A DNA stretch of 64,000 nucleotides from Sporichthya brevicatena. Lineage in GTDB: Bacteria > Actinomycetota > Actinomycetes > Sporichthyales > Sporichthyaceae. The position numbers were made by a program, and so were the translations under genes. Below are positions 1 through 64,000 of this stretch, piece after piece. The notes under the pieces were generated by a model, which saw only the letters and a list, made by a program, of their open reading frames with translations, was not told the origin of the DNA and made no database searches. Every line of letters begins with the position of its first letter. The first letter of the stretch is position 1. Location: positions 1 to 64,000 of the forward strand of contig NZ_BAAAHE010000006.1 of the NCBI RefSeq assembly GCF_039525035.1, written 5' to 3'.

Positions 1-456
1 ACGCCCGCCCGGGTCCTCGGTGAACGCGTCGGCGGGCGCCGGCACAGCGAGCGGCGAGCCCGCGGCCCGGTCGGCGGCCGACTCGGGCACCCCGAGCGCC
101 GTCGTCGTGTCGTTCGAGCTCGACCCGCCGGTGGAGGTCACGGCGAGCGGCACGCCCACGCCCAGCACGACCACCAGCGAGGCGGCCGCGGCGAGGACGC
201 GCGGGTTGAGCTTGGAACGCCAGGAGCTCATCGCGACGACGGTCCCGCCGGCGGCGGCCGGGGGCAGCGGCGCCGCGGCGGCCCCGCTCTCCTCGGCGGC
301 GAGGGCGCCGCCGATCAGGCCCAGCGCGCGGGCGATCGCGTCGGTGTCGGCCCGCACGGCGGCGTCGGCCGGGGCGGTGCCCTCGAGGCCGTCCAGGAGG
401 CGATCCAGGGCGGCCGCGTACTCCTCGGGGTCCACCCCGGGGCGCTGGTCACTCAT
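1..456 (-). CDS. Putative anti-sigma factor, C-terminus cut by window edge
   Basis: Only the first 152 codons are in the window. The visible part has an acidic, Ala-rich N-terminal half and then one hydrophobic segment at about residues 87-106 (VLAAAASLVVVLGVGVPLAV), after which a Ser/Thr/Pro-rich stretch begins. This fits a single-pass membrane anti-sigma factor with a cytoplasmic N-terminus. The start codon lies 8 bases inside the end of the upstream ECF sigma gene, so the two are probably translationally coupled and function as a pair. I see no HxxxCxxC zinc motif, so it is not the classical ZAS type. The role is inferred mainly from position. Confidence 0.6.
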   Translation of the reverse strand, partial: MSDQRPGVDPEEYAAALDRLLDGLEGTAPADAAVRADTDAIARALGLIGGALAAEESGAAAAPLPPAAAGGTVVAMSSWRSKLNPRVLAAAASLVVVLGVGVPLAVTSTGGSSSNDTTTALGVPESAADRAAGSPLAVPAPADAFTEDPGGR

Positions 457-994
457 GGTCGATCACCTCCGTCTCGCGCAGTCGCTCGCGCATCGCGTTC
501 ACGGCCGCGTGCAGCCGGCTCTTCACGGTGCCCTCGGGGACGTCGAGCGCCAGGGCGATGTCCTTCACCGGCAGGTCCGCGTAGAACCGCAGCACGAGGA
601 CCTGCTTGTGCTGGTCCGGCAGGGCGTCGAGCCCCGCCGCGACCGCCATCGCCAGCACCCGGTCCTCGGGCGCCGGTTCCGGCGGGGACGTCCACCGGGC
701 GGCGAGCCGCTCGCGCAGCCCGTCGTCCCGCTTCACCCCACGGTGCCAGTCGATCGCCACGCGTGAGGCCACCACGACCGCCCAGGCCACCGGGTCCCGG
801 ATGGGCTCCTGCCCCGGCCGGGCCGCCTGCTCGAGCAACCGCAGTCGGACCTGCTGGACGCCGTCGTCCAGCTCGGACCTCGGCACCCCACCGAGGGCGA
901 GGACCGCACGCACGCGGCCCACACCCTCGGTCGGGAGCGGGTCGCCACCCGGCGGCGGGCCGCCGGGCGCCTTCCCGCGACCGTTTCCGGTCAC
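449..994 (-). CDS. ECF RNA polymerase sigma factor
   Basis: A 181-residue sigma-70 family protein of ECF size. Region 2 lies around residues 45-90 (DPVAWAVVVASRVAIDWHR) and region 4 around residues 115-172, where LPDQHKQVLVLRFYADLPV is followed by a helix-turn-helix (DIALALDVPEGTVKSRLH). It should direct RNA polymerase to a small stress or envelope regulon. The 8-base overlap with the downstream membrane protein gene marks a sigma/anti-sigma unit. The start is a GTG. Region 2 is poorly conserved at its N-terminal edge, so the ECF subgroup cannot be assigned from sequence inspection. Confidence 0.85.
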   Translation of the reverse strand: MTGNGRGKAPGGPPPGGDPLPTEGVGRVRAVLALGGVPRSELDDGVQQVRLRLLEQAARPGQEPIRDPVAWAVVVASRVAIDWHRGVKRDDGLRERLAARWTSPPEPAPEDRVLAMAVAAGLDALPDQHKQVLVLRFYADLPVKDIALALDVPEGTVKSRLHAAVNAMRERLRETEVIDHE

Positions 995-1096
995 CGTTCT
1001 CCCCCCAGGTCACATGGCGAGGACGCAGGACAGGGCGAAAACGTTCGGTGCCCGCCGCGATTCAGGCTGGACGCTACCGAAGATCGGCCTGCGAGC

Positions 1097-2029
1097 ATGG
1101 GTGCCATGGCGGGTTCGAAGCAGGCCCAGAAGATCGCGGTCGAGGTCGAGGGCCGCCGGCTGCAGCTGTCGAACCTGGACAAGGTGCTCTATCCGGCCAC
1201 CGGGTTCACCAAGGGCGAGGTCATCGACTACTACTCCCGGATCGCCCCGGTGCTGCTCCCGCACCTGGCCGGTCGGGCCGCGACGCGGGTGCGCTTCCCG
1301 GACGGCGTCGACGGCAATTCCTTCTTCGAGAAGAACGCCCCGAAGGCGACGCCGGAATGGGTCCGGACGGTCACGCTGCCCACCCCGGGCAGCTCCCGCG
1401 GCCGGGAGACCATCGACTTCGTCGTCGTGGAGGACGTCCCGACGCTGATCTGGCTGGCCAACCTCGCCGCGCTGGAACTGCACGTCCACCAGTGGACGGT
1501 CGGCCCCCGCGGGGGCGTGCACGGCGTCGACCGCCTGGTCTTCGACCTCGACCCCGGCGCTCCCGCGGCGCTGGCGGAGTGCGCCCAGGTCGCGCTGATG
1601 CTCCGGGAGGTGCTCGCGGACCTGGGGCTGGAGGCCCTGGCGAAGACCTCCGGGTCCAAGGGGATGCAGCTCTACGTGGGTCTCGCCGAGACCGACCCCG
1701 GCCGCACGCACGGCTTCGCCAAGGACCTCGCGGTCGCGATGGAGGAGGCGCACCCCGAGCTCGTCGTCCACCGCATGGAGAAGGCCCTGCGCGGCGGCAA
1801 GGTCCTCATCGACTGGAGCCAGAACGCCGCGGCGAAGACCACCGTCGCCCCGTACTCGCTGCGCGCCCGCGTCCGCCCGACGGTGTCGACGCCGGTGACC
1901 TGGGACGAGGTCGCCGAGGCGGCCGAGGGCCGCGAGCTCGCGTTCACCGCCCCCGAGGTCCTCGCGCGCGTCGACGAGCTCGGCGACCTGTTCGCCCCGC
2001 TGCTGACCGCGGACGTGCGCCTGCCCTGA
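1097..2029 (+). CDS. LigD-type polymerase/primase domain protein (NHEJ)
   Basis: A standalone polymerase domain of the bacterial non-homologous end-joining protein LigD, 310 residues, without ligase or nuclease domains. The N-terminus has the family signature LSNLDKVLYPATGFTKGEV. The catalytic acidic motif FDLDP is at about residues 149-153, TSGSKGMQLYV at about 186-196, and IDWSQN follows near residue 238. These mark the archaeo-eukaryotic primase fold used to fill or extend broken DNA ends. An ATG at 1106 is an alternative start. No ku or ligase gene is adjacent, so its partners must be encoded elsewhere. It is divergent from the sigma factor, sharing a 100-base promoter region. Confidence 0.9.
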   Translation: MGAMAGSKQAQKIAVEVEGRRLQLSNLDKVLYPATGFTKGEVIDYYSRIAPVLLPHLAGRAATRVRFPDGVDGNSFFEKNAPKATPEWVRTVTLPTPGSSRGRETIDFVVVEDVPTLIWLANLAALELHVHQWTVGPRGGVHGVDRLVFDLDPGAPAALAECAQVALMLREVLADLGLEALAKTSGSKGMQLYVGLAETDPGRTHGFAKDLAVAMEEAHPELVVHRMEKALRGGKVLIDWSQNAAAKTTVAPYSLRARVRPTVSTPVTWDEVAEAAEGRELAFTAPEVLARVDELGDLFAPLLTADVRLP

Positions 2030-2107
2030 GCCGTCCGGACGGACGAATCCGGTGCGCCGTGGTTACCGGCGGGTAGAGTTCGCCTCAGCGAACGAAGGGA
2101 ATCCCAG

Positions 2108-2737
2108 GTGAGCGCCATCGAGGAGAGCCAGCCGCCCCGGGCGGGCCGGCTGCCGCGCAACGCGCGGCGCCGCCAGCTGCTCGACGCCGCGCTGTCCGTC
2201 TTCGTCGCGCAGGGGTACCACGCGGCCGCGATGGACGACATCGCCGACAAGGCCGGCGTCAGCAAGCCCGTGCTGTACCAGCACTTCCCGGGCAAGCGTG
2301 ACCTCTACCTGGCGCTGCTCGACGAGAGCGCGGCCTCCCTGATGGAGGCAGTCCGGTCGGCGATGTCCGCCACCGACGACAACAAGGAGCGCGTCCGCGC
2401 GACGGTCGCGGCCTACTACGAGTTCGTCGAGGACAAGACCGGCGCGTTCCGCCTCGTCTTCGAGTCCGACCTCATCGGTGAGCCCGAGGTCCGGGACCGC
2501 CTGGAGGCCGTCGAGCGCCAGTGCGCCGAGATCGCCGCCGAGGTCATCGCCTCCGACACCGGCCTGCCGGACGCCGAGGCCCGGCTGCTCGGGGCCGGCC
2601 TGGCCGGGATCGCGCAGGTAACCGCCCGGACGTGGGCCGCGAACGGCGAGCCCCTCCCCCGCGAGCAGGCCATCGACCTCGTCGCCTCCCTCGCGTGGCG
2701 CGGGATCCGCGGCTTCCCGCGGACCGACGAGCACTGA
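2108..2737 (+). CDS. TetR/AcrR family transcriptional regulator
   Basis: A 209-residue one-domain repressor. The helix-turn-helix is at about residues 20-65 (RRRQLLDAALSVFVAQGY ... AGVSKPVLYQHFPGKRDLY), which is the usual TetR arrangement, followed by a helical ligand-binding domain. The start is a GTG. Upstream is a TAGAGT -10-like box at about 2074. In other actinobacteria a TetR gene of this kind sits next to the DUF3107 gene and DEAD-box helicase, as here, but its ligand and targets are not known from the sequence. Confidence 0.9.
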   Translation: MSAIEESQPPRAGRLPRNARRRQLLDAALSVFVAQGYHAAAMDDIADKAGVSKPVLYQHFPGKRDLYLALLDESAASLMEAVRSAMSATDDNKERVRATVAAYYEFVEDKTGAFRLVFESDLIGEPEVRDRLEAVERQCAEIAAEVIASDTGLPDAEARLLGAGLAGIAQVTARTWAANGEPLPREQAIDLVASLAWRGIRGFPRTDEH

Positions 2738-2827
2738 CCGTCCGCACGCCCGTCCGGATGCTGGGTCCCTGCGCCCTGGGCGAACGCGGCCCCCACCGGC
2801 CGTCACCGGGGCGCGCCACCCAGTAGC

Positions 2828-2864
2828 CTCGGCAGCGCGATTTGCCGAGCGCTCCGTCGAGCGC
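2828..2864 (+). promoter_or_regulatory. Tandem small hairpins in the DUF3107 leader
   Basis: Two short stem-loops follow each other: CTCGGCA/TGCCGAG (2828-2834 with 2843-2849) and GCGCT/AGCGC (2849-2853 with 2860-2864). A TAGCCT -10-like hexamer at about 2825-2830 overlaps the first. They lie 20-55 bases upstream of the GTG start of the DUF3107 gene. They may be a weak terminator for the TetR gene or leader structure; the sequence does not decide. Confidence 0.3.
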
Positions 2865-2884
2865 CACAGAGTTTCGGAGGGCCC

Positions 2885-3112
2885 GTGGAGATCAAGGTCG
2901 GGGTTCAGCACTCGCCGCGCGAGCTGGCCGTGGAGTCTCCGCTCAGCGCCGAGGAGCTCGAGTCGGTCATCAACAGCGCGCTGTCGAACCCCGACGGGGT
3001 CCTCACGCTGGTCGACGAGCGCGGCCGCAAGGTCGTCGTCCCGACCTCGAAGGTCGCCTACGTCGAGATCGGCGAGCCGGAGACCCGGCGCGTGGGCTTC
3101 GGCGCGCTCTAA
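2885..3112 (+). CDS. DUF3107 family small protein
   Basis: A 75-residue protein that matches the actinobacterial DUF3107 family from end to end: an N-terminal beta segment (MEIKVGVQHSPRELAVES), a helix (SAEELESVINSAL), and the conserved C-terminal VVPTSKVAYVEIGEPETRRV stretch. The start is a GTG with GGAGGG about 8 bases upstream. The biochemical function of the family is not established. Its position between a TetR gene and the ferritin-like/DEAD-helicase genes is the usual one in actinobacteria. Confidence 0.9.
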   Translation: MEIKVGVQHSPRELAVESPLSAEELESVINSALSNPDGVLTLVDERGRKVVVPTSKVAYVEIGEPETRRVGFGAL

Positions 3113-3130
3113 CTCCGTCCCCGGGCGGGC

Positions 3131-3823
3131 TCAGGCCTCCAGCCCCAGCGCCGCCATCCGCTCGCTGTGGGCGGCGGTCAACCGGCCGAGCATGGCGCCG
3201 ATCTCGTTGAGGTCGATGCCGGGCCGGTCCGGGCCGCTGCCGCCCACGATCAGCGCGGCGAGCGCCTCGCGCTCCCCGGCGACGCGTTGGGCCTGCGTCA
3301 GCGCCTCGCCCATGAGCCGCCGGCCCCACAGCGCGAGCGGGCCGGCGACGCGGGGGTCGGCGTCGATGGCCGCCCGGACGTGCTCGACGGCGAACGCCGA
3401 GTGCCCGCTGTCGGCGAGGACCTCCTGGACCAGGCCGGCGGTCGCCGGGTCGAGGTACCCGCTGATCTCCCGGTAGAAGTCGGCGGCGAGGCCGTCACCG
3501 ACGAACGCCTTGACCAGGCCCTCCAGCCAGTTCGAGGCCGCGGTCCGGCGGTGGAAGTCCCCCAGCGGCTCCACGAACGGCGCCATTGCGGCCGCCGGGT
3601 CCGCGCCGATCTTCACCAGGTGCTCCCGCAGCGTGGTGAAGTGGGTGAATTCCGCCACGGCCATGCGGGCGAGTTCGGCCTTGTCCTCGATCGTCGGCGC
3701 GAGCGCCGCGTCGTGCGCCAGACGCTCGAACGCGAGCAGTTCTCCGCACGCCATGACGCCCAGCAGGTCGACGACGGCCTCGTCCGGGCCGGCCTGCGGA
3801 CCCCGGTCCCCCGCCGCGTTCAC
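3131..3823 (-). CDS. Ferritin-like fold protein (MiaE-like family)
   Basis: A 230-residue, mostly helical protein. Metal-ligand-type residues occur in the helices GELLAFERLAHDA (residues about 27-39) and EFTHFTTLREHL (about 57-68), and again in a NWLEGLVKAFVGDGLAADFY helix. Together these resemble the ferritin-like four-helix fold seen in MiaE-like and related oxygenases. It is convergent with DUF3107 and divergent from the DEAD-box helicase, a conserved actinobacterial arrangement. No substrate can be assigned; the tRNA hydroxylase role of true MiaE should not be assumed. Confidence 0.8.
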   Translation of the reverse strand: MNAAGDRGPQAGPDEAVVDLLGVMACGELLAFERLAHDAALAPTIEDKAELARMAVAEFTHFTTLREHLVKIGADPAAAMAPFVEPLGDFHRRTAASNWLEGLVKAFVGDGLAADFYREISGYLDPATAGLVQEVLADSGHSAFAVEHVRAAIDADPRVAGPLALWGRRLMGEALTQAQRVAGEREALAALIVGGSGPDRPGIDLNEIGAMLGRLTAAHSERMAALGLEA

Positions 3824-4010
3824 GGGGCGAGCCTAGGTGAGCCGCTATGCTGGCAACAGGTGTAACAGGCGTCGGCCGCTCCCGGTGGCTCGCCGTACCC
3901 CCTCGTACGCACAGCGCGCGGCGTCGTCGCGCGTGGGACCGCTTCGTTCACGGCGGTCACTCCCCGTCGCCGTCCACGAAGGACGGCCGAAACGAAGTAG
4001 GCGAATCCCT

Positions 4011-5573
4011 CTGACCACATTTTCCGAGCTCGGTGTCATCCCGGCCATCGTCGACGCCCTCGCTGACGAGGGCATCGTCAACGCCTTCCCGATCCAGGAA
4101 CTGACCCTCCCCATCGCGCTGACCGGCACGGATGTCATCGGCCAGGCGCGCACCGGCACCGGCAAGACCCTCGCGTTCGGCATCCCGCTGCTGCAGCGGG
4201 TCGTCGCCCCGCTCGACGACGAGTGGTCCGAGCTGGTCGACTTCGGCAAGCCGCAGGCGCTGGTGATCGTCCCGACGCGCGAGCTGTGCACGCAGGTCGC
4301 GAACGACCTGCTGGTCGCCGGCAAGCGCCGCGGCGTCCGCGTCGCCGCCATCTACGGCGGCCGCGCCTACGAGCCGCAGGTCGCCGCGCTGCAGGCCGGT
4401 GTCGAGGTCGTCGTCGGCACGCCCGGTCGCCTGCTCGACCTGCGCAAGCAGCGTCACCTCGACCTCAAGCACGTGAAGTCGCTCGTCCTCGACGAGGCCG
4501 ACGAGATGCTCGACCTGGGCTTCCTCCCGGACGTCGAGCGCCTCATCGAGGACACCCCGGCGAGCCGCCAGAGCATGTTGTTCTCGGCGACGATGCCCGG
4601 CCCGGTCCTCGCGATGGCACGCCGCTACCTGCGGACGCCGACGAACATCCGCGCCGAGGCCTCGGGCGACGAGACCACCGTCCCGCTGACCGAGCAGCAC
4701 GTGTACCGCACGCACAAGATGGACAAGATCGAGTGCCTCGCGCGGATCCTGCAGGCCGAGGGCCGCAAGCTCGCGATGGTGTTCTGCCCGACCAAGCGGC
4801 TCGCCCAGCAGGTCTCGGACGACCTCGCCGACCGCGGCTTCGCCTCCGCCGCCGTCCACGGTGACCTCGGCCAGGGCGCCCGCGAGCAGGCACTGCGCGC
4901 GTTCCGCTCCGGGAAGGTCGACATCCTCGTCGCGACCGACGTCGCCGCCCGTGGCATCGACGTCGACGACGTCACCCACGTCGTGAACTACGTGTGCCCG
5001 GACGACGAGAAGACCTACGTGCACCGCATCGGCCGCACCGGCCGCGCGGGCCGGACCGGCGTCGCGGTGACGTTCGTCGACTGGTCCGACATGACCCGCT
5101 GGCAGCTGATCGACAAGGCCCTCGGCCTCGAGCTCGGCGACCCGGCGGAGACCTACTCCACGTCCCCGCACCTGTACTCCGAACTCGGCATCCCCGAGGG
5201 CACCAAGGGCACGCTCCCCCGTGCCGCCCGGACCCGCGCCGGCCTGGACGCCGAGGAGGTCGAGGACCTCGGCGAGACCGGGCGCAACCGCAGCAAGTCC
5301 GGCGGCGGCCGTGGCCCGGTCACGCCGCGCGGCCGCGCCGAGGAGGACCCCGGCCCCCGCAAGCCGCGACCGAAGCGCAACCGCACGCGGACCCGTACCC
5401 GGAGCGGTCAGCCGGTCGAGGCGGGCGCCGAGGGCAGCAGCGCCCCGGCCGAGTCCGCCCCCGCCGGTGGTCCGGCGGCCGAGGGCGGCGACGCCCCGGC
5501 GCGGACCCGCACCCGCAGCCGTCGGCGCACCCGCAGCGGCGCCGCCTCGGAAGGCGACGCCGCTACCGACTGA
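4011..5573 (+). CDS. DEAD/DEAH-box ATP-dependent RNA helicase
   Basis: A RhlE-like RNA helicase. It has the Q motif (FPIQ), Walker A (ARTGTGKT), PTREL, TPGR, the DEAD box (VLDEADEML), SAT (FSATMP), ATDVAARGID and HRIGRTGRAGRTG, all in order over the first 400 residues. The roughly 110-residue tail is Arg/Pro-rich with TRTRTRSG-type repeats, typical of RNA-binding tails. Homologues begin with TTFSELGV, which here is preceded by a CTG at 4011; GTG codons at 3933 and 3885 are in frame and could give longer forms. The gene would act in RNA unwinding, for example in ribosome assembly or cold adaptation. Confidence 0.9.
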   Translation: MTTFSELGVIPAIVDALADEGIVNAFPIQELTLPIALTGTDVIGQARTGTGKTLAFGIPLLQRVVAPLDDEWSELVDFGKPQALVIVPTRELCTQVANDLLVAGKRRGVRVAAIYGGRAYEPQVAALQAGVEVVVGTPGRLLDLRKQRHLDLKHVKSLVLDEADEMLDLGFLPDVERLIEDTPASRQSMLFSATMPGPVLAMARRYLRTPTNIRAEASGDETTVPLTEQHVYRTHKMDKIECLARILQAEGRKLAMVFCPTKRLAQQVSDDLADRGFASAAVHGDLGQGAREQALRAFRSGKVDILVATDVAARGIDVDDVTHVVNYVCPDDEKTYVHRIGRTGRAGRTGVAVTFVDWSDMTRWQLIDKALGLELGDPAETYSTSPHLYSELGIPEGTKGTLPRAARTRAGLDAEEVEDLGETGRNRSKSGGGRGPVTPRGRAEEDPGPRKPRPKRNRTRTRTRSGQPVEAGAEGSSAPAESAPAGGPAAEGGDAPARTRTRSRRRTRSGAASEGDAATD

Positions 5574-5582
5574 CGTTCAGTC
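5568..5582. terminator. Hairpin at helicase stop codon
   Basis: GACTGA-CGT-TCAGTC forms a 6-bp stem with a 3-base loop, and its left arm contains the helicase TGA stop. It sits between convergent genes and has no U-run on either side. It may act as a weak bidirectional terminator or just protect the 3' end. Confidence 0.35.
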
Positions 5583-5605
5583 AGAACCGTTGCCGGCCTG
5601 CGCTG

Positions 5606-8349
<2,744 letters not shown>

Positions 8350-8526
8350 GGCAACCCCCCATCAAGCGCCGCGGCGGCAGCGCCCCCCAGACGTCGCCCG
8401 GGATGGGCCCGGGCAATCGGGGCGTAACGCTACGTAGGCAACCCGATCAGGATCGAGCGTGTTGCGCCAAATGAGTGGGACTTAAAAACCCTTCGCGTTC
8501 ACGGTAGGTGACCGCGGTCGCGGCAC

Positions 8527-8862
8527 TCAGCGGCGGAGGTCGACCCGGACCCACTGGTGGCGACGGCACGCGGGGCAGCGCATCCACGAGGGGTACTTCC
8601 CGCGCAGGATCGGGAGGTGGATGCTCGGGAGGGCAGCGAGCAGGGCCTGCCGCGGGCTCAGCGCGGAGACCGAGCCGCAGCCGGAGCAGGTCAGCTGCAG
8701 CGCCCCGCGGGCGACCGGCGGGGCCGGGGGCGGGGTCTCGACGGAGAACAGGGCGCGCTTGCCCTCCCGGTCGGGTCGGGGGTTGGGCACGGCCCCCGAA
8801 CGCGGAGCGGCCGGACGGGCCGCGCTCCCCGAACGCGGACGCAGCCGGTCGAAGTCGCTCAT
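8527..8862 (-). CDS. Hypothetical zinc-ribbon protein
   Basis: A 111-residue protein with a basic, Pro/Arg-rich N-terminal half and a C-terminal zinc ribbon formed by two CxxC knuckles, CSGCG at about residues 59-63 and CPAC at about 95-98. This resembles small actinobacterial zinc-ribbon proteins of unknown function. It lies just downstream of the orphan ParA gene in the same direction (36-base gap), so it may be co-transcribed. I cannot assign a function beyond probable zinc binding. Confidence 0.7.
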   Translation of the reverse strand: MSDFDRLRPRSGSAARPAAPRSGAVPNPRPDREGKRALFSVETPPPAPPVARGALQLTCSGCGSVSALSPRQALLAALPSIHLPILRGKYPSWMRCPACRRHQWVRVDLRR

Positions 8863-8898
8863 GCGCTCACCCTTCTCTCGCTCCGAGGCCCGGACGCC

Positions 8899-9672
8899 TC
8901 AGAGCACCCCGTCCTTGATCAGCCGGTCCGCGAGTTCGCGGTAGGCCTGGGCGCCGCTGGACGACTTCGCCGTCGACAGCACGGACTTGCCGGCCGCCGG
9001 CGCCTCCGCGAACCGGATGGAGCGCGGGATCGGCGGCTCCAGCACCGCGACGCCGTAGCGCTGCGCCACGTCCGCGATGACCGCGCGCGAGTGCGTCGTG
9101 CGGCCGTCGAAGAGCGTCGGCAGGACGCCGAGCACCCTGAGGTCGCGGTTGGTGATCCGCTGGACGTCACCGACGGTGTCGAGCAACTGACCGACCCCGC
9201 GGTGCGAGAGGGTCTCGCACTGCAGCGGGATCAGGACGTAGTCGGCCGCGGTGAGTGCGTTCAGCGTGAGGACCCCGAGCGCCGGCGGGGCGTCGAGCAG
9301 GATCACGTCGTAGTCGGCGGCGAGCTCCGCGAGGGCCGAGCGCAGCGCAAACTCCCGGCCCGTACGCGTCATCAGCAGCGCCTCGGACCCGGCGAGGTCG
9401 ATCGTCGCCGGCAGCAGGTCGAACCCGTCCGCGACCGGGTGCAGGGCGGTCTTCGCCGGGACCCGCCCGAGCAGCACATCGTGCACCGAGAGCTGCAGCG
9501 AGTCCGGGTCGAGCCCGAGGGAGAACGTCAGGCACGCCTGGGGGTCGAGGTCCACGACGACGACACGACGGCCGAACTCGTTCAGGGCGGCCCCGAGCGA
9601 GACCACGGTCGTGGTCTTCGCGACGCCGCCCTTCTGGTTGGCGACGGCAAGGGTCCGGGTCACCCCCCACAT
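8899..9672 (-). CDS. ParA-family ATPase (orphan)
   Basis: A 257-residue deviant Walker-A ATPase. The P-loop KGGVAKTTT is at about residues 14-22, with the signature lysine. DLDPQ follows at about 41-45, and the Walker B-like ILLDAPPALG is near residue 125. The length and motifs fit ParA/Soj-like proteins used to position DNA or protein cargo. No parB-like gene or parS-like sites are adjacent, so it is probably not the chromosomal partition system. A GTG at 9663, giving MTRTLAVANQ, is an equally likely start. Confidence 0.88.
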   Translation of the reverse strand: MWGVTRTLAVANQKGGVAKTTTVVSLGAALNEFGRRVVVVDLDPQACLTFSLGLDPDSLQLSVHDVLLGRVPAKTALHPVADGFDLLPATIDLAGSEALLMTRTGREFALRSALAELAADYDVILLDAPPALGVLTLNALTAADYVLIPLQCETLSHRGVGQLLDTVGDVQRITNRDLRVLGVLPTLFDGRTTHSRAVIADVAQRYGVAVLEPPIPRSIRFAEAPAAGKSVLSTAKSSSGAQAYRELADRLIKDGVL

Positions 9673-9757
9673 TCTGCCGCCCGGACATTACGTCGGATAG
9701 CGCCCGAACCGCACGCCGACGTGGATCACACCGACACGCCGCGCACTGTGACCGGAC

Positions 9758-9771
9758 TAACGTGACCGCCC
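9758..9771 (+). promoter_or_regulatory. Leaderless promoter -10 box of the hydrolase gene
   Basis: TAACGT at 9758-9763 is followed by 8 bases and then the GTG start, with no Shine-Dalgarno sequence. This spacing puts the expected transcription start at or next to the start codon. The -35 region is not recognisable. Confidence 0.45.
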
Positions 9772-10635
9772 GTGAGCACACCTCCCCACCTGCGCCTGCC
9801 GGACTGCGCGAAGGCCTACCTCCTCGACACCGACCGCGGCCCGTTCGCGGTGCACGACGCCACGCCCCCGGACGGCGCCGCGGCGGCCGCCACCGTCCTG
9901 CTCGTCCCCGGCTTCACCGGGTCGAAGGAGGACTTCATCACCGCCCTGGAGCCGCTGGCGAGCGCCGGGTACCGGGCCGTGGCGGTGGACCAACGCGGCC
10001 AGTTCGAGACGCCCGGCCCCGACGACCCCGCGGCGTACACGATCGAGGCCCTCGGCGCGGACGTCGTCGCCGTCGCCCGCGCCCTCGAGGACGGCCCGGT
10101 CCACCTCGTCGGGCACTCGTTCGGCGGCCTCGCCGTCCGTGCCGCGGTGATCGAGGACCCGGCCGCGATCCGGTCGGCGACCCTGCTGTGCTCGGGCCCC
10201 GGCGCGATCGCCGGGCCGGAGGCGACGCGGTGTCAGATGTTCCTCGAGCTGCTGGCCGAGATGGAGCTCCCGGAGATCTGGACGTTCATCTCCTCGATGG
10301 CCGAGGCGAACGACGAGTACACCGGCGTCGGCAGCGACGTCGTCGACTTCATGGGCCGCCGCTTCCGCTCCTCGGCGAAGGCGAGCCTGATCGGGATGGC
10401 GACGATCCTGCTCGACACCCCGGACCGCAGCGCCGATCTCGCCGCCACCGGCGTCCCGTTGCTGGTCGCCTACGGCGAGGACGACTTCATCTGGCCGCCC
10501 GCCGAGCAGGCCGCCATGGCCGCGCGGTTGGGCGCCCGGCACGAGGTGATCGCCGACGCCGCGCACTCCCCCGCGGTGCAGGCACCTGAGGCCTTCGCCC
10601 GTCTCATGATCGATTTCATCTCGACCCTCCCGTGA
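9772..10635 (+). CDS. Alpha/beta hydrolase
   Basis: A 287-residue alpha/beta-hydrolase fold enzyme. The oxyanion-hole region is LLVPGFTGSKEDF, the nucleophile elbow is GHSFGG at about residues 114-119, the acid is probably in YGEDDFIWPP near residue 238, and the catalytic histidine is in DAAHSPAVQAPE near residue 263. It is an intracellular esterase or hydrolase with no signal peptide. Its substrate is unknown. The start is a GTG with no ribosome binding site, matching a leaderless transcript. Confidence 0.85.
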   Translation: MSTPPHLRLPDCAKAYLLDTDRGPFAVHDATPPDGAAAAATVLLVPGFTGSKEDFITALEPLASAGYRAVAVDQRGQFETPGPDDPAAYTIEALGADVVAVARALEDGPVHLVGHSFGGLAVRAAVIEDPAAIRSATLLCSGPGAIAGPEATRCQMFLELLAEMELPEIWTFISSMAEANDEYTGVGSDVVDFMGRRFRSSAKASLIGMATILLDTPDRSADLAATGVPLLVAYGEDDFIWPPAEQAAMAARLGARHEVIADAAHSPAVQAPEAFARLMIDFISTLP

Positions 10636-10760
10636 CGATCTCTTTTGGTCCGATGTGGTCTCGGCCGTTCGGGTACCGATTCGGACAAGCGCCTGCGCCG
10701 CGCTCCACACCCCGGCACCATGAACGAGTTCCTTGAGCGGCGCGGAAGGAAAGACAACCG

Positions 10761-11219
10761 GTGGAGCTTCGCACTGCCCTGCGCAACGACCCGGGTGAGG
10801 TCGAGCGGGCACGGAACCTGATCAGCGCGTGCATGCAGCGCTGGGGTATGCCGGAGGACGGCGGCGTTGCGCCGCTCCTCGTCAGCGAGCTCGTCACCAA
10901 TGCCTTGCGCTACGGCGCGCAGCCGATGCGGATGGTCGCGAAGCAGGAGGGCTCGACCCTGCGGGTCGAGGTCCACGACGCCCGGGGCGGCGAGCCGCCG
11001 CGGCTGCGTCGCGCGGCGCCGGACAGCACCCACGGCCGCGGGATGATGATCGTCGACGCGCTGGCCGCCCGGTGGGGCTGGTCCGAGTTCGGCGGGGAGA
11101 AGCAGGTCTGGTTCGAGCTGGACCTGGAGCCGGCGTCGCCGGCGATCGAGCCCGCCGCCGAGGCCCCCGAGGACACCGCCTCCGCGGTCGAGAGCTCCGA
11201 CGAGGTCGTCGCGGCCTGA
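10761..11219 (+). CDS. RsbW/SpoIIAB-like ATP-binding protein
   Basis: A 152-residue GHKL-type ATPase domain. The N box is SELVTNALRYG at about residues 43-53, the G1 region is VHDARGGEPP, and the G2 region is HGRGMMIVDALAARWGW. Proteins of this size and motif set are anti-sigma kinases of the RsbW type or regulatory ATPases of partner-switching systems, abundant in actinobacteria. No sigma factor or anti-anti-sigma gene is adjacent, so the partner is unknown. A good ribosome binding site (GGAAGGA, 10745-10751) precedes the GTG start. Confidence 0.85.
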   Translation: MELRTALRNDPGEVERARNLISACMQRWGMPEDGGVAPLLVSELVTNALRYGAQPMRMVAKQEGSTLRVEVHDARGGEPPRLRRAAPDSTHGRGMMIVDALAARWGWSEFGGEKQVWFELDLEPASPAIEPAAEAPEDTASAVESSDEVVAA

Positions 11220-11231
11220 CAGTTCGTCAGG
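11215..11231. terminator. Hairpin shared by convergent stop codons
   Basis: CCTGAC-AGTTC-GTCAGG is a perfect 6-bp stem whose two arms contain the stop codons of the RsbW-like gene (plus strand) and the DUF6758 gene (minus strand). A compact bidirectional terminator is likely, although no U-tract is present. Confidence 0.4.
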
Positions 11232-11889
11232 TCTGCTCGGGTCCGTCCGGGCCGCTCGGCAACGTCGTCAGGGCCGGCCCCAGGGGCAGGTCCAGGTCGC
11301 ACGGGGCGTCACGCAGGTCGATCAGCGTGATGTGGTCGGCCACCAACGCGCCGGCCGACGCCGGCGTCAGGATCAGCCAGAGCCAGCACCCGAGCGCCTC
11401 CCCGACGTAGACCGCGCGGTCCGGCGCACCCGGCACGCACCACAGCGCGGTCGGGTGGCCGGCGGCGGCGATCTTGGCGTGCGGAACCTGCGTCGCGATG
11501 TCGGTGCCGGGGTCGGGACCGGCCAGGCCCGCGCAGCGCGCTCCCAGGCCGACCCCCGGCTCCTCGGCGACGATCACGAGATCGGCCGGTCCGCCGACCG
11601 GATTCGGACCGGTGAAGGCGACCGCGGTCGCGCGCACGCCGTGGCGGTCGTCGCCGGCGTGCGTGATGCCGGTGGCGAGCCACCCGGTCGGGAGCGGCCA
11701 CGGCAGCCAGAACGGCACGTCCGGGGACGGACCCGCGTGGAGTTCGCGCTCGATGCGCTCCCGGGTGGGCAGGCCGACGGGAGCGAGCGGCTCGACGTCC
11801 TCGTGCACCTCGCAGCGCCAGGAGTTCGACCAGATGCCCGGGGCCCGGACGGGGCGGCCGCAGCGCGCGCAGGAGGGGTGGCCGCTCAC
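11227..11889 (-). CDS. DUF6758 family protein
   Basis: About 220 residues, matching the actinobacterial DUF6758 family: an N-terminal zinc-knuckle CARCGRPVRAPGIWSNSWRC, then PFWLPWPLPTGWLATGI, a GDDR-containing segment, EEPGVGLGARCAGL and GEALGCWLWLIL. The start is set at GTG 11889, which begins MSGHPSCARC; a longer reading to 11991 adds residues not seen in the family. Function unknown. In other actinobacteria it is also found near the RsbW-like ATPase, which suggests but does not prove a link. Confidence 0.8.
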   Translation of the reverse strand: MSGHPSCARCGRPVRAPGIWSNSWRCEVHEDVEPLAPVGLPTRERIERELHAGPSPDVPFWLPWPLPTGWLATGITHAGDDRHGVRATAVAFTGPNPVGGPADLVIVAEEPGVGLGARCAGLAGPDPGTDIATQVPHAKIAAAGHPTALWCVPGAPDRAVYVGEALGCWLWLILTPASAGALVADHITLIDLRDAPCDLDLPLGPALTTLPSGPDGPEQT

Positions 11890-12014
11890 CGCTGAGCACC
11901 CCCAGTTCCGCCCGGACGGGCACGACGTGGAATGACCCCACGCTCCTCCCCGCAACGCTGCGTCGTCAACCGTCCGCGTTTCCGGCACCACCGGTGCCCG
12001 CCTCCGTCGCCGCC

Positions 12015-12026
12015 TACAGTGACCGG
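12015..12026 (+). promoter_or_regulatory. Leaderless promoter -10 box of the Nudix gene
   Basis: TACAGT at 12015-12020 lies 6 bases before the GTG at 12027, and there is no Shine-Dalgarno sequence. The arrangement predicts a leaderless mRNA and supports this start over the in-frame position at 11994. Confidence 0.5.
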
Positions 12027-12431
12027 GTGCTGCGAACCGTCCGCGTGCCCTGCGTCGGGGCCGTCGTCCACGACGACGACCACCGGTTGCTCGTGGTGCG
12101 CCGGGTCAACCCGCCGGGCGCCGGGCGCTGGTCCCTGCCGGGTGGGCGGGTCGAGGGCGCCGAGAGCGACCTCGACGCGGTCCGCCGCGAGGTGCTGGAG
12201 GAGACGGGCCTGATCGTGGCGGTCGGCGTCCGCGTCGGGACGGTCGAGATCCCGGCCGGCGACCTCGTCTTCGACGTCCGCGACTACGCGTGCGCCCCGC
12301 TCGGCGGCGACCTCGTCGCCGGCGACGACGCCGACGCCGTGCGGTGGGTCAGCCGCGCCGAACTCCTGCAGCTCGACGTCGTCCCCGGGCTGATCGACAC
12401 CCTGAGCTCCTGGGGAGTGCTGCCCGCGTGA
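12027..12431 (+). CDS. Nudix hydrolase
   Basis: A 134-residue Nudix hydrolase. The Nudix box is complete: G-x5-E-x7-REVLEETGL, at about residues 38-60. It would hydrolyse a nucleoside diphosphate linked to another moiety; the NTP class (oxidised nucleotides, ADP-ribose, sugars) cannot be read from sequence. The stop overlaps the GTG start of trmB in a GTGA junction, so the two genes form an operon. Confidence 0.9.
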   Translation: MLRTVRVPCVGAVVHDDDHRLLVVRRVNPPGAGRWSLPGGRVEGAESDLDAVRREVLEETGLIVAVGVRVGTVEIPAGDLVFDVRDYACAPLGGDLVAGDDADAVRWVSRAELLQLDVVPGLIDTLSSWGVLPA

Positions 12432-13096
12432 GCCCCAGCGTCTCCACCCCGGGCCCGCCGCCCCCGGGGCCGTTCCAGCCGCGCAGCTGGCGCAACCGCG
12501 GCCGGATGTCCGACGAGCACCGCGCCCGGCTCGCCGAGCGCGCCGCCGCGCTCGCGCTCCCCAACCCCGCGACCGCCGCGGCCTGGGCACCGACCGTGCT
12601 CGACATCGGCTTCGGGTACGGGGAGTCGCTCCTCGCGCTCGCCCAGGCCCGACCCGACGCCCGGGTGCTCGGCGTCGACGTCCACTCCCCCGGTCAGCTG
12701 CGGGCGATGGACGCCCTCGTCGACGCCGGCCTCGACGACGGGACCGTGCGGGTTCTCCCCGCGGATGTCACGGCGCTGCTCCCGGCTCTGACGCCGAGTT
12801 CGCTGGAGCTCGTGCAGGCGTTCCACCCCGACCCGTGGCCGAAACGGCGGCACGCCGCCCGCCGGCTGCTGCGGCCGACCGTGCTCGCGCGGATCACCGA
12901 ACTGCTGCGCCCGGGCGGTGTGCTCCACGTCGTCATCGACAACGACACCTACGCCGGGTCGGTGCGTGAGACGACGGCGGACATCCCGGCCCTGCAGGAG
13001 ATTCCGGCCCCCGAGGTGCCCGAGACCAAGTACGGGCGCCGCGCCCGCGCCGCCGGGCGGACGGTCCACTCGATGGCGTGGACCAGGCAGACCTGA
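12428..13096 (+). CDS. trmB: tRNA (guanine-N7)-methyltransferase
   Basis: A 222-residue TrmB. The SAM-binding motif is VLDIGFGYGESLL, followed by LGVDVHSPG, and the family signature FHPDPWPKRRHAARR is near residue 138. The C-terminal ETKYGRRARAAGRTV also fits. It methylates G46 of tRNA. The N-terminal NRGRMS motif is present about 23 residues in. Translation is coupled to the upstream Nudix gene by a GTGA overlap; the in-frame reading upstream to 12290 lies inside the Nudix gene and is not used. Confidence 0.93.
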   Translation: MSPSVSTPGPPPPGPFQPRSWRNRGRMSDEHRARLAERAAALALPNPATAAAWAPTVLDIGFGYGESLLALAQARPDARVLGVDVHSPGQLRAMDALVDAGLDDGTVRVLPADVTALLPALTPSSLELVQAFHPDPWPKRRHAARRLLRPTVLARITELLRPGGVLHVVIDNDTYAGSVRETTADIPALQEIPAPEVPETKYGRRARAAGRTVHSMAWTRQT

Positions 13097-13099
13097 CGA

Positions 13100-13123
13100 C
13101 CGACCTGACGGTCTGTCAGTCGG
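13100..13123. terminator. Imperfect hairpin between convergent genes
   Basis: CCGACCTGAC and GTCAGTCGG can pair, with a one-base bulge, around a GGTCT loop. The site spans the end of the trmB region and the stop of the convergent lipoprotein gene. No U-run is present. Confidence 0.3.
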
Positions 13124-14339
13124 TGCCGTCGACGGTGAGCGCCCAGACGTCCGCCGTGAGCGCGGCCGAGCCGGAGCGGCCGTCGAACTGGCCGCCGACC
13201 ACGTAGAGGGTGTCCCCGACCCACACCGCGGCGCCGGGCAGCCCCGGTGCCCCGTCGGGCGCGGTGAGGACGGACCACTCCGCGGTGCGGTCGTCGTAGA
13301 GCCAGCCACCGGAGGCCGACACCGGCCCGCCGAGCGCCTCGACCGCCCAGCCCCCGGAGTAGGCGTCGGGCGCCTCGACGAAGCGGCCCCAGGTCTGGGT
13401 CGCCGGGTCGAACGTGCCGCCGTAGGGCAGGCTCCGGCCCCAGTTGTCCACGGCGCCGCCGTCGGCCTCGCCGAGGGTGGGGTCGACCATGCGCTCCCCC
13501 GTCCACGCCCAGCGGTAACCACCGATGAGCTCGCTGTCCGGCAGTCGCGTCCAGGTCGTCAGGTCCGGGTCGAGGAGCGCCGCCCGCACGATCGGCGGGG
13601 CGGTGGACCCCGGCGCCTCCACGCTCTCCTTCGCGGTGAGCACGGCGCCGGCCGGGGTGTCGGTCAGCACTCGGTCGAAGCTCGGGCCGAGCGGGTCGAC
13701 CGGCAGCCGCGACCACGTGTCCGTCGCGGGGTCGAAGATCTCGTCAGCCGCGTCCTCGCCGCTGGTCTCCTCGACGCGTTCCCCGGCGACCGCCGCGACG
13801 CGGTTCCCGAGCGCGGCGAGCCGGACGTCCCGGCGGTCGGTCGCCGGCAGCGGGTGCGTGTCCCAGGCGTTCGCCGCGGCGTCGAAGGAAACCAGAGCCG
13901 TGTCGGTGAGGACGTAGAGCACGTCCCCGGCCACGGTGGACGGGAACTGGTTGAGCAGGCCGAGCGGCGCCTCGGGGAGCGTCGTCCACTCGCCGGCGGC
14001 GGCGTCGTAGACGGCGCCGTCGCGGAGCGGGGCCGGGGTCGCCGCGCAGTCCGCGTTCGGCGGGCACGGCGGGCCGTCGTCGCCGCCGACCACCAGCAGA
14101 CGGTCGGCGACGGCGACGGCGATCACGCCCGTGCGGGGGCTGAGCGGGGGCGCCGGCAGCTTCTGCCAGCGCAGCGCCGGACTCGCGGTCGGGGTGACCG
14201 CCGGGTCACTCGGTGCCGCGGTGCTCGTCGCCCCGGCCCGGGCCGCGTCCGCCGACGGGCCGTCGGAACTGCAGCCCGCCAGCGCGAGTACGGCAGCGAG
14301 CACGCCCGGGAGCACAGCGGTCACCGCCGAGGGACGCAT
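13116..14339 (-). CDS. Kelch/galactose-oxidase-like beta-propeller lipoprotein
   Basis: A 407-residue lipoprotein. The signal peptide ends in a lipobox LALAGC at about residues 18-23, followed by a Ser/Ala/Thr linker. The rest shows kelch-like repeats with recurrent WxxLPxxPLxxR and YDxxxxxWxxLP patterns, giving a beta-propeller exposed outside the membrane. No catalytic Cys-Tyr pair of galactose oxidase is apparent, so a binding or scaffolding role is more likely. It is convergent with trmB and has no obvious operon partners. Confidence 0.8.
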   Translation of the reverse strand: MRPSAVTAVLPGVLAAVLALAGCSSDGPSADAARAGATSTAAPSDPAVTPTASPALRWQKLPAPPLSPRTGVIAVAVADRLLVVGGDDGPPCPPNADCAATPAPLRDGAVYDAAAGEWTTLPEAPLGLLNQFPSTVAGDVLYVLTDTALVSFDAAANAWDTHPLPATDRRDVRLAALGNRVAAVAGERVEETSGEDAADEIFDPATDTWSRLPVDPLGPSFDRVLTDTPAGAVLTAKESVEAPGSTAPPIVRAALLDPDLTTWTRLPDSELIGGYRWAWTGERMVDPTLGEADGGAVDNWGRSLPYGGTFDPATQTWGRFVEAPDAYSGGWAVEALGGPVSASGGWLYDDRTAEWSVLTAPDGAPGLPGAAVWVGDTLYVVGGQFDGRSGSAALTADVWALTVDGTD

Positions 14340-14440
14340 GCACCGAGGACGCAGGGCGAGCTCCGAACGTTCGCTTCGGGACGGACCCTCCCAGTGTGAC
14401 CGCCTTGCTACCGCTTGTCGCGCGACTCAGGCGGACCGGC

Positions 14441-14950
14441 TCACTTCTCCCGCGGAATCGGGGTCGGCCGGCCGGGCTGGTCCCCGCCGCGAGCGTCGAG
14501 GTACTCCTGCGTCGGCACCATGACCTTGCGACGGAAGATGCAGACGATCGTGCCGTCCTGCTTGTAGCCGATGGTCTCGACCTCGACGACCCCGCGGTCC
14601 GGCTTCGAGGTCATGTTCTTGCCGAGGACGGTCGTCTCGCCGTAGATCGTGTCGCCGTGGAACGTCGGCGCGACGTGCCGCAGCGAGGAGATCTCCAGGT
14701 TCGCGATCGCCTTGCCGGAGACGTCCTCGACGGACATGCCGAGCAGCAGGGAGTAGATGTAGTTCCCGACCACCACGTTCTTGCCGAAGTCCGTCGTGTT
14801 CTCGGCGTAGTTGATGTCCATGTGGAGCGGGTGGTGGTTCATCGTGAGCAGACAGAACAGGTGGTCGTCGTACTCCGTGACGGTCTTTCCTGGCCAGTGC
14901 TTGTAGACCGCGCCGACCTCGAACTCCTCGTACGTCCGCCCGAACTGCAT
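14441..14950 (-). CDS. MaoC-family dehydratase, probable mesaconyl-CoA hydratase
   Basis: A 169-residue hot-dog-fold hydratase. The conserved FGRTYEEFEVG start, the hydratase-like DDHLFCLLTMNHHPLHMD segment at about residues 28-45, and SLRHVAPTFHGDTIYGET are all present. Very similar proteins sit beside malyl-CoA lyase-like genes in streptomycete ethylmalonyl-CoA pathway loci, so interconversion of mesaconyl-CoA and beta-methylmalyl-CoA is a reasonable role. Start ATG 14950 has a strong AGGAGG upstream. It is separated from its likely partner (the CoA lyase) by a DUF2332 gene and long palindromes. Confidence 0.8.
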   Translation of the reverse strand: MQFGRTYEEFEVGAVYKHWPGKTVTEYDDHLFCLLTMNHHPLHMDINYAENTTDFGKNVVVGNYIYSLLLGMSVEDVSGKAIANLEISSLRHVAPTFHGDTIYGETTVLGKNMTSKPDRGVVEVETIGYKQDGTIVCIFRRKVMVPTQEYLDARGGDQPGRPTPIPREK

Positions 14951-15124
14951 GTCCCGCGTCCTCCTGCTGCGTCGATGTCGCGGGACATCCTGCCCCAGCG
15001 CCCGTCGCCGCCCTGTCCCCGGTCCGCGCCGGCCGTCTTCGGCTGGACGGATGCGGCACCTCGAGTTCCAGCGCCGCGCCCTGGCGCTGATGACCGTCGT
15101 CGACGGCGCCCGCACCTGACCACC

Positions 15125-15145
15125 GGTGGAGATGTCATCTCCACC
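15125..15145. repeat. 21-bp perfect palindrome, copy 1 of the 15.1-kb pair
   Basis: GGTGGAGATG-T-CATCTCCACC is perfectly symmetric around one base. It lies 15 bases from a longer palindrome that reuses the GGAGATG/CATCTC core. It sits between the DUF2332 and MaoC genes and could form an RNA hairpin on either strand, or bind a dimeric protein. Confidence 0.7.
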
Positions 15146-15159
15146 GACCCGCCCGGCCG

Positions 15160-15204
15160 TGGAGATGACATCTCTTGTGCACTGCACAAGAGATGTCATC
15201 TCCA
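15160..15204. repeat. 45-bp perfect nested palindrome at the DUF2332 3' end
   Basis: 22-base arms, perfectly complementary around a single C at 15182. Each arm contains its own odd palindrome GAGATGACATCTC, so the structure can fold as one long stem or as three hairpins. The right arm includes the stop codon of the DUF2332 gene. It may end that transcript, but a 45-bp perfect palindrome is far longer than a normal terminator. Confidence 0.8.
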
Positions 15205-16299
15205 GTGCAGGGGGCGGGGGTGCCAGGTGACCCAGTCGCCGTGGGGGTGGCCGGAGGCGAGGTGGAGCGACGCGGGGGCGTCGGGGTCATCGGCGGGCCA
15301 GGACTGCAGCGTGAGGGCGAACTCCACCCCCGGCGGCACGGTGCGGGGGCGGCCCTCGAAGGACAGCCGCGCCACCGGGGCGTCCGCGCTCGCGCGGGAG
15401 CCGAGGGCGTCGAAGGCGGCCTCGAGCCCCGCCCGCACCTCGGCCGGGAGGTACTGCTGCATCACCGAGTGCCAGACGACCGTCACGGCGCCGGGCACGG
15501 GCTCCAGGCCCGCGACGGTGTCCACGGCGCTCTCGCGGCGCACCGGCACGGGCACGGCGTCCGCGAGGGCGAGAGCACCGCGCAGGCGTTCGAACCGCTC
15601 CACCTGGTCGGGCCAGACGTAGGAGAGCAGACGCAGCCGACCGGCCTCGGTGGCGACGTCCACCGGATCGAGGTCGGTGCCGATCCGCTCGACGATCTCG
15701 AGCGGACGGTCCAGGGGCGGGAGCTCGCCCTCCCACGGCTGACGGAGCGTCACTGGCGAGTCGACGGGCCCGATCCCGCGGCCTTCGCCGAGGTCGATGC
15801 GGACGAGGTCCGGGCGCAGGTTCAGCCCCGCGGAGGCCCCGATCTCGACCAGCCGCACCGGGAGGTCGACCCGCGCGCGCAGCGCGAGCAACCCGCCGAT
15901 CAGCAACGCCGAGCGGCCGACCTCGTTCGTCTGCGGCGGCGAGACCAGGCCCGCGCGGACGTCGTCCGGCCGCGACGCCAGGACGTCCCGGAACGCCGCC
16001 CACGCCGCGTCGGGCTCGAACGGCGCGACGTCCGCACCGGCGACGCTCGGGTAGAACCGCGCGAGCTCCGGTGCCTCGCCGGCGAGCGCGAACCGGTGCA
16101 CGGTGCCCACCAGCCGCAGCGCGAGCACGGCGGGGCTGGGGTCACCCGTCCAGTCCGCGCACACCGCCGCGACCGGTCCCCCGGCCGCGAAGTCGTCCGC
16201 GGCGAAGGTCAGCAGCGCCTCGTACATCGGCGACCCGATGTCGCCGCACGCCGCGGCCTGTGAGCGGAGGTGCTCCTCGATCGCGGCGTCGTGGCTCAC
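15196..16299 (-). CDS. DUF2332 family protein
   Basis: A 367-residue protein of the DUF2332 family, found widely in actinobacteria and proteobacteria. Recognisable parts are VRLVEIGASAGLNL at about residues 145-158, RLRLLSYVWPDQVERFERL, and TVVWHSVMQQYLP near residue 275. The EIGASAGLNL stretch resembles a Rossmann-like nucleotide or SAM site, but no activity is established. The GTG start overlaps the stop of the CoA lyase gene (GTGA), so it is translated with that gene and inserted between the lyase and the MaoC hydratase. Confidence 0.8.
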   Translation of the reverse strand: MSHDAAIEEHLRSQAAACGDIGSPMYEALLTFAADDFAAGGPVAAVCADWTGDPSPAVLALRLVGTVHRFALAGEAPELARFYPSVAGADVAPFEPDAAWAAFRDVLASRPDDVRAGLVSPPQTNEVGRSALLIGGLLALRARVDLPVRLVEIGASAGLNLRPDLVRIDLGEGRGIGPVDSPVTLRQPWEGELPPLDRPLEIVERIGTDLDPVDVATEAGRLRLLSYVWPDQVERFERLRGALALADAVPVPVRRESAVDTVAGLEPVPGAVTVVWHSVMQQYLPAEVRAGLEAAFDALGSRASADAPVARLSFEGRPRTVPPGVEFALTLQSWPADDPDAPASLHLASGHPHGDWVTWHPRPLHWR

Positions 16300-17261
16300 T
16301 CGGCGGGCGGCTCGAACTTCGAGGTCCGGGAGAACCCGGCCGCGCGGCCCTTGCCGGCGACGACGAGCGCCATCTTGCGGGACGCCTCGTCGATCATCTC
16401 GTCGCCGAGCATGACCGCACCGCGCTTACCGCCGGCCTCGGAGGTGTAGTACTCGTACGCGTCGAGGATGAGCTCGGCGTGGTCGTAGTCCTCCTGCGAC
16501 GGCGAGAACACCTCGTTCGCCGCCTCGACCTGACCGGGGTGCAGGACCCACTTGCCGTCGAAGCCGAGAGCGGCGGACCGGCCGGCGACGCGGCGGTAGC
16601 CGTCGACGTCGTGGATCTGCAGGTACGGACCGTCGATGGCCTGCTTGTCGTGCGCGCGGGCCGCCATGAGGATCCGCATGAGGATGTAGTGGTACGCGTC
16701 GCCGACGTCGTAACCGGGGGGCTGCTCACCCACGACGAGCGACTTCATGTTGATCGAGGCCATGAAGTCGGCCGGGCCGAAGATGATCGTCTCGACGCGG
16801 GGCGAGGCCGCCGCGATCGCGTCGACGTTGCACAGGCCGAGCGCGTTCTCGATCTGCGCCTCGATGCCGATCCGGCCCACCTCGAAGCCCATCGTCTTCT
16901 CGATCTGCGTGAGCAGGGTGTCGAGCGTGACGATCTGCTCGGCGGTCTGGACCTTCGGCAGCATGATGCAGTCGAGGTTCGCACCCGCGCCCTCGACGAC
17001 CTCGATGACGTCGCGGTAGGTCCACGACGTCGTCAGGTCGTTGACGCGGACGGTGCGGACCTTGTTGCCCCAGTCGCCCTCGTTGAGCGCGGCGACGATG
17101 TTCTTGCGCGCCTCGGGCTTCGCGAGCGGCGCGACCGAGTCCTCGATGTCGAGGAAGACCATGTCGGCGGGCAGGCCCTGCGCCTTGCCGAGCATCTTCG
17201 GGCTGCTGCCGGGCACCGCCAGGCAGGACCGGCGCGGGCGGAGGTTCGCAGTTTCGGCCAT
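16296..17261 (-). CDS. HpcH/HpaI aldolase/citrate lyase family, malyl-CoA lyase-like
   Basis: A 321-residue CitE-like CoA-ester lyase. FLDIEDSVAP at about residues 34-43 carries the acidic residues used for Mg2+, IMLPKV follows near residue 98, and GFDGKWVLHPGQVEAANEVFSP is the family's conserved C-terminal segment. The sequence is closest in pattern to L-malyl-CoA/beta-methylmalyl-CoA lyases. With the MaoC hydratase it suggests part of the ethylmalonyl-CoA pathway for acetyl-CoA assimilation, cleaving to glyoxylate plus an acyl-CoA. The start at 17261 has GAAGG about 10 bases upstream. The crotonyl-CoA carboxylase/reductase gene is not in the window. Confidence 0.83.
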   Translation of the reverse strand: MAETANLRPRRSCLAVPGSSPKMLGKAQGLPADMVFLDIEDSVAPLAKPEARKNIVAALNEGDWGNKVRTVRVNDLTTSWTYRDVIEVVEGAGANLDCIMLPKVQTAEQIVTLDTLLTQIEKTMGFEVGRIGIEAQIENALGLCNVDAIAAASPRVETIIFGPADFMASINMKSLVVGEQPPGYDVGDAYHYILMRILMAARAHDKQAIDGPYLQIHDVDGYRRVAGRSAALGFDGKWVLHPGQVEAANEVFSPSQEDYDHAELILDAYEYYTSEAGGKRGAVMLGDEMIDEASRKMALVVAGKGRAAGFSRTSKFEPPAE

Positions 17262-17393
17262 TGGACGCTGCACCTTCTCGAAAACGGGACCGGGGGCGAC
17301 TGCGGCGCAGCCTAACGGCCGGGCTCGGAGCGGCCCCAATCTCCCCGCAACCATCGATGGGCCCGAACGCCCAGGTCCGGCACGGATTGTGAC

Positions 17394-18308
17394 TCAGTCC
17401 ACAGGGAGGTTCGGTTGCTGCTCCGCCCGCGCCTGTCCCTCGGCGCGGACGACGACGTAGACGCCCGCGAGCAGCAGCAGACCGGCCGGGAGGGCGGTCC
17501 CGGGTGGGGCCTGGTCGAGGAAGACCGCGGCGAGGATCGCGGCCAGCGGCACCTCGAGCAGGATCGCCGTCGAGACCACGGTGGCGCCGACGCGCCCCAC
17601 GACCCGGTTGAACATCGTGTGCCCGAGCAGTTGCGCGGTCAGGGTGAGCGCGGCGATCCGCAGCCAGGTCTCGCCGTCGTACCCGCCGAGGTCGACGCGA
17701 GCCGCCAGGCACACGACCAGCGTCGACGCCGCGGCCACGCCGTAGCAGAGCGAGGTGTAGACCGGCGTGGAGACGGTGCGCCGGACCTCCTCCCCCGCGG
17801 TCGTGTAGGCGGCGGCGAGCATCCCGCCGGCGATCGCGAGCACGTCACCCCAGACTGCGCGGCCGGAGACGGCGAGGTCGGCGCCGGTCAGCAGCAGGAC
17901 GCCGGCGAGGGCGAGCGCGATGCCGCACCAGGTCTGCCGCGAGACCGGCCGCCCGAGCAGCCGGGAGCCGAGCGCGGCCCAGACCGGCTGGGCGCACACG
18001 AGCGCGGTCGCCGAGGCCACCGTCGTGTAGGTCAGGCTGGGCGTCCAGCACAGGAAGTGGACCCCGAGCAGCAGCCCGGACACGGTGATCAGGCGGATCT
18101 CACGCCGCGTCAGCGCCCGGTACTGCGCGCGGACGGCCGGGCGGACCACCGCGGCGGCCCCGATCGCGGCCGATCCCATCGCGTTGCGCCAGAACGCGAT
18201 CGCCAGCGCCGGGGCGCCGATCGCGGCGATCATCGGCCCCGAGGTCGACACCGCCGCCACCGCGACACCGAGGACCACGAGGTCCGCGCGGGCGTGGCGG
18301 GAGTCCAT
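17394..18308 (-). CDS. EamA/DMT-family transporter
   Basis: A 304-residue integral membrane protein with about ten hydrophobic helices arranged as two EamA repeats, including ALAIAFWRNAMGSAAIGAA in the first half and GATVVSTAILLEVPLAAILA in the second. Drug/metabolite transporters of this type export small metabolites. The substrate is unknown. An AATAAT hexamer at 18316-18321 (read on the minus strand) sits 7 bases before the ATG, so the transcript may be leaderless. It is divergent from the MgtE-like gene. Confidence 0.88.
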   Translation of the reverse strand: MDSRHARADLVVLGVAVAAVSTSGPMIAAIGAPALAIAFWRNAMGSAAIGAAAVVRPAVRAQYRALTRREIRLITVSGLLLGVHFLCWTPSLTYTTVASATALVCAQPVWAALGSRLLGRPVSRQTWCGIALALAGVLLLTGADLAVSGRAVWGDVLAIAGGMLAAAYTTAGEEVRRTVSTPVYTSLCYGVAAASTLVVCLAARVDLGGYDGETWLRIAALTLTAQLLGHTMFNRVVGRVGATVVSTAILLEVPLAAILAAVFLDQAPPGTALPAGLLLLAGVYVVVRAEGQARAEQQPNLPVD

Positions 18309-18455
18309 CCGGGCGATTATTCGTGCCGGACGCGCCCCGCGCTGCGCCGCGGGCCGCGTGCGGGCGGATAACCTGGGCCGAACGTTCCGTATGCGCAGGT
18401 CCAGGCGCTGCGTCCATGCGCGGCGACGGCGCGCCCAACCCGCGGGGAGGCACGC

Positions 18456-19802
18456 ATGTCCGGTGCCGCCACACGGGTCTTCGTCTCCCGGCTCGCCGGG
18501 CTGGCCGTCTTCGACCCCCGTGGTGACCAGGTGGGACGCGTCCGCGACGCCGTCGCGGCACTGCGGCCCGCCGGGGAGGTCACGCGCGTGGTCGGCCTCG
18601 TGGTCGAGGTGGGCATGCGCCGCCCGATCTTCGTGCCGATGGGCCGGGTCACCTCGATGGACCGCGGCCAGGTCATCACGACCGGCGTGGTCAACCTGCG
18701 CCGCTTCGAGCAGCGCAACGACGAGACGCTGGTGCTCGCGGAACTGCTGGACCGCAAGGTCCGGCTCACCGCCACCGGCGACGAGGTCACGGTCATCGAC
18801 ATCGGCATGGAGATGACCCGCAACCTCGACTGGGTCCTGTCGAAGGTGCACGTCCGCAAGGGCGGCGGCGGCAAGCTGCGCCGGCGCGGCGAGACCCTGA
18901 CCGTCGCCTGGGACAGCGTCGAGGGCCTGACGGCCGGGCAGTCGACCCAGGCCGCGGCGAACATGCTCGCCGCGTTCGAGAACCTGCGCCCCGCCGACCT
19001 CGCGAACGTCCTGCACGACCTCAAGCCCGAGCGCCGCGCCCAGGTCGCCTCGGCGCTCGACGTCGACAAGCTCGCCGACGTCCTCGAAGAACTCCCGGAG
19101 GAGGATCAGGTCGAGATCGTCGGCCTCCTCGACGAGCAGCGCGCGGTCGACGTCCTCGAGGCGATGCAGCCCGACGACGCCGCGGACCTCCTCGGCGACC
19201 TGCCGACCCACGAGGCCGAGAAGCTGCTCGAGATGATGGCGCCGGAGGAAGCCGCGCCGGTCCGGCAGCTGCTCAGCTACGCCGACCACAGCGCCGGCGG
19301 TCTGATGACGACCGAGGCGGTGATCCTGCCGCCGACCGCGACCGTGGCCGAGGCGCTCGCGGCGATCCGCAACCCGGAGCTGACGCCGGCGATGGCGGCG
19401 CTGGTCTACGTCTGCCGCGCCCCGCTCGAGACCCCGACCGGGAAGTTCCTCGGCGCCGTCCACTTCCAGCGCCTGCTGCGCACCCCGCCCGGCGACCTCG
19501 TGTCCTCGGTGCTCGACAAGGAACTCAAGACGCTGCGCCCGGAGACGATGCTCTCCGACGTCGCCAGCTACCTCGCGACCTACAACGCGGTCGCGGCCCC
19601 CGTCGTCGACGCGCAGCGACGCCTCGTCGGCGTCATCAGCGTCGACGACGTCCTCGACCATCTGCTGCCGGAGGACTGGCGCAACGCCGAGACCGCCGAG
19701 GAGCCCGACGAGGACGACGCCGGGGCCGAAGGCCGTTCCTTCAGCCCGGACACCACCGGCGAGATCCGCGTCTACCGGCCGAGGAAGCGCCATGGCTCCT
19801 GA
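18456..19802 (+). CDS. Soluble MgtE-N/CBS domain protein with PRC-barrel
   Basis: A 448-residue cytosolic protein. The N-terminal third resembles a PRC-barrel (FVSRLAGLAVFDPRGDQVGRV), then an MgtE intracellular N domain at about residues 165-270 with repeated LxPEDxxxLL-type helices (LHDLKPERRAQVASAL, LEAMQPDDAADLL). Two CBS motifs follow at about 275-415 (HSAGGLMTTEAVILPPTATV; PETMLSDVASYLATYNAVAA). There are no transmembrane helices, so unlike true MgtE it cannot be a channel by itself. Its stop overlaps the DUF1003 start by 11 bases, and the two are neighbours in mycobacteria as well. Confidence 0.88.
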   Translation: MSGAATRVFVSRLAGLAVFDPRGDQVGRVRDAVAALRPAGEVTRVVGLVVEVGMRRPIFVPMGRVTSMDRGQVITTGVVNLRRFEQRNDETLVLAELLDRKVRLTATGDEVTVIDIGMEMTRNLDWVLSKVHVRKGGGGKLRRRGETLTVAWDSVEGLTAGQSTQAAANMLAAFENLRPADLANVLHDLKPERRAQVASALDVDKLADVLEELPEEDQVEIVGLLDEQRAVDVLEAMQPDDAADLLGDLPTHEAEKLLEMMAPEEAAPVRQLLSYADHSAGGLMTTEAVILPPTATVAEALAAIRNPELTPAMAALVYVCRAPLETPTGKFLGAVHFQRLLRTPPGDLVSSVLDKELKTLRPETMLSDVASYLATYNAVAAPVVDAQRRLVGVISVDDVLDHLLPEDWRNAETAEEPDEDDAGAEGRSFSPDTTGEIRVYRPRKRHGS

Positions 19803-20310
19803 CTGGCGCGAGCCGCGCGACCGACTGGACCAGCCCCGTCAGCCGGGGCGGCTGCCGAAGCGACCCCAGTGGGACGCCGAGACCTTCGCCGCGTTCGCCG
19901 AGCGCTTCGCCCGCTTCCTCGGCACGTGGAAGTTCATCGGCTACATGACCGTGTTCGTCGTGACCTGGTTCGTGTGGAACACGGTCCTGCCGGGCGACTG
20001 GCGGTTCGACGACTACCCGTTCATCTTCCTGACGTTGATGCTCTCGCTGCAGGCCTCGTACGCGGCGCCGCTGATCCTGCTCGCGCAGAACCGGCAGGCC
20101 GACCGCGACCGCGTCACCTACGAGCAGGACCGCACACGGACCGAGCGGAACATCGCCGACACCGAGTACCTGACGCGCGAGATCGCCGCGATGCGTAACT
20201 CGTTGGGCGAGGTCGCGACCCGTGACTTCCTGCGCTCGGAGTTGGGCCGCATGCTCGACGACCTGGACGAACGCGACCGGAGGGCCCGCGCCGAACGCGC
20301 GACCGAGTAG
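19792..20310 (+). CDS. DUF1003 domain membrane protein
   Basis: A 172-residue protein with a DUF1003 core: FLGTWKFIGYMTVFVVTWFVWN (first membrane helix, about residues 44-65), then YPFIFLTLMLSLQASYAAPLI (second helix), ILLAQNRQADRDR, and a charged coiled-coil tail. Start is at 19792, 11 bases inside the upstream gene, so the two are coupled. Function unknown; the pairing with an MgtE-N/CBS protein hints at a role in divalent-ion response. Confidence 0.87.
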   Translation: MAPDWREPRDRLDQPRQPGRLPKRPQWDAETFAAFAERFARFLGTWKFIGYMTVFVVTWFVWNTVLPGDWRFDDYPFIFLTLMLSLQASYAAPLILLAQNRQADRDRVTYEQDRTRTERNIADTEYLTREIAAMRNSLGEVATRDFLRSELGRMLDDLDERDRRARAERATE

Positions 20311-20317
20311 CGGGACA

Positions 20318-20329
20318 TACGATGCGGGC
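20318..20329 (+). promoter_or_regulatory. Leaderless promoter -10 box of mrp
   Basis: TACGAT at 20318-20323 lies 6 bases before the ATG of mrp with no Shine-Dalgarno sequence. It suggests that mrp has its own promoter in addition to read-through from the DUF1003 gene. Confidence 0.5.
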
Positions 20330-21484
20330 ATGTCTTCTGCACCGTCGGTCGAGGCCGTCCGCGCCGCACTGGCCACCGTCAACGACCCCGAGATCCACAA
20401 GCCGATCACGGAGTTGGGCATGGTGGCGGCCGTCGACGTCGCCGCCGACGGTGTGGTCTCCGTCACGGTGCTGCTCACCGTCGCCGGCTGCCCGCTGCGC
20501 GACACCATCACCCGCGACGTCACCGCCGCGGTCACCAAGGTGCCCGGTGTCACCGACGTCCGTCTGACGCTCGACGTGATGACCGCCGAGCAGCGCGAGG
20601 AGCTGCAGACCAAGCTCCGCGGCGGTGTCCCGGCGAAGGAGATCCCGTTCTCGCGGCCCGGCTCGATGACCCGCGTCTACGCGGTGGCCTCCGGCAAGGG
20701 CGGCGTCGGCAAGTCCTCGGTCACGGTGAACCTCGCCGCGGCGATGGCGGCCGACGGCCTGAACGTCGGCGTCCTGGACGCCGACATCTACGGCCACTCG
20801 ATCCCCCGCATGCTCGGCGCCAACGGCCGGCCCACGCAGGTCCAGAACATGATCATGCCGCCGTCCGCGAACGGCGTGAAGGTCATCTCCATCGGCATGT
20901 TCGTCGAGGGCAACACCCCCGTCGTGTGGCGTGGCCCGATGCTCCACCGGGCGCTGCAGCAGTTCCTCGCCGACGTCTTCTGGGGCGACCTCGACGTCCT
21001 GCTGATGGACCTGCCCCCGGGCACCGGCGACATCGCGATCTCGATCGCGCAGCTCGTGCCGACCGCCGAGATCCTCGTCGTGACGACGCCGCAGCAGGCC
21101 GCCGCCGAGGTGGCCGAGCGCGCCGGCTCGATCGCGACGCAGACCCACCAGCAGATCGCCGGCGTGGTCGAGAACATGTCCTACCTGCCCTGCCCGCACT
21201 GCACCGCGGAGGGCAAGGAGCACCGCCTGGAGATCTTCGGCAGCGGCGGTGGCCGCCGCGTCGCCGAGGGACTGGGGCGCCTGCTCGGGCACGACATCCC
21301 CGTCCTCGGCGAGATCCCCCTCGACCCGCGCCTGCGCGAGGGCGGCGACGAGGGCAAGCCGCTGGCCGTCGCCGACCCCGAGGCACCCGCCTCGCAGGTC
21401 CTGCGCTCGATCGCGACCCGGCTCGGACACCGCTCCCGCGGTCTCGCCGGCCGGTCGCTCGGGCTCACCCCGGTCGGTCGCTAG
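20330..21484 (+). CDS. mrp: Mrp/NBP35-family Fe-S cluster carrier ATPase
   Basis: A 384-residue protein with an N-terminal MIP18/DUF59 domain (about residues 5-95, including NDPEIHKPITELGMV and TVAGCPLRDT) and a C-terminal ParA-like ATPase domain. The Walker A is SGKGGVGKSS near residue 123, Walker B is LLMDLPPGTGD, and the CPHC motif near residue 286 supplies the cysteines that hold a bridging Fe-S cluster between subunits. It would carry Fe-S clusters to apoproteins. The ATG start at 20330 follows the family's usual N-terminus. Confidence 0.93.
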   Translation: MSSAPSVEAVRAALATVNDPEIHKPITELGMVAAVDVAADGVVSVTVLLTVAGCPLRDTITRDVTAAVTKVPGVTDVRLTLDVMTAEQREELQTKLRGGVPAKEIPFSRPGSMTRVYAVASGKGGVGKSSVTVNLAAAMAADGLNVGVLDADIYGHSIPRMLGANGRPTQVQNMIMPPSANGVKVISIGMFVEGNTPVVWRGPMLHRALQQFLADVFWGDLDVLLMDLPPGTGDIAISIAQLVPTAEILVVTTPQQAAAEVAERAGSIATQTHQQIAGVVENMSYLPCPHCTAEGKEHRLEIFGSGGGRRVAEGLGRLLGHDIPVLGEIPLDPRLREGGDEGKPLAVADPEAPASQVLRSIATRLGHRSRGLAGRSLGLTPVGR

Positions 21485-21505
21485 ACCTCAGGTCGCGTCG
21501 AGGTC
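21484..21505. terminator. Hairpin between mrp and tatB
   Basis: GACCTC (21484-21489) and GAGGTC (21500-21505) can pair across a 10-base loop. The stem begins at the mrp stop and includes the tatB stop on the other strand. Weak evidence for a bidirectional terminator. Confidence 0.3.
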
Positions 21506-22066
21506 GATCGGCGGGATCTCGTTCTCCGCGAGCACCCGTGACGCCCGCGGACCGACACCGTTCGCGGCACCGTTCGTGGCGCCGTTGGCCATCGGGGCGG
21601 CCGCGCGACTCGTGGAACCGTTGGAGCTCGCGGCGGCGTTGGCGGCGCGGGCGGCCTCGACCTGCCGCTTGCCGATCGCCGAGGTGCTGGACGCGTCGTC
21701 GGCCTTGCTCTGGGTCCGCGACTCCTCCTCCTGCTTCGGCGCCCCGAACTGCATGGGGTTGCGGAGATCGCGGAACTGATCCACGTCCTTGCGGATGTCG
21801 ATGGTCTGGCGGAGCTCCTCGAACGGGTCGTCCGGGCCCAGCGCCTTCTTCATCATCCCGCGCGGGGTCAGGTCGGAGACCTTCACGTCGGCGAACTCCG
21901 GCCCGAGCTCACGGGTGAGCTCGTCCTTGGCGCCGTTCACGTATCCCCGGACCTGCTTCATCAGCTTGGCGGCGTCCGCCGCGAACTTGGGCAGCTTGTC
22001 CGGGCCGAAGACGATCACGGCGATGACGCCGAGAGTCATGAACTCCCAGCCACTGATGTCCAACAC
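21488..22066 (-). CDS. tatB: Sec-independent protein translocase subunit TatB
   Basis: A 192-residue TatB. One N-terminal transmembrane helix (FMTLGVIAVIVFG), the hinge FGPDKLPKFA with the conserved Gly-Pro, then an amphipathic helix and a long Ala/Glu/Ser-rich cytosolic tail. It is part of the Tat translocon that exports folded proteins with TatC and TatA, encoded elsewhere. The start is a GTG 9 bases from GGAGAG. It lies downstream of the sigE-rseA pair, as in mycobacteria, but with only a 119-base gap where htrA would be expected. Confidence 0.93.
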   Translation of the reverse strand: MLDISGWEFMTLGVIAVIVFGPDKLPKFAADAAKLMKQVRGYVNGAKDELTRELGPEFADVKVSDLTPRGMMKKALGPDDPFEELRQTIDIRKDVDQFRDLRNPMQFGAPKQEEESRTQSKADDASSTSAIGKRQVEAARAANAAASSNGSTSRAAAPMANGATNGAANGVGPRASRVLAENEIPPIDLDAT

Positions 22067-22185
22067 GTGATCTCTCCTACCCGCTCCCGCCGGGCAGACC
22101 GGGAGCCGCCCACAGGGTAGACCGGGAAAGTGCGCTCGTCAGCGGTCCGGTCACGCTCAGTCGCCCAAGCGACCCGTTCGGACGA

Positions 22186-22779
22186 TCAGCGGACGGTGTG
22201 GGTGTGCCCGTAGAACACCTCGACGCCGGGCGGACCTTCCACCTGGGGCACGACGCTCGGGGCCGGGAACACGTGCGGGGCGGGCTCCGAGCCCGGGGAC
22301 TGGGGCCCCACCACCTGGGCGAACGAGCTCCCGCCGGGTGGGGCCGGGTTCCCGGCGTTCTGGGCGTGCGCCGACGCCAGGCTCACCGCGGCGATCCCCA
22401 TCGCCCCGGCCGCGAGCAGCGACCGGCGCACCCGCGAGCCCCGCGTCGCGTACGGGATCGCCGGCTCGGCCACCCCGAGGAACGCGACACGGACGGGCTT
22501 GCCGACCGGGACGGGCCGGGGAGCCGGTTCCGCGCCGAGCGGGCGGCGGCGCGGTGGCAACGGCTCCCCGGGGGCCGCGAGGTCGAGCAGCGCGCCCATC
22601 AGGTTCGCGGACGGGTCCGGCGCCGACAGGCGCGTCAGACCCGACTTCGTGCGGGACTCGGCCTCCACGGCCGCCCGGCAGCTACTGCACATCAGCAGAT
22701 GCGCGGAGATCAGCTCCCGCGTCACGCGCGGCAGCTCGCCGTCCACGTAGGCGGCGAGCCGGTCTCCGAGGTGGTTCAC
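22186..22779 (-). CDS. Zinc-binding anti-sigma factor (RseA-like)
   Basis: A 197-residue anti-sigma factor. The HLLMCSSC element at about residues 27-34 is the HxxxCxxC zinc motif of the ZAS family. One hydrophobic segment follows at about residues 118-140 ([19 protein letters not shown]), placing the C-terminus outside the membrane. The gene overlaps the sigma factor by 4 bases (GTGA) and should hold that sigma factor inactive until envelope stress. The gene order sigE-rseA-tatB matches the mycobacterial locus. Confidence 0.88.
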
Positions 22780-23366
22780 GTCGCGACCTCCAGGGCCGCG
22801 GGCCGGCCGGTGGCGGCCTGACGGTGCTCCAGCGCGGCGCGCAGCTGCGCCCGTCCCCGGTGGATACGGCTGCGGACCGTGCCCAGCTTGATACCGAGCG
22901 TGGCCGCGATCTCCTCGTAGGACAGGCCCTCGATGTCACAGAGGACGACGGCGGCGCGGAACTCCGGCGGCAGCTGGTCGAGCGCGTACTGGATGTCGGC
23001 GTCGAAGCCCTGGTCGTCGATCAGCTGCTGCGGCGAGGGCTCACGGCCGGGCAGACGCTCGTGCGCGTCCTCCGGGAAGCCCTCGAACCGGATCCGCTGC
23101 CGGCGCCGGACCATGTCAAGGAACAGGTTCGTGGTGATGCGGTGCAGCCACCCCTCGAACGTCCCCGGCTGGTAGGTCGACAGCGAACGGAACACGCGGA
23201 CGAAAACCTCCTGCGTCAGGTCCTCGGCGTCGTGCTGGTTCCCCGCCAGGCGGTAGGCGAGCCGGTACACCCGCGCGGAGTGCGTCCGGACGATCTCCTC
23301 CCAACTGGGGGGCACCCAGTCACCCTGCGCGGCTCCACCGCCGGGAGCTGGCCGGGCTGTGTCCAC
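22776..23366 (-). CDS. sigE: ECF sigma factor, SigE orthologue
   Basis: A 196-residue ECF sigma factor. Region 2 is at about residues 30-85 ([44 protein letters not shown]) and region 4 at about residues 125-175 ([40 protein letters not shown]). The sequence pattern and the context (divergent O-methyltransferase, downstream ZAS anti-sigma and tatB) match mycobacterial SigE, the envelope-stress sigma factor. The start is a GTG with AAGGAG upstream. Confidence 0.9.
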
Positions 23367-23455
23367 CGTGATCTCCTTCTCCGGACGCGGAGTCCCACCC
23401 TGGCGTGCCGCTCTGTGCGCGGCCTGTGAGCGCGGGATCGGCCCGGTAGCAACAC

Positions 23456-23481
23456 AACGCGCGCGCCCTGCAGATCGTTCC
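23456..23481 (-). promoter_or_regulatory. Candidate SigE-type promoter of sigE
   Basis: Reading the minus strand, GGAAC (23481-23477) is followed by 17 bases and CGTT (23459-23456). This is the -35/-10 pattern of ECF promoters and would give an 80-90 base leader to sigE, consistent with positive autoregulation. The spacer is at the long end of the usual range. Confidence 0.5.
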
Positions 23482-23536
23482 TGCCCAGGTCAGTAGGCTG
23501 CAGACCACGAACGGCCCACAAGCGCGAGGAAGTTTC

Positions 23537-24163
23537 ATGGCGGGCATCGGCACCGAGCACCTCGACGCCCAGGCGACGGCCGCCCTGGCCGATGCCTTTC
23601 TCGCCGAGGACGACGTCCTGCGGGCCGCACGCGCCCGCGCCGCCGAGAACGGTCTGCCGGTGCTCCCGCCGGCCGCCGGGGCGGCACTGCGCTTCCTCGC
23701 CGCCCTCCTGGACGCCCGCTCGGTGGTCGAGGTCGGCACCGGCACCGGCGTCACCGGCATCTGGCTGCTGCGCGGCATGCGCCCGGACGGGGTGCTGACC
23801 TCGGTCGACCCGGACCCGGACTACCAGCGCACCGCCCGCACCGCCTACGCCGAGGCCGGCGTCCCCGCGAACCGCGCGCGCCTCATCGCGGGCCGCCCGA
23901 TCGAGGTCCTCCCCCGCCTCACCGACGGCGGCTACGACCTGATGTCGGTCTGCGCGGACCCGCTCTCCTACGCCGACTTCTCCCGTGAGGCCCCCCGCCT
24001 GCTCCGCGACGGCGGTGTCGTCGTCTTCGCCGACCCGACCGGCCGCGGCGCTGCGGCCATGCGCGAACTCGGTCAGAGCCTCGTCGAGAGCGAGGACTTC
24101 GCCCCCGTCCTGCTCCCGATCGGCACCGGCCTCCTCGCCGCGACGAAGCGGCCCGCGCGCTGA
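23537..24163 (+). CDS. SAM-dependent O-methyltransferase family protein
   Basis: A 208-residue class I methyltransferase. The SAM motif I is VVEVGTGTGVTGIWLL at about residues 68-83, with SVDPDPDYQRTA as motif II. It belongs to the catechol/caffeoyl-CoA-type O-methyltransferase family and is the usual gene divergent from sigE in actinobacteria. The substrate is unknown. A TAGGCT -10-like hexamer and a GAGGAAG ribosome binding site lie upstream of the ATG. Confidence 0.87.
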   Translation: MAGIGTEHLDAQATAALADAFLAEDDVLRAARARAAENGLPVLPPAAGAALRFLAALLDARSVVEVGTGTGVTGIWLLRGMRPDGVLTSVDPDPDYQRTARTAYAEAGVPANRARLIAGRPIEVLPRLTDGGYDLMSVCADPLSYADFSREAPRLLRDGGVVVFADPTGRGAAAMRELGQSLVESEDFAPVLLPIGTGLLAATKRPAR

Positions 24164-24178
24164 CGGGTGCCTTCGACC

Positions 24179-24239
24179 CCCGAAAGCGCAGTACGACACA
24201 CGCATTTTGCGTTCAGACGTGGCGTAGTGCGCTTTCGGG
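24179..24239. terminator. Long nested hairpin between convergent genes
   Basis: A 12-bp perfect stem, CCCGAAAGCGCA (24179-24190) with TGCGCTTTCGGG (24228-24239), is extended by three more pairs past a one-base mismatch. Inside lies a second hairpin ACGCA-TTT-TGCGT (24200-24212). It occupies most of the gap between the methyltransferase and the aminopeptidase genes and probably terminates both. Confidence 0.55.
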
Positions 24240-24251
24240 AATGAGCAGCAC

Positions 24252-25802
24252 CTAGCGCGTGCGAGCCTTCGCGGGGTACGCCTCGAGCCAGCGGAGCAGG
24301 AGCCGGACGCCGTAGCCGGTGCCGCCCTTGGTGTTCTCGTGCTCGTCGCCGTCGATCTTGCCGGGGCCGGCCATGTCGATGTGGGCCCACGGGCGCCGGC
24401 CGACGAACTCCCGCAGGAACAGCGCCGCGGTGATCGCCCCGCCCTGCACCTTGCGGTGCTGCTGGTGGGGGACGTGGGCGAGGTCGGCGACCGGCGAGTC
24501 CAGCGCCGGTAGGTACTCGTCGACCAGCGGCATCCGCCACAGGCGGTCGCCCCCGGCGTCGGAGGCGGCGAGCAGGGCCTTGGCGAGCCGGTCGTCGGGG
24601 GTGAACAGCGCCGCCATGCGACGGCTCAGCGCGAGGGTCGCGGCTCCGGTGAGCGTCGCGAGGTCGACGATCACGTCGGGGTCGAGGTTCGCGTCGGCGT
24701 AGGCCAGAGCGTCGGCCAGGACCAGCCGACCCTCGGCGTCGGTGTTGAGCACCTCGACGGTCGTGCCGCCGTAGTGGGTGATGACGTCACCGGGGCGGAA
24801 GGCCGACCCGGACGGGAGGTTCTCGGCCGCCGCGACCAGGCCGGTGACCCGGACGCCGACGCCGAGCGCCCGCAGCGCCGACATCGCGCCGATCACCGCG
24901 GCGCCGCCGGCCATGTCGGCCTTCATGGCGACCATGCCGTCGCTGGGCTTGAGCGACAGGCCGCCGGAGTCGAAGGTGATGCCCTTGCCGACGAGGACGA
25001 CGTGCGGCAGCGCGGCACCGGCCGGCGCGTCCGCGGGCGTGTACTCCAGGCGGATCAACCGGGGCCCGCGGGACGAGCCCGCCCCGACCGCGAGGATGCC
25101 GCCGAACCCGCCGGCCTCGAGGTCGGCCGGCTCCCAGATCTCGACGTCGAGACCCGCGCGGCCGGCCATCTTCTTCGCCTGGGCGGCGAGCCACGCCGGG
25201 GTCTTCTCGGCGGACGGGGTGTTCGCGAGGTCACGCGCGAGGCAGACCGCGTCCGCGGTGCGGAGGCCGCGCTCGACGGCCGGGCCCGCGGCCCCGGCCC
25301 GGCGCCCGTCGACGTGCAGGTCGACCGCGCCGACGTGGTCACGCTTCGGGGCCGCCCCGTTCGCGTTCGGCGTGTCCCCGCGCAGGGAGAACGCGTACGA
25401 GCCCAGGACCAGGCCCTCGGTGAAGGCGCGGACGCCGTCCGGGCCCGCGCCGGCCACGACGGAGGTGGCGAGGCGCTCCCGCGACCGCACGCGGCGTGCC
25501 AGGGCGGCGCCGGCGCGGCGCAGCGCCGTCGGGCTGCCGTCCCCGGTGCCGACGAGCAGGACCTGCTCGGCCGGGGCGGCCGGGTCCGTCAGCGGGATCG
25601 CGACGATCTCCGCCGCGTCGCCCCGGGCCTTCTCGCGGCGCGCGAGCGCCAGCAGGTCGAGCCCGAGGGCGGAGCCGGCGGCCGCCAGGCCGGGGCCGGC
25701 GACCGGGCCGTCCGGACCCTGCGAGATCGGGACGGCAAGAACGTCGGCACCCCCGCTGACCAGGGGCTTACCGACAACGACGTGCACGGCCGGACGGGCC
25801 AT
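24252..25802 (-). CDS. pepA: Leucyl aminopeptidase (M17)
   Basis: A 516-residue M17 aminopeptidase. The metal/active-site segments are complete: VGKGITFDSGGLSLKP (with Lys and Asp ligands) at about residues 272-287, MKADMAGGAAVIGA after it, and the family signature NTDAEGRLVLADAL at about 353-366. It removes N-terminal residues, with two metal ions, as a hexamer in the cytosol. The first 160 residues form the less conserved N-terminal macro-like domain. The gene follows DUF3117 in the same direction. Confidence 0.95.
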   Translation of the reverse strand: MARPAVHVVVGKPLVSGGADVLAVPISQGPDGPVAGPGLAAAGSALGLDLLALARREKARGDAAEIVAIPLTDPAAPAEQVLLVGTGDGSPTALRRAGAALARRVRSRERLATSVVAGAGPDGVRAFTEGLVLGSYAFSLRGDTPNANGAAPKRDHVGAVDLHVDGRRAGAAGPAVERGLRTADAVCLARDLANTPSAEKTPAWLAAQAKKMAGRAGLDVEIWEPADLEAGGFGGILAVGAGSSRGPRLIRLEYTPADAPAGAALPHVVLVGKGITFDSGGLSLKPSDGMVAMKADMAGGAAVIGAMSALRALGVGVRVTGLVAAAENLPSGSAFRPGDVITHYGGTTVEVLNTDAEGRLVLADALAYADANLDPDVIVDLATLTGAATLALSRRMAALFTPDDRLAKALLAASDAGGDRLWRMPLVDEYLPALDSPVADLAHVPHQQHRKVQGGAITAALFLREFVGRRPWAHIDMAGPGKIDGDEHENTKGGTGYGVRLLLRWLEAYPAKARTR

Positions 25803-25841
25803 GGTTCTCCTTCGGCCGCGCGGACGGGTGCGACGAGCGGA

Positions 25842-26009
25842 TTAGGAAACGACGCCCTTCAGGGCCTCACCGAGGGCACCGGCCTCGTCGGCCGACAGCT
25901 CGACGACCAGCCGGCCGCCACCCTCCAGCGGGACACGCATGACGATGCCGCGACCCTCCTTGGTGACCTCCAACGGGCCGTCGCCGGTCCGTGGCTTCAT
26001 GGCCGCCAT
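25842..26009 (-). CDS. DUF3117 family small protein
   Basis: A 55-residue protein: MAAMKPRTGDGPLEVTKEGR at the N-terminus, then IVMRVPLEGGGRLVVELSAD and EAGALGEALKGVVS. It matches DUF3117 across its whole length and corresponds to Rv1211 in the mycobacterial gene order. TTGAGGAGCGAGC precedes the ATG, a strong ribosome binding site. Function unknown. It is followed in the same direction by pepA. Confidence 0.92.
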   Translation of the reverse strand: MAAMKPRTGDGPLEVTKEGRGIVMRVPLEGGGRLVVELSADEAGALGEALKGVVS

Positions 26010-26091
26010 GCTCGCTCCTCAAGGTATTCGTCGATGTCGACCGCCCGGCGGGCGAGCCCGCGGGCGATGAAACGCCGCGTCGTTGATCTCC

Positions 26092-26097
26092 ATTATC
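26092..26097 (-). promoter_or_regulatory. Candidate -10 box for DUF3117
   Basis: GATAAT on the minus strand matches TATAAT at five of six positions and lies about 85 bases before the DUF3117 start. No clear -35 partner is seen at the right distance, so this is tentative. Confidence 0.3.
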
Positions 26098-26239
26098 TCT
26101 GATGCACCGACCGACCCGGTGCGCTCACCCCCCTCCGGCGCGCCCCGGGCCCTCCGCGAGCCCGATCCGGGCCCGCACCGGGCCACTAGGCTCGGGCCGT
26201 TCCGCCGTCCGACACCGACGTCTGTCAGGGGTGCGCTCG

Positions 26240-27022
26240 ATGTCCGATCCCGTTCTGGTCTCCACCGACGGCGGTGTCGCCACCGTCACCCTGAACCGGC
26301 CGGAGAGCTTCAACTCGCTGAACCTGCTGGCGCGGCTCCTGCTGCTCGACGCGCTGAAGTCGATCGCGGAGGACCCCGCCGTGCGCGCCGTGGTCCTGAC
26401 CGGCGCCGGCCGGGGCTTCTGCGTCGGGCAGGACCTCGCGGAGATCGACTCGACCAAGTCGGCGAAGGAGCGATTCTCCGTCGTCCCGGAGCACTACGCG
26501 CCGATCGCGCGGCTCCTCGCCGAGATGGACAAGCCCGTGATCGCGGCGGTCAACGGGCCCGCGGCCGGGGCGGGGATGTCCCTGGCGCTCGCGGCGGACT
26601 TCCGGATCGCCTCGGAGAAGGCGAGTTTTACGACCGCCTTCGCCGGCATCGCGCTCAGCCCCGACACCGGCATGTCCTGGCACCTGCCGCGCCTGGTCGG
26701 GGTGAACAAGGCGACCGAGTTGCTCCTGCTCAACCCGACGGTCAAGGCGCCCGAGGCCCTCGAGATCGGCCTGGTCACCCAGGTCGTCGCCCCCGACGAC
26801 CTCATGCCGACCGTCACCGCGCTGGCCGAGCGCCTGGCCGCCGGACCCACCCGTGCCTACGGCCTGATGCGCCGCGCCCTCCGCTACGCCCACGACCACG
26901 ACCTCGCCGAGGTCCTGGCCAAGGAGCACGAGCTGATCGAGGAGGCCGGCGGGGCCGAGGACCACCTGAACGCGGTCGACGCCTTCCTCAACAAGCGCAA
27001 GCCGGAGTTCTCCGGGCGCTGA
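26240..27022 (+). CDS. Enoyl-CoA hydratase/isomerase family protein
   Basis: A 260-residue crotonase-fold enzyme. The oxyanion-hole segments are GRGFCVGQDL at about residues 57-66 and NGPAAGAGMSLALAADF at about 104-120. The position usually holding a catalytic Glu in true hydratases is in GIALSPDTGMSWHLPRLVG, where Asp/Thr replace it, as in PaaG-type isomerases. A role in phenylacetate-type or other acyl-CoA isomerisation is therefore more likely than classic hydration. The ATG at 26240 is preferred; the longer reading from 26102 has no homologous sequence. Confidence 0.87.
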   Translation: MSDPVLVSTDGGVATVTLNRPESFNSLNLLARLLLLDALKSIAEDPAVRAVVLTGAGRGFCVGQDLAEIDSTKSAKERFSVVPEHYAPIARLLAEMDKPVIAAVNGPAAGAGMSLALAADFRIASEKASFTTAFAGIALSPDTGMSWHLPRLVGVNKATELLLLNPTVKAPEALEIGLVTQVVAPDDLMPTVTALAERLAAGPTRAYGLMRRALRYAHDHDLAEVLAKEHELIEEAGGAEDHLNAVDAFLNKRKPEFSGR

Positions 27023-27039
27023 GACCGGCCCGCCCCCGG

Positions 27040-27612
27040 TCAGGGCGCGGTCTCGCACCCCGCCAGGTGGTCGTCGACCATGCCGGTCGCCTGCATGAGG
27101 GCGTACGCGGTCGTCGGACCGACGAAGGCGAAGCCGCGCTTCTTCAGCGCCTTGGCCATGGCGGTCGACTCCGGCGTCACCGCGGGCAGGTCGGCCATGG
27201 AGGCGAGGCGCCGCCGGCGCGGCGGCGGGGCGAAGGACCAGAGCAGCTCGTCCAGGCCGCCGGGCCCGAGCTCGGCCGCGGCGCGGGCGTTCTGCAGGGC
27301 CGCGAGTACCTTCGCGCGGTTGCGTACGATGCCCGGGTCCGCGAGCAGGCGGTCGACGTCGGCCTCGGAGAACTCGGCGACAGCGGGGATCGAGAAGTTC
27401 GCGAACGCCGCCCGGAAGTTCTCGCGCTTGCGCAGGATCGTCAGCCACGACAGACCGGACTGGAAGGCCTCGAGTGTCAGCCGTTCGTAGAGCCGGTCGT
27501 CCCCGTGGACGGTGCGGCCCCACTCGGTGTCGTGGTAGGCGACGTAGTCCGGAGCCGACAGCCCCCACGGGCACCGCCGGCGGCCGTCCGGCCCGGCGAC
27601 CGCACCGCTCAC
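27040..27612 (-). CDS. tag: DNA-3-methyladenine glycosylase I
   Basis: A 190-residue TagA-family base-excision glycosylase. Conserved elements are RCPWGLSAPDYVAYHDTEWG at about residues 13-32, LTLEAFQSGLSWLTILRKRENFR, the RNRAKV segment, and FVGPTTAYALMQATGMVDDH near the C-terminus. Cysteine and histidine residues of the zinc-binding snap are present (C14, H176, C180 region). It removes 3-methyladenine from alkylated DNA. The GTG start overlaps the stop of the SRPBCC gene in a GTGA junction. Confidence 0.93.
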   Translation of the reverse strand: MSGAVAGPDGRRRCPWGLSAPDYVAYHDTEWGRTVHGDDRLYERLTLEAFQSGLSWLTILRKRENFRAAFANFSIPAVAEFSEADVDRLLADPGIVRNRAKVLAALQNARAAAELGPGGLDELLWSFAPPPRRRRLASMADLPAVTPESTAMAKALKKRGFAFVGPTTAYALMQATGMVDDHLAGCETAP

Positions 27613-28064
27613 GCGCCGGCCTCGCTGCAGACGGCGAAGCGCGCGAACCGCTTCAGGGCCAGGCCGATCACCGCGCGGGTCCCGATCGACAGGAACGGCG
27701 TCAGCAGGCGCCCGGGCGCACCGAACGGCGGGACCAGGTCCTCGCACCACACCACGCGGCTGCGGCGCTCCCCCAGCGACCGGACCTCGAACCAAGCGTT
27801 GCCCTTGAGCAGCCGACCGGTCTTGACCACGTCGAGCCGGTGCGGCGGGTCCCAGCGGGTGATCGTCATGCGGTCGGCAATGGCCAGCGGCCGGAAGCCG
27901 GTCCAGCCGATGAACTTCTCGCCCTCACCGTGGCCGGCGCCGCCGCCCACGACCTCGACGTGCGTGAGCGGCATCCACTCCGCGTGGCTCTCCCAGTCGA
28001 CCAGGCCGGCCCACACCCGCTCGGCGGGCAGGTCGATGTCGACGCTCAGTTCGATCGGGCGCAT
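27609..28064 (-). CDS. SRPBCC family protein
   Basis: A 151-residue START/polyketide-cyclase-like protein. The N-terminus ELSVDIDLPAERVWAGLVDWESHAEWMP is the typical SRPBCC opening, followed by MTITRWDPPHRLDVVKTG and VVWCEDLVPP. It should form a hydrophobic binding cavity; the ligand is unknown. It starts one base after the stop of the DivIVA-like gene and is coupled to tag, so the three genes form one operon. Confidence 0.85.
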   Translation of the reverse strand: MRPIELSVDIDLPAERVWAGLVDWESHAEWMPLTHVEVVGGGAGHGEGEKFIGWTGFRPLAIADRMTITRWDPPHRLDVVKTGRLLKGNAWFEVRSLGERRSRVVWCEDLVPPFGAPGRLLTPFLSIGTRAVIGLALKRFARFAVCSEAGA

Positions 28065-28391
28065 TCAGGACTCCGGTCGGGGTTCGGCGATTTCCCGGGA
28101 TTCGGCGGCGTTCCCCGCCTGGACGGCTTCCAGCTCACGGATCCGGGCGTCCCGGGTCGCGATCTCGTCGGCGAGGCGGTCGAGGACGGCGTCGACGGCG
28201 TCCATCCGGTAGCCGCGGACGACGACCGGGAAGCGGATCTCCGCCAGGTCGGTGGACGTGACCGGACCCTCGACGTCGGCGAGCGGCTGCGGGGTCGGGG
28301 CGACGCTGCCGAGCGTCCCGCCCACCCCCGCGGCGACCGCGGCCGTGCCGAACACGACCACCGCCACGACGACGACCATCAGCCAGAACAC
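28065..28391 (-). CDS. Small membrane-anchored DivIVA-domain protein
   Basis: About 108 residues. One N-terminal transmembrane helix (FWLMVVVVAVVVFGTAAVAA) is followed by a short DivIVA-like segment, IRFPVVVRGYRMDAVDAVLD, and a coiled coil (EIATRDARIRELEAVQ). The FxxVxRGYxxxxVD motif is that of DivIVA/Wag31-type proteins. It corresponds in position to Rv1209 near folP2 and tagA. The start is set at GTG 28391; an ATG at 28379 is possible. Confidence 0.8.
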   Translation of the reverse strand: MFWLMVVVVAVVVFGTAAVAAGVGGTLGSVAPTPQPLADVEGPVTSTDLAEIRFPVVVRGYRMDAVDAVLDRLADEIATRDARIRELEAVQAGNAAESREIAEPRPES

Positions 28392-28480
28392 GGCGCCTCC
28401 CTCTGCCGCGGCGATCGTGCCACGGCACCCCGACGGACCCGCCGAGCGCACTCACCCTTTCCCACCCGAGGGAGCCGCCC

Positions 28481-29347
28481 GTGACCGCCTTCCGACTCGG
28501 TCGCCACACGTTCGGCGCGGACGAGCTCGCCGTGATGGCGATCGTGAACCGGACCCCGGACTCGTTCTACGACAAGGGCGCCACCTTCGACGACGAGCCC
28601 GCGCTCGCCGCCGTGGAGCGGGCCGTCGACGCCGGGGCGCGGATCATCGACATCGGCGGGGTGAAGGCCGGGCCGGGCGACGAGGTCGACACCGCCGAGG
28701 AGCTGCGGCGCGTGGTCCCGTTCGTCACCGCGGTGCGCGAGCGCTGGCCGCAGGTCGCGATCAGCGTCGACACCTGGCGCGCCGAGGTCGGGGCCGCGGT
28801 CTGCGAGGCCGGCGCCGACGTCCTCAACGACGCCTGGGGCGGGGTCGACCCGGACCTCGCCGCGGTGGCGGCGCAGTACGACGTCGGGATCGTGTGCACC
28901 CACGCCGGCGGCGCCGAGCCGCGCACCCGTCCGCACCGCGTCGCCTACCCGGACGTCATGGCCGACGTCCTCGAGCGCACGCTCGCCCTCGCCGAGCGGG
29001 CCGTGTCCCTCGGCGTCGCCCGCGAGTCGGTGCTGATCGACCCCGGCCACGACTTCGGCAAGAACACCCGGCACTCGCTCGAGGTCACCCGCCGGCTGCC
29101 GGAGATGGTCGCGACCGGGTGGCCGGTGCTCGTCTCGCTCTCCCGCAAGGACTTCGTCGGCGAGACGCTGAACCTGCCGCCCGACGACCGCCTCAACGGC
29201 ACCCTCGCGACGACCGCGATCAGCGCCTGGCTCGGCGCGCAGGTCTTTCGCGCCCACGACGCCGCCGCCACCCGGCAGGTGCTGGACATGACCGCCTCGC
29301 TCCTCGGCACCCGGCCCCCCGCCGTCGCCCGGCGCGGACTGGCCTGA
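28481..29347 (+). CDS. folP2: Dihydropteroate synthase family protein, FolP2 type
   Basis: A 288-residue TIM-barrel protein of the DHPS family. MAIVNRTPDSFYDKGATFDD near residue 19 and RIIDIGGVKAGPG near residue 55 are FolP2-type variants of the classic NVTPDSF...GGxSTRP motifs; the STRP pterin/pABA loop is changed to VKAGPG. Mycobacterial FolP2 was reported to lack DHPS activity, so folate synthesis should not be assumed. It is divergent from the DivIVA-like gene, as at the Rv1207-Rv1209 locus, but no gpgS lies between them. Confidence 0.87.
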   Translation: MTAFRLGRHTFGADELAVMAIVNRTPDSFYDKGATFDDEPALAAVERAVDAGARIIDIGGVKAGPGDEVDTAEELRRVVPFVTAVRERWPQVAISVDTWRAEVGAAVCEAGADVLNDAWGGVDPDLAAVAAQYDVGIVCTHAGGAEPRTRPHRVAYPDVMADVLERTLALAERAVSLGVARESVLIDPGHDFGKNTRHSLEVTRRLPEMVATGWPVLVSLSRKDFVGETLNLPPDDRLNGTLATTAISAWLGAQVFRAHDAAATRQVLDMTASLLGTRPPAVARRGLA

Positions 29348-29358
29348 GCGCCGGCCGG

Positions 29359-29670
29359 TCAGCCGAACGTGCGCTGCAGGAGCATGCCGACCGCGGCCAG
29401 CTGGGCCGCGACCTCGACGTCCGCCGGCGGTGCCCCGGGGACGCTGTAGGGGCGCCGGACCTCCGCGGCGGCGACGACCATCGCCCGCCCGATCCGCGCC
29501 GCCTGCTCGGGCTCGAGCTCGTCGAACGACAACGACATCAGCGCCCCCGGACGGGACAGCACCGCCGCGTCCGTTGGGTCCTGGGTCAGCTCCATCACGC
29601 GCCGGTGCAGCGCCGCGGCCACCGGCGTCCGCACCGGCAACCGGACACCCCGCACCACGACCTCGGACAC
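29359..29670 (-). CDS. Hypothetical protein
   Basis: A 103-residue protein of unknown family, start GTG at 29670: MSEVVVRGVRLPVRTPVAAA ... SLSFDELEPEQAARIGRAMV ... AAQLAAVGMLLQRTFG. It appears helical and soluble, with no signal peptide, metal motif or membrane segment. It lies convergent with folP2 and just downstream of the tandem BNR genes in the same direction. Codon use is like its neighbours, so it is probably real. Confidence 0.6.
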   Translation of the reverse strand: MSEVVVRGVRLPVRTPVAAALHRRVMELTQDPTDAAVLSRPGALMSLSFDELEPEQAARIGRAMVVAAAEVRRPYSVPGAPPADVEVAAQLAAVGMLLQRTFG

Positions 29671-29705
29671 TGCGTTCTCCCACCCCCGGGCTTCGCGCCC
29701 GTCCG

Positions 29706-31421
29706 CTACAGCCGCTCGACCTTCGTGGACGCCGCGCCCCACGCCCCGCTCGGCCGGACCACGAAGTTGACCCGAGCGCCCGGCCGAAGCCCGTCCAGAC
29801 GGACCGTCAGCTTCCCCGACCGGTTGGTCGTTCCGACCGGGCGGAGTCGAGTTTTCCCGTTGCGGACCACGCGCAGGAAGACCGGTACGCCCTCGGCGGG
29901 CACCGAGGTGTAGCCCTGCCGGGTCAGCACGATCGCGCGCAGGGCACCGGCGCGCGTCCGCCGCCACGTCAGCGTCAGGTACACCGGCCGGCGCCCGGTC
30001 GTCAGGCCCGTCACGGTGGTGTCGTACTTCGCGAGGCTCTCGTAGGGTCCGCGGAGCCACATCGCCAGCCACGGGCCACCGGACCCGACCGGCGTCGTCG
30101 GGGTGCGTGACCCGGGACTGTCCCCGATCTCGTGGCGCGTCCAGGTCTCGCCGTCGTCCGGGGTGCGCAGGTGAACGATCCGTCCGGTGCGCTCGCCCGG
30201 CGCGGCGTACGACAGGTAGACGTTGCGGGGATCGGCGGTGTCCAGCGTCATGCCCTCGGGGTACCGCGCCTGGCGCACGAGGGTCCGCAGCTGCCACTGC
30301 CCGTTGCGGAACCGCGCCCACTTGTACGCGGGCTGCGTCCCGTTCCCACCCAGGGACGTCACGGCCGCGATGGGCTCGCCGTTGACGACGGCGACGTCGT
30401 AGACACGTACCTGTCCGTCCGCCCCGGCGCCGTCGTACAGCAGGGAGGTCGACCGCAGGTCGATGGGACGGCCCGCCTTGATGTTCGCGAGGGTGTCCAC
30501 CACGACACCGTCGGTCCGGCGCACGACGCCGTCGGCGATGCTGAAGTGGTAGAGCTTGTTCGGGCCGGACGATCCGGGCTGCCGGTCCGAACCCAGGACG
30601 TGCAACGTCGTGCCGTCGAAGGTGAACTTCAGATACGGCTGCTCACGCTGCTCGATCGGGTAGATCGTGCGCACCAGCGGGAACGCCTTGCTCCACCGGC
30701 GCAGGTCTCGACTGGTGGTCATCACCCAGAGGCGATCGGACTTGCGACGCACGATCGCGACGTACTGGTCGGTCTGCTGCGGCACCCGGAACAGGACCGC
30801 GTAGCTGGCGCCCTCGTTCTCCAGGCCGGAACCGGTCAGCTGGCGTCGCGGCGACCACTGGTCGATGCTGTCGGGATTGCGCGAGACCCGCAGATAGGCG
30901 GGGGTCTTCTCATGGCCGGACCACAGCGCCGCGTACCGCCCGCTCGCCGTCCGCATCAGCGCCGGCGAGTTGTGGTCGTCGACCGGTACCTTCCGCGCGA
31001 TCGTGAACCGGCTCAGCCGCGCGTTGCTGTTCGCGATCTGCACCACTTGCAGATCACCGTTGTTCGCCAGGGCGGCGAAGGTGGTGCGACCGCGATCCTC
31101 GATCACCCGCGGGTCGAGGTACCACGACCAGGCCGACCGCCGCAGCAGCGGCGCCACCTTCGGGCCCGCCGGCGAGGCGCCCGGCCCGGTGGCGGCAACG
31201 CGTGAGGGTGACTCCTCGGGGGCGGGGCCGAGGTCGTCGAAGACGGCCGGCTGCCGCTCCTCCTCGAGCGGCTCCTCCCAGCCAGGTTCTGAGTCCGAGC
31301 CGAGGTCGAGACCGGGTATTCCGTCCGCCGACGCGGGGGTCAACACCGGTCCCGCACCCGCCACGAGGACGCCGGCCAGGACGCCGGCGAGCACGGCGGT
31401 GCGGCGTCGCCTCGAAGTCAT
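29706..31421 (-). CDS. Secreted BNR-repeat protein, tandem paralogue 1
   Basis: A 571-residue secreted protein with a signal peptide (RRRRTAVLAGVLAGVLVAGA). An acidic linker leads to a five- to six-bladed BNR_4-type propeller from about residue 85 to 455, beginning SAWSWYLDPRVIEDRGRTTF, with DDHNSPALMR and LRVSRNPDSIDQWSPRR. A C-terminal beta-sandwich covers about 460-571. BNR_4 proteins include ulvan/rhamnogalacturonan-type polysaccharide lyases, so an extracellular glycan-binding or degrading role is plausible but unproved. It is strongly similar to the next gene and was probably made by tandem duplication. Confidence 0.8.
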   Translation of the reverse strand: MTSRRRRTAVLAGVLAGVLVAGAGPVLTPASADGIPGLDLGSDSEPGWEEPLEEERQPAVFDDLGPAPEESPSRVAATGPGASPAGPKVAPLLRRSAWSWYLDPRVIEDRGRTTFAALANNGDLQVVQIANSNARLSRFTIARKVPVDDHNSPALMRTASGRYAALWSGHEKTPAYLRVSRNPDSIDQWSPRRQLTGSGLENEGASYAVLFRVPQQTDQYVAIVRRKSDRLWVMTTSRDLRRWSKAFPLVRTIYPIEQREQPYLKFTFDGTTLHVLGSDRQPGSSGPNKLYHFSIADGVVRRTDGVVVDTLANIKAGRPIDLRSTSLLYDGAGADGQVRVYDVAVVNGEPIAAVTSLGGNGTQPAYKWARFRNGQWQLRTLVRQARYPEGMTLDTADPRNVYLSYAAPGERTGRIVHLRTPDDGETWTRHEIGDSPGSRTPTTPVGSGGPWLAMWLRGPYESLAKYDTTVTGLTTGRRPVYLTLTWRRTRAGALRAIVLTRQGYTSVPAEGVPVFLRVVRNGKTRLRPVGTTNRSGKLTVRLDGLRPGARVNFVVRPSGAWGAASTKVERL

Positions 31422-31487
31422 GGTCGATTTGACCACAGGGGCCCAGCCTGCGGCCCGCGCTCGGCACCGCGGACCGACCCGGTCCGG

Positions 31488-33185
31488 TCAGCGCAGGCGG
31501 TGGGCCGAGGTGGAGGCCGCGCCCCAGATCGCCGTGGGCCGCACGACGAATCGGACCGTCGAGCCGTCCCGCACCCCGGTCAACCGCACGACGAGGCGAC
31601 CGGACCGGTTCGTCGTTCCGACGGAGCGGAGCGTCGTCCGGCCGCCCGCGGTCACCCGCAACTGCACCGGGACGCCGTCCGCGGGGACCGTCGTGTAGCC
31701 CTGGTGGGCGACGAGTACGGCACGCATCACGCCGTCGCGGGCCCGTCGCCAGGTCACCGTCAGGTAGACCGGTCGGCGGCCGGTGGTCAGGCCCGTCACC
31801 GTGGTGTCGTAGTTGTTCCACTTCGTGTACCGGCCGTGCAGCCACATCGCGAGGAACGGCCCGCCGGATCCGACCGGGGTCGTCGGGGTCCGGGACCCGG
31901 GGGTGTCCCCGATCTCGTGGACGCTCCAGGTCTGCCCGTCGTCCTGCGTGCGCAGGTGCACGATCCGCCCGGTCTGGCCGGGGGCCGCGTAGGAGAGGTA
32001 CACGTTGCGCGGGTCCGCGGTGTCCAGCGTCATGCCCTCGGGACGGATCGACTGCCGGACGAGCGTCCGCAGCTGCCACTTCCCGTTGCGGAACCGCGCC
32101 CACTTGTAGGCGGGCGCCGTGTCCGAGCGGCCGAGCGAGGTGACCGCGACGATCGGTTCGGAGTTCCGCACGGCGATGTCGTAGACCCGGACCTGTCCGT
32201 CGGCGCCCGCCCCGTCGTAGAGCAGGGTCGTGTTGCGCAGGTCGACCGGGCGGCCCGCCCGCACGTTGGCGAGGGTGTCGACGACGGTGCCGTCGGTCCG
32301 ACGGACCACGCCGCCGCCGATGCTGAAGTGGTAGAGCTTGTTCGGGCCGGAGACGCCGGGCTGCCGGTCCGAGCCGAGCACGTGCAGCGTCGTCCCGTCG
32401 AAGGCGAACTTCAGATACGGCTGCTCCCGCTTCTCGATCGGGTAGATCGCGCGGACCAGCGGGAAGGCCTTGCTCCAGTGCTGCAGGTCGCGGCTCGTCG
32501 TCATGACCCAGAGCGCGTCGGTCTTGCGGCGCACGATCGCGACGTACTGGTCGGCCTGCTCCGGCACCCGGAACAGCACCGCGTAACTGGCGCCCACCTT
32601 CTCCAGGCCGGAGCCGGTGAGCACGCGCCGCGGCGCCCAGTCGTCGATGCTGTTCGGCTTGCGCGAGACGCGCAGGAAGGCCGGGGTCTTGCCGTGGCCC
32701 GACCACAACGCGGCGTACCGGCCGCTCGCCGTGCGCAGCAGCGCCGCGGAGTTGTGGTCGTCGACCTTCACCTTGCGCGCGATGGTGAACCGGCTCAGTC
32801 GCCCGCTGGCGTTGACGACCTGCACCACCTGCAGGTCACCGTTGTTGGCGAGGGCCCCGAAGGTCGTGCGGCCCCGGTCCTCGATCACGCGGGGGTCGAG
32901 GTACCAGGACCACGCCGAACTGCGCAGCAGCGGCGTGATCTTCAGTCCGTTCGCGGATGCCCCGGGCCCGGTGGCGGTCGTGCGCGACGGGGAGGCCTGC
33001 GGGGCGGGCCCGAGGTCGTCGAAGACGGCCGGCTGCGGCTGCGTCTCGAGCGGGTCCTCCCAGGCCGGTTCGGCCTCGGCGCCGACGCCGGAGCGGGCGG
33101 CGGAGGCCGGTGCCGACGTGGCACCGGCACCGGCGACCAGCAGCGCCGCGAGCGCGACGGCCACCGGCCGGAACGTCGAGAGCAT
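31488..33185 (-). CDS. Secreted BNR-repeat protein, tandem paralogue 2
   Basis: A 565-residue protein with the same layout as the downstream paralogue: signal peptide (PVAVALAALLVAGAGATSA), acidic linker WEDPLETQPQPAVFDDLGPA, BNR_4-type propeller (SAWSWYLDPRVIEDRGRTTF, DDHNSAALLR, DTADPRNVYLSYAAPG) and a C-terminal beta-sandwich ending AIWGAASTSAHRLR. Start ATG 33185 is preferred; a longer reading to 33407 runs into the histidine kinase gene. Both copies keep the propeller motifs, so both are probably functional. Confidence 0.8.
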   Translation of the reverse strand: MLSTFRPVAVALAALLVAGAGATSAPASAARSGVGAEAEPAWEDPLETQPQPAVFDDLGPAPQASPSRTTATGPGASANGLKITPLLRSSAWSWYLDPRVIEDRGRTTFGALANNGDLQVVQVVNASGRLSRFTIARKVKVDDHNSAALLRTASGRYAALWSGHGKTPAFLRVSRKPNSIDDWAPRRVLTGSGLEKVGASYAVLFRVPEQADQYVAIVRRKTDALWVMTTSRDLQHWSKAFPLVRAIYPIEKREQPYLKFAFDGTTLHVLGSDRQPGVSGPNKLYHFSIGGGVVRRTDGTVVDTLANVRAGRPVDLRNTTLLYDGAGADGQVRVYDIAVRNSEPIVAVTSLGRSDTAPAYKWARFRNGKWQLRTLVRQSIRPEGMTLDTADPRNVYLSYAAPGQTGRIVHLRTQDDGQTWSVHEIGDTPGSRTPTTPVGSGGPFLAMWLHGRYTKWNNYDTTVTGLTTGRRPVYLTVTWRRARDGVMRAVLVAHQGYTTVPADGVPVQLRVTAGGRTTLRSVGTTNRSGRLVVRLTGVRDGSTVRFVVRPTAIWGAASTSAHRLR

Positions 33186-33216
33186 GCGCCGATTGCACCA
33201 CACCGGTGGGGGCGCC

Positions 33217-34479
33217 TCAGCCGATGACGTCGGGGTAGTCGGGGGCGGCGAGGAAGAGCGCGAACACGGCGGGCCGCTGCTGGACGAGCTCGAGGCGGGC
33301 CCCGTCGGCGCGGGCGAGGTCACGGGCGAGGGCGAGGCCGCGGCCGGTGCTCTCGCCGCCGGAGACGCCGGCCTCGAAGATGCGGTGGCCGAGGGCGTCG
33401 GAGACACCGCCGCCCTCGTCGGTGACCTCGATGACGACCGAGCCGCCGACGGTGCGGGTCCGGATCGTCACGGTGCCGCCGCCGTGGTGCAGGGCGTTCT
33501 CGACCAGGGTCGCGAGGATCTGCGAGACGTTCGCCGCAGTCGCACGGGCCGTCAGATTCGGCACCCCGACCAGCTGCAGCCCGCGTCCGGCCTTGCTGAA
33601 CGCGACGCTCCACTCGTCGAGCTGCTGGGACACGATCTTGTCGATGTCGATGACGTCGGCCGCGACCGCGGTCGGGGTGCGGTTCTGCGCGAGCAGCTGC
33701 TCGACGACCTCGGTGAGGCGCTCGACCTGCGAGAGCGCGACGGTCGCCTCGTCGCGCATCGCGTCCATGTCGTCGGACATGGTGATCTCCTCCAGCCGCA
33801 TGGACAGCGCGGTCAGCGGCGTCCGGAGCTGGTGGGAGGCGTTCGCGGCGAACTGCCGCTCGGCGGCGAGGATCCGGGAGATGCGTTCGGCCCGGCGCTC
33901 GAGGACGTCAGCGACGCGGTCGACCTCCGGCAGTCCGTAGCTGCGGCGGTGCCGGCGCCGGCGCGGGTCGCCGGAGCCGAACCGTTCGGCGGCCTCGGCC
34001 AGGTCGACCAGCGGGCGGGCGAGCGAACGCGCCTGCAGCGCGGCGAGCGCCCCGGCGGTCGCGACCGCGAAGAACGCCTCGACGAGGATCAGCAGCCACG
34101 CCTTGCGGATCTGACGCGTCACGCGACCGCGCGACTCGACCACCGTCACCTGCTCGCCGTGCTGCCCCGTCATGTCGACGCGCAGCGGGTTGCCCTCGTC
34201 CGGGGCCGGTCCCCCGAGCGGGAAGTTCTCGCCGCCGGGCAGCTTCACCGTCGCGCTGCGGTCCCGGGACACCAGGCGCGCGAGCGCGGAGGCGTCGACC
34301 TTCTCGCCGAGCTCGATCCGGACCTCGACGGTGTTCAGCAGGCGCTGCGCCTCGGCCCGCAGGCTGTCGTTGGCACTGCTCTCGATGCCGTTGCGCATCG
34401 CGACACCGAGCGGCACCCCGAGGAGGAACACCACCACGATGACGACCGACAGGGTCGACAGGACAAGGCGCCTACCCAT
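33217..34479 (-). CDS. Membrane sensor histidine kinase
   Basis: A 420-residue sensor kinase. It has an N-terminal transmembrane helix (LSTLSVVIVVVFLLGVPLG), an extracellular domain of about 110 residues, a second helix (AWLLILVEAFFAVATAGALA) and a HAMP domain. The HisKA box is ASHQLRTPLTAL with the phospho-accepting His near residue 217, and the HATPase domain has ATLVENALHHGGG (N box), VTDEGGGV (G1) and GGESTGRGLALARDLA (G2). It pairs with the response regulator 60 bases upstream in the same direction. The signal is unknown. Confidence 0.92.
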   Translation of the reverse strand: MGRRLVLSTLSVVIVVVFLLGVPLGVAMRNGIESSANDSLRAEAQRLLNTVEVRIELGEKVDASALARLVSRDRSATVKLPGGENFPLGGPAPDEGNPLRVDMTGQHGEQVTVVESRGRVTRQIRKAWLLILVEAFFAVATAGALAALQARSLARPLVDLAEAAERFGSGDPRRRRHRRSYGLPEVDRVADVLERRAERISRILAAERQFAANASHQLRTPLTALSMRLEEITMSDDMDAMRDEATVALSQVERLTEVVEQLLAQNRTPTAVAADVIDIDKIVSQQLDEWSVAFSKAGRGLQLVGVPNLTARATAANVSQILATLVENALHHGGGTVTIRTRTVGGSVVIEVTDEGGGVSDALGHRIFEAGVSGGESTGRGLALARDLARADGARLELVQQRPAVFALFLAAPDYPDVIG

Positions 34480-34539
34480 GCCGGCAGCGCCCCTTCTCCC
34501 GACCGACCTCGGGCCGGATGGGTCGGCCCGCCACCGGAA

Positions 34540-35211
34540 CTACTCGCGCTCGAAGCGGAACCCGACCCCACGCACCGTGGTGATGTACCGCGGGTTCGTG
34601 GCGTCGTCCCCGAGCTTCTTGCGCAGCCAGGAGATGTGCATGTCGAGGGTCTTGGTCGACGTCCACCAGGTGGTGTCCCAGACCTCGCGCATCAGCTGGT
34701 CGCGGGTGACGACCCGGCCGGCGTCGCGGATCAGCACGCGGAGGAGGTCGAACTCCTTCGCGGTGAGCTGGAGCTCGGTGTCGCCCATCCAGGCGCGGTG
34801 GGACTCGATGTCGATGCGCACGCCGCGGATGCCGTGCCCGACCTCCGGGGCGCCGCGGCGCAGCAGCGCGCGGACGCGGGCCAGCAGCTCGGCCAGGCGG
34901 AACGGCTTGGTGACGTAGTCGTCCGCACCCGCGTCCAGGCCGACGACCGTGTCGACCTCGTCCGCGCGGGCGGTGAGGACGAGCACGGGGATCACCTGGC
35001 CGTCGCCGCGCAGCCGGCGGCAGACCTCGAGGCCGTCCAGACCGGGCAGCCCGATGTCCAGGACGACGAGGTCGATCCCGCCCTGGCGGGCACGCTCGAG
35101 GGCCTGCACCCCGTCGGCGCGGACCTCGACCGCATAGCCCTCGCGCCGGAGCGCCCGGGCCAGCGGCTCCGAGATCGCGACGTCATCCTCGGCGAGCAAC
35201 AGACGAGTCAT
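34540..35211 (-). CDS. OmpR-family response regulator
   Basis: A 223-residue response regulator. The receiver domain covers residues 1-115, with acidic residues AEDD near residue 7, phospho-acceptor Asp in VVLDIGLPGLDG near residue 51, and the conserved Thr and Lys (LTAR, VTKPF). The winged-helix DNA-binding domain covers about 125-222 (LTAKEFDLLRVLI; WTSTKTLDMHISWLRKKLG; TVRGVGFRFE). It is transcribed with the histidine kinase gene just downstream. Confidence 0.93.
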   Translation of the reverse strand: MTRLLLAEDDVAISEPLARALRREGYAVEVRADGVQALERARQGGIDLVVLDIGLPGLDGLEVCRRLRGDGQVIPVLVLTARADEVDTVVGLDAGADDYVTKPFRLAELLARVRALLRRGAPEVGHGIRGVRIDIESHRAWMGDTELQLTAKEFDLLRVLIRDAGRVVTRDQLMREVWDTTWWTSTKTLDMHISWLRKKLGDDATNPRYITTVRGVGFRFERE

Positions 35212-35251
35212 GACCGAATGGTAAAGCGCAAAGCCCCTCGGAAACCGGCAA

Positions 35252-35277
35252 CGCCACGACCAGCGGTTTTCGTGGCG
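35252..35277 (-). terminator. Hairpin upstream of the response regulator gene
   Basis: CGCCACGA (35252-35259) and TCGTGGCG (35270-35277) form an 8-bp stem. An outer pair AAAGCGC/GCGCTTT (35223-35229 with 35275-35281) could pair as an alternative. It lies between the PH-domain gene and the response regulator gene, both on the minus strand, so it may end the birA-PH transcript or regulate the downstream leader. Confidence 0.45.
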
Positions 35278-35393
35278 CTTTGTCCGGGACGGGCGGTCAG
35301 GACGCCGCCGGCCGTCTCAACGACCGGTCAAGGCGTCGGTCAAGCGGGCGATCTTGGACCGGATGCCCGGTTCGCCCCGCGCGTCGACCGGGC

Positions 35394-35993
35394 TCAGGAG
35401 CTCGCCGGAAACTGCTGAGGCGGGAATGGCTGGTGTGACGACGCCGGGTTCGGCGGCGGAAACGCCGGCGAGGTCAACCCGGACGGACGAATCGCCGGGG
35501 GCCCGGAGTTGGCGACGGCGGCCGCGACGACCTTCTGGACCTCGGCCAGCATCGGGGTGTTCTCGATGACGAGGTCCCCGGCCGGGCTCGCGGTGGAGAT
35601 CGTCAGCCGGCCGCTGCGGAACATCCGCTGCAGGAGGGTCCGACTGGCCGAGGACCCGATGACGCGGTCCAGCGGCACGTCCAGGCCCCGGCGGGAGAAG
35701 ACCCCGTGGCGGACCAGCAGGCGCCGTGAGGTGAGCACCCAGCTGTGGGCGTACCAGCTCAGGAACGGCCAGACCGACCAGCGCAGGACGATCGCCCCGG
35801 CCGTGGCGCCGATGATCAACCGCAGGGTCGTCCGCGCCCCGGTGTCCGGGACGGTGCCGGCGAGGAACGCGGAGATGCCGGTCGTCGCGATCAGGATGAT
35901 CACGGGCCAGACCAGCGTGAAGCAGTGCTCACGGAGCTCGAAGACCAGCTTCTCGCCCTCGAGCAGCGGGATCCGTTCCCGACGGCGCAACAT
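35394..35993 (-). CDS. Bacterial PH-domain membrane protein
   Basis: A 199-residue protein. Two transmembrane helices at about residues 27-47 (TLVWPVIILIATTGISAFLA) and 59-80 are followed by a bacterial PH (bPH2) domain: SWVLTSRRLLVRHGVFSRRG, DVPLDRVIGSSASRTLLQRM, and GDLVIENTPM. The C-terminal tail is Pro-rich. Its start overlaps the birA stop in a TGATG junction; a PH-domain gene next to birA and accD5 is also found in mycobacteria (Rv3278c). Function unknown. Confidence 0.85.
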   Translation of the reverse strand: MLRRRERIPLLEGEKLVFELREHCFTLVWPVIILIATTGISAFLAGTVPDTGARTTLRLIIGATAGAIVLRWSVWPFLSWYAHSWVLTSRRLLVRHGVFSRRGLDVPLDRVIGSSASRTLLQRMFRSGRLTISTASPAGDLVIENTPMLAEVQKVVAAAVANSGPPAIRPSGLTSPAFPPPNPASSHQPFPPQQFPASS

Positions 35994-36802
35994 CAGCCGG
36001 GCTCCCGGGCGCCGGCCGCCCGCACGTGGGTGACGTCGCCGGCCGCGACCCGGGCCGGGCCGTTCTCGGTCGCGATCACGAGCGAGCCGTCGGGGTCGAC
36101 GTCCTCGCCGCGGCCGACCAGGACGTTCCCGCCCGGCAGTTCGGCCCGGACGTCGGCGCCGAGGGTCGCGCACACCGCCCGGTAGTCGGCGGCCAGGCCG
36201 CACGCCGTCGCGTCGCCGCCGGCCGCGTGCCAGGCCTCGAAGCGGGCGCCGAGCGCGCGGAGCACGACCGCGAGCAGCGTCGTCCGGTCCAGGTCGTCAC
36301 CACCGGCACGGGCGAGCGAGGACGCACCCGGGATGTCCGGAGCCCCGGTGACGTTGAGTCCGATGCCGATCACCGCCATCGGGCCGCCCGGGGTGTCGAC
36401 GCGCTCGACGAGGATGCCGGCGAGCTTGCCGCCCGCGGCGTCGAGGACGTCGTTGGGCCACTTGAGCCGCAGCCCGTGGATGGCGTCGGTCACGGCCACC
36501 CCCGTCAGCAGCGGCAACCAGGCCCAGCGCTCGGCCGGCACCCCCTCCGGGTGCACGAGCACCGAGAAGGTCAGCGCCTCCCCCGGCGCCGCGCTCCACG
36601 TGCGGTCCAGGCGGCCGCGGCCGGCGGTCTGGTGTTCTGCGACACAGACGTGGCCGGGCCGGGCCCGCCCCTCGACGGCGGCGGCGCGTACGTCCGCGTT
36701 CGTCGAGCCGGTCTCGGGCACGACCACGACCTCCCAGGGCCCGGCGGGCAGGGCGGCGCGCAGCAGGTCGGCGTCCAGAGGTTGTCCCAGGGGCTCGGTC
36801 AC
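35993..36802 (-). CDS. birA: Biotin--[acetyl-CoA-carboxylase] ligase
   Basis: A 269-residue biotin protein ligase without an N-terminal DNA-binding domain. The catalytic core includes [26 protein letters not shown] (the GRGR adenylate loop), LKWPNDVL and [11 protein letters not shown]-terminal SH3-like domain carries GLNVTG and the final beta strands. It attaches biotin to the AccA3 BCCP domain encoded at the right end of the window. It is divergent from accD5. GTG 36802 is chosen; GTG 36811 is possible. Confidence 0.92.
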
Positions 36803-36835
36803 GACCTCCACATTAGGGCTGGAGAGGCCGCCAAA

Positions 36836-36848
36836 TAGAGTGCCGCGC
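36836..36848 (+). promoter_or_regulatory. Leaderless promoter -10 box of accD5
   Basis: TAGAGT at 36836-36841 lies 7 bases before the ATG of accD5, with no Shine-Dalgarno sequence between. This predicts a leaderless transcript for the carboxylase operon. Confidence 0.5.
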
Positions 36849-38480
36849 ATGGCTGCTGAACCCGCACTGGAGACCGACCTCCCCGCGTCTCCCCCTGAGG
36901 ACCACACGAACGCGATCGACATCCACACCACGGCGGGCAAACTCGCCGACCTCGCGATGCGCGAGGAGGAGGCCATCCACGCGGCTTCCGCCCGGGCGGT
37001 GGAGAAGCAGCACGCCAAGGGCAAGATGACCGCCCGCGAGCGGATCGCCGCCCTCCTCGACGAGGGCTCGTTCGTCGAGATGGACGAGTTCGCGCGGCAC
37101 CGGTCCACCGCGTTCGGGCTGGAGAAGACCCGCCCCTACGGCGACGGCGTCGTCACCGGCTACGGCACGATCGACGGCCGTCAGGTCTGCGTCTTCAGCC
37201 AGGACTTCGCCATCTTCGGCGGGTCGCTCGGCGAGGTCTACGGCGAGAAGATCTGCAAGGTCATGGACCTGGCGATCAAGACCGGGTGCCCGATCATCGG
37301 CATCAACGAGGGCGCCGGCGCCCGCATCCAGGAGGGTGTGGTCTCGCTCGGTCTCTACGGCGAGATCTTCAAGCGCAATGCGCACGCCTCGGGCGTCGTC
37401 CCCCAGATCTCGCTGATCATGGGCACCTGCGCCGGTGGGCACGTCTACTCCCCCGCGCTGACCGACTTCATCGTGATGGTCGACCAGACCTCGCACATGT
37501 TCATCACCGGCCCGGAGGTCATCAAGACCGTCACCGGTGAGGAGGTCTCCTTCGAGGACCTCGGCGGCGCGCGCGCCCACAACACCAAGAGCGGCAACGC
37601 CCACTACATGGGCGCCGACGAGGAGGACGCGCTCGAGTACGTCAAGGCGCTCCTGAGCTACCTGCCGAGCAACAACCTCTCGGACCCGCCGGCCTACGCG
37701 TCGGACGCGGACCTGGAGATCAACGAGGACGATCTGACGCTCGACACGATCATCCCGGACTCGGCGAACACGCCCTACGACATGCACACCGTCATCGAGA
37801 AGGTCCTCGACGACGGCGAGTTCCTCGAGGTCCAGCCGATGTTCGCGCCGAACATCATCGTCGGCTTCGGTCGCGTCGACGGCCGCAGCGTCGGCATCGT
37901 CGCGAACCAGCCGATGCAGTTCGCCGGCTGCCTCGACATCGACGCCTCCGAGAAGGCCGCGCGCTTCGTGCGGACCTGCGACGCGTTCAACGTCCCGATC
38001 CTCACCTTCGTCGACGTCCCGGGCTTCCTCCCCGGCACCGGCCAGGAGTGGGACGGCATCATCCGCCGCGGCGCGAAGCTCATCTACGCCTACGTCGAGG
38101 CCACGGTCCCGAAGGTCACGGTCATCACGCGCAAGGCCTACGGCGGCGCCTACGACGTCATGGGCTCCAAGCACCTCGGTGCGGACCTGAACTTCGCGTG
38201 GCCGACCGCGCAGATCGCCGTCATGGGCGCGCAGGGTGCGGTGAACATCCTGTACCGCAAGGAACTCGCGGCCGCCGAGGACCCGGACGCCCGCCGCCAG
38301 GAGCTCATCACCGAGTACGAGGACACCCTCGCCAACCCGTACATCGCAGCCAGCCGCGGGTACGTGGACTCGGTGATCCCCCCGTCGCAGACCCGCGTCC
38401 AGGTCATCAAGGCCCTGCGGGCGCTCAAGGACAAGCGCGAGACGCTGCCGCCGAAGAAGCACGGGAACATCCCGCTGTGA
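36849..38480 (+). CDS. accD5: Acyl-CoA carboxylase beta subunit (propionyl-CoA carboxylase type)
   Basis: A 543-residue carboxyltransferase with the two crotonase-like halves. The N-half has [20 protein letters not shown] and [18 protein letters not shown]; the C-half has [20 protein letters not shown] and [18 protein letters not shown]. Neighbours (birA, PH protein, then accE) match the mycobacterial accD5 locus, so propionyl-CoA and possibly acetyl-CoA carboxylation with AccA3 is expected. The stop overlaps the accE start by 4 bases. Confidence 0.93.
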
Positions 38481-38731
38481 CGGACCAGCAGAAGGACCAG
38501 CCGAAGGACCAGCAGGACGAGACCCCGCAGCGGCCGTTGCTGCGGGTGGTCCGCGGCGAGCCGGACGACGCCGAGCTCGCCGCGCTGATCGCGGTCGTCT
38601 CCGCCCGGGCCGCCGCTCCGGCGGAGGAGCCCGCGCCGGAGCCGAACGCGTGGACCGACCGGACCCGCCTGGTCCGGCACCCGCTCCCCCACGGCCCCGG
38701 CGCCTGGCGCGCCTCGGCCTGGCGGAGCTGA
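38477..38731 (+). CDS. accE5: Acyl-CoA carboxylase epsilon subunit
   Basis: An 84-residue protein with a Gln/Asp/Lys-rich N-terminus followed by the epsilon-subunit core [20 protein letters not shown]. The C-terminus ends in ...[12 protein letters not shown], the usual Trp-containing tail. The GTG start lies inside the accD5 stop (GTGA). In actinobacteria this subunit stabilises or stimulates the AccA3-AccD5 complex. Confidence 0.9.
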
Positions 38732-38767
38732 GCACCCGCGGCAACCCGAGACAGCCGGAGATAGGGA

Positions 38768-38800
38768 GTCGGCGGCCCTGAGATGGGGAATTCCGCCGAC
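38768..38800 (+). terminator. Hairpin downstream of accE5
   Basis: GTCGGCGG (38768-38775) pairs with CCGCCGAC (38793-38800) across a 17-base loop. It lies 37 bases after the accE5 stop and could end the carboxylase transcript. A second 7-bp stem, TGGTGTC/GACACCA (38832-38838 with 38849-38855), lies just before the ribosome binding site of the next gene. Confidence 0.4.
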
Positions 38801-38875
38801 GCGGGGGCAGGGCCGGCGTTCGTAGCTTCGGTGGTGTCAGCACGACCCGACACCAACCCAAGGAGCACAGCGCAA

Positions 38876-39151
38876 ATGGCCACCTTCCTGATCGAGCGGA
38901 CTGTCCCCGGCGCCTCCCAGCTCACCGCCGCCCAGCTTCGCGACATCTCCTGCAACTCGAACAAGGTCGTCGACGGCCTCGGGGTCGCCTACACCTGGAA
39001 GCACAGCTACGTCGCCGGCGACAAGATCTACTGCGTCCACGAGACCGACGACGTCGAGACCGTGCTGGAGCACGGCCGTCGCGGCGGTTTCCCGGTGGAC
39101 ATGGCGAACCCGATCGTCGCGGTCTTCGGCCCGGAGACCGCCGACTCCTGA
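38876..39151 (+). CDS. DUF4242 domain protein
   Basis: A 91-residue protein of the DUF4242 family: ATFLIERTVPGASQLTAAQL at the N-terminus, then a beta segment AYTWKHSYVAGDKIYCVHET and FPVDMANPIVAVFGPETA. The family is thought to form ferredoxin-like dimers and some members bind nickel, but the role is not established. AAGGAG is 9 bases upstream of the ATG. It is convergent with the frameshifted LuxR-family regulator gene. Confidence 0.85.
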   Translation: MATFLIERTVPGASQLTAAQLRDISCNSNKVVDGLGVAYTWKHSYVAGDKIYCVHETDDVETVLEHGRRGGFPVDMANPIVAVFGPETADS

Positions 39152-39179
39152 CCGCCGCGAACCCCGCCGGCAGCGTGAC

Positions 39180-41712
39180 CTACAGGCCGAGCTTGCGGGC
39201 CGCCGCGGCGGCCTCACCCCGCGAGCGCACGTCGAGCTTCCCGAGGATCGCCGACACGTGGTGGTCGGCGGTCTTCGGGGAGATCACCAGCCGGGCGGCG
39301 ATGTCCGCGTTGCTCAGCCCCTCGGCGAGCAGCGCGAGCACCTCAAGCTGACGTGACGTCAGACCAATCGGGTTCTCCCGCGTCGCGGGTGAGGCCCCAC
39401 GCGGGACACCGCTGACCCCGGCCTCCCGCAGCCGGGCCCGGAACCGGGCCGCGACCCCACGGGCGCCCAGCTCGTCCAGCGTGGCGAGCGCCGCCAGCAG
39501 GGCGGGAGGCGACCCGTCGTCCCACCCGGCGAGGGCTTCCTCGTAGGGCTGCGGTCCGTGCGACGGCAGCGGCTCCGGCCGGACGCGGTCCGCCTCCGGC
39601 TGCACCCCGTCGGCGGCCAGCCGCCACATCCACCAGCGGAACGAACGCTCGGTGTGCTCCCGACCGGGCAGGCTCGCCGCGGCCAGGGCGGCGATGGCGT
39701 CCTGTTCCAGCCGCGGGTCGGGGACCCGGGTGAGCCAGGCCTGCTCGGCCAGCGCCCCGGCCGCGATCATCCACTTGTCGGCCTGGCCGAACCGGTCGGC
39801 GAGCGCCCAGAGCTCGTCCAGCTGCGGGTTCACCGGCGATGCCTCCCGGCGCGCGGCCAGCAGACCGAGCACCAGGTGGGCCCAGAACCGGCCCAGCGGC
39901 AGGTCGCCGGTCGCGAGCACGGCGTGAGCGTCCCGCTCGGCCTCGGCCCAGCGGCCCTGGAGCAGGTAGAGGCGGGCCCGGGTCCCCCGCTGCCACATCG
40001 AGCAGATCGTGATCGCCCGTTCCTCGCTGAACGGGATCGCCTCGGCGAGGACGGCCTCGGCGTCGGCCCACCGACCCTGCTCGACGTCCATGTGCGCGAG
40101 GTTGCTCATCGCGCCGGTGGCGAGCTCGTCCCGGCGACCCTGGAGCCCGGCGTCCCGGGCCGCGAAGAGGTCCGCGCGGCCGCCGGGATCGCCGCCCAGC
40201 AGCCGGGCCACCCCGAGGCCGACACCGGCGTTGCCCCGGAGCACCGGGTCCGCGCCGAGCGCGTCCGCGATGTCCTGCGCGCGCGTCCCCGCCGTCAGCG
40301 CGGCCTCCGTCTCGCCGCGGTGCACGGCGAGGTAGGCGGAGTTGGCGAGCGCGAATCCGAACTCACGCTGGTCCCCCGCCCGCTCGAGGATCGCCATCGA
40401 CTCCCGCTCGTGCCGGGCGGCGGCCGAGGAGTCGGCGGCGTACCAGGAGAACGCCGACAGGATGCGGTGCGCACTGCCGACCGCCACGTCGTCGGCGAGC
40501 GCCCGGCGCAGTTCGAGCGCCTCGGCGCGCACGGCGATCGCGCGATCGAGCCGCTCGGTGAAGTAGAGCTCGTCGGCGAGCGCCTCCAGCAGCTCCGCCC
40601 GGCGAGCGGTGTCCACCCCGCCCTGAGACAGCGTCAGTTCGTACCAGGCGACGGCCTCCCGATGCGCGCCGGAGCGCGCGGACTCGGCGGCGGCGACGGG
40701 CGCGTAGGTCCGCACGCGCTCGACGTCCCCCGCCGCGGCGGCGTGGTGGGCCAGCACCGCCGACTCGGCCCCGAGCTCCTCCAGCGCCGACACCATGGCG
40801 GCATGGAGCCCCGGCTCGACGCCCGGCGCGGCCGCCGCGAGCACCGTCGAGCGGGCGATCTCGTGCCGGAAGGCGACGCCCGTGCCGCGCGGGTCGACGA
40901 GGCCGGTGGCGATCAGCGCCTCGACCACGTCCGACCCCACGCCGAGCGCCGCGAGCAGGTCGGCGCCCACCCCGTCCGGCGCGCACGAGAGCAGCTCCAG
41001 CGACCGCCGGGCCGGACCCGGCAGCGTCGCGGCCCGGGCCAGCACCGCGTCGCGGACGCTGTCGGGGATCGGCGAGGACGGGTCGGTCGCGATCTGGGAG
41101 ACGAAGAACGGGTTGCCCCCCGTGCGCCGGTGCACGTCGGCGGGGTCCGGACCGCGGCCGTCGAGCAGCTCGGTGACCGCGGCGAGGCTCAACGGGGCCA
41201 GCTGCAGCCGCCGTGTGTCCGGGACCGTCACGAGGTCACCGAGGACCGGCCCGAGCGGGTGGTCCGGACCGACCGCGTCCGCGGTAGCTCACGACCATCA
41301 GGGACGGCGTGCCCGCGATCCGGCGGGCGAGAAAGCGCACCAGGTCCGCGGTGGCCTCGTCCGCCCAGTGCAGGTCCTCGACGATCAGCGTCCGCGGGCG
41401 GTCCCGGAGCGCCGCGAGGACGGCCGCGAAGACCTCGTGCTGCGGGGCGCCCTCCCGGAGCAGGTCGGGCAGCGGCGCGCCCAGGTCGACGGCGACGTCC
41501 CGCAGCGGACCCAGCGGACGCGGGGTGCTGAGCGCGTCGCACATGCCCCACAACGGCGGCTCGCGCAGGGCGCTCGCGAACGCTCGGAGCAGCACCGTCT
41601 TCCCGATGCCCGGCTCGCCCGCCAGCAGCACCAGACTGCCGTCGCCCGCCACCGCACGCCGGGCCCGTTCGGTGAGCACGTCGAGGGGGTGCTCGCGCTC
41701 CAGGAGCCGCAC
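39180..41712 (-). pseudogene. LuxR-family ATP-binding (LAL) regulator, frameshifted
   Basis: The ORF is broken in two. The N-terminal part (to about 41280) has a P-loop LLAGEPGIGKTVLL and Walker B-like LIVEDLHWADE. The C-terminal part (683 residues) has TPR-like helices and a LuxR helix-turn-helix, TSRQLEVLALLAEGLSNADI and SPKTADHHVSAILGKLDVRS. The reading frames meet at SYR(D)AVGPDHPLGPVLGDLVT if one extra base at 41279-41280 (GTCCGCGG for GTCGCGG) is removed. The full protein would be about 844 residues. The break may be a real inactivation or a sequence error. Start chosen at GTG 41712. Confidence 0.82.
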
Positions 41713-41789
41713 CGGCTCAGCGTACGGCCGCGCCTCCCCGTACGGCAGTCGCCAACTTTCGGCGACATGTCCACCGGTGCCGGCCGAAC

Positions 41790-41803
41790 TAGGCTCCGGC
41801 CCC
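41790..41803 (+). promoter_or_regulatory. Leaderless promoter -10 box of the HAD gene
   Basis: TAGGCT at 41790-41795 lies 8 bases before the ATG at 41804. No Shine-Dalgarno sequence is present between them. Confidence 0.5.
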
Positions 41804-42496
41804 ATGACCGCTGCGCCCGGACCGTCCCGCCCCGCCGCCGTCGCGTTCGACGTCGTCGAGACCCTGATCGCCCTCGAACCGCTCGGGGAGCGATTCGAGA
41901 AGGTGGGCCTGCCGGCCCACAGCGTGCGGGAGTTCTTCCCCCGGACCCTGCTCTACGGCGTCGGGCTGAACGTGACCGGGGACTACGTCCCGTTCCCCGT
42001 CGCCGCCGCGGCGGCGGTGCGCACCATTGCGCGGCACTCGCTGACGCCGGATCAGGTCGACTACGTCGTCTCGGGAATGCGCGAGCTCCCGGCGCACCCC
42101 GACGTCGAGCCGGCCATGCGGGTCCTGAACGAGGCCGGCATCCGGGTGACGTGCCTGACCAACGGCGCGCCCGAGGTGGTGGAGGCGTTCCTCGCCCGCA
42201 ACGGGCTGGACCCCCTGGTCGAGAAGGTGATGACGACCTCGGAGCTCCAGTCCTGGAAGCCGCCGGCGAAGGTGTACCTCCACGCCGCGTCGGAGCTGAA
42301 GCTGCCGCCCGAGCGGGTCTGCCTGGTCGCCTGCCACGCCTGGGACTGCCACGGTGCCAAACGCGCCGGGTTGATGGCCGGCTGGGTCGCCCGGGCCGAG
42401 GGCGGCTACGACGAGATCTTCGCCCCCGCCGACGTCCGCGGGGACGACCTCGTGGCGGTCGCCCGCGGGCTGGCGGAACTGCCGTCATCGGACTGA
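41804..42496 (+). CDS. Haloacid dehalogenase-like hydrolase (type II)
   Basis: A 230-residue HAD enzyme. Motif I is VAFDVVETLI near residue 13; the usual DxDxT is changed to DVVET, as in type II haloacid dehalogenase-like proteins. Motif II is CLTNGAPE, motif III is the Lys in LQSWKPPAKVY, and motif IV is the CHAWDCHGAKRAGL region. The substrate cannot be assigned; dehalogenation is only a family label. It begins with a leaderless-type promoter and precedes the first glycosyltransferase. Confidence 0.82.
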   Translation: MTAAPGPSRPAAVAFDVVETLIALEPLGERFEKVGLPAHSVREFFPRTLLYGVGLNVTGDYVPFPVAAAAAVRTIARHSLTPDQVDYVVSGMRELPAHPDVEPAMRVLNEAGIRVTCLTNGAPEVVEAFLARNGLDPLVEKVMTTSELQSWKPPAKVYLHAASELKLPPERVCLVACHAWDCHGAKRAGLMAGWVARAEGGYDEIFAPADVRGDDLVAVARGLAELPSSD

Positions 42497-42520
42497 CGCA
42501 CACGCGTCATGCCGACGCCC

Positions 42521-42533
42521 TAGGCTGCGGCGC
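42521..42533 (+). promoter_or_regulatory. Leaderless promoter -10 box of glycosyltransferase 1
   Basis: TAGGCT at 42521-42526 lies 7 bases before the ATG at 42534, again without a Shine-Dalgarno sequence. Confidence 0.5.
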
Positions 42534-45053
42534 ATGGGGGACGTGGGGCGCTCACGGCGGCCGGCGCGCCGCAGCCCGGCCGAGTGGGGGCCGGAGGGCG
42601 AGCGCTTCCTCGCCGACGTCTCCCGGCGCCTCGACGCGCTCGGTCCGACGACGCTGGAGCGGCAGGCCCTGCGCATCCGCAACTACGAGATGCGCCACCT
42701 GTTCGCCGGCCGCGCGACCGGCGGGAAGCTGAGCTACGACGGCCTCGTCGGGCACCTGCGCCGCGCCGCGATCGGGTCCCGCGACCTCGCCGACGGGCTC
42801 CCCCGGCTGGTGCCGCGGTGGACCTACGCCCTCGCCCGCGTCGTGGGCCTGCAGCACCTCGAACCGGACGACGCCCTGATGTCGGCGCGGCTCCTCGGCG
42901 CGCTGTGGGAGCAGTCGGGCGCGGACGCCATCACGCCCGAGCACCAGAACTTCGCCGCCCAGCAGCTGTTCACGGCCGGGGCGCACGACACCCTGCGCCG
43001 CGCGCTCAAGAGCTTCCGGGCGCTCACGCCGGCGCAGCGCCTCGCGCTGACCGCCGACCTGCGCAACCCCGCCATCTCCCGCACCGGGGACGACGCCGCG
43101 TGGCACGCCACCGTGCGGGAGATCTTCGCCGCCGCCCGCCTGGAACCCGTCCGGCTCGGGGGCGACGGGGCGACCCGGTTCGACCGGCTGACGTGCGACC
43201 TCCCGGCCGGCACCGTCTCCGGCCCGCTGGTGAGCGTCATCCTCACCTGCTTCCGCCCCGGGCCGGAGCTGTTGTCCTCGGCGCGGTCGATCCTGAACCA
43301 GACCTGGGCCGACCTCGAACTGCTCGTCGTCGACGACGCGTCACCCGCCGAGTTCGACCCGGTGCTCGAGGAGTGCGCCGGGCTCGACCCCCGGGTGCGG
43401 GTGATCCGCCTGCCGGTCAACGGCGGCACGTACGTCGCCCGCAACGCCGGGCTCGACGAGGCGCGGGGCGACTACGTCACCGGCCAGGACGACGACGACT
43501 GGTCGCACCCCCGCCGGATCGAGTGGCAGATCGCCCCGCTGCTCGGCGACGCGAGCCTGCGGGGCACGCGCACCCAGTGCTTCCGCGTCTCGCCGCACGT
43601 CGGGTTCACCCGGCCGGGCCAGGAGCCTCGGTCGGCAGCCGGGTCCTCGCTGATGTTCGGACGGGCGGAGGCACTGGCCACCGCCGGCTACTTCGACCGC
43701 GTGCGCAAGGCCGCGGACACCGAGTACCTGCTGCGGCTCACCCACGGGCACCCCGAGTCGGTCCTCGACCTCGACGCGCCGCTCTCGTTCGTCCGCGTCG
43801 GGTCGAGCACGCTCTCGGCCGGCGAGTTCACCGTCGGCTGGCTGGCCGAGGCGCGCCGGGATTACCGCCTGCACTACGGGCACTGGCACCGGCAGCTGGC
43901 CGTAGGCGAACCCGCGCGGCTGCCCCGCGAGCCGGCCACCCGGCCGTTCCCGGCACCCGCCGCGTTCTGCCGCGGCATCCCGAACGCACCCGAGCCCCCG
44001 GACCGGTACGACGTCGTGATCCTCGGCGAGTGGCAGAGCCGGGGCGGACCGTCGCCGGCGCTGCTCGACGAGGCCCGGGCCCTGGTGGCCGGCGGCCTGC
44101 GGGTCGGCGTCGCGCACGTCGAACCGGTGGCGCCCGCCGCGGAGGCGCCGCGCGACTCGTTGGGCGACCTGCTCGACCTCGCGGCCGCCGGCGCCCTCGA
44201 CCTCGTGCAGCTCGACTCGGGCCTGTCCGCCGGCCTGCTGCTGGTCCGCTGCACCGCGGCCCTGCCCTTCCTGCCGACGGTGCCGGCCGACCTCGACGTC
44301 GACCGTGTCGTCATCGTCGCCGACGAACCGCCGCACGACCCGGTCACCGGGCTGCGCTACCTCGTCCCCGCGTGCACGGCCGCGGTCCGCGACCGGTTCG
44401 GCGTCACCCCGACGTGGGCACCGATCGACCCGCGCGTCCGGGTGGCGCTGGCGCCGCACGTCGACGTCGAGCGGTTGGAGCCGCGCGACCTCGGCTGGGC
44501 GGTGGACCCGTCGCGGGCCGTGCTGCCGCGCCCGGCCCGGCGCAACCTCCGCCCCGTGCTGGGCTGGAACCCCGACCCCACCGGCGAGTGGCCGGAGCAA
44601 CGCGCCGACCTGCTGGCCGCCTACCCGCGCGACGACGAGTTCGACGTGCGCATCCGCGGGAACGCCGACGCCGTCGCGAAGCTCGTCGGTCGGGTCCCGC
44701 CGCGGTGGGTGGTGTTCACGCGCGACGAGATCGCCGTGCAGCCGTTCCTGCGCGGCCTCGACTTCTACGTGCACGCGGCACCGGCGCTCACCGCGCAGAC
44801 GGCGCGCAGCGTCCTCGACGCCGTCGCGCTGGGGTGCCTGGCTGTGCTCTCGCCGGAGCTCGAGCCGACGTTCGGCCCGATCGCCGAGTACGCGACGCCG
44901 GACCAGGTGCGCGCCACCGTGCGCCGCTGGGCCGCCGACCCGGTGGCCCTGGCCGCCCGGGTCGCGGAGGCGAAGGTCGCGCTGCTGGACCGGTTCGGCC
45001 CACCCGCCTACGTCGCGGCGGTCCGCGCGTTGCTGGCGCCTGCGAGGGCGTGA
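42534..45053 (+). CDS. Two-domain glycosyltransferase 1 (GT2 plus GT-B-like)
   Basis: An 839-residue protein. Residues about 1-220 are a helical region shared with the paralogue. Residues about 225-420 are a GT-A glycosyltransferase family 2 domain: LVSVILTCFRPGPELLSSAR, LLVVDDASP (nucleotide-binding Asp), NGGTYVARNAGLDEARGDYV and QDDDDWSHP as the DxD-type metal site. The last 350 residues resemble a GT-B half, with FYVHAAPALTAQTARSVLDA and GCLAVLSPELEPTFG. It probably builds a cell-surface glycan. It overlaps its paralogue on the other strand by 46 bases at the 3' ends. Confidence 0.82.
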   Translation: MGDVGRSRRPARRSPAEWGPEGERFLADVSRRLDALGPTTLERQALRIRNYEMRHLFAGRATGGKLSYDGLVGHLRRAAIGSRDLADGLPRLVPRWTYALARVVGLQHLEPDDALMSARLLGALWEQSGADAITPEHQNFAAQQLFTAGAHDTLRRALKSFRALTPAQRLALTADLRNPAISRTGDDAAWHATVREIFAAARLEPVRLGGDGATRFDRLTCDLPAGTVSGPLVSVILTCFRPGPELLSSARSILNQTWADLELLVVDDASPAEFDPVLEECAGLDPRVRVIRLPVNGGTYVARNAGLDEARGDYVTGQDDDDWSHPRRIEWQIAPLLGDASLRGTRTQCFRVSPHVGFTRPGQEPRSAAGSSLMFGRAEALATAGYFDRVRKAADTEYLLRLTHGHPESVLDLDAPLSFVRVGSSTLSAGEFTVGWLAEARRDYRLHYGHWHRQLAVGEPARLPREPATRPFPAPAAFCRGIPNAPEPPDRYDVVILGEWQSRGGPSPALLDEARALVAGGLRVGVAHVEPVAPAAEAPRDSLGDLLDLAAAGALDLVQLDSGLSAGLLLVRCTAALPFLPTVPADLDVDRVVIVADEPPHDPVTGLRYLVPACTAAVRDRFGVTPTWAPIDPRVRVALAPHVDVERLEPRDLGWAVDPSRAVLPRPARRNLRPVLGWNPDPTGEWPEQRADLLAAYPRDDEFDVRIRGNADAVAKLVGRVPPRWVVFTRDEIAVQPFLRGLDFYVHAAPALTAQTARSVLDAVALGCLAVLSPELEPTFGPIAEYATPDQVRATVRRWAADPVALAARVAEAKVALLDRFGPPAYVAAVRALLAPARA

Positions 45054-47566
45054 GCCCCGCGTAACCCGTCGACGAGCTCGGCGAAGGCCGCCGCCCCGAA
45101 CCGCTCCCGGACGAAGGCGACGCCGCGCGCAGACTGCGCGTCATAGCGCGCCGGGTCCGCCCAGAGCTCGGCGACGACCTCACCCGCCGACCCCCCGGGG
45201 GCGTAGCAGGCGGCGTCACCGAAGCCGGGCCGGAACTGCTCGGGCAGGACGGCGACCGCGCCGGTTGCCAGCGCCTCGCGGATCGCGCGCTCGGTCTCCA
45301 GCGTCACCGCCTCGTTCGCCGGCGGGACGTAGAAGTCGAGCGAGGCGAGGAAGGGCCGGACGTCGATGTCGTCCTCGGAGAACGACATCCACTCCTGCGG
45401 GAGGCCGTCGTGCGTCAGCAGGCCGGTCGAGGTGACGATCACCCGCCGCAGGCGGACGTCGACCTCCACACCCGCGCCCGGCGCCGGGTAGGTCGCGCGC
45501 AGGTCGGCCGCACGGGCGCGCCAGGCCGCCACGGTGTCGCGGGTCATCGCACCGATCACGGGCCGGCGGTCGCGCAGCGGGCTGCGGGCGACGGCCCAGG
45601 AGTCGACGTCCACGACCGGCGGGGCGTCAAGGTCCCAGAGCCGGTCCGCGTCCACCAGCCCGGCGAGTTCGGCGCGGACCGCCGGACCCTGCGGCACCCA
45701 GACCGGCTCCACGCCGAACAGGTCGGTCACCGACCGCTCGGTGATCGGGACCGTGTAGACCCGCCGGCCCTCGCTGACCGGCGGCCGGTCGGCGAGCACC
45801 GCCACGCGGCCGACACCGATGTCGGTCGGCGCGCTCGTGGGGAACTGCAGGACAGGCGCGCCGTGCACGAGCAGCAGGCCGATCTGGGCGCCCTGGTCGG
45901 CGAGCACGAAGTCCGCCTCGCCGCGGTCGATCAGGTCGAGCAGGTCCGTGGAGAACGGGAGGCGCTTGGTGCTCGGCGGGAACATCGTGTCCAGCGGCAG
46001 GACCCCGAGCCGCAGGCCGCGCCCGCGCAGACTGCGCAGCTCGTCCAGCAGGATCCGCGGTGTGGAGTCCGGCGTCACCCAGTCCCCCGCGACCACGACG
46101 TCGTAGCGGTTCGGCGGAAGCGTGGCACCCGGGATCCCGGTGACGAACCGCAGCGGCGCGGGGAACGGCCGCTTCGTCTGCACCTTCGGCAGCCGGCGGT
46201 CGGCACCGGTGCGCAGGAGCTTGGCGTGCCAATGGTTGTAGGAGGCCTGGTACGTGGTCCGCGCCGCGTGCTGCCAGCCCGCGGAGAACTCCGACCGTGA
46301 CAGGGATCCGTGGCCCACACGCTGGCAGGCCAGCGGGTAGTCGACGTCGACGAGACCGTCGGGGGCGCCGAGCACGAGCCGCTTGAGGAACTCGTTGTCG
46401 GCGGCCTTGCGTGCGTGGTCGTAGTAGCCGCAGTACCGGCGCACGTCCTCCCGACGGGTCATCAGAAACGGCGCGATGAACAGGATCGGGTCGTAACCGG
46501 GCTGGTTGAAGACGAAGTCGTCGCTGACGCGCAGGGACCGGCCGCGGGTCGCGCGGACCGACCGGTTCTTCAGCAGCGGCCGGACCTGGACCTCCAGCCG
46601 GCGCGGGTGCGACCAGTCGTCGGCGTCCTGACCGGAGATGAACTCACCGCGGGCGAGGTCGAGGGCCGTGTTGCGCGCCAGGTAGGTCCCGCCGTTGACC
46701 GGCTGCTTCACGACGCGCACCCGCTCCGGGTCCAGCGCCGCGACCTGCTCGAGGACCGCGTCGAACTCCGGCGGCGAGGCGTCGTCGATGACGAGCAGTT
46801 CCACGTTGCGCCAGGTCTGCTCCAGCACCGAGCGGGCCGAGGTGATCAGCGCCGCGTCGGGCCGCCAGCTGCTCATCATGACGCTGATCAGCGGGCCGTC
46901 GACCTCGTCGGTGACACCCTCGCACCGCATGCGGTCGAAGACCGTGGCGCCCTCCGGGGCGAAGGTGATGGTCTCCAGCCCGGTGCCGTCGAAGATCCGC
47001 GCGATCGTGGCGAGCCAGTCCGCCTCGCTCTTCGCGACCTTGGAGGCGTAGGGGTTCGCGAGGTCGGCCTGGATCGGGAACAGCACCCGCGGCGGCAGGT
47101 TCAGCCGCGGCAGCAGCCGCGCGAGCTCGGCGTGGAAGCCGGCGGCGTAGAGGAAGTGCGCGTAGGTCTTGCGGTGGTCCTCGTGCCAGCGCTCGACGGA
47201 GTGCTGGCGGCTGACGACGGTGAGCAGCCGGGCGGCGAGCGCCTCGTCCTCCGCCTCGAGCCCCTGCAGCCCGATCACCCGCGCGAGCTGGATCGCCGGG
47301 CGCTCGGCCAGCGGCGGCAGCCCGGTCCCGAGCCGACGGTCGTCGACGTCGTGCGCCCGCAGGTGCTCGATCAGCTCGGTGTAGGTCAGCCCCGGGCCGG
47401 CCGCGTTGCGCAGCAGGAGGTGGCGGGCGGAGAAGCTCTTCGCGTACAGCGACCCGCGCTCCATCGCGATGTTGCTGACCGAGTTGCCCAGCTCGACGTA
47501 GTCGCCGACGAGCTGCTCGCCGTCGGGCCCCCAATCCGGGACGAATCGCCGGGGCTGGACGCGCAT
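45008..47566 (-). CDS. Two-domain glycosyltransferase 2 (GT2 plus GT-B-like)
   Basis: About 852 residues from ATG 47566; a TTG at 47620 would add 18 residues. The layout is the same as the facing paralogue: helical N-terminal region with WGPDGEQLVGDYVELG, GT2 domain (LISVMMSSWRPDAALITSAR, LLVIDDASPPEF, NGGTYLARNTALDLARGEFI, QDADDWSHP) and a GT-B-like C-terminal half (FYVPPANEAVTLETERAIRE, GAVAVLPEQFRPGFG). Both sets of nucleotide- and metal-binding residues are intact. The gene runs into its paralogue tail to tail, and both genes may act on the same glycan. Confidence 0.82.
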   Translation of the reverse strand: MRVQPRRFVPDWGPDGEQLVGDYVELGNSVSNIAMERGSLYAKSFSARHLLLRNAAGPGLTYTELIEHLRAHDVDDRRLGTGLPPLAERPAIQLARVIGLQGLEAEDEALAARLLTVVSRQHSVERWHEDHRKTYAHFLYAAGFHAELARLLPRLNLPPRVLFPIQADLANPYASKVAKSEADWLATIARIFDGTGLETITFAPEGATVFDRMRCEGVTDEVDGPLISVMMSSWRPDAALITSARSVLEQTWRNVELLVIDDASPPEFDAVLEQVAALDPERVRVVKQPVNGGTYLARNTALDLARGEFISGQDADDWSHPRRLEVQVRPLLKNRSVRATRGRSLRVSDDFVFNQPGYDPILFIAPFLMTRREDVRRYCGYYDHARKAADNEFLKRLVLGAPDGLVDVDYPLACQRVGHGSLSRSEFSAGWQHAARTTYQASYNHWHAKLLRTGADRRLPKVQTKRPFPAPLRFVTGIPGATLPPNRYDVVVAGDWVTPDSTPRILLDELRSLRGRGLRLGVLPLDTMFPPSTKRLPFSTDLLDLIDRGEADFVLADQGAQIGLLLVHGAPVLQFPTSAPTDIGVGRVAVLADRPPVSEGRRVYTVPITERSVTDLFGVEPVWVPQGPAVRAELAGLVDADRLWDLDAPPVVDVDSWAVARSPLRDRRPVIGAMTRDTVAAWRARAADLRATYPAPGAGVEVDVRLRRVIVTSTGLLTHDGLPQEWMSFSEDDIDVRPFLASLDFYVPPANEAVTLETERAIREALATGAVAVLPEQFRPGFGDAACYAPGGSAGEVVAELWADPARYDAQSARGVAFVRERFGAAAFAELVDGLRGAHALAGASNARTAAT

Positions 47567-47654
47567 CTGCGCGGGCGGGGGCTCCGGCGGCGGGGAGAAC
47601 AAAGTGGGCGACTCCGGCAACGGTTCGGTACCGGGTGCGGTACCGCAGTGGAAC

Positions 47655-47694
47655 GGTCGACAATGATCGACACCGATGATCGACAGAGTATCTT
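47655..47694 (+). promoter_or_regulatory. Promoter with repeated GATCGACA elements
   Basis: TCGACA (47667-47672) as -35 and TATCTT (47689-47694) as -10 are separated by 16 bases and drive the small membrane protein gene. ATGATCGACA occurs twice (47663-47672 and 47676-47685), and a related GGTCGACA lies at 47655-47662. The spaced repeats around the -35 box look like binding sites for a regulator. Confidence 0.5.
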
Positions 47695-47718
47695 CGCAGC
47701 AGGGGTGAGGGATTCTCG

Positions 47719-48114
47719 ATGCGCGCCAAGGTGATGGGACTGGGCCGGGCCCTGGGCGGCCCGCGGGCCCAGGCGCCCGTGATGGCCGTGGCCACGGTGC
47801 TGGCCGGCCTGACCGCGGCCGCCGCCCTCGCCGAGCACTACCGCTGGACGATCGTCGGGCTCACCGTGCTGGCCTGGATCGCCGTGCTGCTGGTCGTCGA
47901 CACGCGCTTCCGCATCGCCCAGCTGGAGCGGGTGCAGCGCATCAAGGACGCCGAGCCGGACCCGGCCGTCCGGATGGAGCACACCCTGCGCCGGGTGCTC
48001 GCCGCCGTCGAGACCTCACGACTCGAGTCGCTCGACCGCTACGCCGAACTGGTCGCCGGCCGTCCGGGCGCCGCGGCGCGGGCCGAGGAGCCGGAAGAAG
48101 CGGCCCGGGCGTGA
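47719..48114 (+). CDS. Small two-helix membrane protein
   Basis: A 131-residue protein with two transmembrane helices at about residues 20-38 (VMAVATVLAGLTAAAALA) and 44-62 (WTIVGLTVLAWIAVLLVVD), then a charged coiled-coil region and an Ala/Glu-rich tail. No known family was recognised. It overlaps the acyltransferase gene by 4 bases (GTGA) and follows a clear promoter, so it is likely an accessory membrane protein of the same operon. Confidence 0.7.
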   Translation: MRAKVMGLGRALGGPRAQAPVMAVATVLAGLTAAAALAEHYRWTIVGLTVLAWIAVLLVVDTRFRIAQLERVQRIKDAEPDPAVRMEHTLRRVLAAVETSRLESLDRYAELVAGRPGAAARAEEPEEAARA

Positions 48115-50174
48115 CGGACGAGGTCGCGGGTCCGCGGCACCGGGCGAGCAAGCCCACCACCAAGGGTCTCTCGGGGACCGCGGACCGACCGCACGGCGGC
48201 TCGCGCTTCCGGGCGGACGTCGAGGGGCTGCGCGCGATCGCGGTCGGCCTGGTCCTGATCTACCACGCGGGGCTGTCCGAACTGTCCGGCGGCTTCGTCG
48301 GCGTCGACGTCTTCTTCGTCATCTCCGGCTTCCTCATCACGAGTCTGCTGCTCGCCGAGTTCGACCGTCGCGGCACCGTCTCGCTCGTCGAGTTCTACGC
48401 CCGCCGCGCCAAGCGTCTGCTGCCCGCCGCCTGCATCGTGCTGGTCGTCACCGCGATCGGGGCGCGCCTGGTCCTGCCCGAGTACCGCTGGGACGTCACC
48501 GGCGGCGACATCGTGGCCGCCGCGTTCTACTTCGTGAACTGGCGGCTGGCGGACCGGTCCGTCGACTATCTCGCCGAGGACGTCGCGCCCTCCCCCGTCC
48601 AGCACTTCTGGTCGCTCGCGGTCGAGGAGCAGTTCTACATCGTCTGGCCGGTGCTGCTGGTCGTCGTCGCGCTGCTGGCCCGCCGGTTCGGCCACGGCCG
48701 GCGGCTGCTGACGATCGGCCTGATCGGCATCGCGGTCTCCTCGTTCTGGTACTCGCTCTCCGAGACCGACGCCAACCCCGCCCGTGCGTTCTTCGTGACC
48801 CCGACCCGGATGTGGGAGCTCGCGGTGGGCGGCCTGGTCGCCGTCGCCGTCGGGGTGCTCCCGCGCATCCCGCGCCTGGTGGCCCTCGTGCTCGGCTGGG
48901 GCGGCCTGGTCGCGGTCGTGGCCGCCGGCTTCGTCGTCGAGGAGACCATGCCGTGGCCCGGTTGGCGCGCGGCGCTGCCCGTCCTGGGCACCGCGGCGGT
49001 CATCGCCGCCGGCCCGGCCGTCGGCCGCGCCGGACCTGCCGTCGTGCTCGGCACCAAGCCGATGTGCTGGATCGGCGGGCTCTCGTACTCGCTCTACCTG
49101 TGGCACTGGCCGTTGCTGGTCCTCGCCGACGAGCACTACGACGGCATCTCCACCAAGCAGGGGCTCGTGGTCGTGGCGATCAGCGCCGTGCCCGCGTGGA
49201 TCACCCACAAGCTGGTGGAGAACCCGGTCCGGCACAGCCGCGTCCTGTCGGCCCGGCCGAAGCTCGCCCTCGGCGTCGGCCTGAACGTCACCGTCGCGGC
49301 CGCGGTCGGCGGGCTCGCCCTCGCGGCGGTCGTCGGGGGTACCGGCGGCAATCTCCGCCCGAACCCGGTGCGCGCGGAACGCGACGTGCCGGACCTCTAC
49401 GCCAAGGGCTGCCAGCAGAACCAGGTCTCCGCCGAGGTCGTCACCTGCGAGTACGGCCCCGCGGACGCGACGACCACGATCGCGGTGTTCGGCGACTCGA
49501 AGATCGCCCAGTGGGTGCCGGCCCTGCAGGCGCTGCTGCCCCGCAACGACCTGCGCGTCGTGACCTACACGAAGTCCGCGTGCGCCCCCGCCGACGTCGA
49601 CACCAACGGCAACGAGGGGCTCTACACGAGCTGCCGTGAGTGGGTCGGCAACGTCCTGACCGAGCTCACCGGTCCGGCCAAGCCCGACTTCGTCCTGACC
49701 TCGCAGCGGATCCCCACCGCGGCCGGCCCGACGCCGGAGGCCCGGCGGACCACCATGCGTGACGGACTCGACTCGACCTGGGCCCGGCTGGAGGCCGCGG
49801 GGATCCGCGTCGTCGTCCTCGCGGACACGCCCTCGCCCCCGTTCACGGTCTGGCAGTGCGTCGCCGAGAACCGGTCGGACTGGTCGACGTGCGAGTTCGA
49901 GCGCGACCCGGCGGTGGCCAACAGCGCCGCTCCCCTGCTGCGCGAGGCCGTGGCCGGTCCGCAGTCCGACCCGGCCTTCATCGACCTGACCGCGGACATC
50001 TGCCCCGCGCCGATCTGCCCGCCGGTCATCGGCGACGTGCTCGTCTACCGGCAGGGCTCCCACCTGACGGCGACCTTCGTGAAGGAACTCGCCCCGGTGC
50101 TCGGCGTCGCGCTCAAGTCGGCCGGGGTCCCGCTCCCCGCGGTCCAGCTCCCCACCCCGACCCCGGCCCCGTGA
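48111..50174 (+). CDS. OafA-type acyltransferase with SGNH domain
   Basis: A 687-residue membrane acyltransferase. The start RFRADVEGLRAIAVGLVLIY and the catalytic-type HAG histidine at about residue 47, GGFVGVDVFFVISGFLIT, FYARRAKRLLP and HFWSLAVEEQFYIVWPVLLV are those of the acyltransferase-3 family, with about ten membrane helices. The last roughly 270 residues form an extracytoplasmic SGNH hydrolase domain, starting VFGDSKIAQWVPALQ. This two-part layout is typical of O-acetyltransferases that modify surface polysaccharides or peptidoglycan. Confidence 0.9.
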   Translation: MTDEVAGPRHRASKPTTKGLSGTADRPHGGSRFRADVEGLRAIAVGLVLIYHAGLSELSGGFVGVDVFFVISGFLITSLLLAEFDRRGTVSLVEFYARRAKRLLPAACIVLVVTAIGARLVLPEYRWDVTGGDIVAAAFYFVNWRLADRSVDYLAEDVAPSPVQHFWSLAVEEQFYIVWPVLLVVVALLARRFGHGRRLLTIGLIGIAVSSFWYSLSETDANPARAFFVTPTRMWELAVGGLVAVAVGVLPRIPRLVALVLGWGGLVAVVAAGFVVEETMPWPGWRAALPVLGTAAVIAAGPAVGRAGPAVVLGTKPMCWIGGLSYSLYLWHWPLLVLADEHYDGISTKQGLVVVAISAVPAWITHKLVENPVRHSRVLSARPKLALGVGLNVTVAAAVGGLALAAVVGGTGGNLRPNPVRAERDVPDLYAKGCQQNQVSAEVVTCEYGPADATTTIAVFGDSKIAQWVPALQALLPRNDLRVVTYTKSACAPADVDTNGNEGLYTSCREWVGNVLTELTGPAKPDFVLTSQRIPTAAGPTPEARRTTMRDGLDSTWARLEAAGIRVVVLADTPSPPFTVWQCVAENRSDWSTCEFERDPAVANSAAPLLREAVAGPQSDPAFIDLTADICPAPICPPVIGDVLVYRQGSHLTATFVKELAPVLGVALKSAGVPLPAVQLPTPTPAP

Positions 50175-50192
50175 ACCGAATTTGAGTGAGCG

Positions 50193-50810
50193 TCACATCC
50201 GGTTGAGCAGTTCCGCCTTCTTCGCCTGGAACTCGGCCTCGGAGATCACGCCCTGGTCGCGAAGTGCCGCGAGTTCGGCGATCTGACTCGGCACCGACGG
50301 CGCGGCCGGCATCCCGCCGGTGCGCTCCCGGACGTCGTTGGCCTCGACGGCGCGGTTGATCTCGCGCTGCACGTACTCGGGGCGCTTGATGTCGGTGAAC
50401 CGCTGCTGCCCGCTCTCCCCCGCGGACTCGATGAGCAGGTCGCCCGAGCGCAGGATCCGCTCGAACACCGTCTGGCTCATGTCGATGTTGTTGACCCGGT
50501 TCAGCGGGACGTCCCGGCCGTGCTTGGCGACCAGGCCCTTGCGGTAGATCAGCCGCTCCGTGGTGAGGACGAAGTGGGTGCTCAGCCACTGCAGCAGGCG
50601 GGCGGTGAACCAGAGCAGCCAGACCACGAACAGCACGGCCGCGAGCCAACCGACGACCGTGCCGGTGTCCCCGTCCAGCGTCAGGGCGAAGACCCCGAAC
50701 GCGACCACGGGTACCCCGACCGCGATGTGCTTGGACAAGAACCACCAGTGCGGACGCAGGTCGAGGACGATCTCCTCGCCGTCCAGCAGAAGCCGCTTCG
50801 GGTATCCCAT
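50193..50810 (-). CDS. PH-domain membrane protein with SHOCT tail
   Basis: A 205-residue protein. Two transmembrane helices (about residues 30-47 and 55-74) precede a bPH2 domain (HFVLTTERLIYRKGLVAKHG, DVPLNRVNNIDMSQTVFERI, GDLLIESAG). The C-terminal SHOCT motif, LAALRDQGVISEAEFQAKKA, is at about residues 182-201. SHOCT domains are short oligomerisation or membrane-association modules. Function unknown. It faces the acyltransferase gene tail to tail. Confidence 0.85.
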   Translation of the reverse strand: MGYPKRLLLDGEEIVLDLRPHWWFLSKHIAVGVPVVAFGVFALTLDGDTGTVVGWLAAVLFVVWLLWFTARLLQWLSTHFVLTTERLIYRKGLVAKHGRDVPLNRVNNIDMSQTVFERILRSGDLLIESAGESGQQRFTDIKRPEYVQREINRAVEANDVRERTGGMPAAPSVPSQIAELAALRDQGVISEAEFQAKKAELLNRM

Positions 50811-50847
50811 GGAGCAGAACCTACTGCGCGAACGGCCCGGGAGGGCC

Positions 50848-51702
50848 TCAGTGCCGCACCGCCGTGACGAACCACGCCGCGGAGTCCAGCAGCAGTCCGT
50901 CGCCGGTGAGGTGCTCGGCGATCGTGGCGCGCAGGGCGGCGAGGCCCTCCGCGCGCGCGGCGTCGTCCAGGTCCTTGAGGAGGAACCGGACGCACGGCTG
51001 CCCGGAGACGAACTCGTAGGCCGACTCCAGGTCGGTCCCGAAGCACGCCGGCCGCCGGACACCGGTCAGCTTCACCTTGTGCAGTCCCGCCCCGGTGAGC
51101 AGGTGCCGGACCCGGTCGGGGTCGGCCAGCGACGTCGGGCCGGGCGCGTCCGGCGGGGGCGCCGGCAGGTCCCGGCCCATCGCCAGGGAGTCCCGGATGA
51201 CCTGCATCCAAGTGTTGTGCGCCGGCGACTGCCACACCGCGAACAGCACACGGCCGCCCGGGCGCAGGGCCCGGGCGATGTTGGCGAAGGCCGTCGGCGG
51301 GTCGGCGAAGAACATCACCCCGAACCGGCTGAGCACGACGTCGAACCCGCCCGGTTCGAAGTGGTAGACCTGCGCGTCGGCCTGGACGAACTCGATGTTC
51401 GCGACCTGCTCGGCCTGCGCCCGGTGCCGGGCGACGTCGAGCATCGCCGCCGAGAGGTCCACCCCCATCGCGCGGCCCGGCGAGGTGCGGCGCGCGGCGT
51501 CGATCGTCGTCCGGCCGCACCCGCAGCCGATGTCGAGGACCCGCTCGGCCGGCCGCAGGTCGGCGGTCTCGAAGAACGGCTCCATGTACGCCGCGAGCGT
51601 GGCGTCGAAGGCGTCGGCGTTGGTCGCCCAGTACTCGCCGTCGGTCCCGTCCCAGGTGCGCAGCGACTCCGCGTTCGCCGGGTCGACCCGCGGCGTGTTC
51701 AC
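50848..51702 (-). CDS. Class I SAM-dependent methyltransferase
   Basis: A 284-residue methyltransferase. SAM motif I is VLDIGCGCGRTTIDAARR near residue 55, GVDLSAAMLDVAR is motif II, FVQADAQVYHF is motif III, and FDVVLSRFGVMFFADP follows. The C-terminal part resembles ubiquinone/UbiE-like family members. The GTG start overlaps the stop of homogentisate dioxygenase (GTGA), so the two are translated together, and a link to aromatic metabolism is possible but not shown. Confidence 0.83.
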   Translation of the reverse strand: MNTPRVDPANAESLRTWDGTDGEYWATNADAFDATLAAYMEPFFETADLRPAERVLDIGCGCGRTTIDAARRTSPGRAMGVDLSAAMLDVARHRAQAEQVANIEFVQADAQVYHFEPGGFDVVLSRFGVMFFADPPTAFANIARALRPGGRVLFAVWQSPAHNTWMQVIRDSLAMGRDLPAPPPDAPGPTSLADPDRVRHLLTGAGLHKVKLTGVRRPACFGTDLESAYEFVSGQPCVRFLLKDLDDAARAEGLAALRATIAEHLTGDGLLLDSAAWFVTAVRH

Positions 51703-52928
51703 GCGTCCATCCCGGTCGCCCCGGACCCTCGGCCCGCCCACGACCAGGCGTAGTCCGGGTCCTCGCAGGCCCGCGCCCCCTCACCGAGCTCCAGCGGCCG
51801 GAAGGTGTCGACCATGACGGCGGTCTCGTCGAAGCGCTCCACGCCGAGGCTCGCCTCGGCCGCCCCCGGCTGCGGGCCGTGGGCGTGGCCGCCGGGGTGC
51901 AGCGAGATCGAGCCCAGCCCGATCCCCGAGCCCTTGCGCGCCTCGTAGTTGCCGCCGACGTAGAACATGACCTCGTCGGAGTCGACGTTCGAGTGGTAGT
52001 ACGGCACCGGCACGGCGAGCGGGTGGTAGTCCACCTTGCGCGGCACGAAGTTGCAGACGACGAGGTTGGTGGCCTCGAAGACCTGATGGACCGGCGGCGG
52101 CTGGTGCACCCGCCCGGTGATCGGTTCGAAGTCGGCGAGGTTGAAGGCGTACGGGTACAGGCACCCGTCCCACCCGACGACGTCGAACGGGTGGGTGGCG
52201 TGGGTGACGATCGAGCCGACGACGCCCTGCGCCCCGCGGTGCTTGACGTACACCTCGACGTCGGTGGCCTCGATCAGCGGCGGCTCCCCCGGCGGGCGGA
52301 GGTCCCGCTCGCAGTAGGGCGCGTGCTCGAGGAACTGGCCGCGGGCGGAGAGATACCGCTTCGGCGGCGTGATGTGGGAGTTGGCCTCGATCGCGTACAG
52401 GCGCAGCGGTGTCGACCCGCCGGCGGAGTCACCCGTCGGCACCCAGCGGTGGGTCGTCCCGCGCGGGATCACGACGTAGTCGCCGGGGCCGGCGTCGATC
52501 GCACCGAACAGCGTCTCGACCGTCGCGGTCCCGCCCTCGACGTACACGCACTCGTCGCCGATCGCGTTGCGGTACAGCGGCGAGCCGGCGCCCACGGCGG
52601 CGTAACTGATGCGGACGTCGGCGTTGCCGAGCACCAGCCGACGGCACGTCACCGCGTCGGCGGTCCGCCAGTTCCCCTGCTCGCCGAGGGCGTGCAGCCG
52701 CAGGTGCCGGGGCCGGAGCGGGTGATTCGGAGTCGTCGTCAGATCCGGGAGGTCCCAGCCGCGGCTGTCGACGATCGCCGACGGCACGTGCGCGTGGTAG
52801 AGCAGCGCGGAGTCCGAGGAGAACCCCTCGGCGCCCATGAGCTCCTCGGAGTAGAGCCCGCCGTCGGGCCGGCGGAACTGCGTGTGGCGCTTGGGCGGGA
52901 TCGCTCCCGCCACCCGGTAGTAGGGCAT
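51699..52928 (-). CDS. hmgA: Homogentisate 1,2-dioxygenase family protein
   Basis: A 409-residue dioxygenase of the homogentisate 1,2-dioxygenase family. The Fe2+ site is built from YYHSNVDSDEVMFY (His and Glu) and LHPGGHAHGPQPGA (His), both in the C-terminal cupin half. RGTTHRWVPTGD belongs to the N-terminal cupin. It opens the ring of homogentisate in tyrosine or phenylalanine degradation to maleylacetoacetate. The next steps, isomerase and fumarylacetoacetase, are not encoded nearby. Confidence 0.88.
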   Translation of the reverse strand: MPYYRVAGAIPPKRHTQFRRPDGGLYSEELMGAEGFSSDSALLYHAHVPSAIVDSRGWDLPDLTTTPNHPLRPRHLRLHALGEQGNWRTADAVTCRRLVLGNADVRISYAAVGAGSPLYRNAIGDECVYVEGGTATVETLFGAIDAGPGDYVVIPRGTTHRWVPTGDSAGGSTPLRLYAIEANSHITPPKRYLSARGQFLEHAPYCERDLRPPGEPPLIEATDVEVYVKHRGAQGVVGSIVTHATHPFDVVGWDGCLYPYAFNLADFEPITGRVHQPPPVHQVFEATNLVVCNFVPRKVDYHPLAVPVPYYHSNVDSDEVMFYVGGNYEARKGSGIGLGSISLHPGGHAHGPQPGAAEASLGVERFDETAVMVDTFRPLELGEGARACEDPDYAWSWAGRGSGATGMDA

Positions 52929-52979
52929 GAGCTCATCCTGCCCCCAGCGGGCGCGATCACGGCGGCACAATTGCTCCCC

Positions 52980-53585
52980 GTGCCGCACCTGATTCTTGCC
53001 TCCGCCTCCCCCGCCCGCCTCACCACGCTGCGGCGGGCCGGGCTGAACCCGGAGGTGATCGTCAGCGACGTCGACGAGACCGCGGTGTTCGGCCCAACGC
53101 CCGCGGCGACCGCCGAACTGCTCGCGACCATGAAGGCCGAGGCCGTGGTGGGGCGCATCGAGCCGGTGCCGGGCACCGTCGTCCTCGGGTGCGACTCCCT
53201 GCTCGAACTCGACGGCCAGGCGCTCGGCAAGCCCGAGACCACGGAGGCCGCGACCGAGCGGTGGCGCGCGATGCGTGGCCGCACCGGCGTGCTGCACACC
53301 GGCCACTGCCTGATGGAGCCGGCCACCGGCCGCCGCGCGGTCGCGACCGCCTCGACCACCGTCCGGTTCGCCGACGTCACCGACGCCGAGATCGGGGCCT
53401 ACGTCGCCACCGGCGAACCCCTCCGGGTGGCGGGCGCCTTCACGATCGACGGCCGCGGCGGCGCGTTCGTCGAGGGCATCGAGGGCGACCACCACAACGT
53501 CGTCGGCGTCTCCCTGCCGCTGCTCCGCCGCCTCTGCGCCGCCCTCGGCATCGCCTGGACCGCCCTCTGGGAGCTCCCCGCCTGA
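52980..53585 (+). CDS. maf: Maf-family nucleoside triphosphate pyrophosphatase
   Basis: A 201-residue Maf protein. It has LILASASPARLTTLRRAGL with the conserved SAS, DVDET, LATMKAEAV with the catalytic-type Lys, VLGCDSLLELDG with the Asp, and GRTGVLHTGHCL. The C-terminal AGAFTIDGRGGAFVEGIEGD contains the family's GxFxIxGxGxxF motif. Maf proteins hydrolyse modified or non-canonical nucleotides. It corresponds in gene order to Rv3282 after accE5, but here ten genes intervene. Start GTG 52980. Confidence 0.92.
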   Translation: MPHLILASASPARLTTLRRAGLNPEVIVSDVDETAVFGPTPAATAELLATMKAEAVVGRIEPVPGTVVLGCDSLLELDGQALGKPETTEAATERWRAMRGRTGVLHTGHCLMEPATGRRAVATASTTVRFADVTDAEIGAYVATGEPLRVAGAFTIDGRGGAFVEGIEGDHHNVVGVSLPLLRRLCAALGIAWTALWELPA

Positions 53586-53620
53586 CGCCGCCCGGCACCC
53601 CACCCGCCGCCGCCGTTGTC

Positions 53621-53670
53621 AACAAAGGGTGACACCCCTTACTGCGCAGTAAGGGGTGTCACCCTTTGTT
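53621..53670. repeat. 50-bp perfect palindrome, family A copy 1
   Basis: 25-base arms with no mismatch, centred between 53645 and 53646. The middle is CTTACTGCGCAGTAAG and each flank carries its own odd palindrome, GGGTGACACCC on the left and GGGTGTCACCC on the right. It lies 36 bases after the maf stop. A second copy of the same element is at 63610-63665. Confidence 0.85.
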
Positions 53671-53755
53671 TCACGGGGGCGGCGGCGGAAACCGATGAGT
53701 TCCGGTTGTCGGCGGAGTCTGGTGAGGTGAGAACCCCGGACAAGGACGGTGACGC

Positions 53756-54856
53756 ATGTCCAGCGCGCTGGTAGCGATCGGCACGGCGAAAGGGCTGTTC
53801 CTGGCCCGCAGCGACGACGACCGGAGGAGCTGGTCCCTGACCGGACCCCACTTCGGGATGAGCGAGGTCTACTCGGCCGCGATCGACACCCGCGGCGGGC
53901 GCACGCGCATCCTCGCCGGGGCGATGAGCTGGCACTGGGGCCCGATGGTCGTCCGGTCCGACGACCTCGGCGCGACCTGGGTCGACACCGAGCGCGGCGC
54001 GGTCCGGTTCCCGGAGGGGACGGACGCGGCGGTCGCGCGCGTCTGGCAACTCGCCCCGGCGCCGGCGGACCAGCCCGGCGTCGTCTACGCCGGTGTGGAG
54101 CCCTCCGCGCTGTTCCGCTCGACCGACGGCGGCGAGACGTTCTCGCTCGTCGAGGGCCTGTGGAACCACCCCCACCGCAAGGAGTGGCAGCCCGGCGGTG
54201 GCGGCCAGGCGCTGCACACCGTCCTGCCGCACCCGACCCACCCGGACCGGGTCCTGGTCGCGATGTCGACCGGCGGGGTCTACCGGACCACCGACGGGGG
54301 TGAGTCGTGGTCACCGGCGAACCGCGGGATCGAGGCCGACTTCCTGCCCGGCGACGAGCCGGAGTTCGGCCAGTGCGTGCACAAGGTGGCACGGAACCCG
54401 CAACGGCCCGAGCAGTTGTTCGCCCAGAACCACGGCGGGGTCTACCGCAGCGACGACGGCGGCGACCGCTGGGTCTCGATCGTCGAGGGCCTGCCGGCGG
54501 ACTTCGGGTTCCCGATGGTCGCCGACCCGAACGTGCCCGGCTCGGTCTTCGTCTTCCCCATCGTGTCGGGCGAGGAGCGGTTCCCGCCCGAGCGCAAGTG
54601 CCGCGTCTACCGCACCGACGACGCGGGCGCGACGTGGTCGGCGCTGACCAACGGCCTCCCCGCGGACCCGCACTACGGGGCGGTGCTCCGCGACGGGATG
54701 TGCGCCGACGACGCCGACCCCGTCGGCGTGTACTTCGGCAACCGCAACGGCGAGGTCTACGCCACCGCCGACCGCGGCGAGAGCTGGCAGCAGATCGCGG
54801 CCCACCTGCCGCCGGTGCTGTGCGTGAAGGCCGCCGTGCTCCCGGAGCCGGCGTGA
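53756..54856 (+). CDS. BNR/sialidase-like beta-propeller protein
   Basis: A 366-residue propeller with BNR-type blades: SDDLGATW, STDGGETF, TTDGGESW, SDDGGDRW, TDDAGATWSALTNGLP and TADRGESWQQI, spread through the protein. There is no signal peptide, so it is probably cytosolic, which is unusual for a sialidase-like fold. AAGGACGG precedes the ATG. Its stop overlaps the start of a MoaD/ThiS-like gene in a GTGA junction. The conserved pairing suggests a joint function, but none has been shown; sialidase activity should not be assumed. Confidence 0.85.
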   Translation: MSSALVAIGTAKGLFLARSDDDRRSWSLTGPHFGMSEVYSAAIDTRGGRTRILAGAMSWHWGPMVVRSDDLGATWVDTERGAVRFPEGTDAAVARVWQLAPAPADQPGVVYAGVEPSALFRSTDGGETFSLVEGLWNHPHRKEWQPGGGGQALHTVLPHPTHPDRVLVAMSTGGVYRTTDGGESWSPANRGIEADFLPGDEPEFGQCVHKVARNPQRPEQLFAQNHGGVYRSDDGGDRWVSIVEGLPADFGFPMVADPNVPGSVFVFPIVSGEERFPPERKCRVYRTDDAGATWSALTNGLPADPHYGAVLRDGMCADDADPVGVYFGNRNGEVYATADRGESWQQIAAHLPPVLCVKAAVLPEPA

Positions 54857-55140
54857 TCGAGGTCCCGGTCCGCCTGCCCGCGATCCTGCGTGGGTTCGCG
54901 GGCGGGCAGGCCGTCCTGCACGTGCCGCTCGACGGGAACGCGACCGTCGGCGCCCTCCTCGACCGGCTCGCGGCCGAGCGACCCGCGCTGGAACGGCGGA
55001 TCCGCGACGAACGTGGCGTCCTGCGCCCGCACGTGAACGTGTTCGTGCACAAGACGAACGTCCGGGACACCGGTGGCCTCGCGACCGAGATCCCGCCCGG
55101 CGTCGAGGTGCTGGTGATCCCGGCGGTGTCCGGGGGCTAG
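54853..55140 (+). CDS. MoaD/ThiS-like ubiquitin-fold protein
   Basis: A 95-residue beta-grasp protein. Its C-terminus ends in ...VLVIPAVSGG, the diglycine tail used by MoaD and ThiS for adenylation and sulfur transfer. The core is VPVRLPAILRGFAGGQAVLH and NATVGALLDRLAAERPALER. The GTG start lies within the stop of the propeller gene. An E1-like MoeB/ThiF partner is not encoded nearby. It could act as a sulfur carrier or a protein modifier. Confidence 0.85.
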   Translation: MIEVPVRLPAILRGFAGGQAVLHVPLDGNATVGALLDRLAAERPALERRIRDERGVLRPHVNVFVHKTNVRDTGGLATEIPPGVEVLVIPAVSGG

Positions 55141-55150
55141 GCGGTCCCGG

Positions 55151-55336
55151 TCAGGCGATGCAGTAGAGCTCGGCCCCCGCCGCGGCGGCGACCGTGGCGA
55201 CCACCGGGCACAGGTCGCAGGCCCCGCCGACGCAGTTCGTCTGACTCGGCGTCATCACCGGCGCGACGACGCCGGGCATCGTCACCATCGCCAGCCCCAC
55301 CAACGGGGCGAGGACCCTGAGCAGCCGGTTCCACAT
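55151..55336 (-). CDS. Small Cys-containing exported or membrane peptide
   Basis: A 61-residue protein, ATG 55336. The first 28 residues are hydrophobic (LLRVLAPLVGLAMVTMPGVV), like a signal peptide or membrane anchor. The rest has CVGGACDLCP (residues 35-44) and YCIA near the end: four cysteines, which could bind a metal or form disulfides. It is separated by only 4 bases from the TetR gene that precedes it on the same strand, so the two are likely co-transcribed. No family recognised. Confidence 0.6.
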   Translation of the reverse strand: MWNRLLRVLAPLVGLAMVTMPGVVAPVMTPSQTNCVGGACDLCPVVATVAAAAGAELYCIA

Positions 55337-55340
55337 CCCG

Positions 55341-55931
55341 TCAGTGTGCGCCCGATGCCGCGCCGGCTCCAGTCGTTCCGGCCAGGTCGTGCAACTGGGC
55401 CAGGGCCTCGTCGACGAAGTCGGCGAACGTACGGCGGCCGCGGGAGGTCACCCACCGCGCGAACGCGACCTTGAAGACCGCCATCCCGGTCTCGGCCGCC
55501 AGCCCGGCCGCGGGCTCCTTGACGCCCCGGCGACGCAGGGCGTCGGTGAGGGCCCCGGAGAGCCGGGCGAGCTTGATCAACTCCCGCTCCCGCAGGTCGG
55601 CGTTGGCCGTGATGACCTCGTGCCGGCTCCGGGAGAGCTCCCGCGGCGGGAAGTAGTCACTCGCGGCCCGCAACGCGGCGGCGACCTGGTCCAGCGCCGG
55701 GGTCGACGCCGGGGTCGCGGCGAGCGCGGCGACCATCACCTCCTCCAAGGCCTCCGCCCCGGAGAAGAGCACCTCACGCTTGTCCGCGAAGTAGCGGAAG
55801 AAGGTCCGCTCGGTGACGCCGACGCGTTCGGCGATCTGCGCGACGGTCGTCGCCTCGAACCCGTGCTCGCTGTAGAGCTCGAGCGCCGCGGCGCAGAGGC
55901 GACCCTTCGCGTCAGGCTCCCAACGACCCAT
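55341..55931 (-). CDS. TetR-family transcriptional repressor
   Basis: A 196-residue regulator. The helix-turn-helix is at about residues 8-55 (KGRLCAAALELYSEHGF, TTVAQIAERVGVTERTFFRY). The ligand-binding domain contains a PPRELSRSRHEVITANADLR region. Three copies of one 19-bp operator lie between it and the divergent epimerase gene, the nearest one just upstream of its own TACGCT -10 box, so it probably represses both directions. The transcript is predicted to be leaderless. Confidence 0.92.
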   Translation of the reverse strand: MGRWEPDAKGRLCAAALELYSEHGFEATTVAQIAERVGVTERTFFRYFADKREVLFSGAEALEEVMVAALAATPASTPALDQVAAALRAASDYFPPRELSRSRHEVITANADLRERELIKLARLSGALTDALRRRGVKEPAAGLAAETGMAVFKVAFARWVTSRGRRTFADFVDEALAQLHDLAGTTGAGAASGAH

Positions 55932-55938
55932 GGCTACC

Positions 55939-55944
55939 AGCGTA
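55939..55944 (-). promoter_or_regulatory. -10 box of the TetR gene
   Basis: TACGCT on the minus strand lies 7 bases before the ATG of the TetR gene, and operator 1 begins 3 bases further upstream, overlapping the -10/-35 spacer. Binding there would block the promoter. Confidence 0.45.
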
Positions 55945-55947
55945 GGC

Positions 55948-55966
55948 GATGACAGATTCTGACATC
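55948..55966. promoter_or_regulatory. TetR operator 1
   Basis: GATGACAGATTCTGACATC, a 19-bp near-palindrome with one mismatch to the consensus half-site GATGTCAG...CTGACATC. Centre at 55957. Confidence 0.75.
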
Positions 55967-55980
55967 AGTCGCTTCGCGGT

Positions 55981-55999
55981 GATGACAGAGACTGACATC
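55981..55999. promoter_or_regulatory. TetR operator 2 over the epimerase -35 box
   Basis: GATGACAGAGACTGACATC, with the same one-base mismatch as operator 1. Centre at 55990, 33 bp from operator 1. It covers the likely -35 box ATGACA (55982-55987) of the epimerase gene, which pairs with TACCGT (56006-56011) across an 18-base spacer. Confidence 0.75.
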
Positions 56000-56012
56000 G
56001 TGACGTACCGTC

Positions 56013-56031
56013 GATGTCAGGAACTGACATC
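56013..56031. promoter_or_regulatory. TetR operator 3 over the epimerase transcription start
   Basis: GATGTCAGGAACTGACATC, a perfect 8+3+8 palindrome, centre at 56022 and 32 bp from operator 2. It covers the expected transcription start of the epimerase gene, just before the GGAGGA ribosome binding site at 56035-56040. Confidence 0.8.
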
Positions 56032-56044
56032 ACTGGAGGAATCG

Positions 56045-56938
56045 ATGCGCATCTTCGTCACTGGAGCGTCCGGCTGGATCGGCGTTCCCACCGTGACCCG
56101 TCTGCTCGCCGCCGGCCACGAGGTGGTCGGGCTCGCCCGGTCCGACGCGGCTGCGGCCGCGATCCCGGCGGGGGCGGAGGTCGTCCGCGGGAGCCTGGAC
56201 GACCTCGACCTGCTGCACGCGCAGGCCGCGGACTCCGACGGCGTCGTCCACCTCGCGTTCCGGCACGACATCGCCTTCGCGGGCGACTTCACCGGCGCCG
56301 TCGTCAGCGACCGGCGCGCGATCGACGCGTTCGGCGACGCCCTCAAGGGCTCGGACAAACCGTTCGTCCTCGCCTCCGGCGTGCTGGGACTGCCGGGCGG
56401 CCGGGTCATCACCGAGGACGACCGCCCGGACCCCGCGGTCCACCCGCGGTACGCCAACGCGGCCGTGACGCTCGACCTCGCGGCCAACGCCGTCCGGTCG
56501 GTCGTCGTGCGGTTCGCCCCCACGGTCCACGGGGCGGGCGACCACGGGTTCGTCGCCGCCCTCGTCGGGATCGCGCAGCAGACCGGAGTCTCGGGCTATC
56601 TCGGCGACGGGACGAACCGCTGGCCCGCGGTGCACGTCTCCGACGCCGCCGACCTCGTGCACCGGGCTCTGGAGCGAGCTCCGGCCGGTTCCGTCGTGCA
56701 CGCCATGGCCGAGGTCGGCGTCCCGACCCGGGACATCGCCGAGGCGATCGGCCGACAGCTCGGAGTGCCGGCGCGATCGATCCCGCCGGAGCAGGCCGCG
56801 CACTTCGGCTTCCTCGCCGAGCTCTTCGGCATGGACGCGCCGACCTCGAGCGAGATCACGCGCCGCGAGCTGGGCTGGAACCCGTCGGGCCCGACCCTGC
56901 TCGAGGACCTCAACGTGGGCGCGTACTCGCCCCGTTGA
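56045..56938 (+). CDS. NAD(P)-dependent epimerase/reductase (extended SDR-like)
   Basis: A 297-residue Rossmann protein. The N-terminus has FVTGASGWIGVPTVTRLLAA (TGxxGxxG-type dinucleotide loop) and GLARSDAAAAAIPAGAEVVR, and the rest fits atypical SDR sugar-epimerase/NmrA-like proteins. The classic YxxxK pair is not obvious; YANAAVTLD replaces it, so catalysis may differ. The ATG at 56045 has GGAGGA upstream. It is controlled by the divergent TetR repressor, and its stop overlaps the AccE-like gene by 29 bases. Confidence 0.82.
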   Translation: MRIFVTGASGWIGVPTVTRLLAAGHEVVGLARSDAAAAAIPAGAEVVRGSLDDLDLLHAQAADSDGVVHLAFRHDIAFAGDFTGAVVSDRRAIDAFGDALKGSDKPFVLASGVLGLPGGRVITEDDRPDPAVHPRYANAAVTLDLAANAVRSVVVRFAPTVHGAGDHGFVAALVGIAQQTGVSGYLGDGTNRWPAVHVSDAADLVHRALERAPAGSVVHAMAEVGVPTRDIAEAIGRQLGVPARSIPPEQAAHFGFLAELFGMDAPTSSEITRRELGWNPSGPTLLEDLNVGAYSPR

Positions 56939-57077
56939 GCGCAGCCAGCCGACCGCGGCGCCAGGCCTCGTACCCGGTGAGCGGGGCGGCGCCGGCAGGC
57001 CGTGCGCAGAGCACCGCGACGAGCGCCGCGACCTCCTCGGCCGTCGGCTCACCCCGAGTGATCGCGATGTCCGTCAT
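56910..57077 (-). CDS. Second acyl-CoA carboxylase epsilon subunit (AccE-like)
   Basis: A 55-residue protein: MTDIAITRGEPTAEEVAALV, then AVLCARPAGAAPLTGYEAWR and RGRLAALNGASTRPR. The RGEPTAEEVAALVAVL segment is the actinobacterial epsilon-subunit signature also seen in accE5, and the C-terminal WRRGRLAAL fits too. The ATG overlaps the accD stop by 4 bases (ATGA). It is therefore the small subunit of the second carboxylase. Confidence 0.82.
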   Translation of the reverse strand: MTDIAITRGEPTAEEVAALVAVLCARPAGAAPLTGYEAWRRGRLAALNGASTRPR

Positions 57078-58603
57078 ACCGGCGGAACCCCGTGCCGGCG
57101 CTCGGTGAAGTGCCGGGACTTGCCGACCGACTGCCGGAAGCGCGCGACGAGCTCCGCCCGCAGCTCCTCCGGCGTGATGATCGCGTCGATGACGAGGTCG
57201 GCGGCCAGGCGGAGCAGGTCGACGTCGGCCTCGTACTCGGCACGCCGGGCGGCGACGAACTCGGCGCGCTCGGTCTCGTCGGCGATCTCGGCGATCTTAT
57301 TGAAGTACACGGCGTTGACGGCGGCCTCGGGACCCATGACCGCGATCCGGCCGGTCGGGAGCGCGATGCAGGCGTCGGGGCCGAAGCCCGGGCCGCACAT
57401 CGCGTAGAGCCCGGCGCCGTAGGCCTTCCGCACGATCACCGAGATCTGAGGGACCGTCGCCTCGGAGACGGCGGTAATCATCTTCGCGCCGTGACGGATG
57501 ATCCCCTGCCGCTCGACCTCGGACCCGATCATGAAGCCGGGGACGTCGGCCAGGTACAGCAGCGGGATGTTGTAGGCGTCGCAGCACCAGATGAACCGGG
57601 CGGCCTTGTCGGCGGAGTCGGTGAACAGCACCCCGCCCTTGACCGCCGAGTTGTTCGCGAGGATGCCGACGACCTTGCCGTCGAGCCGGCCGAAGCCGAC
57701 GACGAGCTCGGCCGCGAACATCGGCTTGACCTCGAAGAAGGAGTCCTCGTCGAGCAGGGCGTCCAGCAGGTCGTGGACGTCGAAGGGCTGGCTCTCCTTC
57801 GCCGGGATGACCTCGGCGGTCAGCGGCCGCGCCGGCTCCTCGGGCGCGAACTCCGGCGGCTGCTCCCGCCAGCAGGTCGGCAGGTAGGAGAAGTAGGCTT
57901 TGGCCTGCTCGATCGCGTCCTCGTCGTCGACGGCGAGCTGGTCGCCGCAGCCGGAGACGGAGACGTGCATCCGCGCGCCGCCCATCTCCTCCAGGGAGAC
58001 CTTCTCGCCGACGACCATCTCGGCCATGCGCGGCGAACCGAGGTACATCGAGGCGTTGCCGTCGACCATGATCACGAGGTCGCAGAACGCCGGGATGTAG
58101 GCGCCACCGGCGGCCGACGGGCCGAACAGGCAGCAGATCTGCGGGACGCGACCGGAGAGCGCGACCTGGTTGTGGAAGATCCGGCCTGCGCCGCGACGAC
58201 CCGGGAACATCTCGACCTGGTCGGTGATGCGGGCACCGGCGGAGTCGATCAGCCAGAAGACCGGCAACTCCTCGCGCAGCGCGGTCTCGGTGAGGCGCAC
58301 GATCTTCTCGACGGTGCGGGCGCCCCAGGAGCCGGCCTTGACCGCGGGGTCGTTGGCGACGACCAGCGCGGGCCGGCCGTCGACCAGTCCCCGCCCGGTG
58401 ACGACACCGTCGGCGGGGAGGCCGACGGCGAGCGCGTTGGCGAGTTGGCCGTCCTCGACGAACGTGCCCTCGTCGAAGAGCAGGTCGAGCCGCGCCCGGA
58501 CGTGCAGCTTGTTCTGGGCCCCGAGCTTCTTCAGCGCGGAGGCGTTGGGCACGAGCGTGGCCTCACGCGCGGCGGCGACCGCCTTGGCCATGTCCTCGGT
58601 CAT
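57074..58603 (-). CDS. Acyl-CoA carboxylase beta subunit 2
   Basis: A 509-residue carboxyltransferase with both halves intact: WLIDSAGARITDQVEMFPGR, CLFGPSAAGGAYIPAFCDLV and VGEKVSLEEMGGARMHVSVS in the N-half; LLYLADVPGFMIGSEVERQG and VIVRKAYGAGLYAMCGPGFG in the C-half. It is distinct from AccD5 and resembles carboxylases for methylcrotonyl-, propionyl- or related acyl-CoA. Adjacent acyl-CoA dehydrogenase, AccE-like subunit and MerR regulator suggest branched-chain acid or acyl-CoA degradation. The substrate is not certain. Confidence 0.88.
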   Translation of the reverse strand: MTEDMAKAVAAAREATLVPNASALKKLGAQNKLHVRARLDLLFDEGTFVEDGQLANALAVGLPADGVVTGRGLVDGRPALVVANDPAVKAGSWGARTVEKIVRLTETALREELPVFWLIDSAGARITDQVEMFPGRRGAGRIFHNQVALSGRVPQICCLFGPSAAGGAYIPAFCDLVIMVDGNASMYLGSPRMAEMVVGEKVSLEEMGGARMHVSVSGCGDQLAVDDEDAIEQAKAYFSYLPTCWREQPPEFAPEEPARPLTAEVIPAKESQPFDVHDLLDALLDEDSFFEVKPMFAAELVVGFGRLDGKVVGILANNSAVKGGVLFTDSADKAARFIWCCDAYNIPLLYLADVPGFMIGSEVERQGIIRHGAKMITAVSEATVPQISVIVRKAYGAGLYAMCGPGFGPDACIALPTGRIAVMGPEAAVNAVYFNKIAEIADETERAEFVAARRAEYEADVDLLRLAADLVIDAIITPEELRAELVARFRQSVGKSRHFTERRHGVPPV

Positions 58604-58669
58604 GCGGGTCCTTCGATCTCGCCGGCAGCGGACGGGTCGGGCTGAGCTGGCCGATTACTCGACCGGGAG

Positions 58670-59839
58670 TTACTCGACCGGGAGGCCGAGGCCGCGGCTG
58701 ATCAGGATGCGCTGGACCTCGGAGGTGCCCTCGCCGATCTCCAGGATCTTGGCGTCCCGGTAGAAGCGGGCGATCGGGTACTCCTCCATGAAGCCGTAGC
58801 CACCGAAGATCTGGGCGGCGGTGCGGGTCGCGCTGACCGCCGCTTCGCTGGAGTAGAGCTTCGCGATCGAGGCGGCCTGCTTGACCTCCTTCACCGGGCG
58901 GCCGGAGTCCTTCAGCCAGGCGGCCTTGTAGGTGAGCAGACGCGCGGCCTCGACCGCGACCTGCAGGTCGGCGAGCTGGAACGCAACGCCCTGCTTCTTG
59001 CCGATCGGCTGCCCGAACGCCTTGCGCTCCAGGGCGTAGGCCAGCGAGTGGTCGAGGCACCCCTGCGCGAGACCGACGGCGAGCGCGGAGATCGCGATGC
59101 GGCCGTCGTCGAGGATGTTGAGGAACTGGGCGAAGCCGCGACCCCGCTGCCCGAGCAGGTTGGCCTCGGGCACGCGCACGTTGTCGTAGGTCAGCGGGTG
59201 CGTGTCCGACAGGTGCCAGCCGAGCTTCCGGTACGCCGGCTCGGCGGTGAAGCCGGGCGTGTTCGTCGGCACCATGATCGCGGAGATCTCGGCCTTGCCG
59301 TCGGCCGTCGTGCCGGTGCGGGCGGTCACGGTGACGACGGAGGTCAGCTCGTGGCCGGAGTTCGTGATGAAGGCCTTCGAACCGTCGATGACCCACTCGC
59401 CGTTCTCCAGAACGGCCTTGGTGCGCGTGCCGCCGGCGTCCGAACCCGCCTCGGGCTCGGTCAGGCCGAAGCCCGCGAGCGCGCGACCGGCGACGAGGTC
59501 GGGCAGCCACTGCGCCTTCTGCTCGGCGGTGCCGTAGGTGGCGATGGGGTTGATGCCGAGACCGACCGCAGCCTCGAGCGTGATGCCCAGGGACTGGTCG
59601 ACGCGGCCGATCTCCTCGATCGCGACGCAGAGCGTCGTCAGGTCGGCGCCGGCGCCGCCGTACTCCTCCTCGGCCGTCAGGCCGAACAGCCCGAGCTCGG
59701 CCATCCCCTGGACGGCCTCGGTCGGCAGGCCCTTGCCCTCGGCCTCCCAACGCTCGATGTTCGGCGCGAGCGCCTTCTCGGCGAAGTCGCGGACGACCTT
59801 GCGGAACGACTCGTGGTCCTCGGAGAGGGCGAAGGACAT
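58670..59839 (-). CDS. Acyl-CoA dehydrogenase
   Basis: A 389-residue FAD-dependent dehydrogenase. FGLTEPEAGSDAGGTRTKAV and WVIDGSKAFITNSG are the classic signatures, QIFGGYGFMEEYPIARFYRD is near the C-terminus, and the catalytic-base position is in GEGTSEVQR, where the Glu is present. This differs from isovaleryl-CoA dehydrogenases, which lack Glu here. Start 59839 is chosen because AGGTGA lies 9-14 bases upstream. The divergent MerR gene shares the promoter region. Confidence 0.92.
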   Translation of the reverse strand: MSFALSEDHESFRKVVRDFAEKALAPNIERWEAEGKGLPTEAVQGMAELGLFGLTAEEEYGGAGADLTTLCVAIEEIGRVDQSLGITLEAAVGLGINPIATYGTAEQKAQWLPDLVAGRALAGFGLTEPEAGSDAGGTRTKAVLENGEWVIDGSKAFITNSGHELTSVVTVTARTGTTADGKAEISAIMVPTNTPGFTAEPAYRKLGWHLSDTHPLTYDNVRVPEANLLGQRGRGFAQFLNILDDGRIAISALAVGLAQGCLDHSLAYALERKAFGQPIGKKQGVAFQLADLQVAVEAARLLTYKAAWLKDSGRPVKEVKQAASIAKLYSSEAAVSATRTAAQIFGGYGFMEEYPIARFYRDAKILEIGEGTSEVQRILISRGLGLPVE

Positions 59840-59900
59840 GGGGCGGATCACCTCGGGGCACCGGAAACGCGGACGGAGTTCGGGCTGGCGGAGCAGCTGA

Positions 59901-59920
59901 CGCTTACGTTAACGTAAGCG
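59901..59920. promoter_or_regulatory. 20-bp perfect palindrome, MerR operator/promoter
   Basis: CGCTTACGTTAACGTAAGCG is perfectly symmetric. Its centre holds TAACGT on both strands (59910-59915 plus; 59911-59906 minus), so one element can supply the -10 box of the MerR gene, 7 bases before its GTG, and of the dehydrogenase gene, which would have a 60-base leader. MerR proteins bind such palindromes in the -35/-10 spacer. Confidence 0.75.
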
Positions 59921-59922
59921 GC

Positions 59923-60471
59923 GTGAGTGAGGCGGCGCAAGAGCTCTCCCCCGGCCAGGAGTGGACGATCACGGAACTCGCGGCCGAGTTCGACGTGACC
60001 TTGCGCACGATCCGCTTCTACGAGGACCTCGGGCTCATCTCCCCCGAGCGGCGCGGCACCTCGCGCGTCTTCCGCAGTCGGGACCGGGTGCGCCTCAAGC
60101 TGATCCTCCGCGGCCGCCGGCTCGGCATGTCGCTGGACGAGATCCGCACGATCATCGACATGTACGACGCCGCCCCCGGCGAGGTCGGCCAGCTCCAGTA
60201 CCTGCTCGAACAGCTCGACGCCCGGCGCGTCGACCTCGAGGCGCGCCGCCGCGACATCGAGGAGAGCCTGGAGGAGCTCGACCGCGTCGAGGCCAAGGTG
60301 CGAGCGGATCTCGCCCGTCTCTCCGGCCGCACGGGTCACACCGGCGGTTCCGGGGAAGATCGTCCGCAGGCTTCTCCGCAGCACTCGCAAGCCCGCTCAC
60401 ACGCTCATGCACACAGTCGTCCGGACGGTCAGCGCCGACCGTCGCGCGGACGTCCGCGGGGCGCTCAATAG
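59923..60471 (+). CDS. MerR-family regulator (LiuR-like)
   Basis: A 182-residue MerR regulator. The winged helix-turn-helix is at about residues 14-80 (WTITELAAEFDVTLRTIRFY, EDLGLISPERRGTSRVF, RRLGMSLDEIRTIIDMYD), followed by a coiled coil with heptad-like LEQLDARRVDLEARRRD and a His/Arg/Ser-rich tail. The N-terminal domain resembles LiuR-type activators or repressors of branched-chain acid degradation genes. It abuts the 20-bp palindrome and faces the dehydrogenase-AccD-AccE operon, so it is the likely regulator. Confidence 0.9.
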   Translation: MSEAAQELSPGQEWTITELAAEFDVTLRTIRFYEDLGLISPERRGTSRVFRSRDRVRLKLILRGRRLGMSLDEIRTIIDMYDAAPGEVGQLQYLLEQLDARRVDLEARRRDIEESLEELDRVEAKVRADLARLSGRTGHTGGSGEDRPQASPQHSQARSHAHAHSRPDGQRRPSRGRPRGAQ

Positions 60472-60474
60472 ACT
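60469..60474 (+). promoter_or_regulatory. -10 box of accA3
   Basis: TAGACT overlaps the MerR stop codon (TAG at 60469-60471). It is followed by GAGGAGG (60486-60492), a strong ribosome binding site 7 bases before the GTG start of accA3. It could make accA3 partly independent of MerR transcription. Confidence 0.45.
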
Positions 60475-60499
60475 CCGTCCGGTCTGAGGAGGAACGACG

Positions 60500-62260
60500 G
60501 TGCAGAAGGTTCTGATCGCCAACCGCGGTGAGATCGCCGTGCGCGTGGCACGTGCGTGCAAGGACGCCGGGATCGGGAGCGTGGCGGTCTACGCCGAGCC
60601 CGACCGGGATGCGTTGCACGTCCGGGTGGCCGACGAGGCCTTCGCCCTCGGGGGGTCGACGCCGGGAGACAGCTACCTGGTGATCGACAAGATCCTCGAC
60701 GCCGCGCGCAAGTCCGGCGCCGACGCGGTCCACCCCGGGTACGGCTTCCTCGCCGAGAACGCCGACTTCGCCCAGGCGGTGATCGACGCCGGGCTGACCT
60801 GGATCGGTCCGCCGCCGTCCGCGATCATCGGCCTCGGCGACAAGGTCAAGGCGCGCCACATCGCGCAGAAGGCCGGTGCCCCGCTGGTCGCCGGCACGGC
60901 GGACCCGGTCTCGGGTGCCGACGAGGTCGTCGCCTTCGCGAAGGAGCACGGCCTCCCGATCGCGATCAAGGCGGCGTTCGGCGGTGGCGGTCGCGGCCTC
61001 AAGGTCGCGCGCACCCTCGAGGAGGTCCCCGAGCTCTACGAGTCGGCGGTCCGCGAGGCGGTCGCCGCCTTCGGCCGCGGCGAGTGCTTCGTCGAGCGCT
61101 ACCTCGACCGCCCGCGTCACGTCGAGACCCAGTGCCTGGCCGACTCGCACGGCAACGTCGTCGTCGTCTCGACCCGTGACTGCTCGCTGCAGCGCCGCCA
61201 CCAGAAGCTGGTGGAGGAGGCGCCCGCGCCTTACCTGACGCAGGCTCAGATCGATGAGCTGTACAGCGCTTCGAAGGCGATCCTCAAGGAGGCCGGCTAC
61301 GTCGGCGCCGGCACCTGCGAGTTCCTCGTCGGCCAGGACGGCACGATCTCCTTCCTCGAGGTCAACACCCGCCTGCAGGTCGAGCACTGCGTGTCCGAGG
61401 AGGTCACCGGCATCGACCTCGTCCGCGAGATGTTCCGCATCGCGGACGGCGAGGCGCTCGGCTACGGCGACCCCGAGATCCGCGGCCACTCGATCGAGTT
61501 CCGTATCAACGCCGAGGACGGCGGACGCAACTTCCTCCCGGCTCCCGGCACCCTGACCGCGTGGAAGCCGCCGTCCGGCCCCGGCGTCCGTCTGGACTCC
61601 GGCTACGAGGTCGGCGAGACCATCCCCGGGATGTTCGACTCGCTGGTCGCGAAGCTCATCGTCACCGGCGCGACCCGCCAGCAGGCGCTGGAGCGTTCGC
61701 GCCGCGCGCTGTCCGAGTTCGTCGTCGACGGCATGCCGACGGTGATCCCGTTCCACCTCTCGGTCGTCTCCGACCCGGCGTTCGCGCCGACCGACGGCAA
61801 CGCGTTCACGGTCCACACCCGCTGGATCGAGACCGAGTACGACAACCAGCTGACCCCGTACGCGGGCGCCGGCGCCGAGGCCCCCGAGGCCGAGGAGCGC
61901 CAGAGCGTCACCGTCGAGGTCGGCGGCCGTCGCCTCGAGGTCGTGCTGCCCGCGGGTCTCGCCGCGGCCGGCCCGGCCTCCGCTGCGGGCCCGGCGAAGA
62001 AGGCCCGCAAGGCCGGGGGCAAGAAGGCCGGCGCCGCGGCGTCGGGCGACTCGCTCACCTCGCCGATGCAGGGCACGATCGTCAAGGTCGCCGTCGAGGA
62101 GGGCCAGACGGTCGCCGAGGGCGACCTCATCGTCGTCCTCGAGGCGATGAAGATGGAGCAGCCGCTCAACGCCCACAAGGCCGGCACGATCACCGGTCTG
62201 TCCGCCGAGGTCGGCGCCACCGTGAGCAGCGGATCGGTGCTCTGCGAGATCAAGGACTGA
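60500..62260 (+). CDS. accA3: Acyl-CoA carboxylase alpha subunit (biotin carboxylase and BCCP)
   Basis: A 586-residue AccA3-type subunit. The biotin carboxylase domain covers about residues 1-445: [50 protein letters not shown] (ATP loop), [17 protein letters not shown] and [18 protein letters not shown] Lys/Ala-rich linker leads to the BCCP domain, with the biotin Lys in [10 protein letters not shown] near residue 552. It matches the common alpha subunit shared by acetyl- and propionyl-CoA carboxylases. In EHCVSEE the usual Pro is replaced by Cys. Confidence 0.93.
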
Positions 62261-62321
62261 GGTCATCGCCCGACCGCTCCCCCGGCCCAGCAGGTCCCTG
62301 CTGGCCACGCTCGGGCTGCCG

Positions 62322-62819
62322 GTGATCGCCGGCAGCCTCGCGGTCGGGCTGCTCGTCACGTCCTCTGCGGGCGCCGACACGGTTCTGGTCTCCGAGGGCT
62401 CCGAGAGTCATCTCCCGGCCTTCGTGGACCTGACCGGCGCGCGATACGTCAGCGACGCCGACGGGTTCTCCGCGCGACTGTCCGTGCGGGATCTCAAGCT
62501 GCGCACGGCCACCGTCGGCTTCACGCTGACGTTCCCCCGCTCGGGGCAGGTCTTCCGCGTCTCCAGCACCCGCACCAAGGCGGGCCACCAGACGTACCTG
62601 GTGACCCGCGACCGGGCGGGGAAGAAGCCGGCCCGCGTCTGCTCCGACTTCGTCGCGACCTGGGACGACACCCGGGACCGCATCGACATCCACGTCCCGT
62701 GGTCCTGCCTGGGCGACCAGCGGGCGACGATGAAGGTCGCCGGCCATCTCCGGTCCGGGACCCGCTCCGCGACCGGGACCGGCGACTCGGTGAAGACCGT
62801 CCGGGTCGCGTACACCTGA
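62322..62819 (+). CDS. Putative secreted protein
   Basis: A 165-residue protein starting at GTG 62322. The first 18 residues (MIAGSLAVGLLVTSSAGA) look like a short signal peptide cut after SAGA, but lack a basic n-region; a CTG-initiated form from about 62298 would add one. The mature part is rich in beta segments (YVSDADGFSARLSVRDLKLR, TATVGFTLTFPRSGQVFRVS) with two cysteines (ARVCSDF and PWSCLGD). No family recognised. It follows accA3 by 62 bases and precedes the enoyl-CoA hydratase. Confidence 0.65.
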   Translation: MIAGSLAVGLLVTSSAGADTVLVSEGSESHLPAFVDLTGARYVSDADGFSARLSVRDLKLRTATVGFTLTFPRSGQVFRVSSTRTKAGHQTYLVTRDRAGKKPARVCSDFVATWDDTRDRIDIHVPWSCLGDQRATMKVAGHLRSGTRSATGTGDSVKTVRVAYT

Positions 62820-62836
62820 GGTTCGAGGAGCCCCGC

Positions 62837-63562
62837 TTGATCGAGAGCACCACCCACGACCGCATCACCGTCGTGACCATCAACCGACCCGACAAGCGGA
62901 ACGCCCTCAACATCGAGGTGTGCGACCGTTTGAAGGCCGCGGTGACCGACGCTGTCGCCGCCGGCGCCCGCGCCCTCGTCCTGACTGGGACGGGGTCGAG
63001 CTTCTGCTCCGGCGCCGACTTCGGCGAGGTCTACACCGGCGACTTCCGTGCCTCGCTCTACGGGATGCTCCAGGCCGTCAACACCGCGCCCGTCCCGGTC
63101 GTCGCGGCGGTCAACGGCCCGGCGATCGGGGGCGGTACGCAGCTCGCGATCGCAGCCGACCTTCGCGTCGCCGCCCCCGGCGCGGTGTTCGCGATCCCGA
63201 CCGCGAAGCTCGCCCTCGCGGTCGACCCGTGGACGATCCGCCGCATCGCCGACCTCGCCGGCGGCGGCCCGGCCCGGCGCCTCCTGCTCGCCTGCGAGCA
63301 GCTGACGGCGACCGAGGCCCTCGCCCACGGCCTCGCGGACCGCGAGGGCGACCTCGACGCCGCCGTCGCCTGGGCTCAGGAACTCGCCGCCCTCGCTCCC
63401 CTGACGCTCTCGTACAACAAGCAGGTCCTGAACGCCCTCGCCGCACCGGTCCCCGAGGCCGACCTCGTCGCCGCGTTCGACCGGTGCTGGTCCAGCGAGG
63501 ACCTCGTCGAGGCCCGCACCGCCCGCGCCGAGAAGCGCGCCCCCGCCTTCCGCGGCGTCTGA
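62837..63562 (+). CDS. Enoyl-CoA hydratase/isomerase family protein
   Basis: A 241-residue crotonase-fold protein. The oxyanion-hole segments are GSSFCSGADFGEVY near residue 53 and NGPAIGGGTQLAIAADLRVA at about residues 94-113. The catalytic Glu region (usually E in xGxxPExG) is altered to KLALAVDPWTIRRI, so it may be an isomerase or lack classic hydratase activity. The start is a TTG, 6 bases from GAGGAG. It lies downstream of accA3 and a secreted protein gene and could take part in fatty-acyl degradation. Confidence 0.87.
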   Translation: MIESTTHDRITVVTINRPDKRNALNIEVCDRLKAAVTDAVAAGARALVLTGTGSSFCSGADFGEVYTGDFRASLYGMLQAVNTAPVPVVAAVNGPAIGGGTQLAIAADLRVAAPGAVFAIPTAKLALAVDPWTIRRIADLAGGGPARRLLLACEQLTATEALAHGLADREGDLDAAVAWAQELAALAPLTLSYNKQVLNALAAPVPEADLVAAFDRCWSSEDLVEARTARAEKRAPAFRGV

Positions 63563-63609
63563 CCAACCCGCCCTGCCCCGCGCCCCGGCCCCGGGCCCCG
63601 GGCCCCGAC

Positions 63610-63665
63610 GTCAAGAAAGGGTGTCACCCCTTACTGCGCAGTAAGGGGTGTCACCCTTTCTTGAC
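63610..63665. repeat. 56-bp palindrome, family A copy 2
   Basis: 28-base arms with one mismatched pair, centred between 63637 and 63638. The core CCTTACTGCGCAGTAAGG and the flanking GGGTGTCACC elements are the same as in the copy at 53621-53670; only the outermost bases (GTCAAG/CTTGAC here) and one internal base differ. It lies 47 bases after the stop of the enoyl-CoA hydratase gene. Confidence 0.85.
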
Positions 63666-63767
63666 CGGGCGGCGGACCGATGGTGCTGATGTGGCGTCAG
63701 AGGTGTTGTCTGGTCGGGTGATCCGGCGAAATCAGACTGTCGGTGGCGGCCTCTACGTTGGGTAGTG

Positions 63768-64000
63768 ATGACGGGGACATCGACAGCAGCCAAGCCCACG
63801 CCGGGTGCGTGGCAGGTCTCGCTGGGCATCACGCCCAGCGAGGCCGAGTGCGCGTCGATGACCGGGGCCGAGTCGGTCGCGGTCCTGCGCGCGGCGCAGC
63901 GGCAGATCAACGCCGCCCACGCGGTCTGGCTGGGCCTGGTGGCCGAGGTCGGATCCCGCGGGCTGGATTCCGAGGACGAGATCGTGCGCCTGCCCGCCCC
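63768..64000 (+). CDS. N-terminus of a likely DUF222/HNH endonuclease family protein
   Basis: The reading frame runs off the right edge after 77 codons. The visible part, ATECASMTGAESVAVLRAAQ-like (SEAECASMTGAESVAVLRAA), then RQINAAHAVWLGLVAEVGSR and GLDSEDEIVRLPA, resembles the N-terminal helical region of actinobacterial 13E12/DUF222 HNH endonuclease genes. The HNH domain, if present, lies beyond the window. It starts 103 bases after the family A palindrome, which is of interest because these genes often occur in multiple copies. Confidence 0.45.
   Translation, partial: MTGTSTAAKPTPGAWQVSLGITPSEAECASMTGAESVAVLRAAQRQINAAHAVWLGLVAEVGSRGLDSEDEIVRLPA

Follow-up and report, generated by a model that had tools for sequence, protein, structure and literature searches.

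An Asp-box beta-propeller and a CysO/SAMP1-type diglycine protein form a recurrent gene pair and a candidate sulfur-transfer module

Pairs of sulfur carriers and acceptors are already known, but an acceptor with a propeller fold has not been described in the literature searched. The CysO-CysM-Mec system of Mycobacterium, which is also present in the genome studied here (G000:C16), shares its carrier family, tail and E1 type with the locus described below, and a JAB protease occurs in the cell. Its acceptor is the PLP enzyme CysM, whereas the neighbour of the carrier at this locus is a beta-propeller. The enzyme BexX is ThiG-like and not a propeller either. In BexX/CysO 2-thiosugar synthesis (PDB 4n6e), the CysO carrier is close to the small protein of this locus in sequence and fold, and a passage of PMC5321127 on BexX and MoeZ describes how carrier proteins of primary metabolism are shared with the enzyme of another pathway. 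Mycobacterial MoeZR thiocarboxylates CysO and MoaD2 (PMC3227635). In the MoaD-MoaE and MoaX systems, the carrier adjoins or is fused to its acceptor, as in the family described here, but the acceptor fold is unrelated to the propeller; in M. tuberculosis, MoaX is cleaved directly behind its GG (PMC4326299). Haloferax SAMP1 (PDB 3po0, 4hro) is an archaeal modifier, to which the small protein is likened by its NCBIfam equivalog match and its predicted fold. Searches of open-licence PMC papers found no description of a propeller-carrier pair, in line with an earlier note on this DNA whose author knew of no described function for it. The words "propeller", "BNR" and "sialidase" do not occur in PMC1779556 and PMC2948915, "propeller" occurs once in PMC1949818, and no paper was found on a guessed pair of P. 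aeruginosa PAO1 locus tags.

The window, i.e. the whole stretch of DNA that was analysed, comprises 64,000 nucleotides of Sporichthya brevicatena (NZ_BAAAHE010000006.1, positions 1 to 64,000). The features of interest are:

53756..54856, + strand, Asp-box (BNR) propeller gene, 366 aa, ATG start at 53756
53789..53791, + strand, Lys12 codon of the propeller, conserved in 139/140 propellers
54215..54217, + strand, His154 codon, invariant in 140/140
54380..54382, + strand, His209 codon, invariant in 140/140
54425..54433, + strand, Gln224 and His226 codons, each invariant in 140/140
54689..54691, + strand, Arg312 codon, invariant in 140/140
54853..54856, + strand, GTGA overlap of 4 bases between propeller stop and partner start, read from the sequence
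54853..55140, + strand, gene of the partner, a CysO/SAMP1-type beta-grasp protein (ThiS family), 95 aa, GTG start, ending in SGG
55132..55137, + strand, terminal diglycine codons of the partner, GG in 102/103 intact partners

Both the coordinates and the profile matches agree with the earlier description of a propeller gene that overlaps by four bases with a gene for a 95-residue ubiquitin-fold protein ending in GG. A GGAG motif lies 5 bases 5' of the partner's GTG in the sequence, and the GTGA overlap likely couples the translation of the two proteins. According to Pfam and NCBIfam, the upstream neighbours are a Maf-like gene (+) and a cupin/HgmA-like gene (-); a 61-aa orphan ORF, a TetR gene (-) and an epimerase gene (+) follow downstream. 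The orphan ORF (minus strand, 55151-55336) directly follows the pair and has no Pfam match. Pfam matches of the neighbours likewise agree with the previous statement that molybdopterin and thiamine genes are not adjacent, as neither MoaE, ThiG nor their sister proteins were found among them, and no CysM or Mec gene adjoins the pair in the window. The propeller had also been called cytosolic; by eye, no N-terminal signal sequence is visible, which is the sole basis for this term. Compared with a sister genome, dN/dS is 0.10 for the propeller and 0.24 for the partner, indicating purifying selection on both. Chance adjacency is ruled out because of these values and since the two genes are neighbours in dozens of genera from two phyla.

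The occurrence of the pair was surveyed in several samples. The first set comprised 60 relatives, 40 of which gave a propeller match with E <= 0.001. Of 30 loci selected from it, 10 of the 19 closer propeller loci and all 10 loci of a more distant propeller subfamily (L024-L033) have a partner downstream, and the thirtieth locus (L034) ends at a contig edge. Among the best 80 named propeller loci, all from Actinomycetota, 31 have a partner, and none of those from Streptomyces or Nocardioides does. A sample of the window's class contained the propeller in 136 of 296 genomes, with an adjacent partner in at least 59 and without one in at most 77. The best 51 partner matches in this sample include 50 beside a propeller and one, in genome G098, that adjoins a damaged propeller; none of the 51 is an intact partner of the subfamily lying apart from a propeller. 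The retention of one gene without the other, which the earlier note had named as an argument against its proposal, is thus seen for the propeller but not, in these best 51 matches, for the partner. An evenly drawn phylum sample has the propeller in 57 of 198 genomes, at 58 loci, 47 of which have an adjacent or fused partner. Outside the window's class this applies to 43 of 47 loci, and the four unpaired ones (L169, L195, L197, L198) all belong to one family, f83.

Twelve of 15 plasmid records with a propeller were taken (H8, H9 and H14 were left out), and a thirteenth was added later. At all six intact beta- and gamma-proteobacterial loci (L117, L119, L121, L123, L124, L125), the partner lies upstream, i.e. 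in reversed order, and its tail is ALSGG or ALTGG. Three Rhodobacterales plasmid loci have a propeller without a partner. The unpaired propeller of Rhodobacter sp. CZR27 (L116) lies beside egtB and egtD of ergothioneine synthesis on the opposite strand, which may be a coincidence. A tree was built from 93 of the 122 propellers, omitting L034, which is too short, and the Streptomyces sequences beyond the first eight titled loci. On this tree, pairing requires 9 changes, a count that is itself blind to gain versus loss, compared with 27.9 on average when the labels are shuffled, and paired propellers occur on either side of the deepest split. We read the pair as old, with repeated losses. ORF clustering of loci L035-L126 revealed no third conserved gene shared beside the pair, be it for a substrate, ligase, kinase or cofactor; in the part of the output considered, recurrent extra neighbours stem from unpaired, mostly Streptomyces, loci.

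Eight genomes (loci L179, L180, L182-L185, L187, L196) encode both proteins in a single uninterrupted ORF, in which a ThiS domain ending in (I/V)SGG is followed by a linker and the propeller. A three-gene operon (L141; G199:C18:74000-83000) has two divergent propellers on either side of one ThiS protein that ends in NVSGG. Both genes are damaged in the two broken loci inspected. At L130 (genome G098), the propeller gene carries a frameshift and is shortened, and its partner shows GA where other partners have GG and continues beyond it. At L145 (Paraburkholderia phymatum), a frameshift and a stop interrupt the propeller, and an internal stop interrupts the partner. General decay of the region could also account for this joint damage. 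The wide conservation, the reversed order in the other phylum, the eight fusions and the two joint decays strongly support a functional pair, and the two proteins very probably work together. As the partner is almost never found without the propeller and the propeller often without the partner, the distribution points to the propeller as the working component, served by a dedicated small donor protein that another carrier can replace. The propeller is intact in many lineages without an adjacent carrier, and therefore the carrier is either not strictly needed or replaced there.

All comparisons place the partner in the CysO/SAMP1-type beta-grasp fold. It matches Pfam ThiS with 41 bits (cut-off 22.5), the NCBIfam SAMP1 equivalog with 65.6 bits (cut-off 60) and, using phmmer, M. 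tuberculosis CysO (3dwg) with an E-value of 8.5e-12. A Foldseek search with its AlphaFold2 model (pLDDT 93.2) retrieved 3dwg_C first (TM 0.84/0.87), then the CysO of the BexX complex and then SAMP1. On a ThiS tree, from which the broken L130 was excluded, the partners lie on one side of a branch whose support is only 24, owing to too few columns. The protein ends in IPAVSGG, with the SGG codons at 55129-55137, and the tails PAVSGG and PSVAGG of the partners resemble the PAVAGG of CysO. At two other loci (L135 in G182 and L136 in G041), CysO-like proteins end in PAVAGGC, a single Cys following the diglycine; at L135 the ORF immediately upstream is CysM/threonine-synthase-like and overlaps, and no such match was found at L136.

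The window genome contains a single full E1 with ThiF and rhodanese domains (MoeZR-type, G000:C30:1729). A candidate cognate E1 is present as a gene, and its action on the partner is predicted. One JAB protease is encoded beside cysO and a CysM-like gene (G000:C16; names partly assigned by eye), a ThiS protein lies in a thiamine-like operon elsewhere beside a thiG-like gene (names assigned by eye), and there is one more MoaD-like protein. Because of the CysO-type fold, the tail and the MoeZR-type E1 in the cell, sulfur transfer is the favoured reading, and we assign a probability of about 0.5 to a two-component sulfur-transfer module with the propeller as acceptor. The lack of a conserved substrate, ligase, kinase or cofactor gene beside the pair counts against it. 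In such a module, the partner would act as a sulfur carrier of the CysO/SAMP1 type, whose GG tail would be adenylated by the E1 encoded elsewhere and converted to a thiocarboxylate. Extended or fused tails would first be cut after the GG by a protease, plausibly of the Mec/JAB type. The carrier would then dock on the propeller, where a putative pocket of His154, His209, His226, Gln224, Lys12, Arg312 and Ser171 together with Trp97 and Trp144 would hold an acceptor substrate, perhaps with a metal, that receives the sulfur. Lineages that have lost the dedicated carrier may use another one, for example CysO. The steps from thiocarboxylation and trimming to docking and catalysis are inferred, as is the single pocket.

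The diglycine is present in 102 of 103 intact partners (59, 43 newly read and that of L141) from two phyla, which agrees with the previously expected conservation of the tail among homologues. It was not foreseen that the GG is often not the C-terminus: it ends the protein in 80 of the 103, two of which end in GGG, and is followed by further residues in 22. Twelve separate partners have 1-25 residues after the GG, among them AAP in that of L065, and in the eight fusions the SGG is retained ahead of variable linkers of 3-24 residues. That it is kept despite this variability suggests a need for the GG to be freed, as in MoaX. One intact partner, in Nonomuraea (L122), ends in LPALA without a GG beside an intact propeller and may represent an intermediate step towards loss of carrier function. 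The internal GGs and this GG-less protein also fit a structural role. In that case, the beta-grasp protein would be a structural or regulatory subunit whose GG loop docks in or near the pocket without any thiocarboxylate chemistry. The fusions and extended tails, a single case in which ThiS-AGG is fused to a 4HBT thioesterase domain (Catelliglobosispora koreensis, L077:7059-7751) and the survival of the propeller alone with the same invariant residues all speak for such a subunit. However, the near-universal GG in two phyla, even before variable linkers, the CysO-like tail and the constant presence of an E1 in propeller genomes make it rather unlikely.

Co-occurrence with MoeB, ThiF or rhodanese genes had been proposed as a check. 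Outside the window's class, an E1 above the cut-off is present in 46 of 46 propeller genomes compared with 33 of 42 propeller-free ones, and a JAB protease in 46 of 46 compared with 22 of 42. The controls were 42 consecutive genomes of the phylum sample that are absent from its propeller match list. Fisher's test, which ignores relatedness, gives p = 8e-4 for E1 and 2e-8 for JAB; with controls of at least 2.2 Mb, the value for JAB is 1e-5, which ignores relatedness and part of the genome-size effect. E1 and JAB could also serve protein tagging, with the partner as a SAMP-like lysine modifier and the propeller as its main target, reader or deconjugating enzyme. The SAMP1 equivalog match above its cut-off and the resemblance of the extended GG precursors to processed ubiquitin-like modifiers point in the same direction. 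CysO itself, however, is SAMP1-like and yet carries sulfur, the surroundings of the pair show no recurrent third gene (an E2-like one, for instance), and the near-invariant Lys12 appears to belong to the conserved residue set rather than to a free surface, so that we regard tagging as improbable. Of the sulfur-transfer or tagging pair proposed in the earlier note, the functional link is strongly supported and sulfur transfer is the better supported of its two roles.

By sequence and predicted structure, the propeller belongs to the seven-bladed Asp-box propellers of the 3b7f family. Its Pfam matches are Sortilin-Vps10 (4e-14) and BNR (1e-11). PDB 3b7f is its closest and only close solved relative (E=1e-74; E=5e-113 for the family profile A5), and the AlphaFold2 model (pLDDT 91.5) superimposes on it with a TM of 0.92 and a Z of 51.0. 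The structure alignments A3 and A4 contained 49 and 29 sequences, respectively. This relative is Reut_B4987 of Ralstonia eutropha, a "putative glycosyl hydrolase with BNR repeats" solved alone without a partner, and PMC2716378 lists its function as "Not known". The next structural matches are remote and led by GH74 enzymes (Z ~28); DAIP, Ycf48 and sortilin are among the other Foldseek matches (TM ~0.3 to 0.6).

In 140 propellers from both phyla, paired and unpaired, W97, W144, H154, S171, H209, Q224, H226 and R312 are each invariant (140/140) and K12 is present in 139, and no acidic residue outside the Asp-boxes is invariant. In a propeller, the starts of the inner strands and the B-C turns share one face. 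According to the strand order of the model, H154, H209 and R312 lie at or next to inner-strand starts, W97 two residues into an inner strand, K12, S171, Q224 and H226 in or next to turns between strands B and C, and W144 in an inserted loop. By this strand order and topology, the invariant residues may form one pocket. Oligogalacturonate lyase (PL22) holds a metal on its propeller with three His and one Gln. The invariant H154, H209, H226 and Q224 resemble this set in residue type; no PL22 chain was noticed among the fold and profile matches listed for the propeller, and the literature search returned nothing on such a kinship. A more specific form of the sulfur-transfer reading can be put forward tentatively: a sulfur-inserting beta-propeller with a His3-Gln pocket, possibly metal-binding, supplied by a dedicated thiocarboxylated carrier that in some lineages is a fused precursor cut after its diglycine. 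A conserved cysteine was also considered as sulfur acceptor. The candidate, Cys207, does not vary in most actinobacterial propellers, yet it is Asp in 8 of the 140, and therefore a universally conserved cysteine acceptor was rejected. In many lineages, unpaired propellers are intact and keep the same invariant residues. No clear docking patch separates them from paired ones, only scattered positions (I8, A17, D21, R165, M170 and a few more).

Some of the Foldseek neighbours bind peptides or protein fragments (Ycf48 with a D1 peptide, DAIP with a thermolysin fragment, and sortilin-ligand complexes), and by this likeness the propeller could be a chaperone for the C-terminal tail of another protein or of the carrier, which it would bind for protection or delivery. 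These remote matches share only the common fold, however, and the invariant His, Gln, Lys and Arg set is more reminiscent of an active or metal site, which leaves a tail-binding chaperone highly doubtful. Databases label the family "sialidase family" or "exo-alpha-sialidase". GH33 sialidases use an Arg triad with catalytic Tyr, Glu and Asp, and GH74 xyloglucanases use two catalytic Asp. In the 140 propellers, R312 is the only Arg that never varies, none of the Tyr and Glu residues and no Asp outside the Asp-boxes is invariant, and the likeness to GH74 is a remote one of fold. The name exo-alpha-sialidase is thus a poor one, because no acid outside the Asp-boxes is invariant, and is not supported by the sequences. 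An ordinary glycosidase (exo-alpha-sialidase) beside an unrelated small protein can practically be dismissed despite the database names and the GH74 enzymes as best structural relatives after 3b7f, since the GH33 and GH74 acid/base pairs are absent and a neighbour with no relation to the propeller is incompatible with the adjacency and the fusions.

Compared with known carrier systems, the new elements would be a propeller as acceptor and precursors that join carrier and propeller. Misleading names are attached to the propeller in tens of genera from Actinomycetota and Proteobacteria, and the 3b7f structure, released in 2007, was listed with no function. The gene pair and its natural fusions provide a direct handle on this family. 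If the sulfur-transfer reading is true, carrier-based sulfur chemistry would gain a propeller among its acceptor folds. The fusions with an internal GG are also a bacterial parallel to processed ubiquitin-like precursors.

No Rfam match was found in window positions 53000-56000. The window contains a perfect 50-bp palindrome (2 x 25, 53621-53670) in the interval that separates the Maf gene from the propeller gene. Its 38-bp core occurs in 103 copies with at most 3 mismatches in the 5.2-Mb genome, compared with 0 for a backwards control, and all genomic copies listed are without mismatch. A second copy in the window (63619-63656) has one mismatch. The palindrome is possibly a dispersed palindromic element or a terminator.
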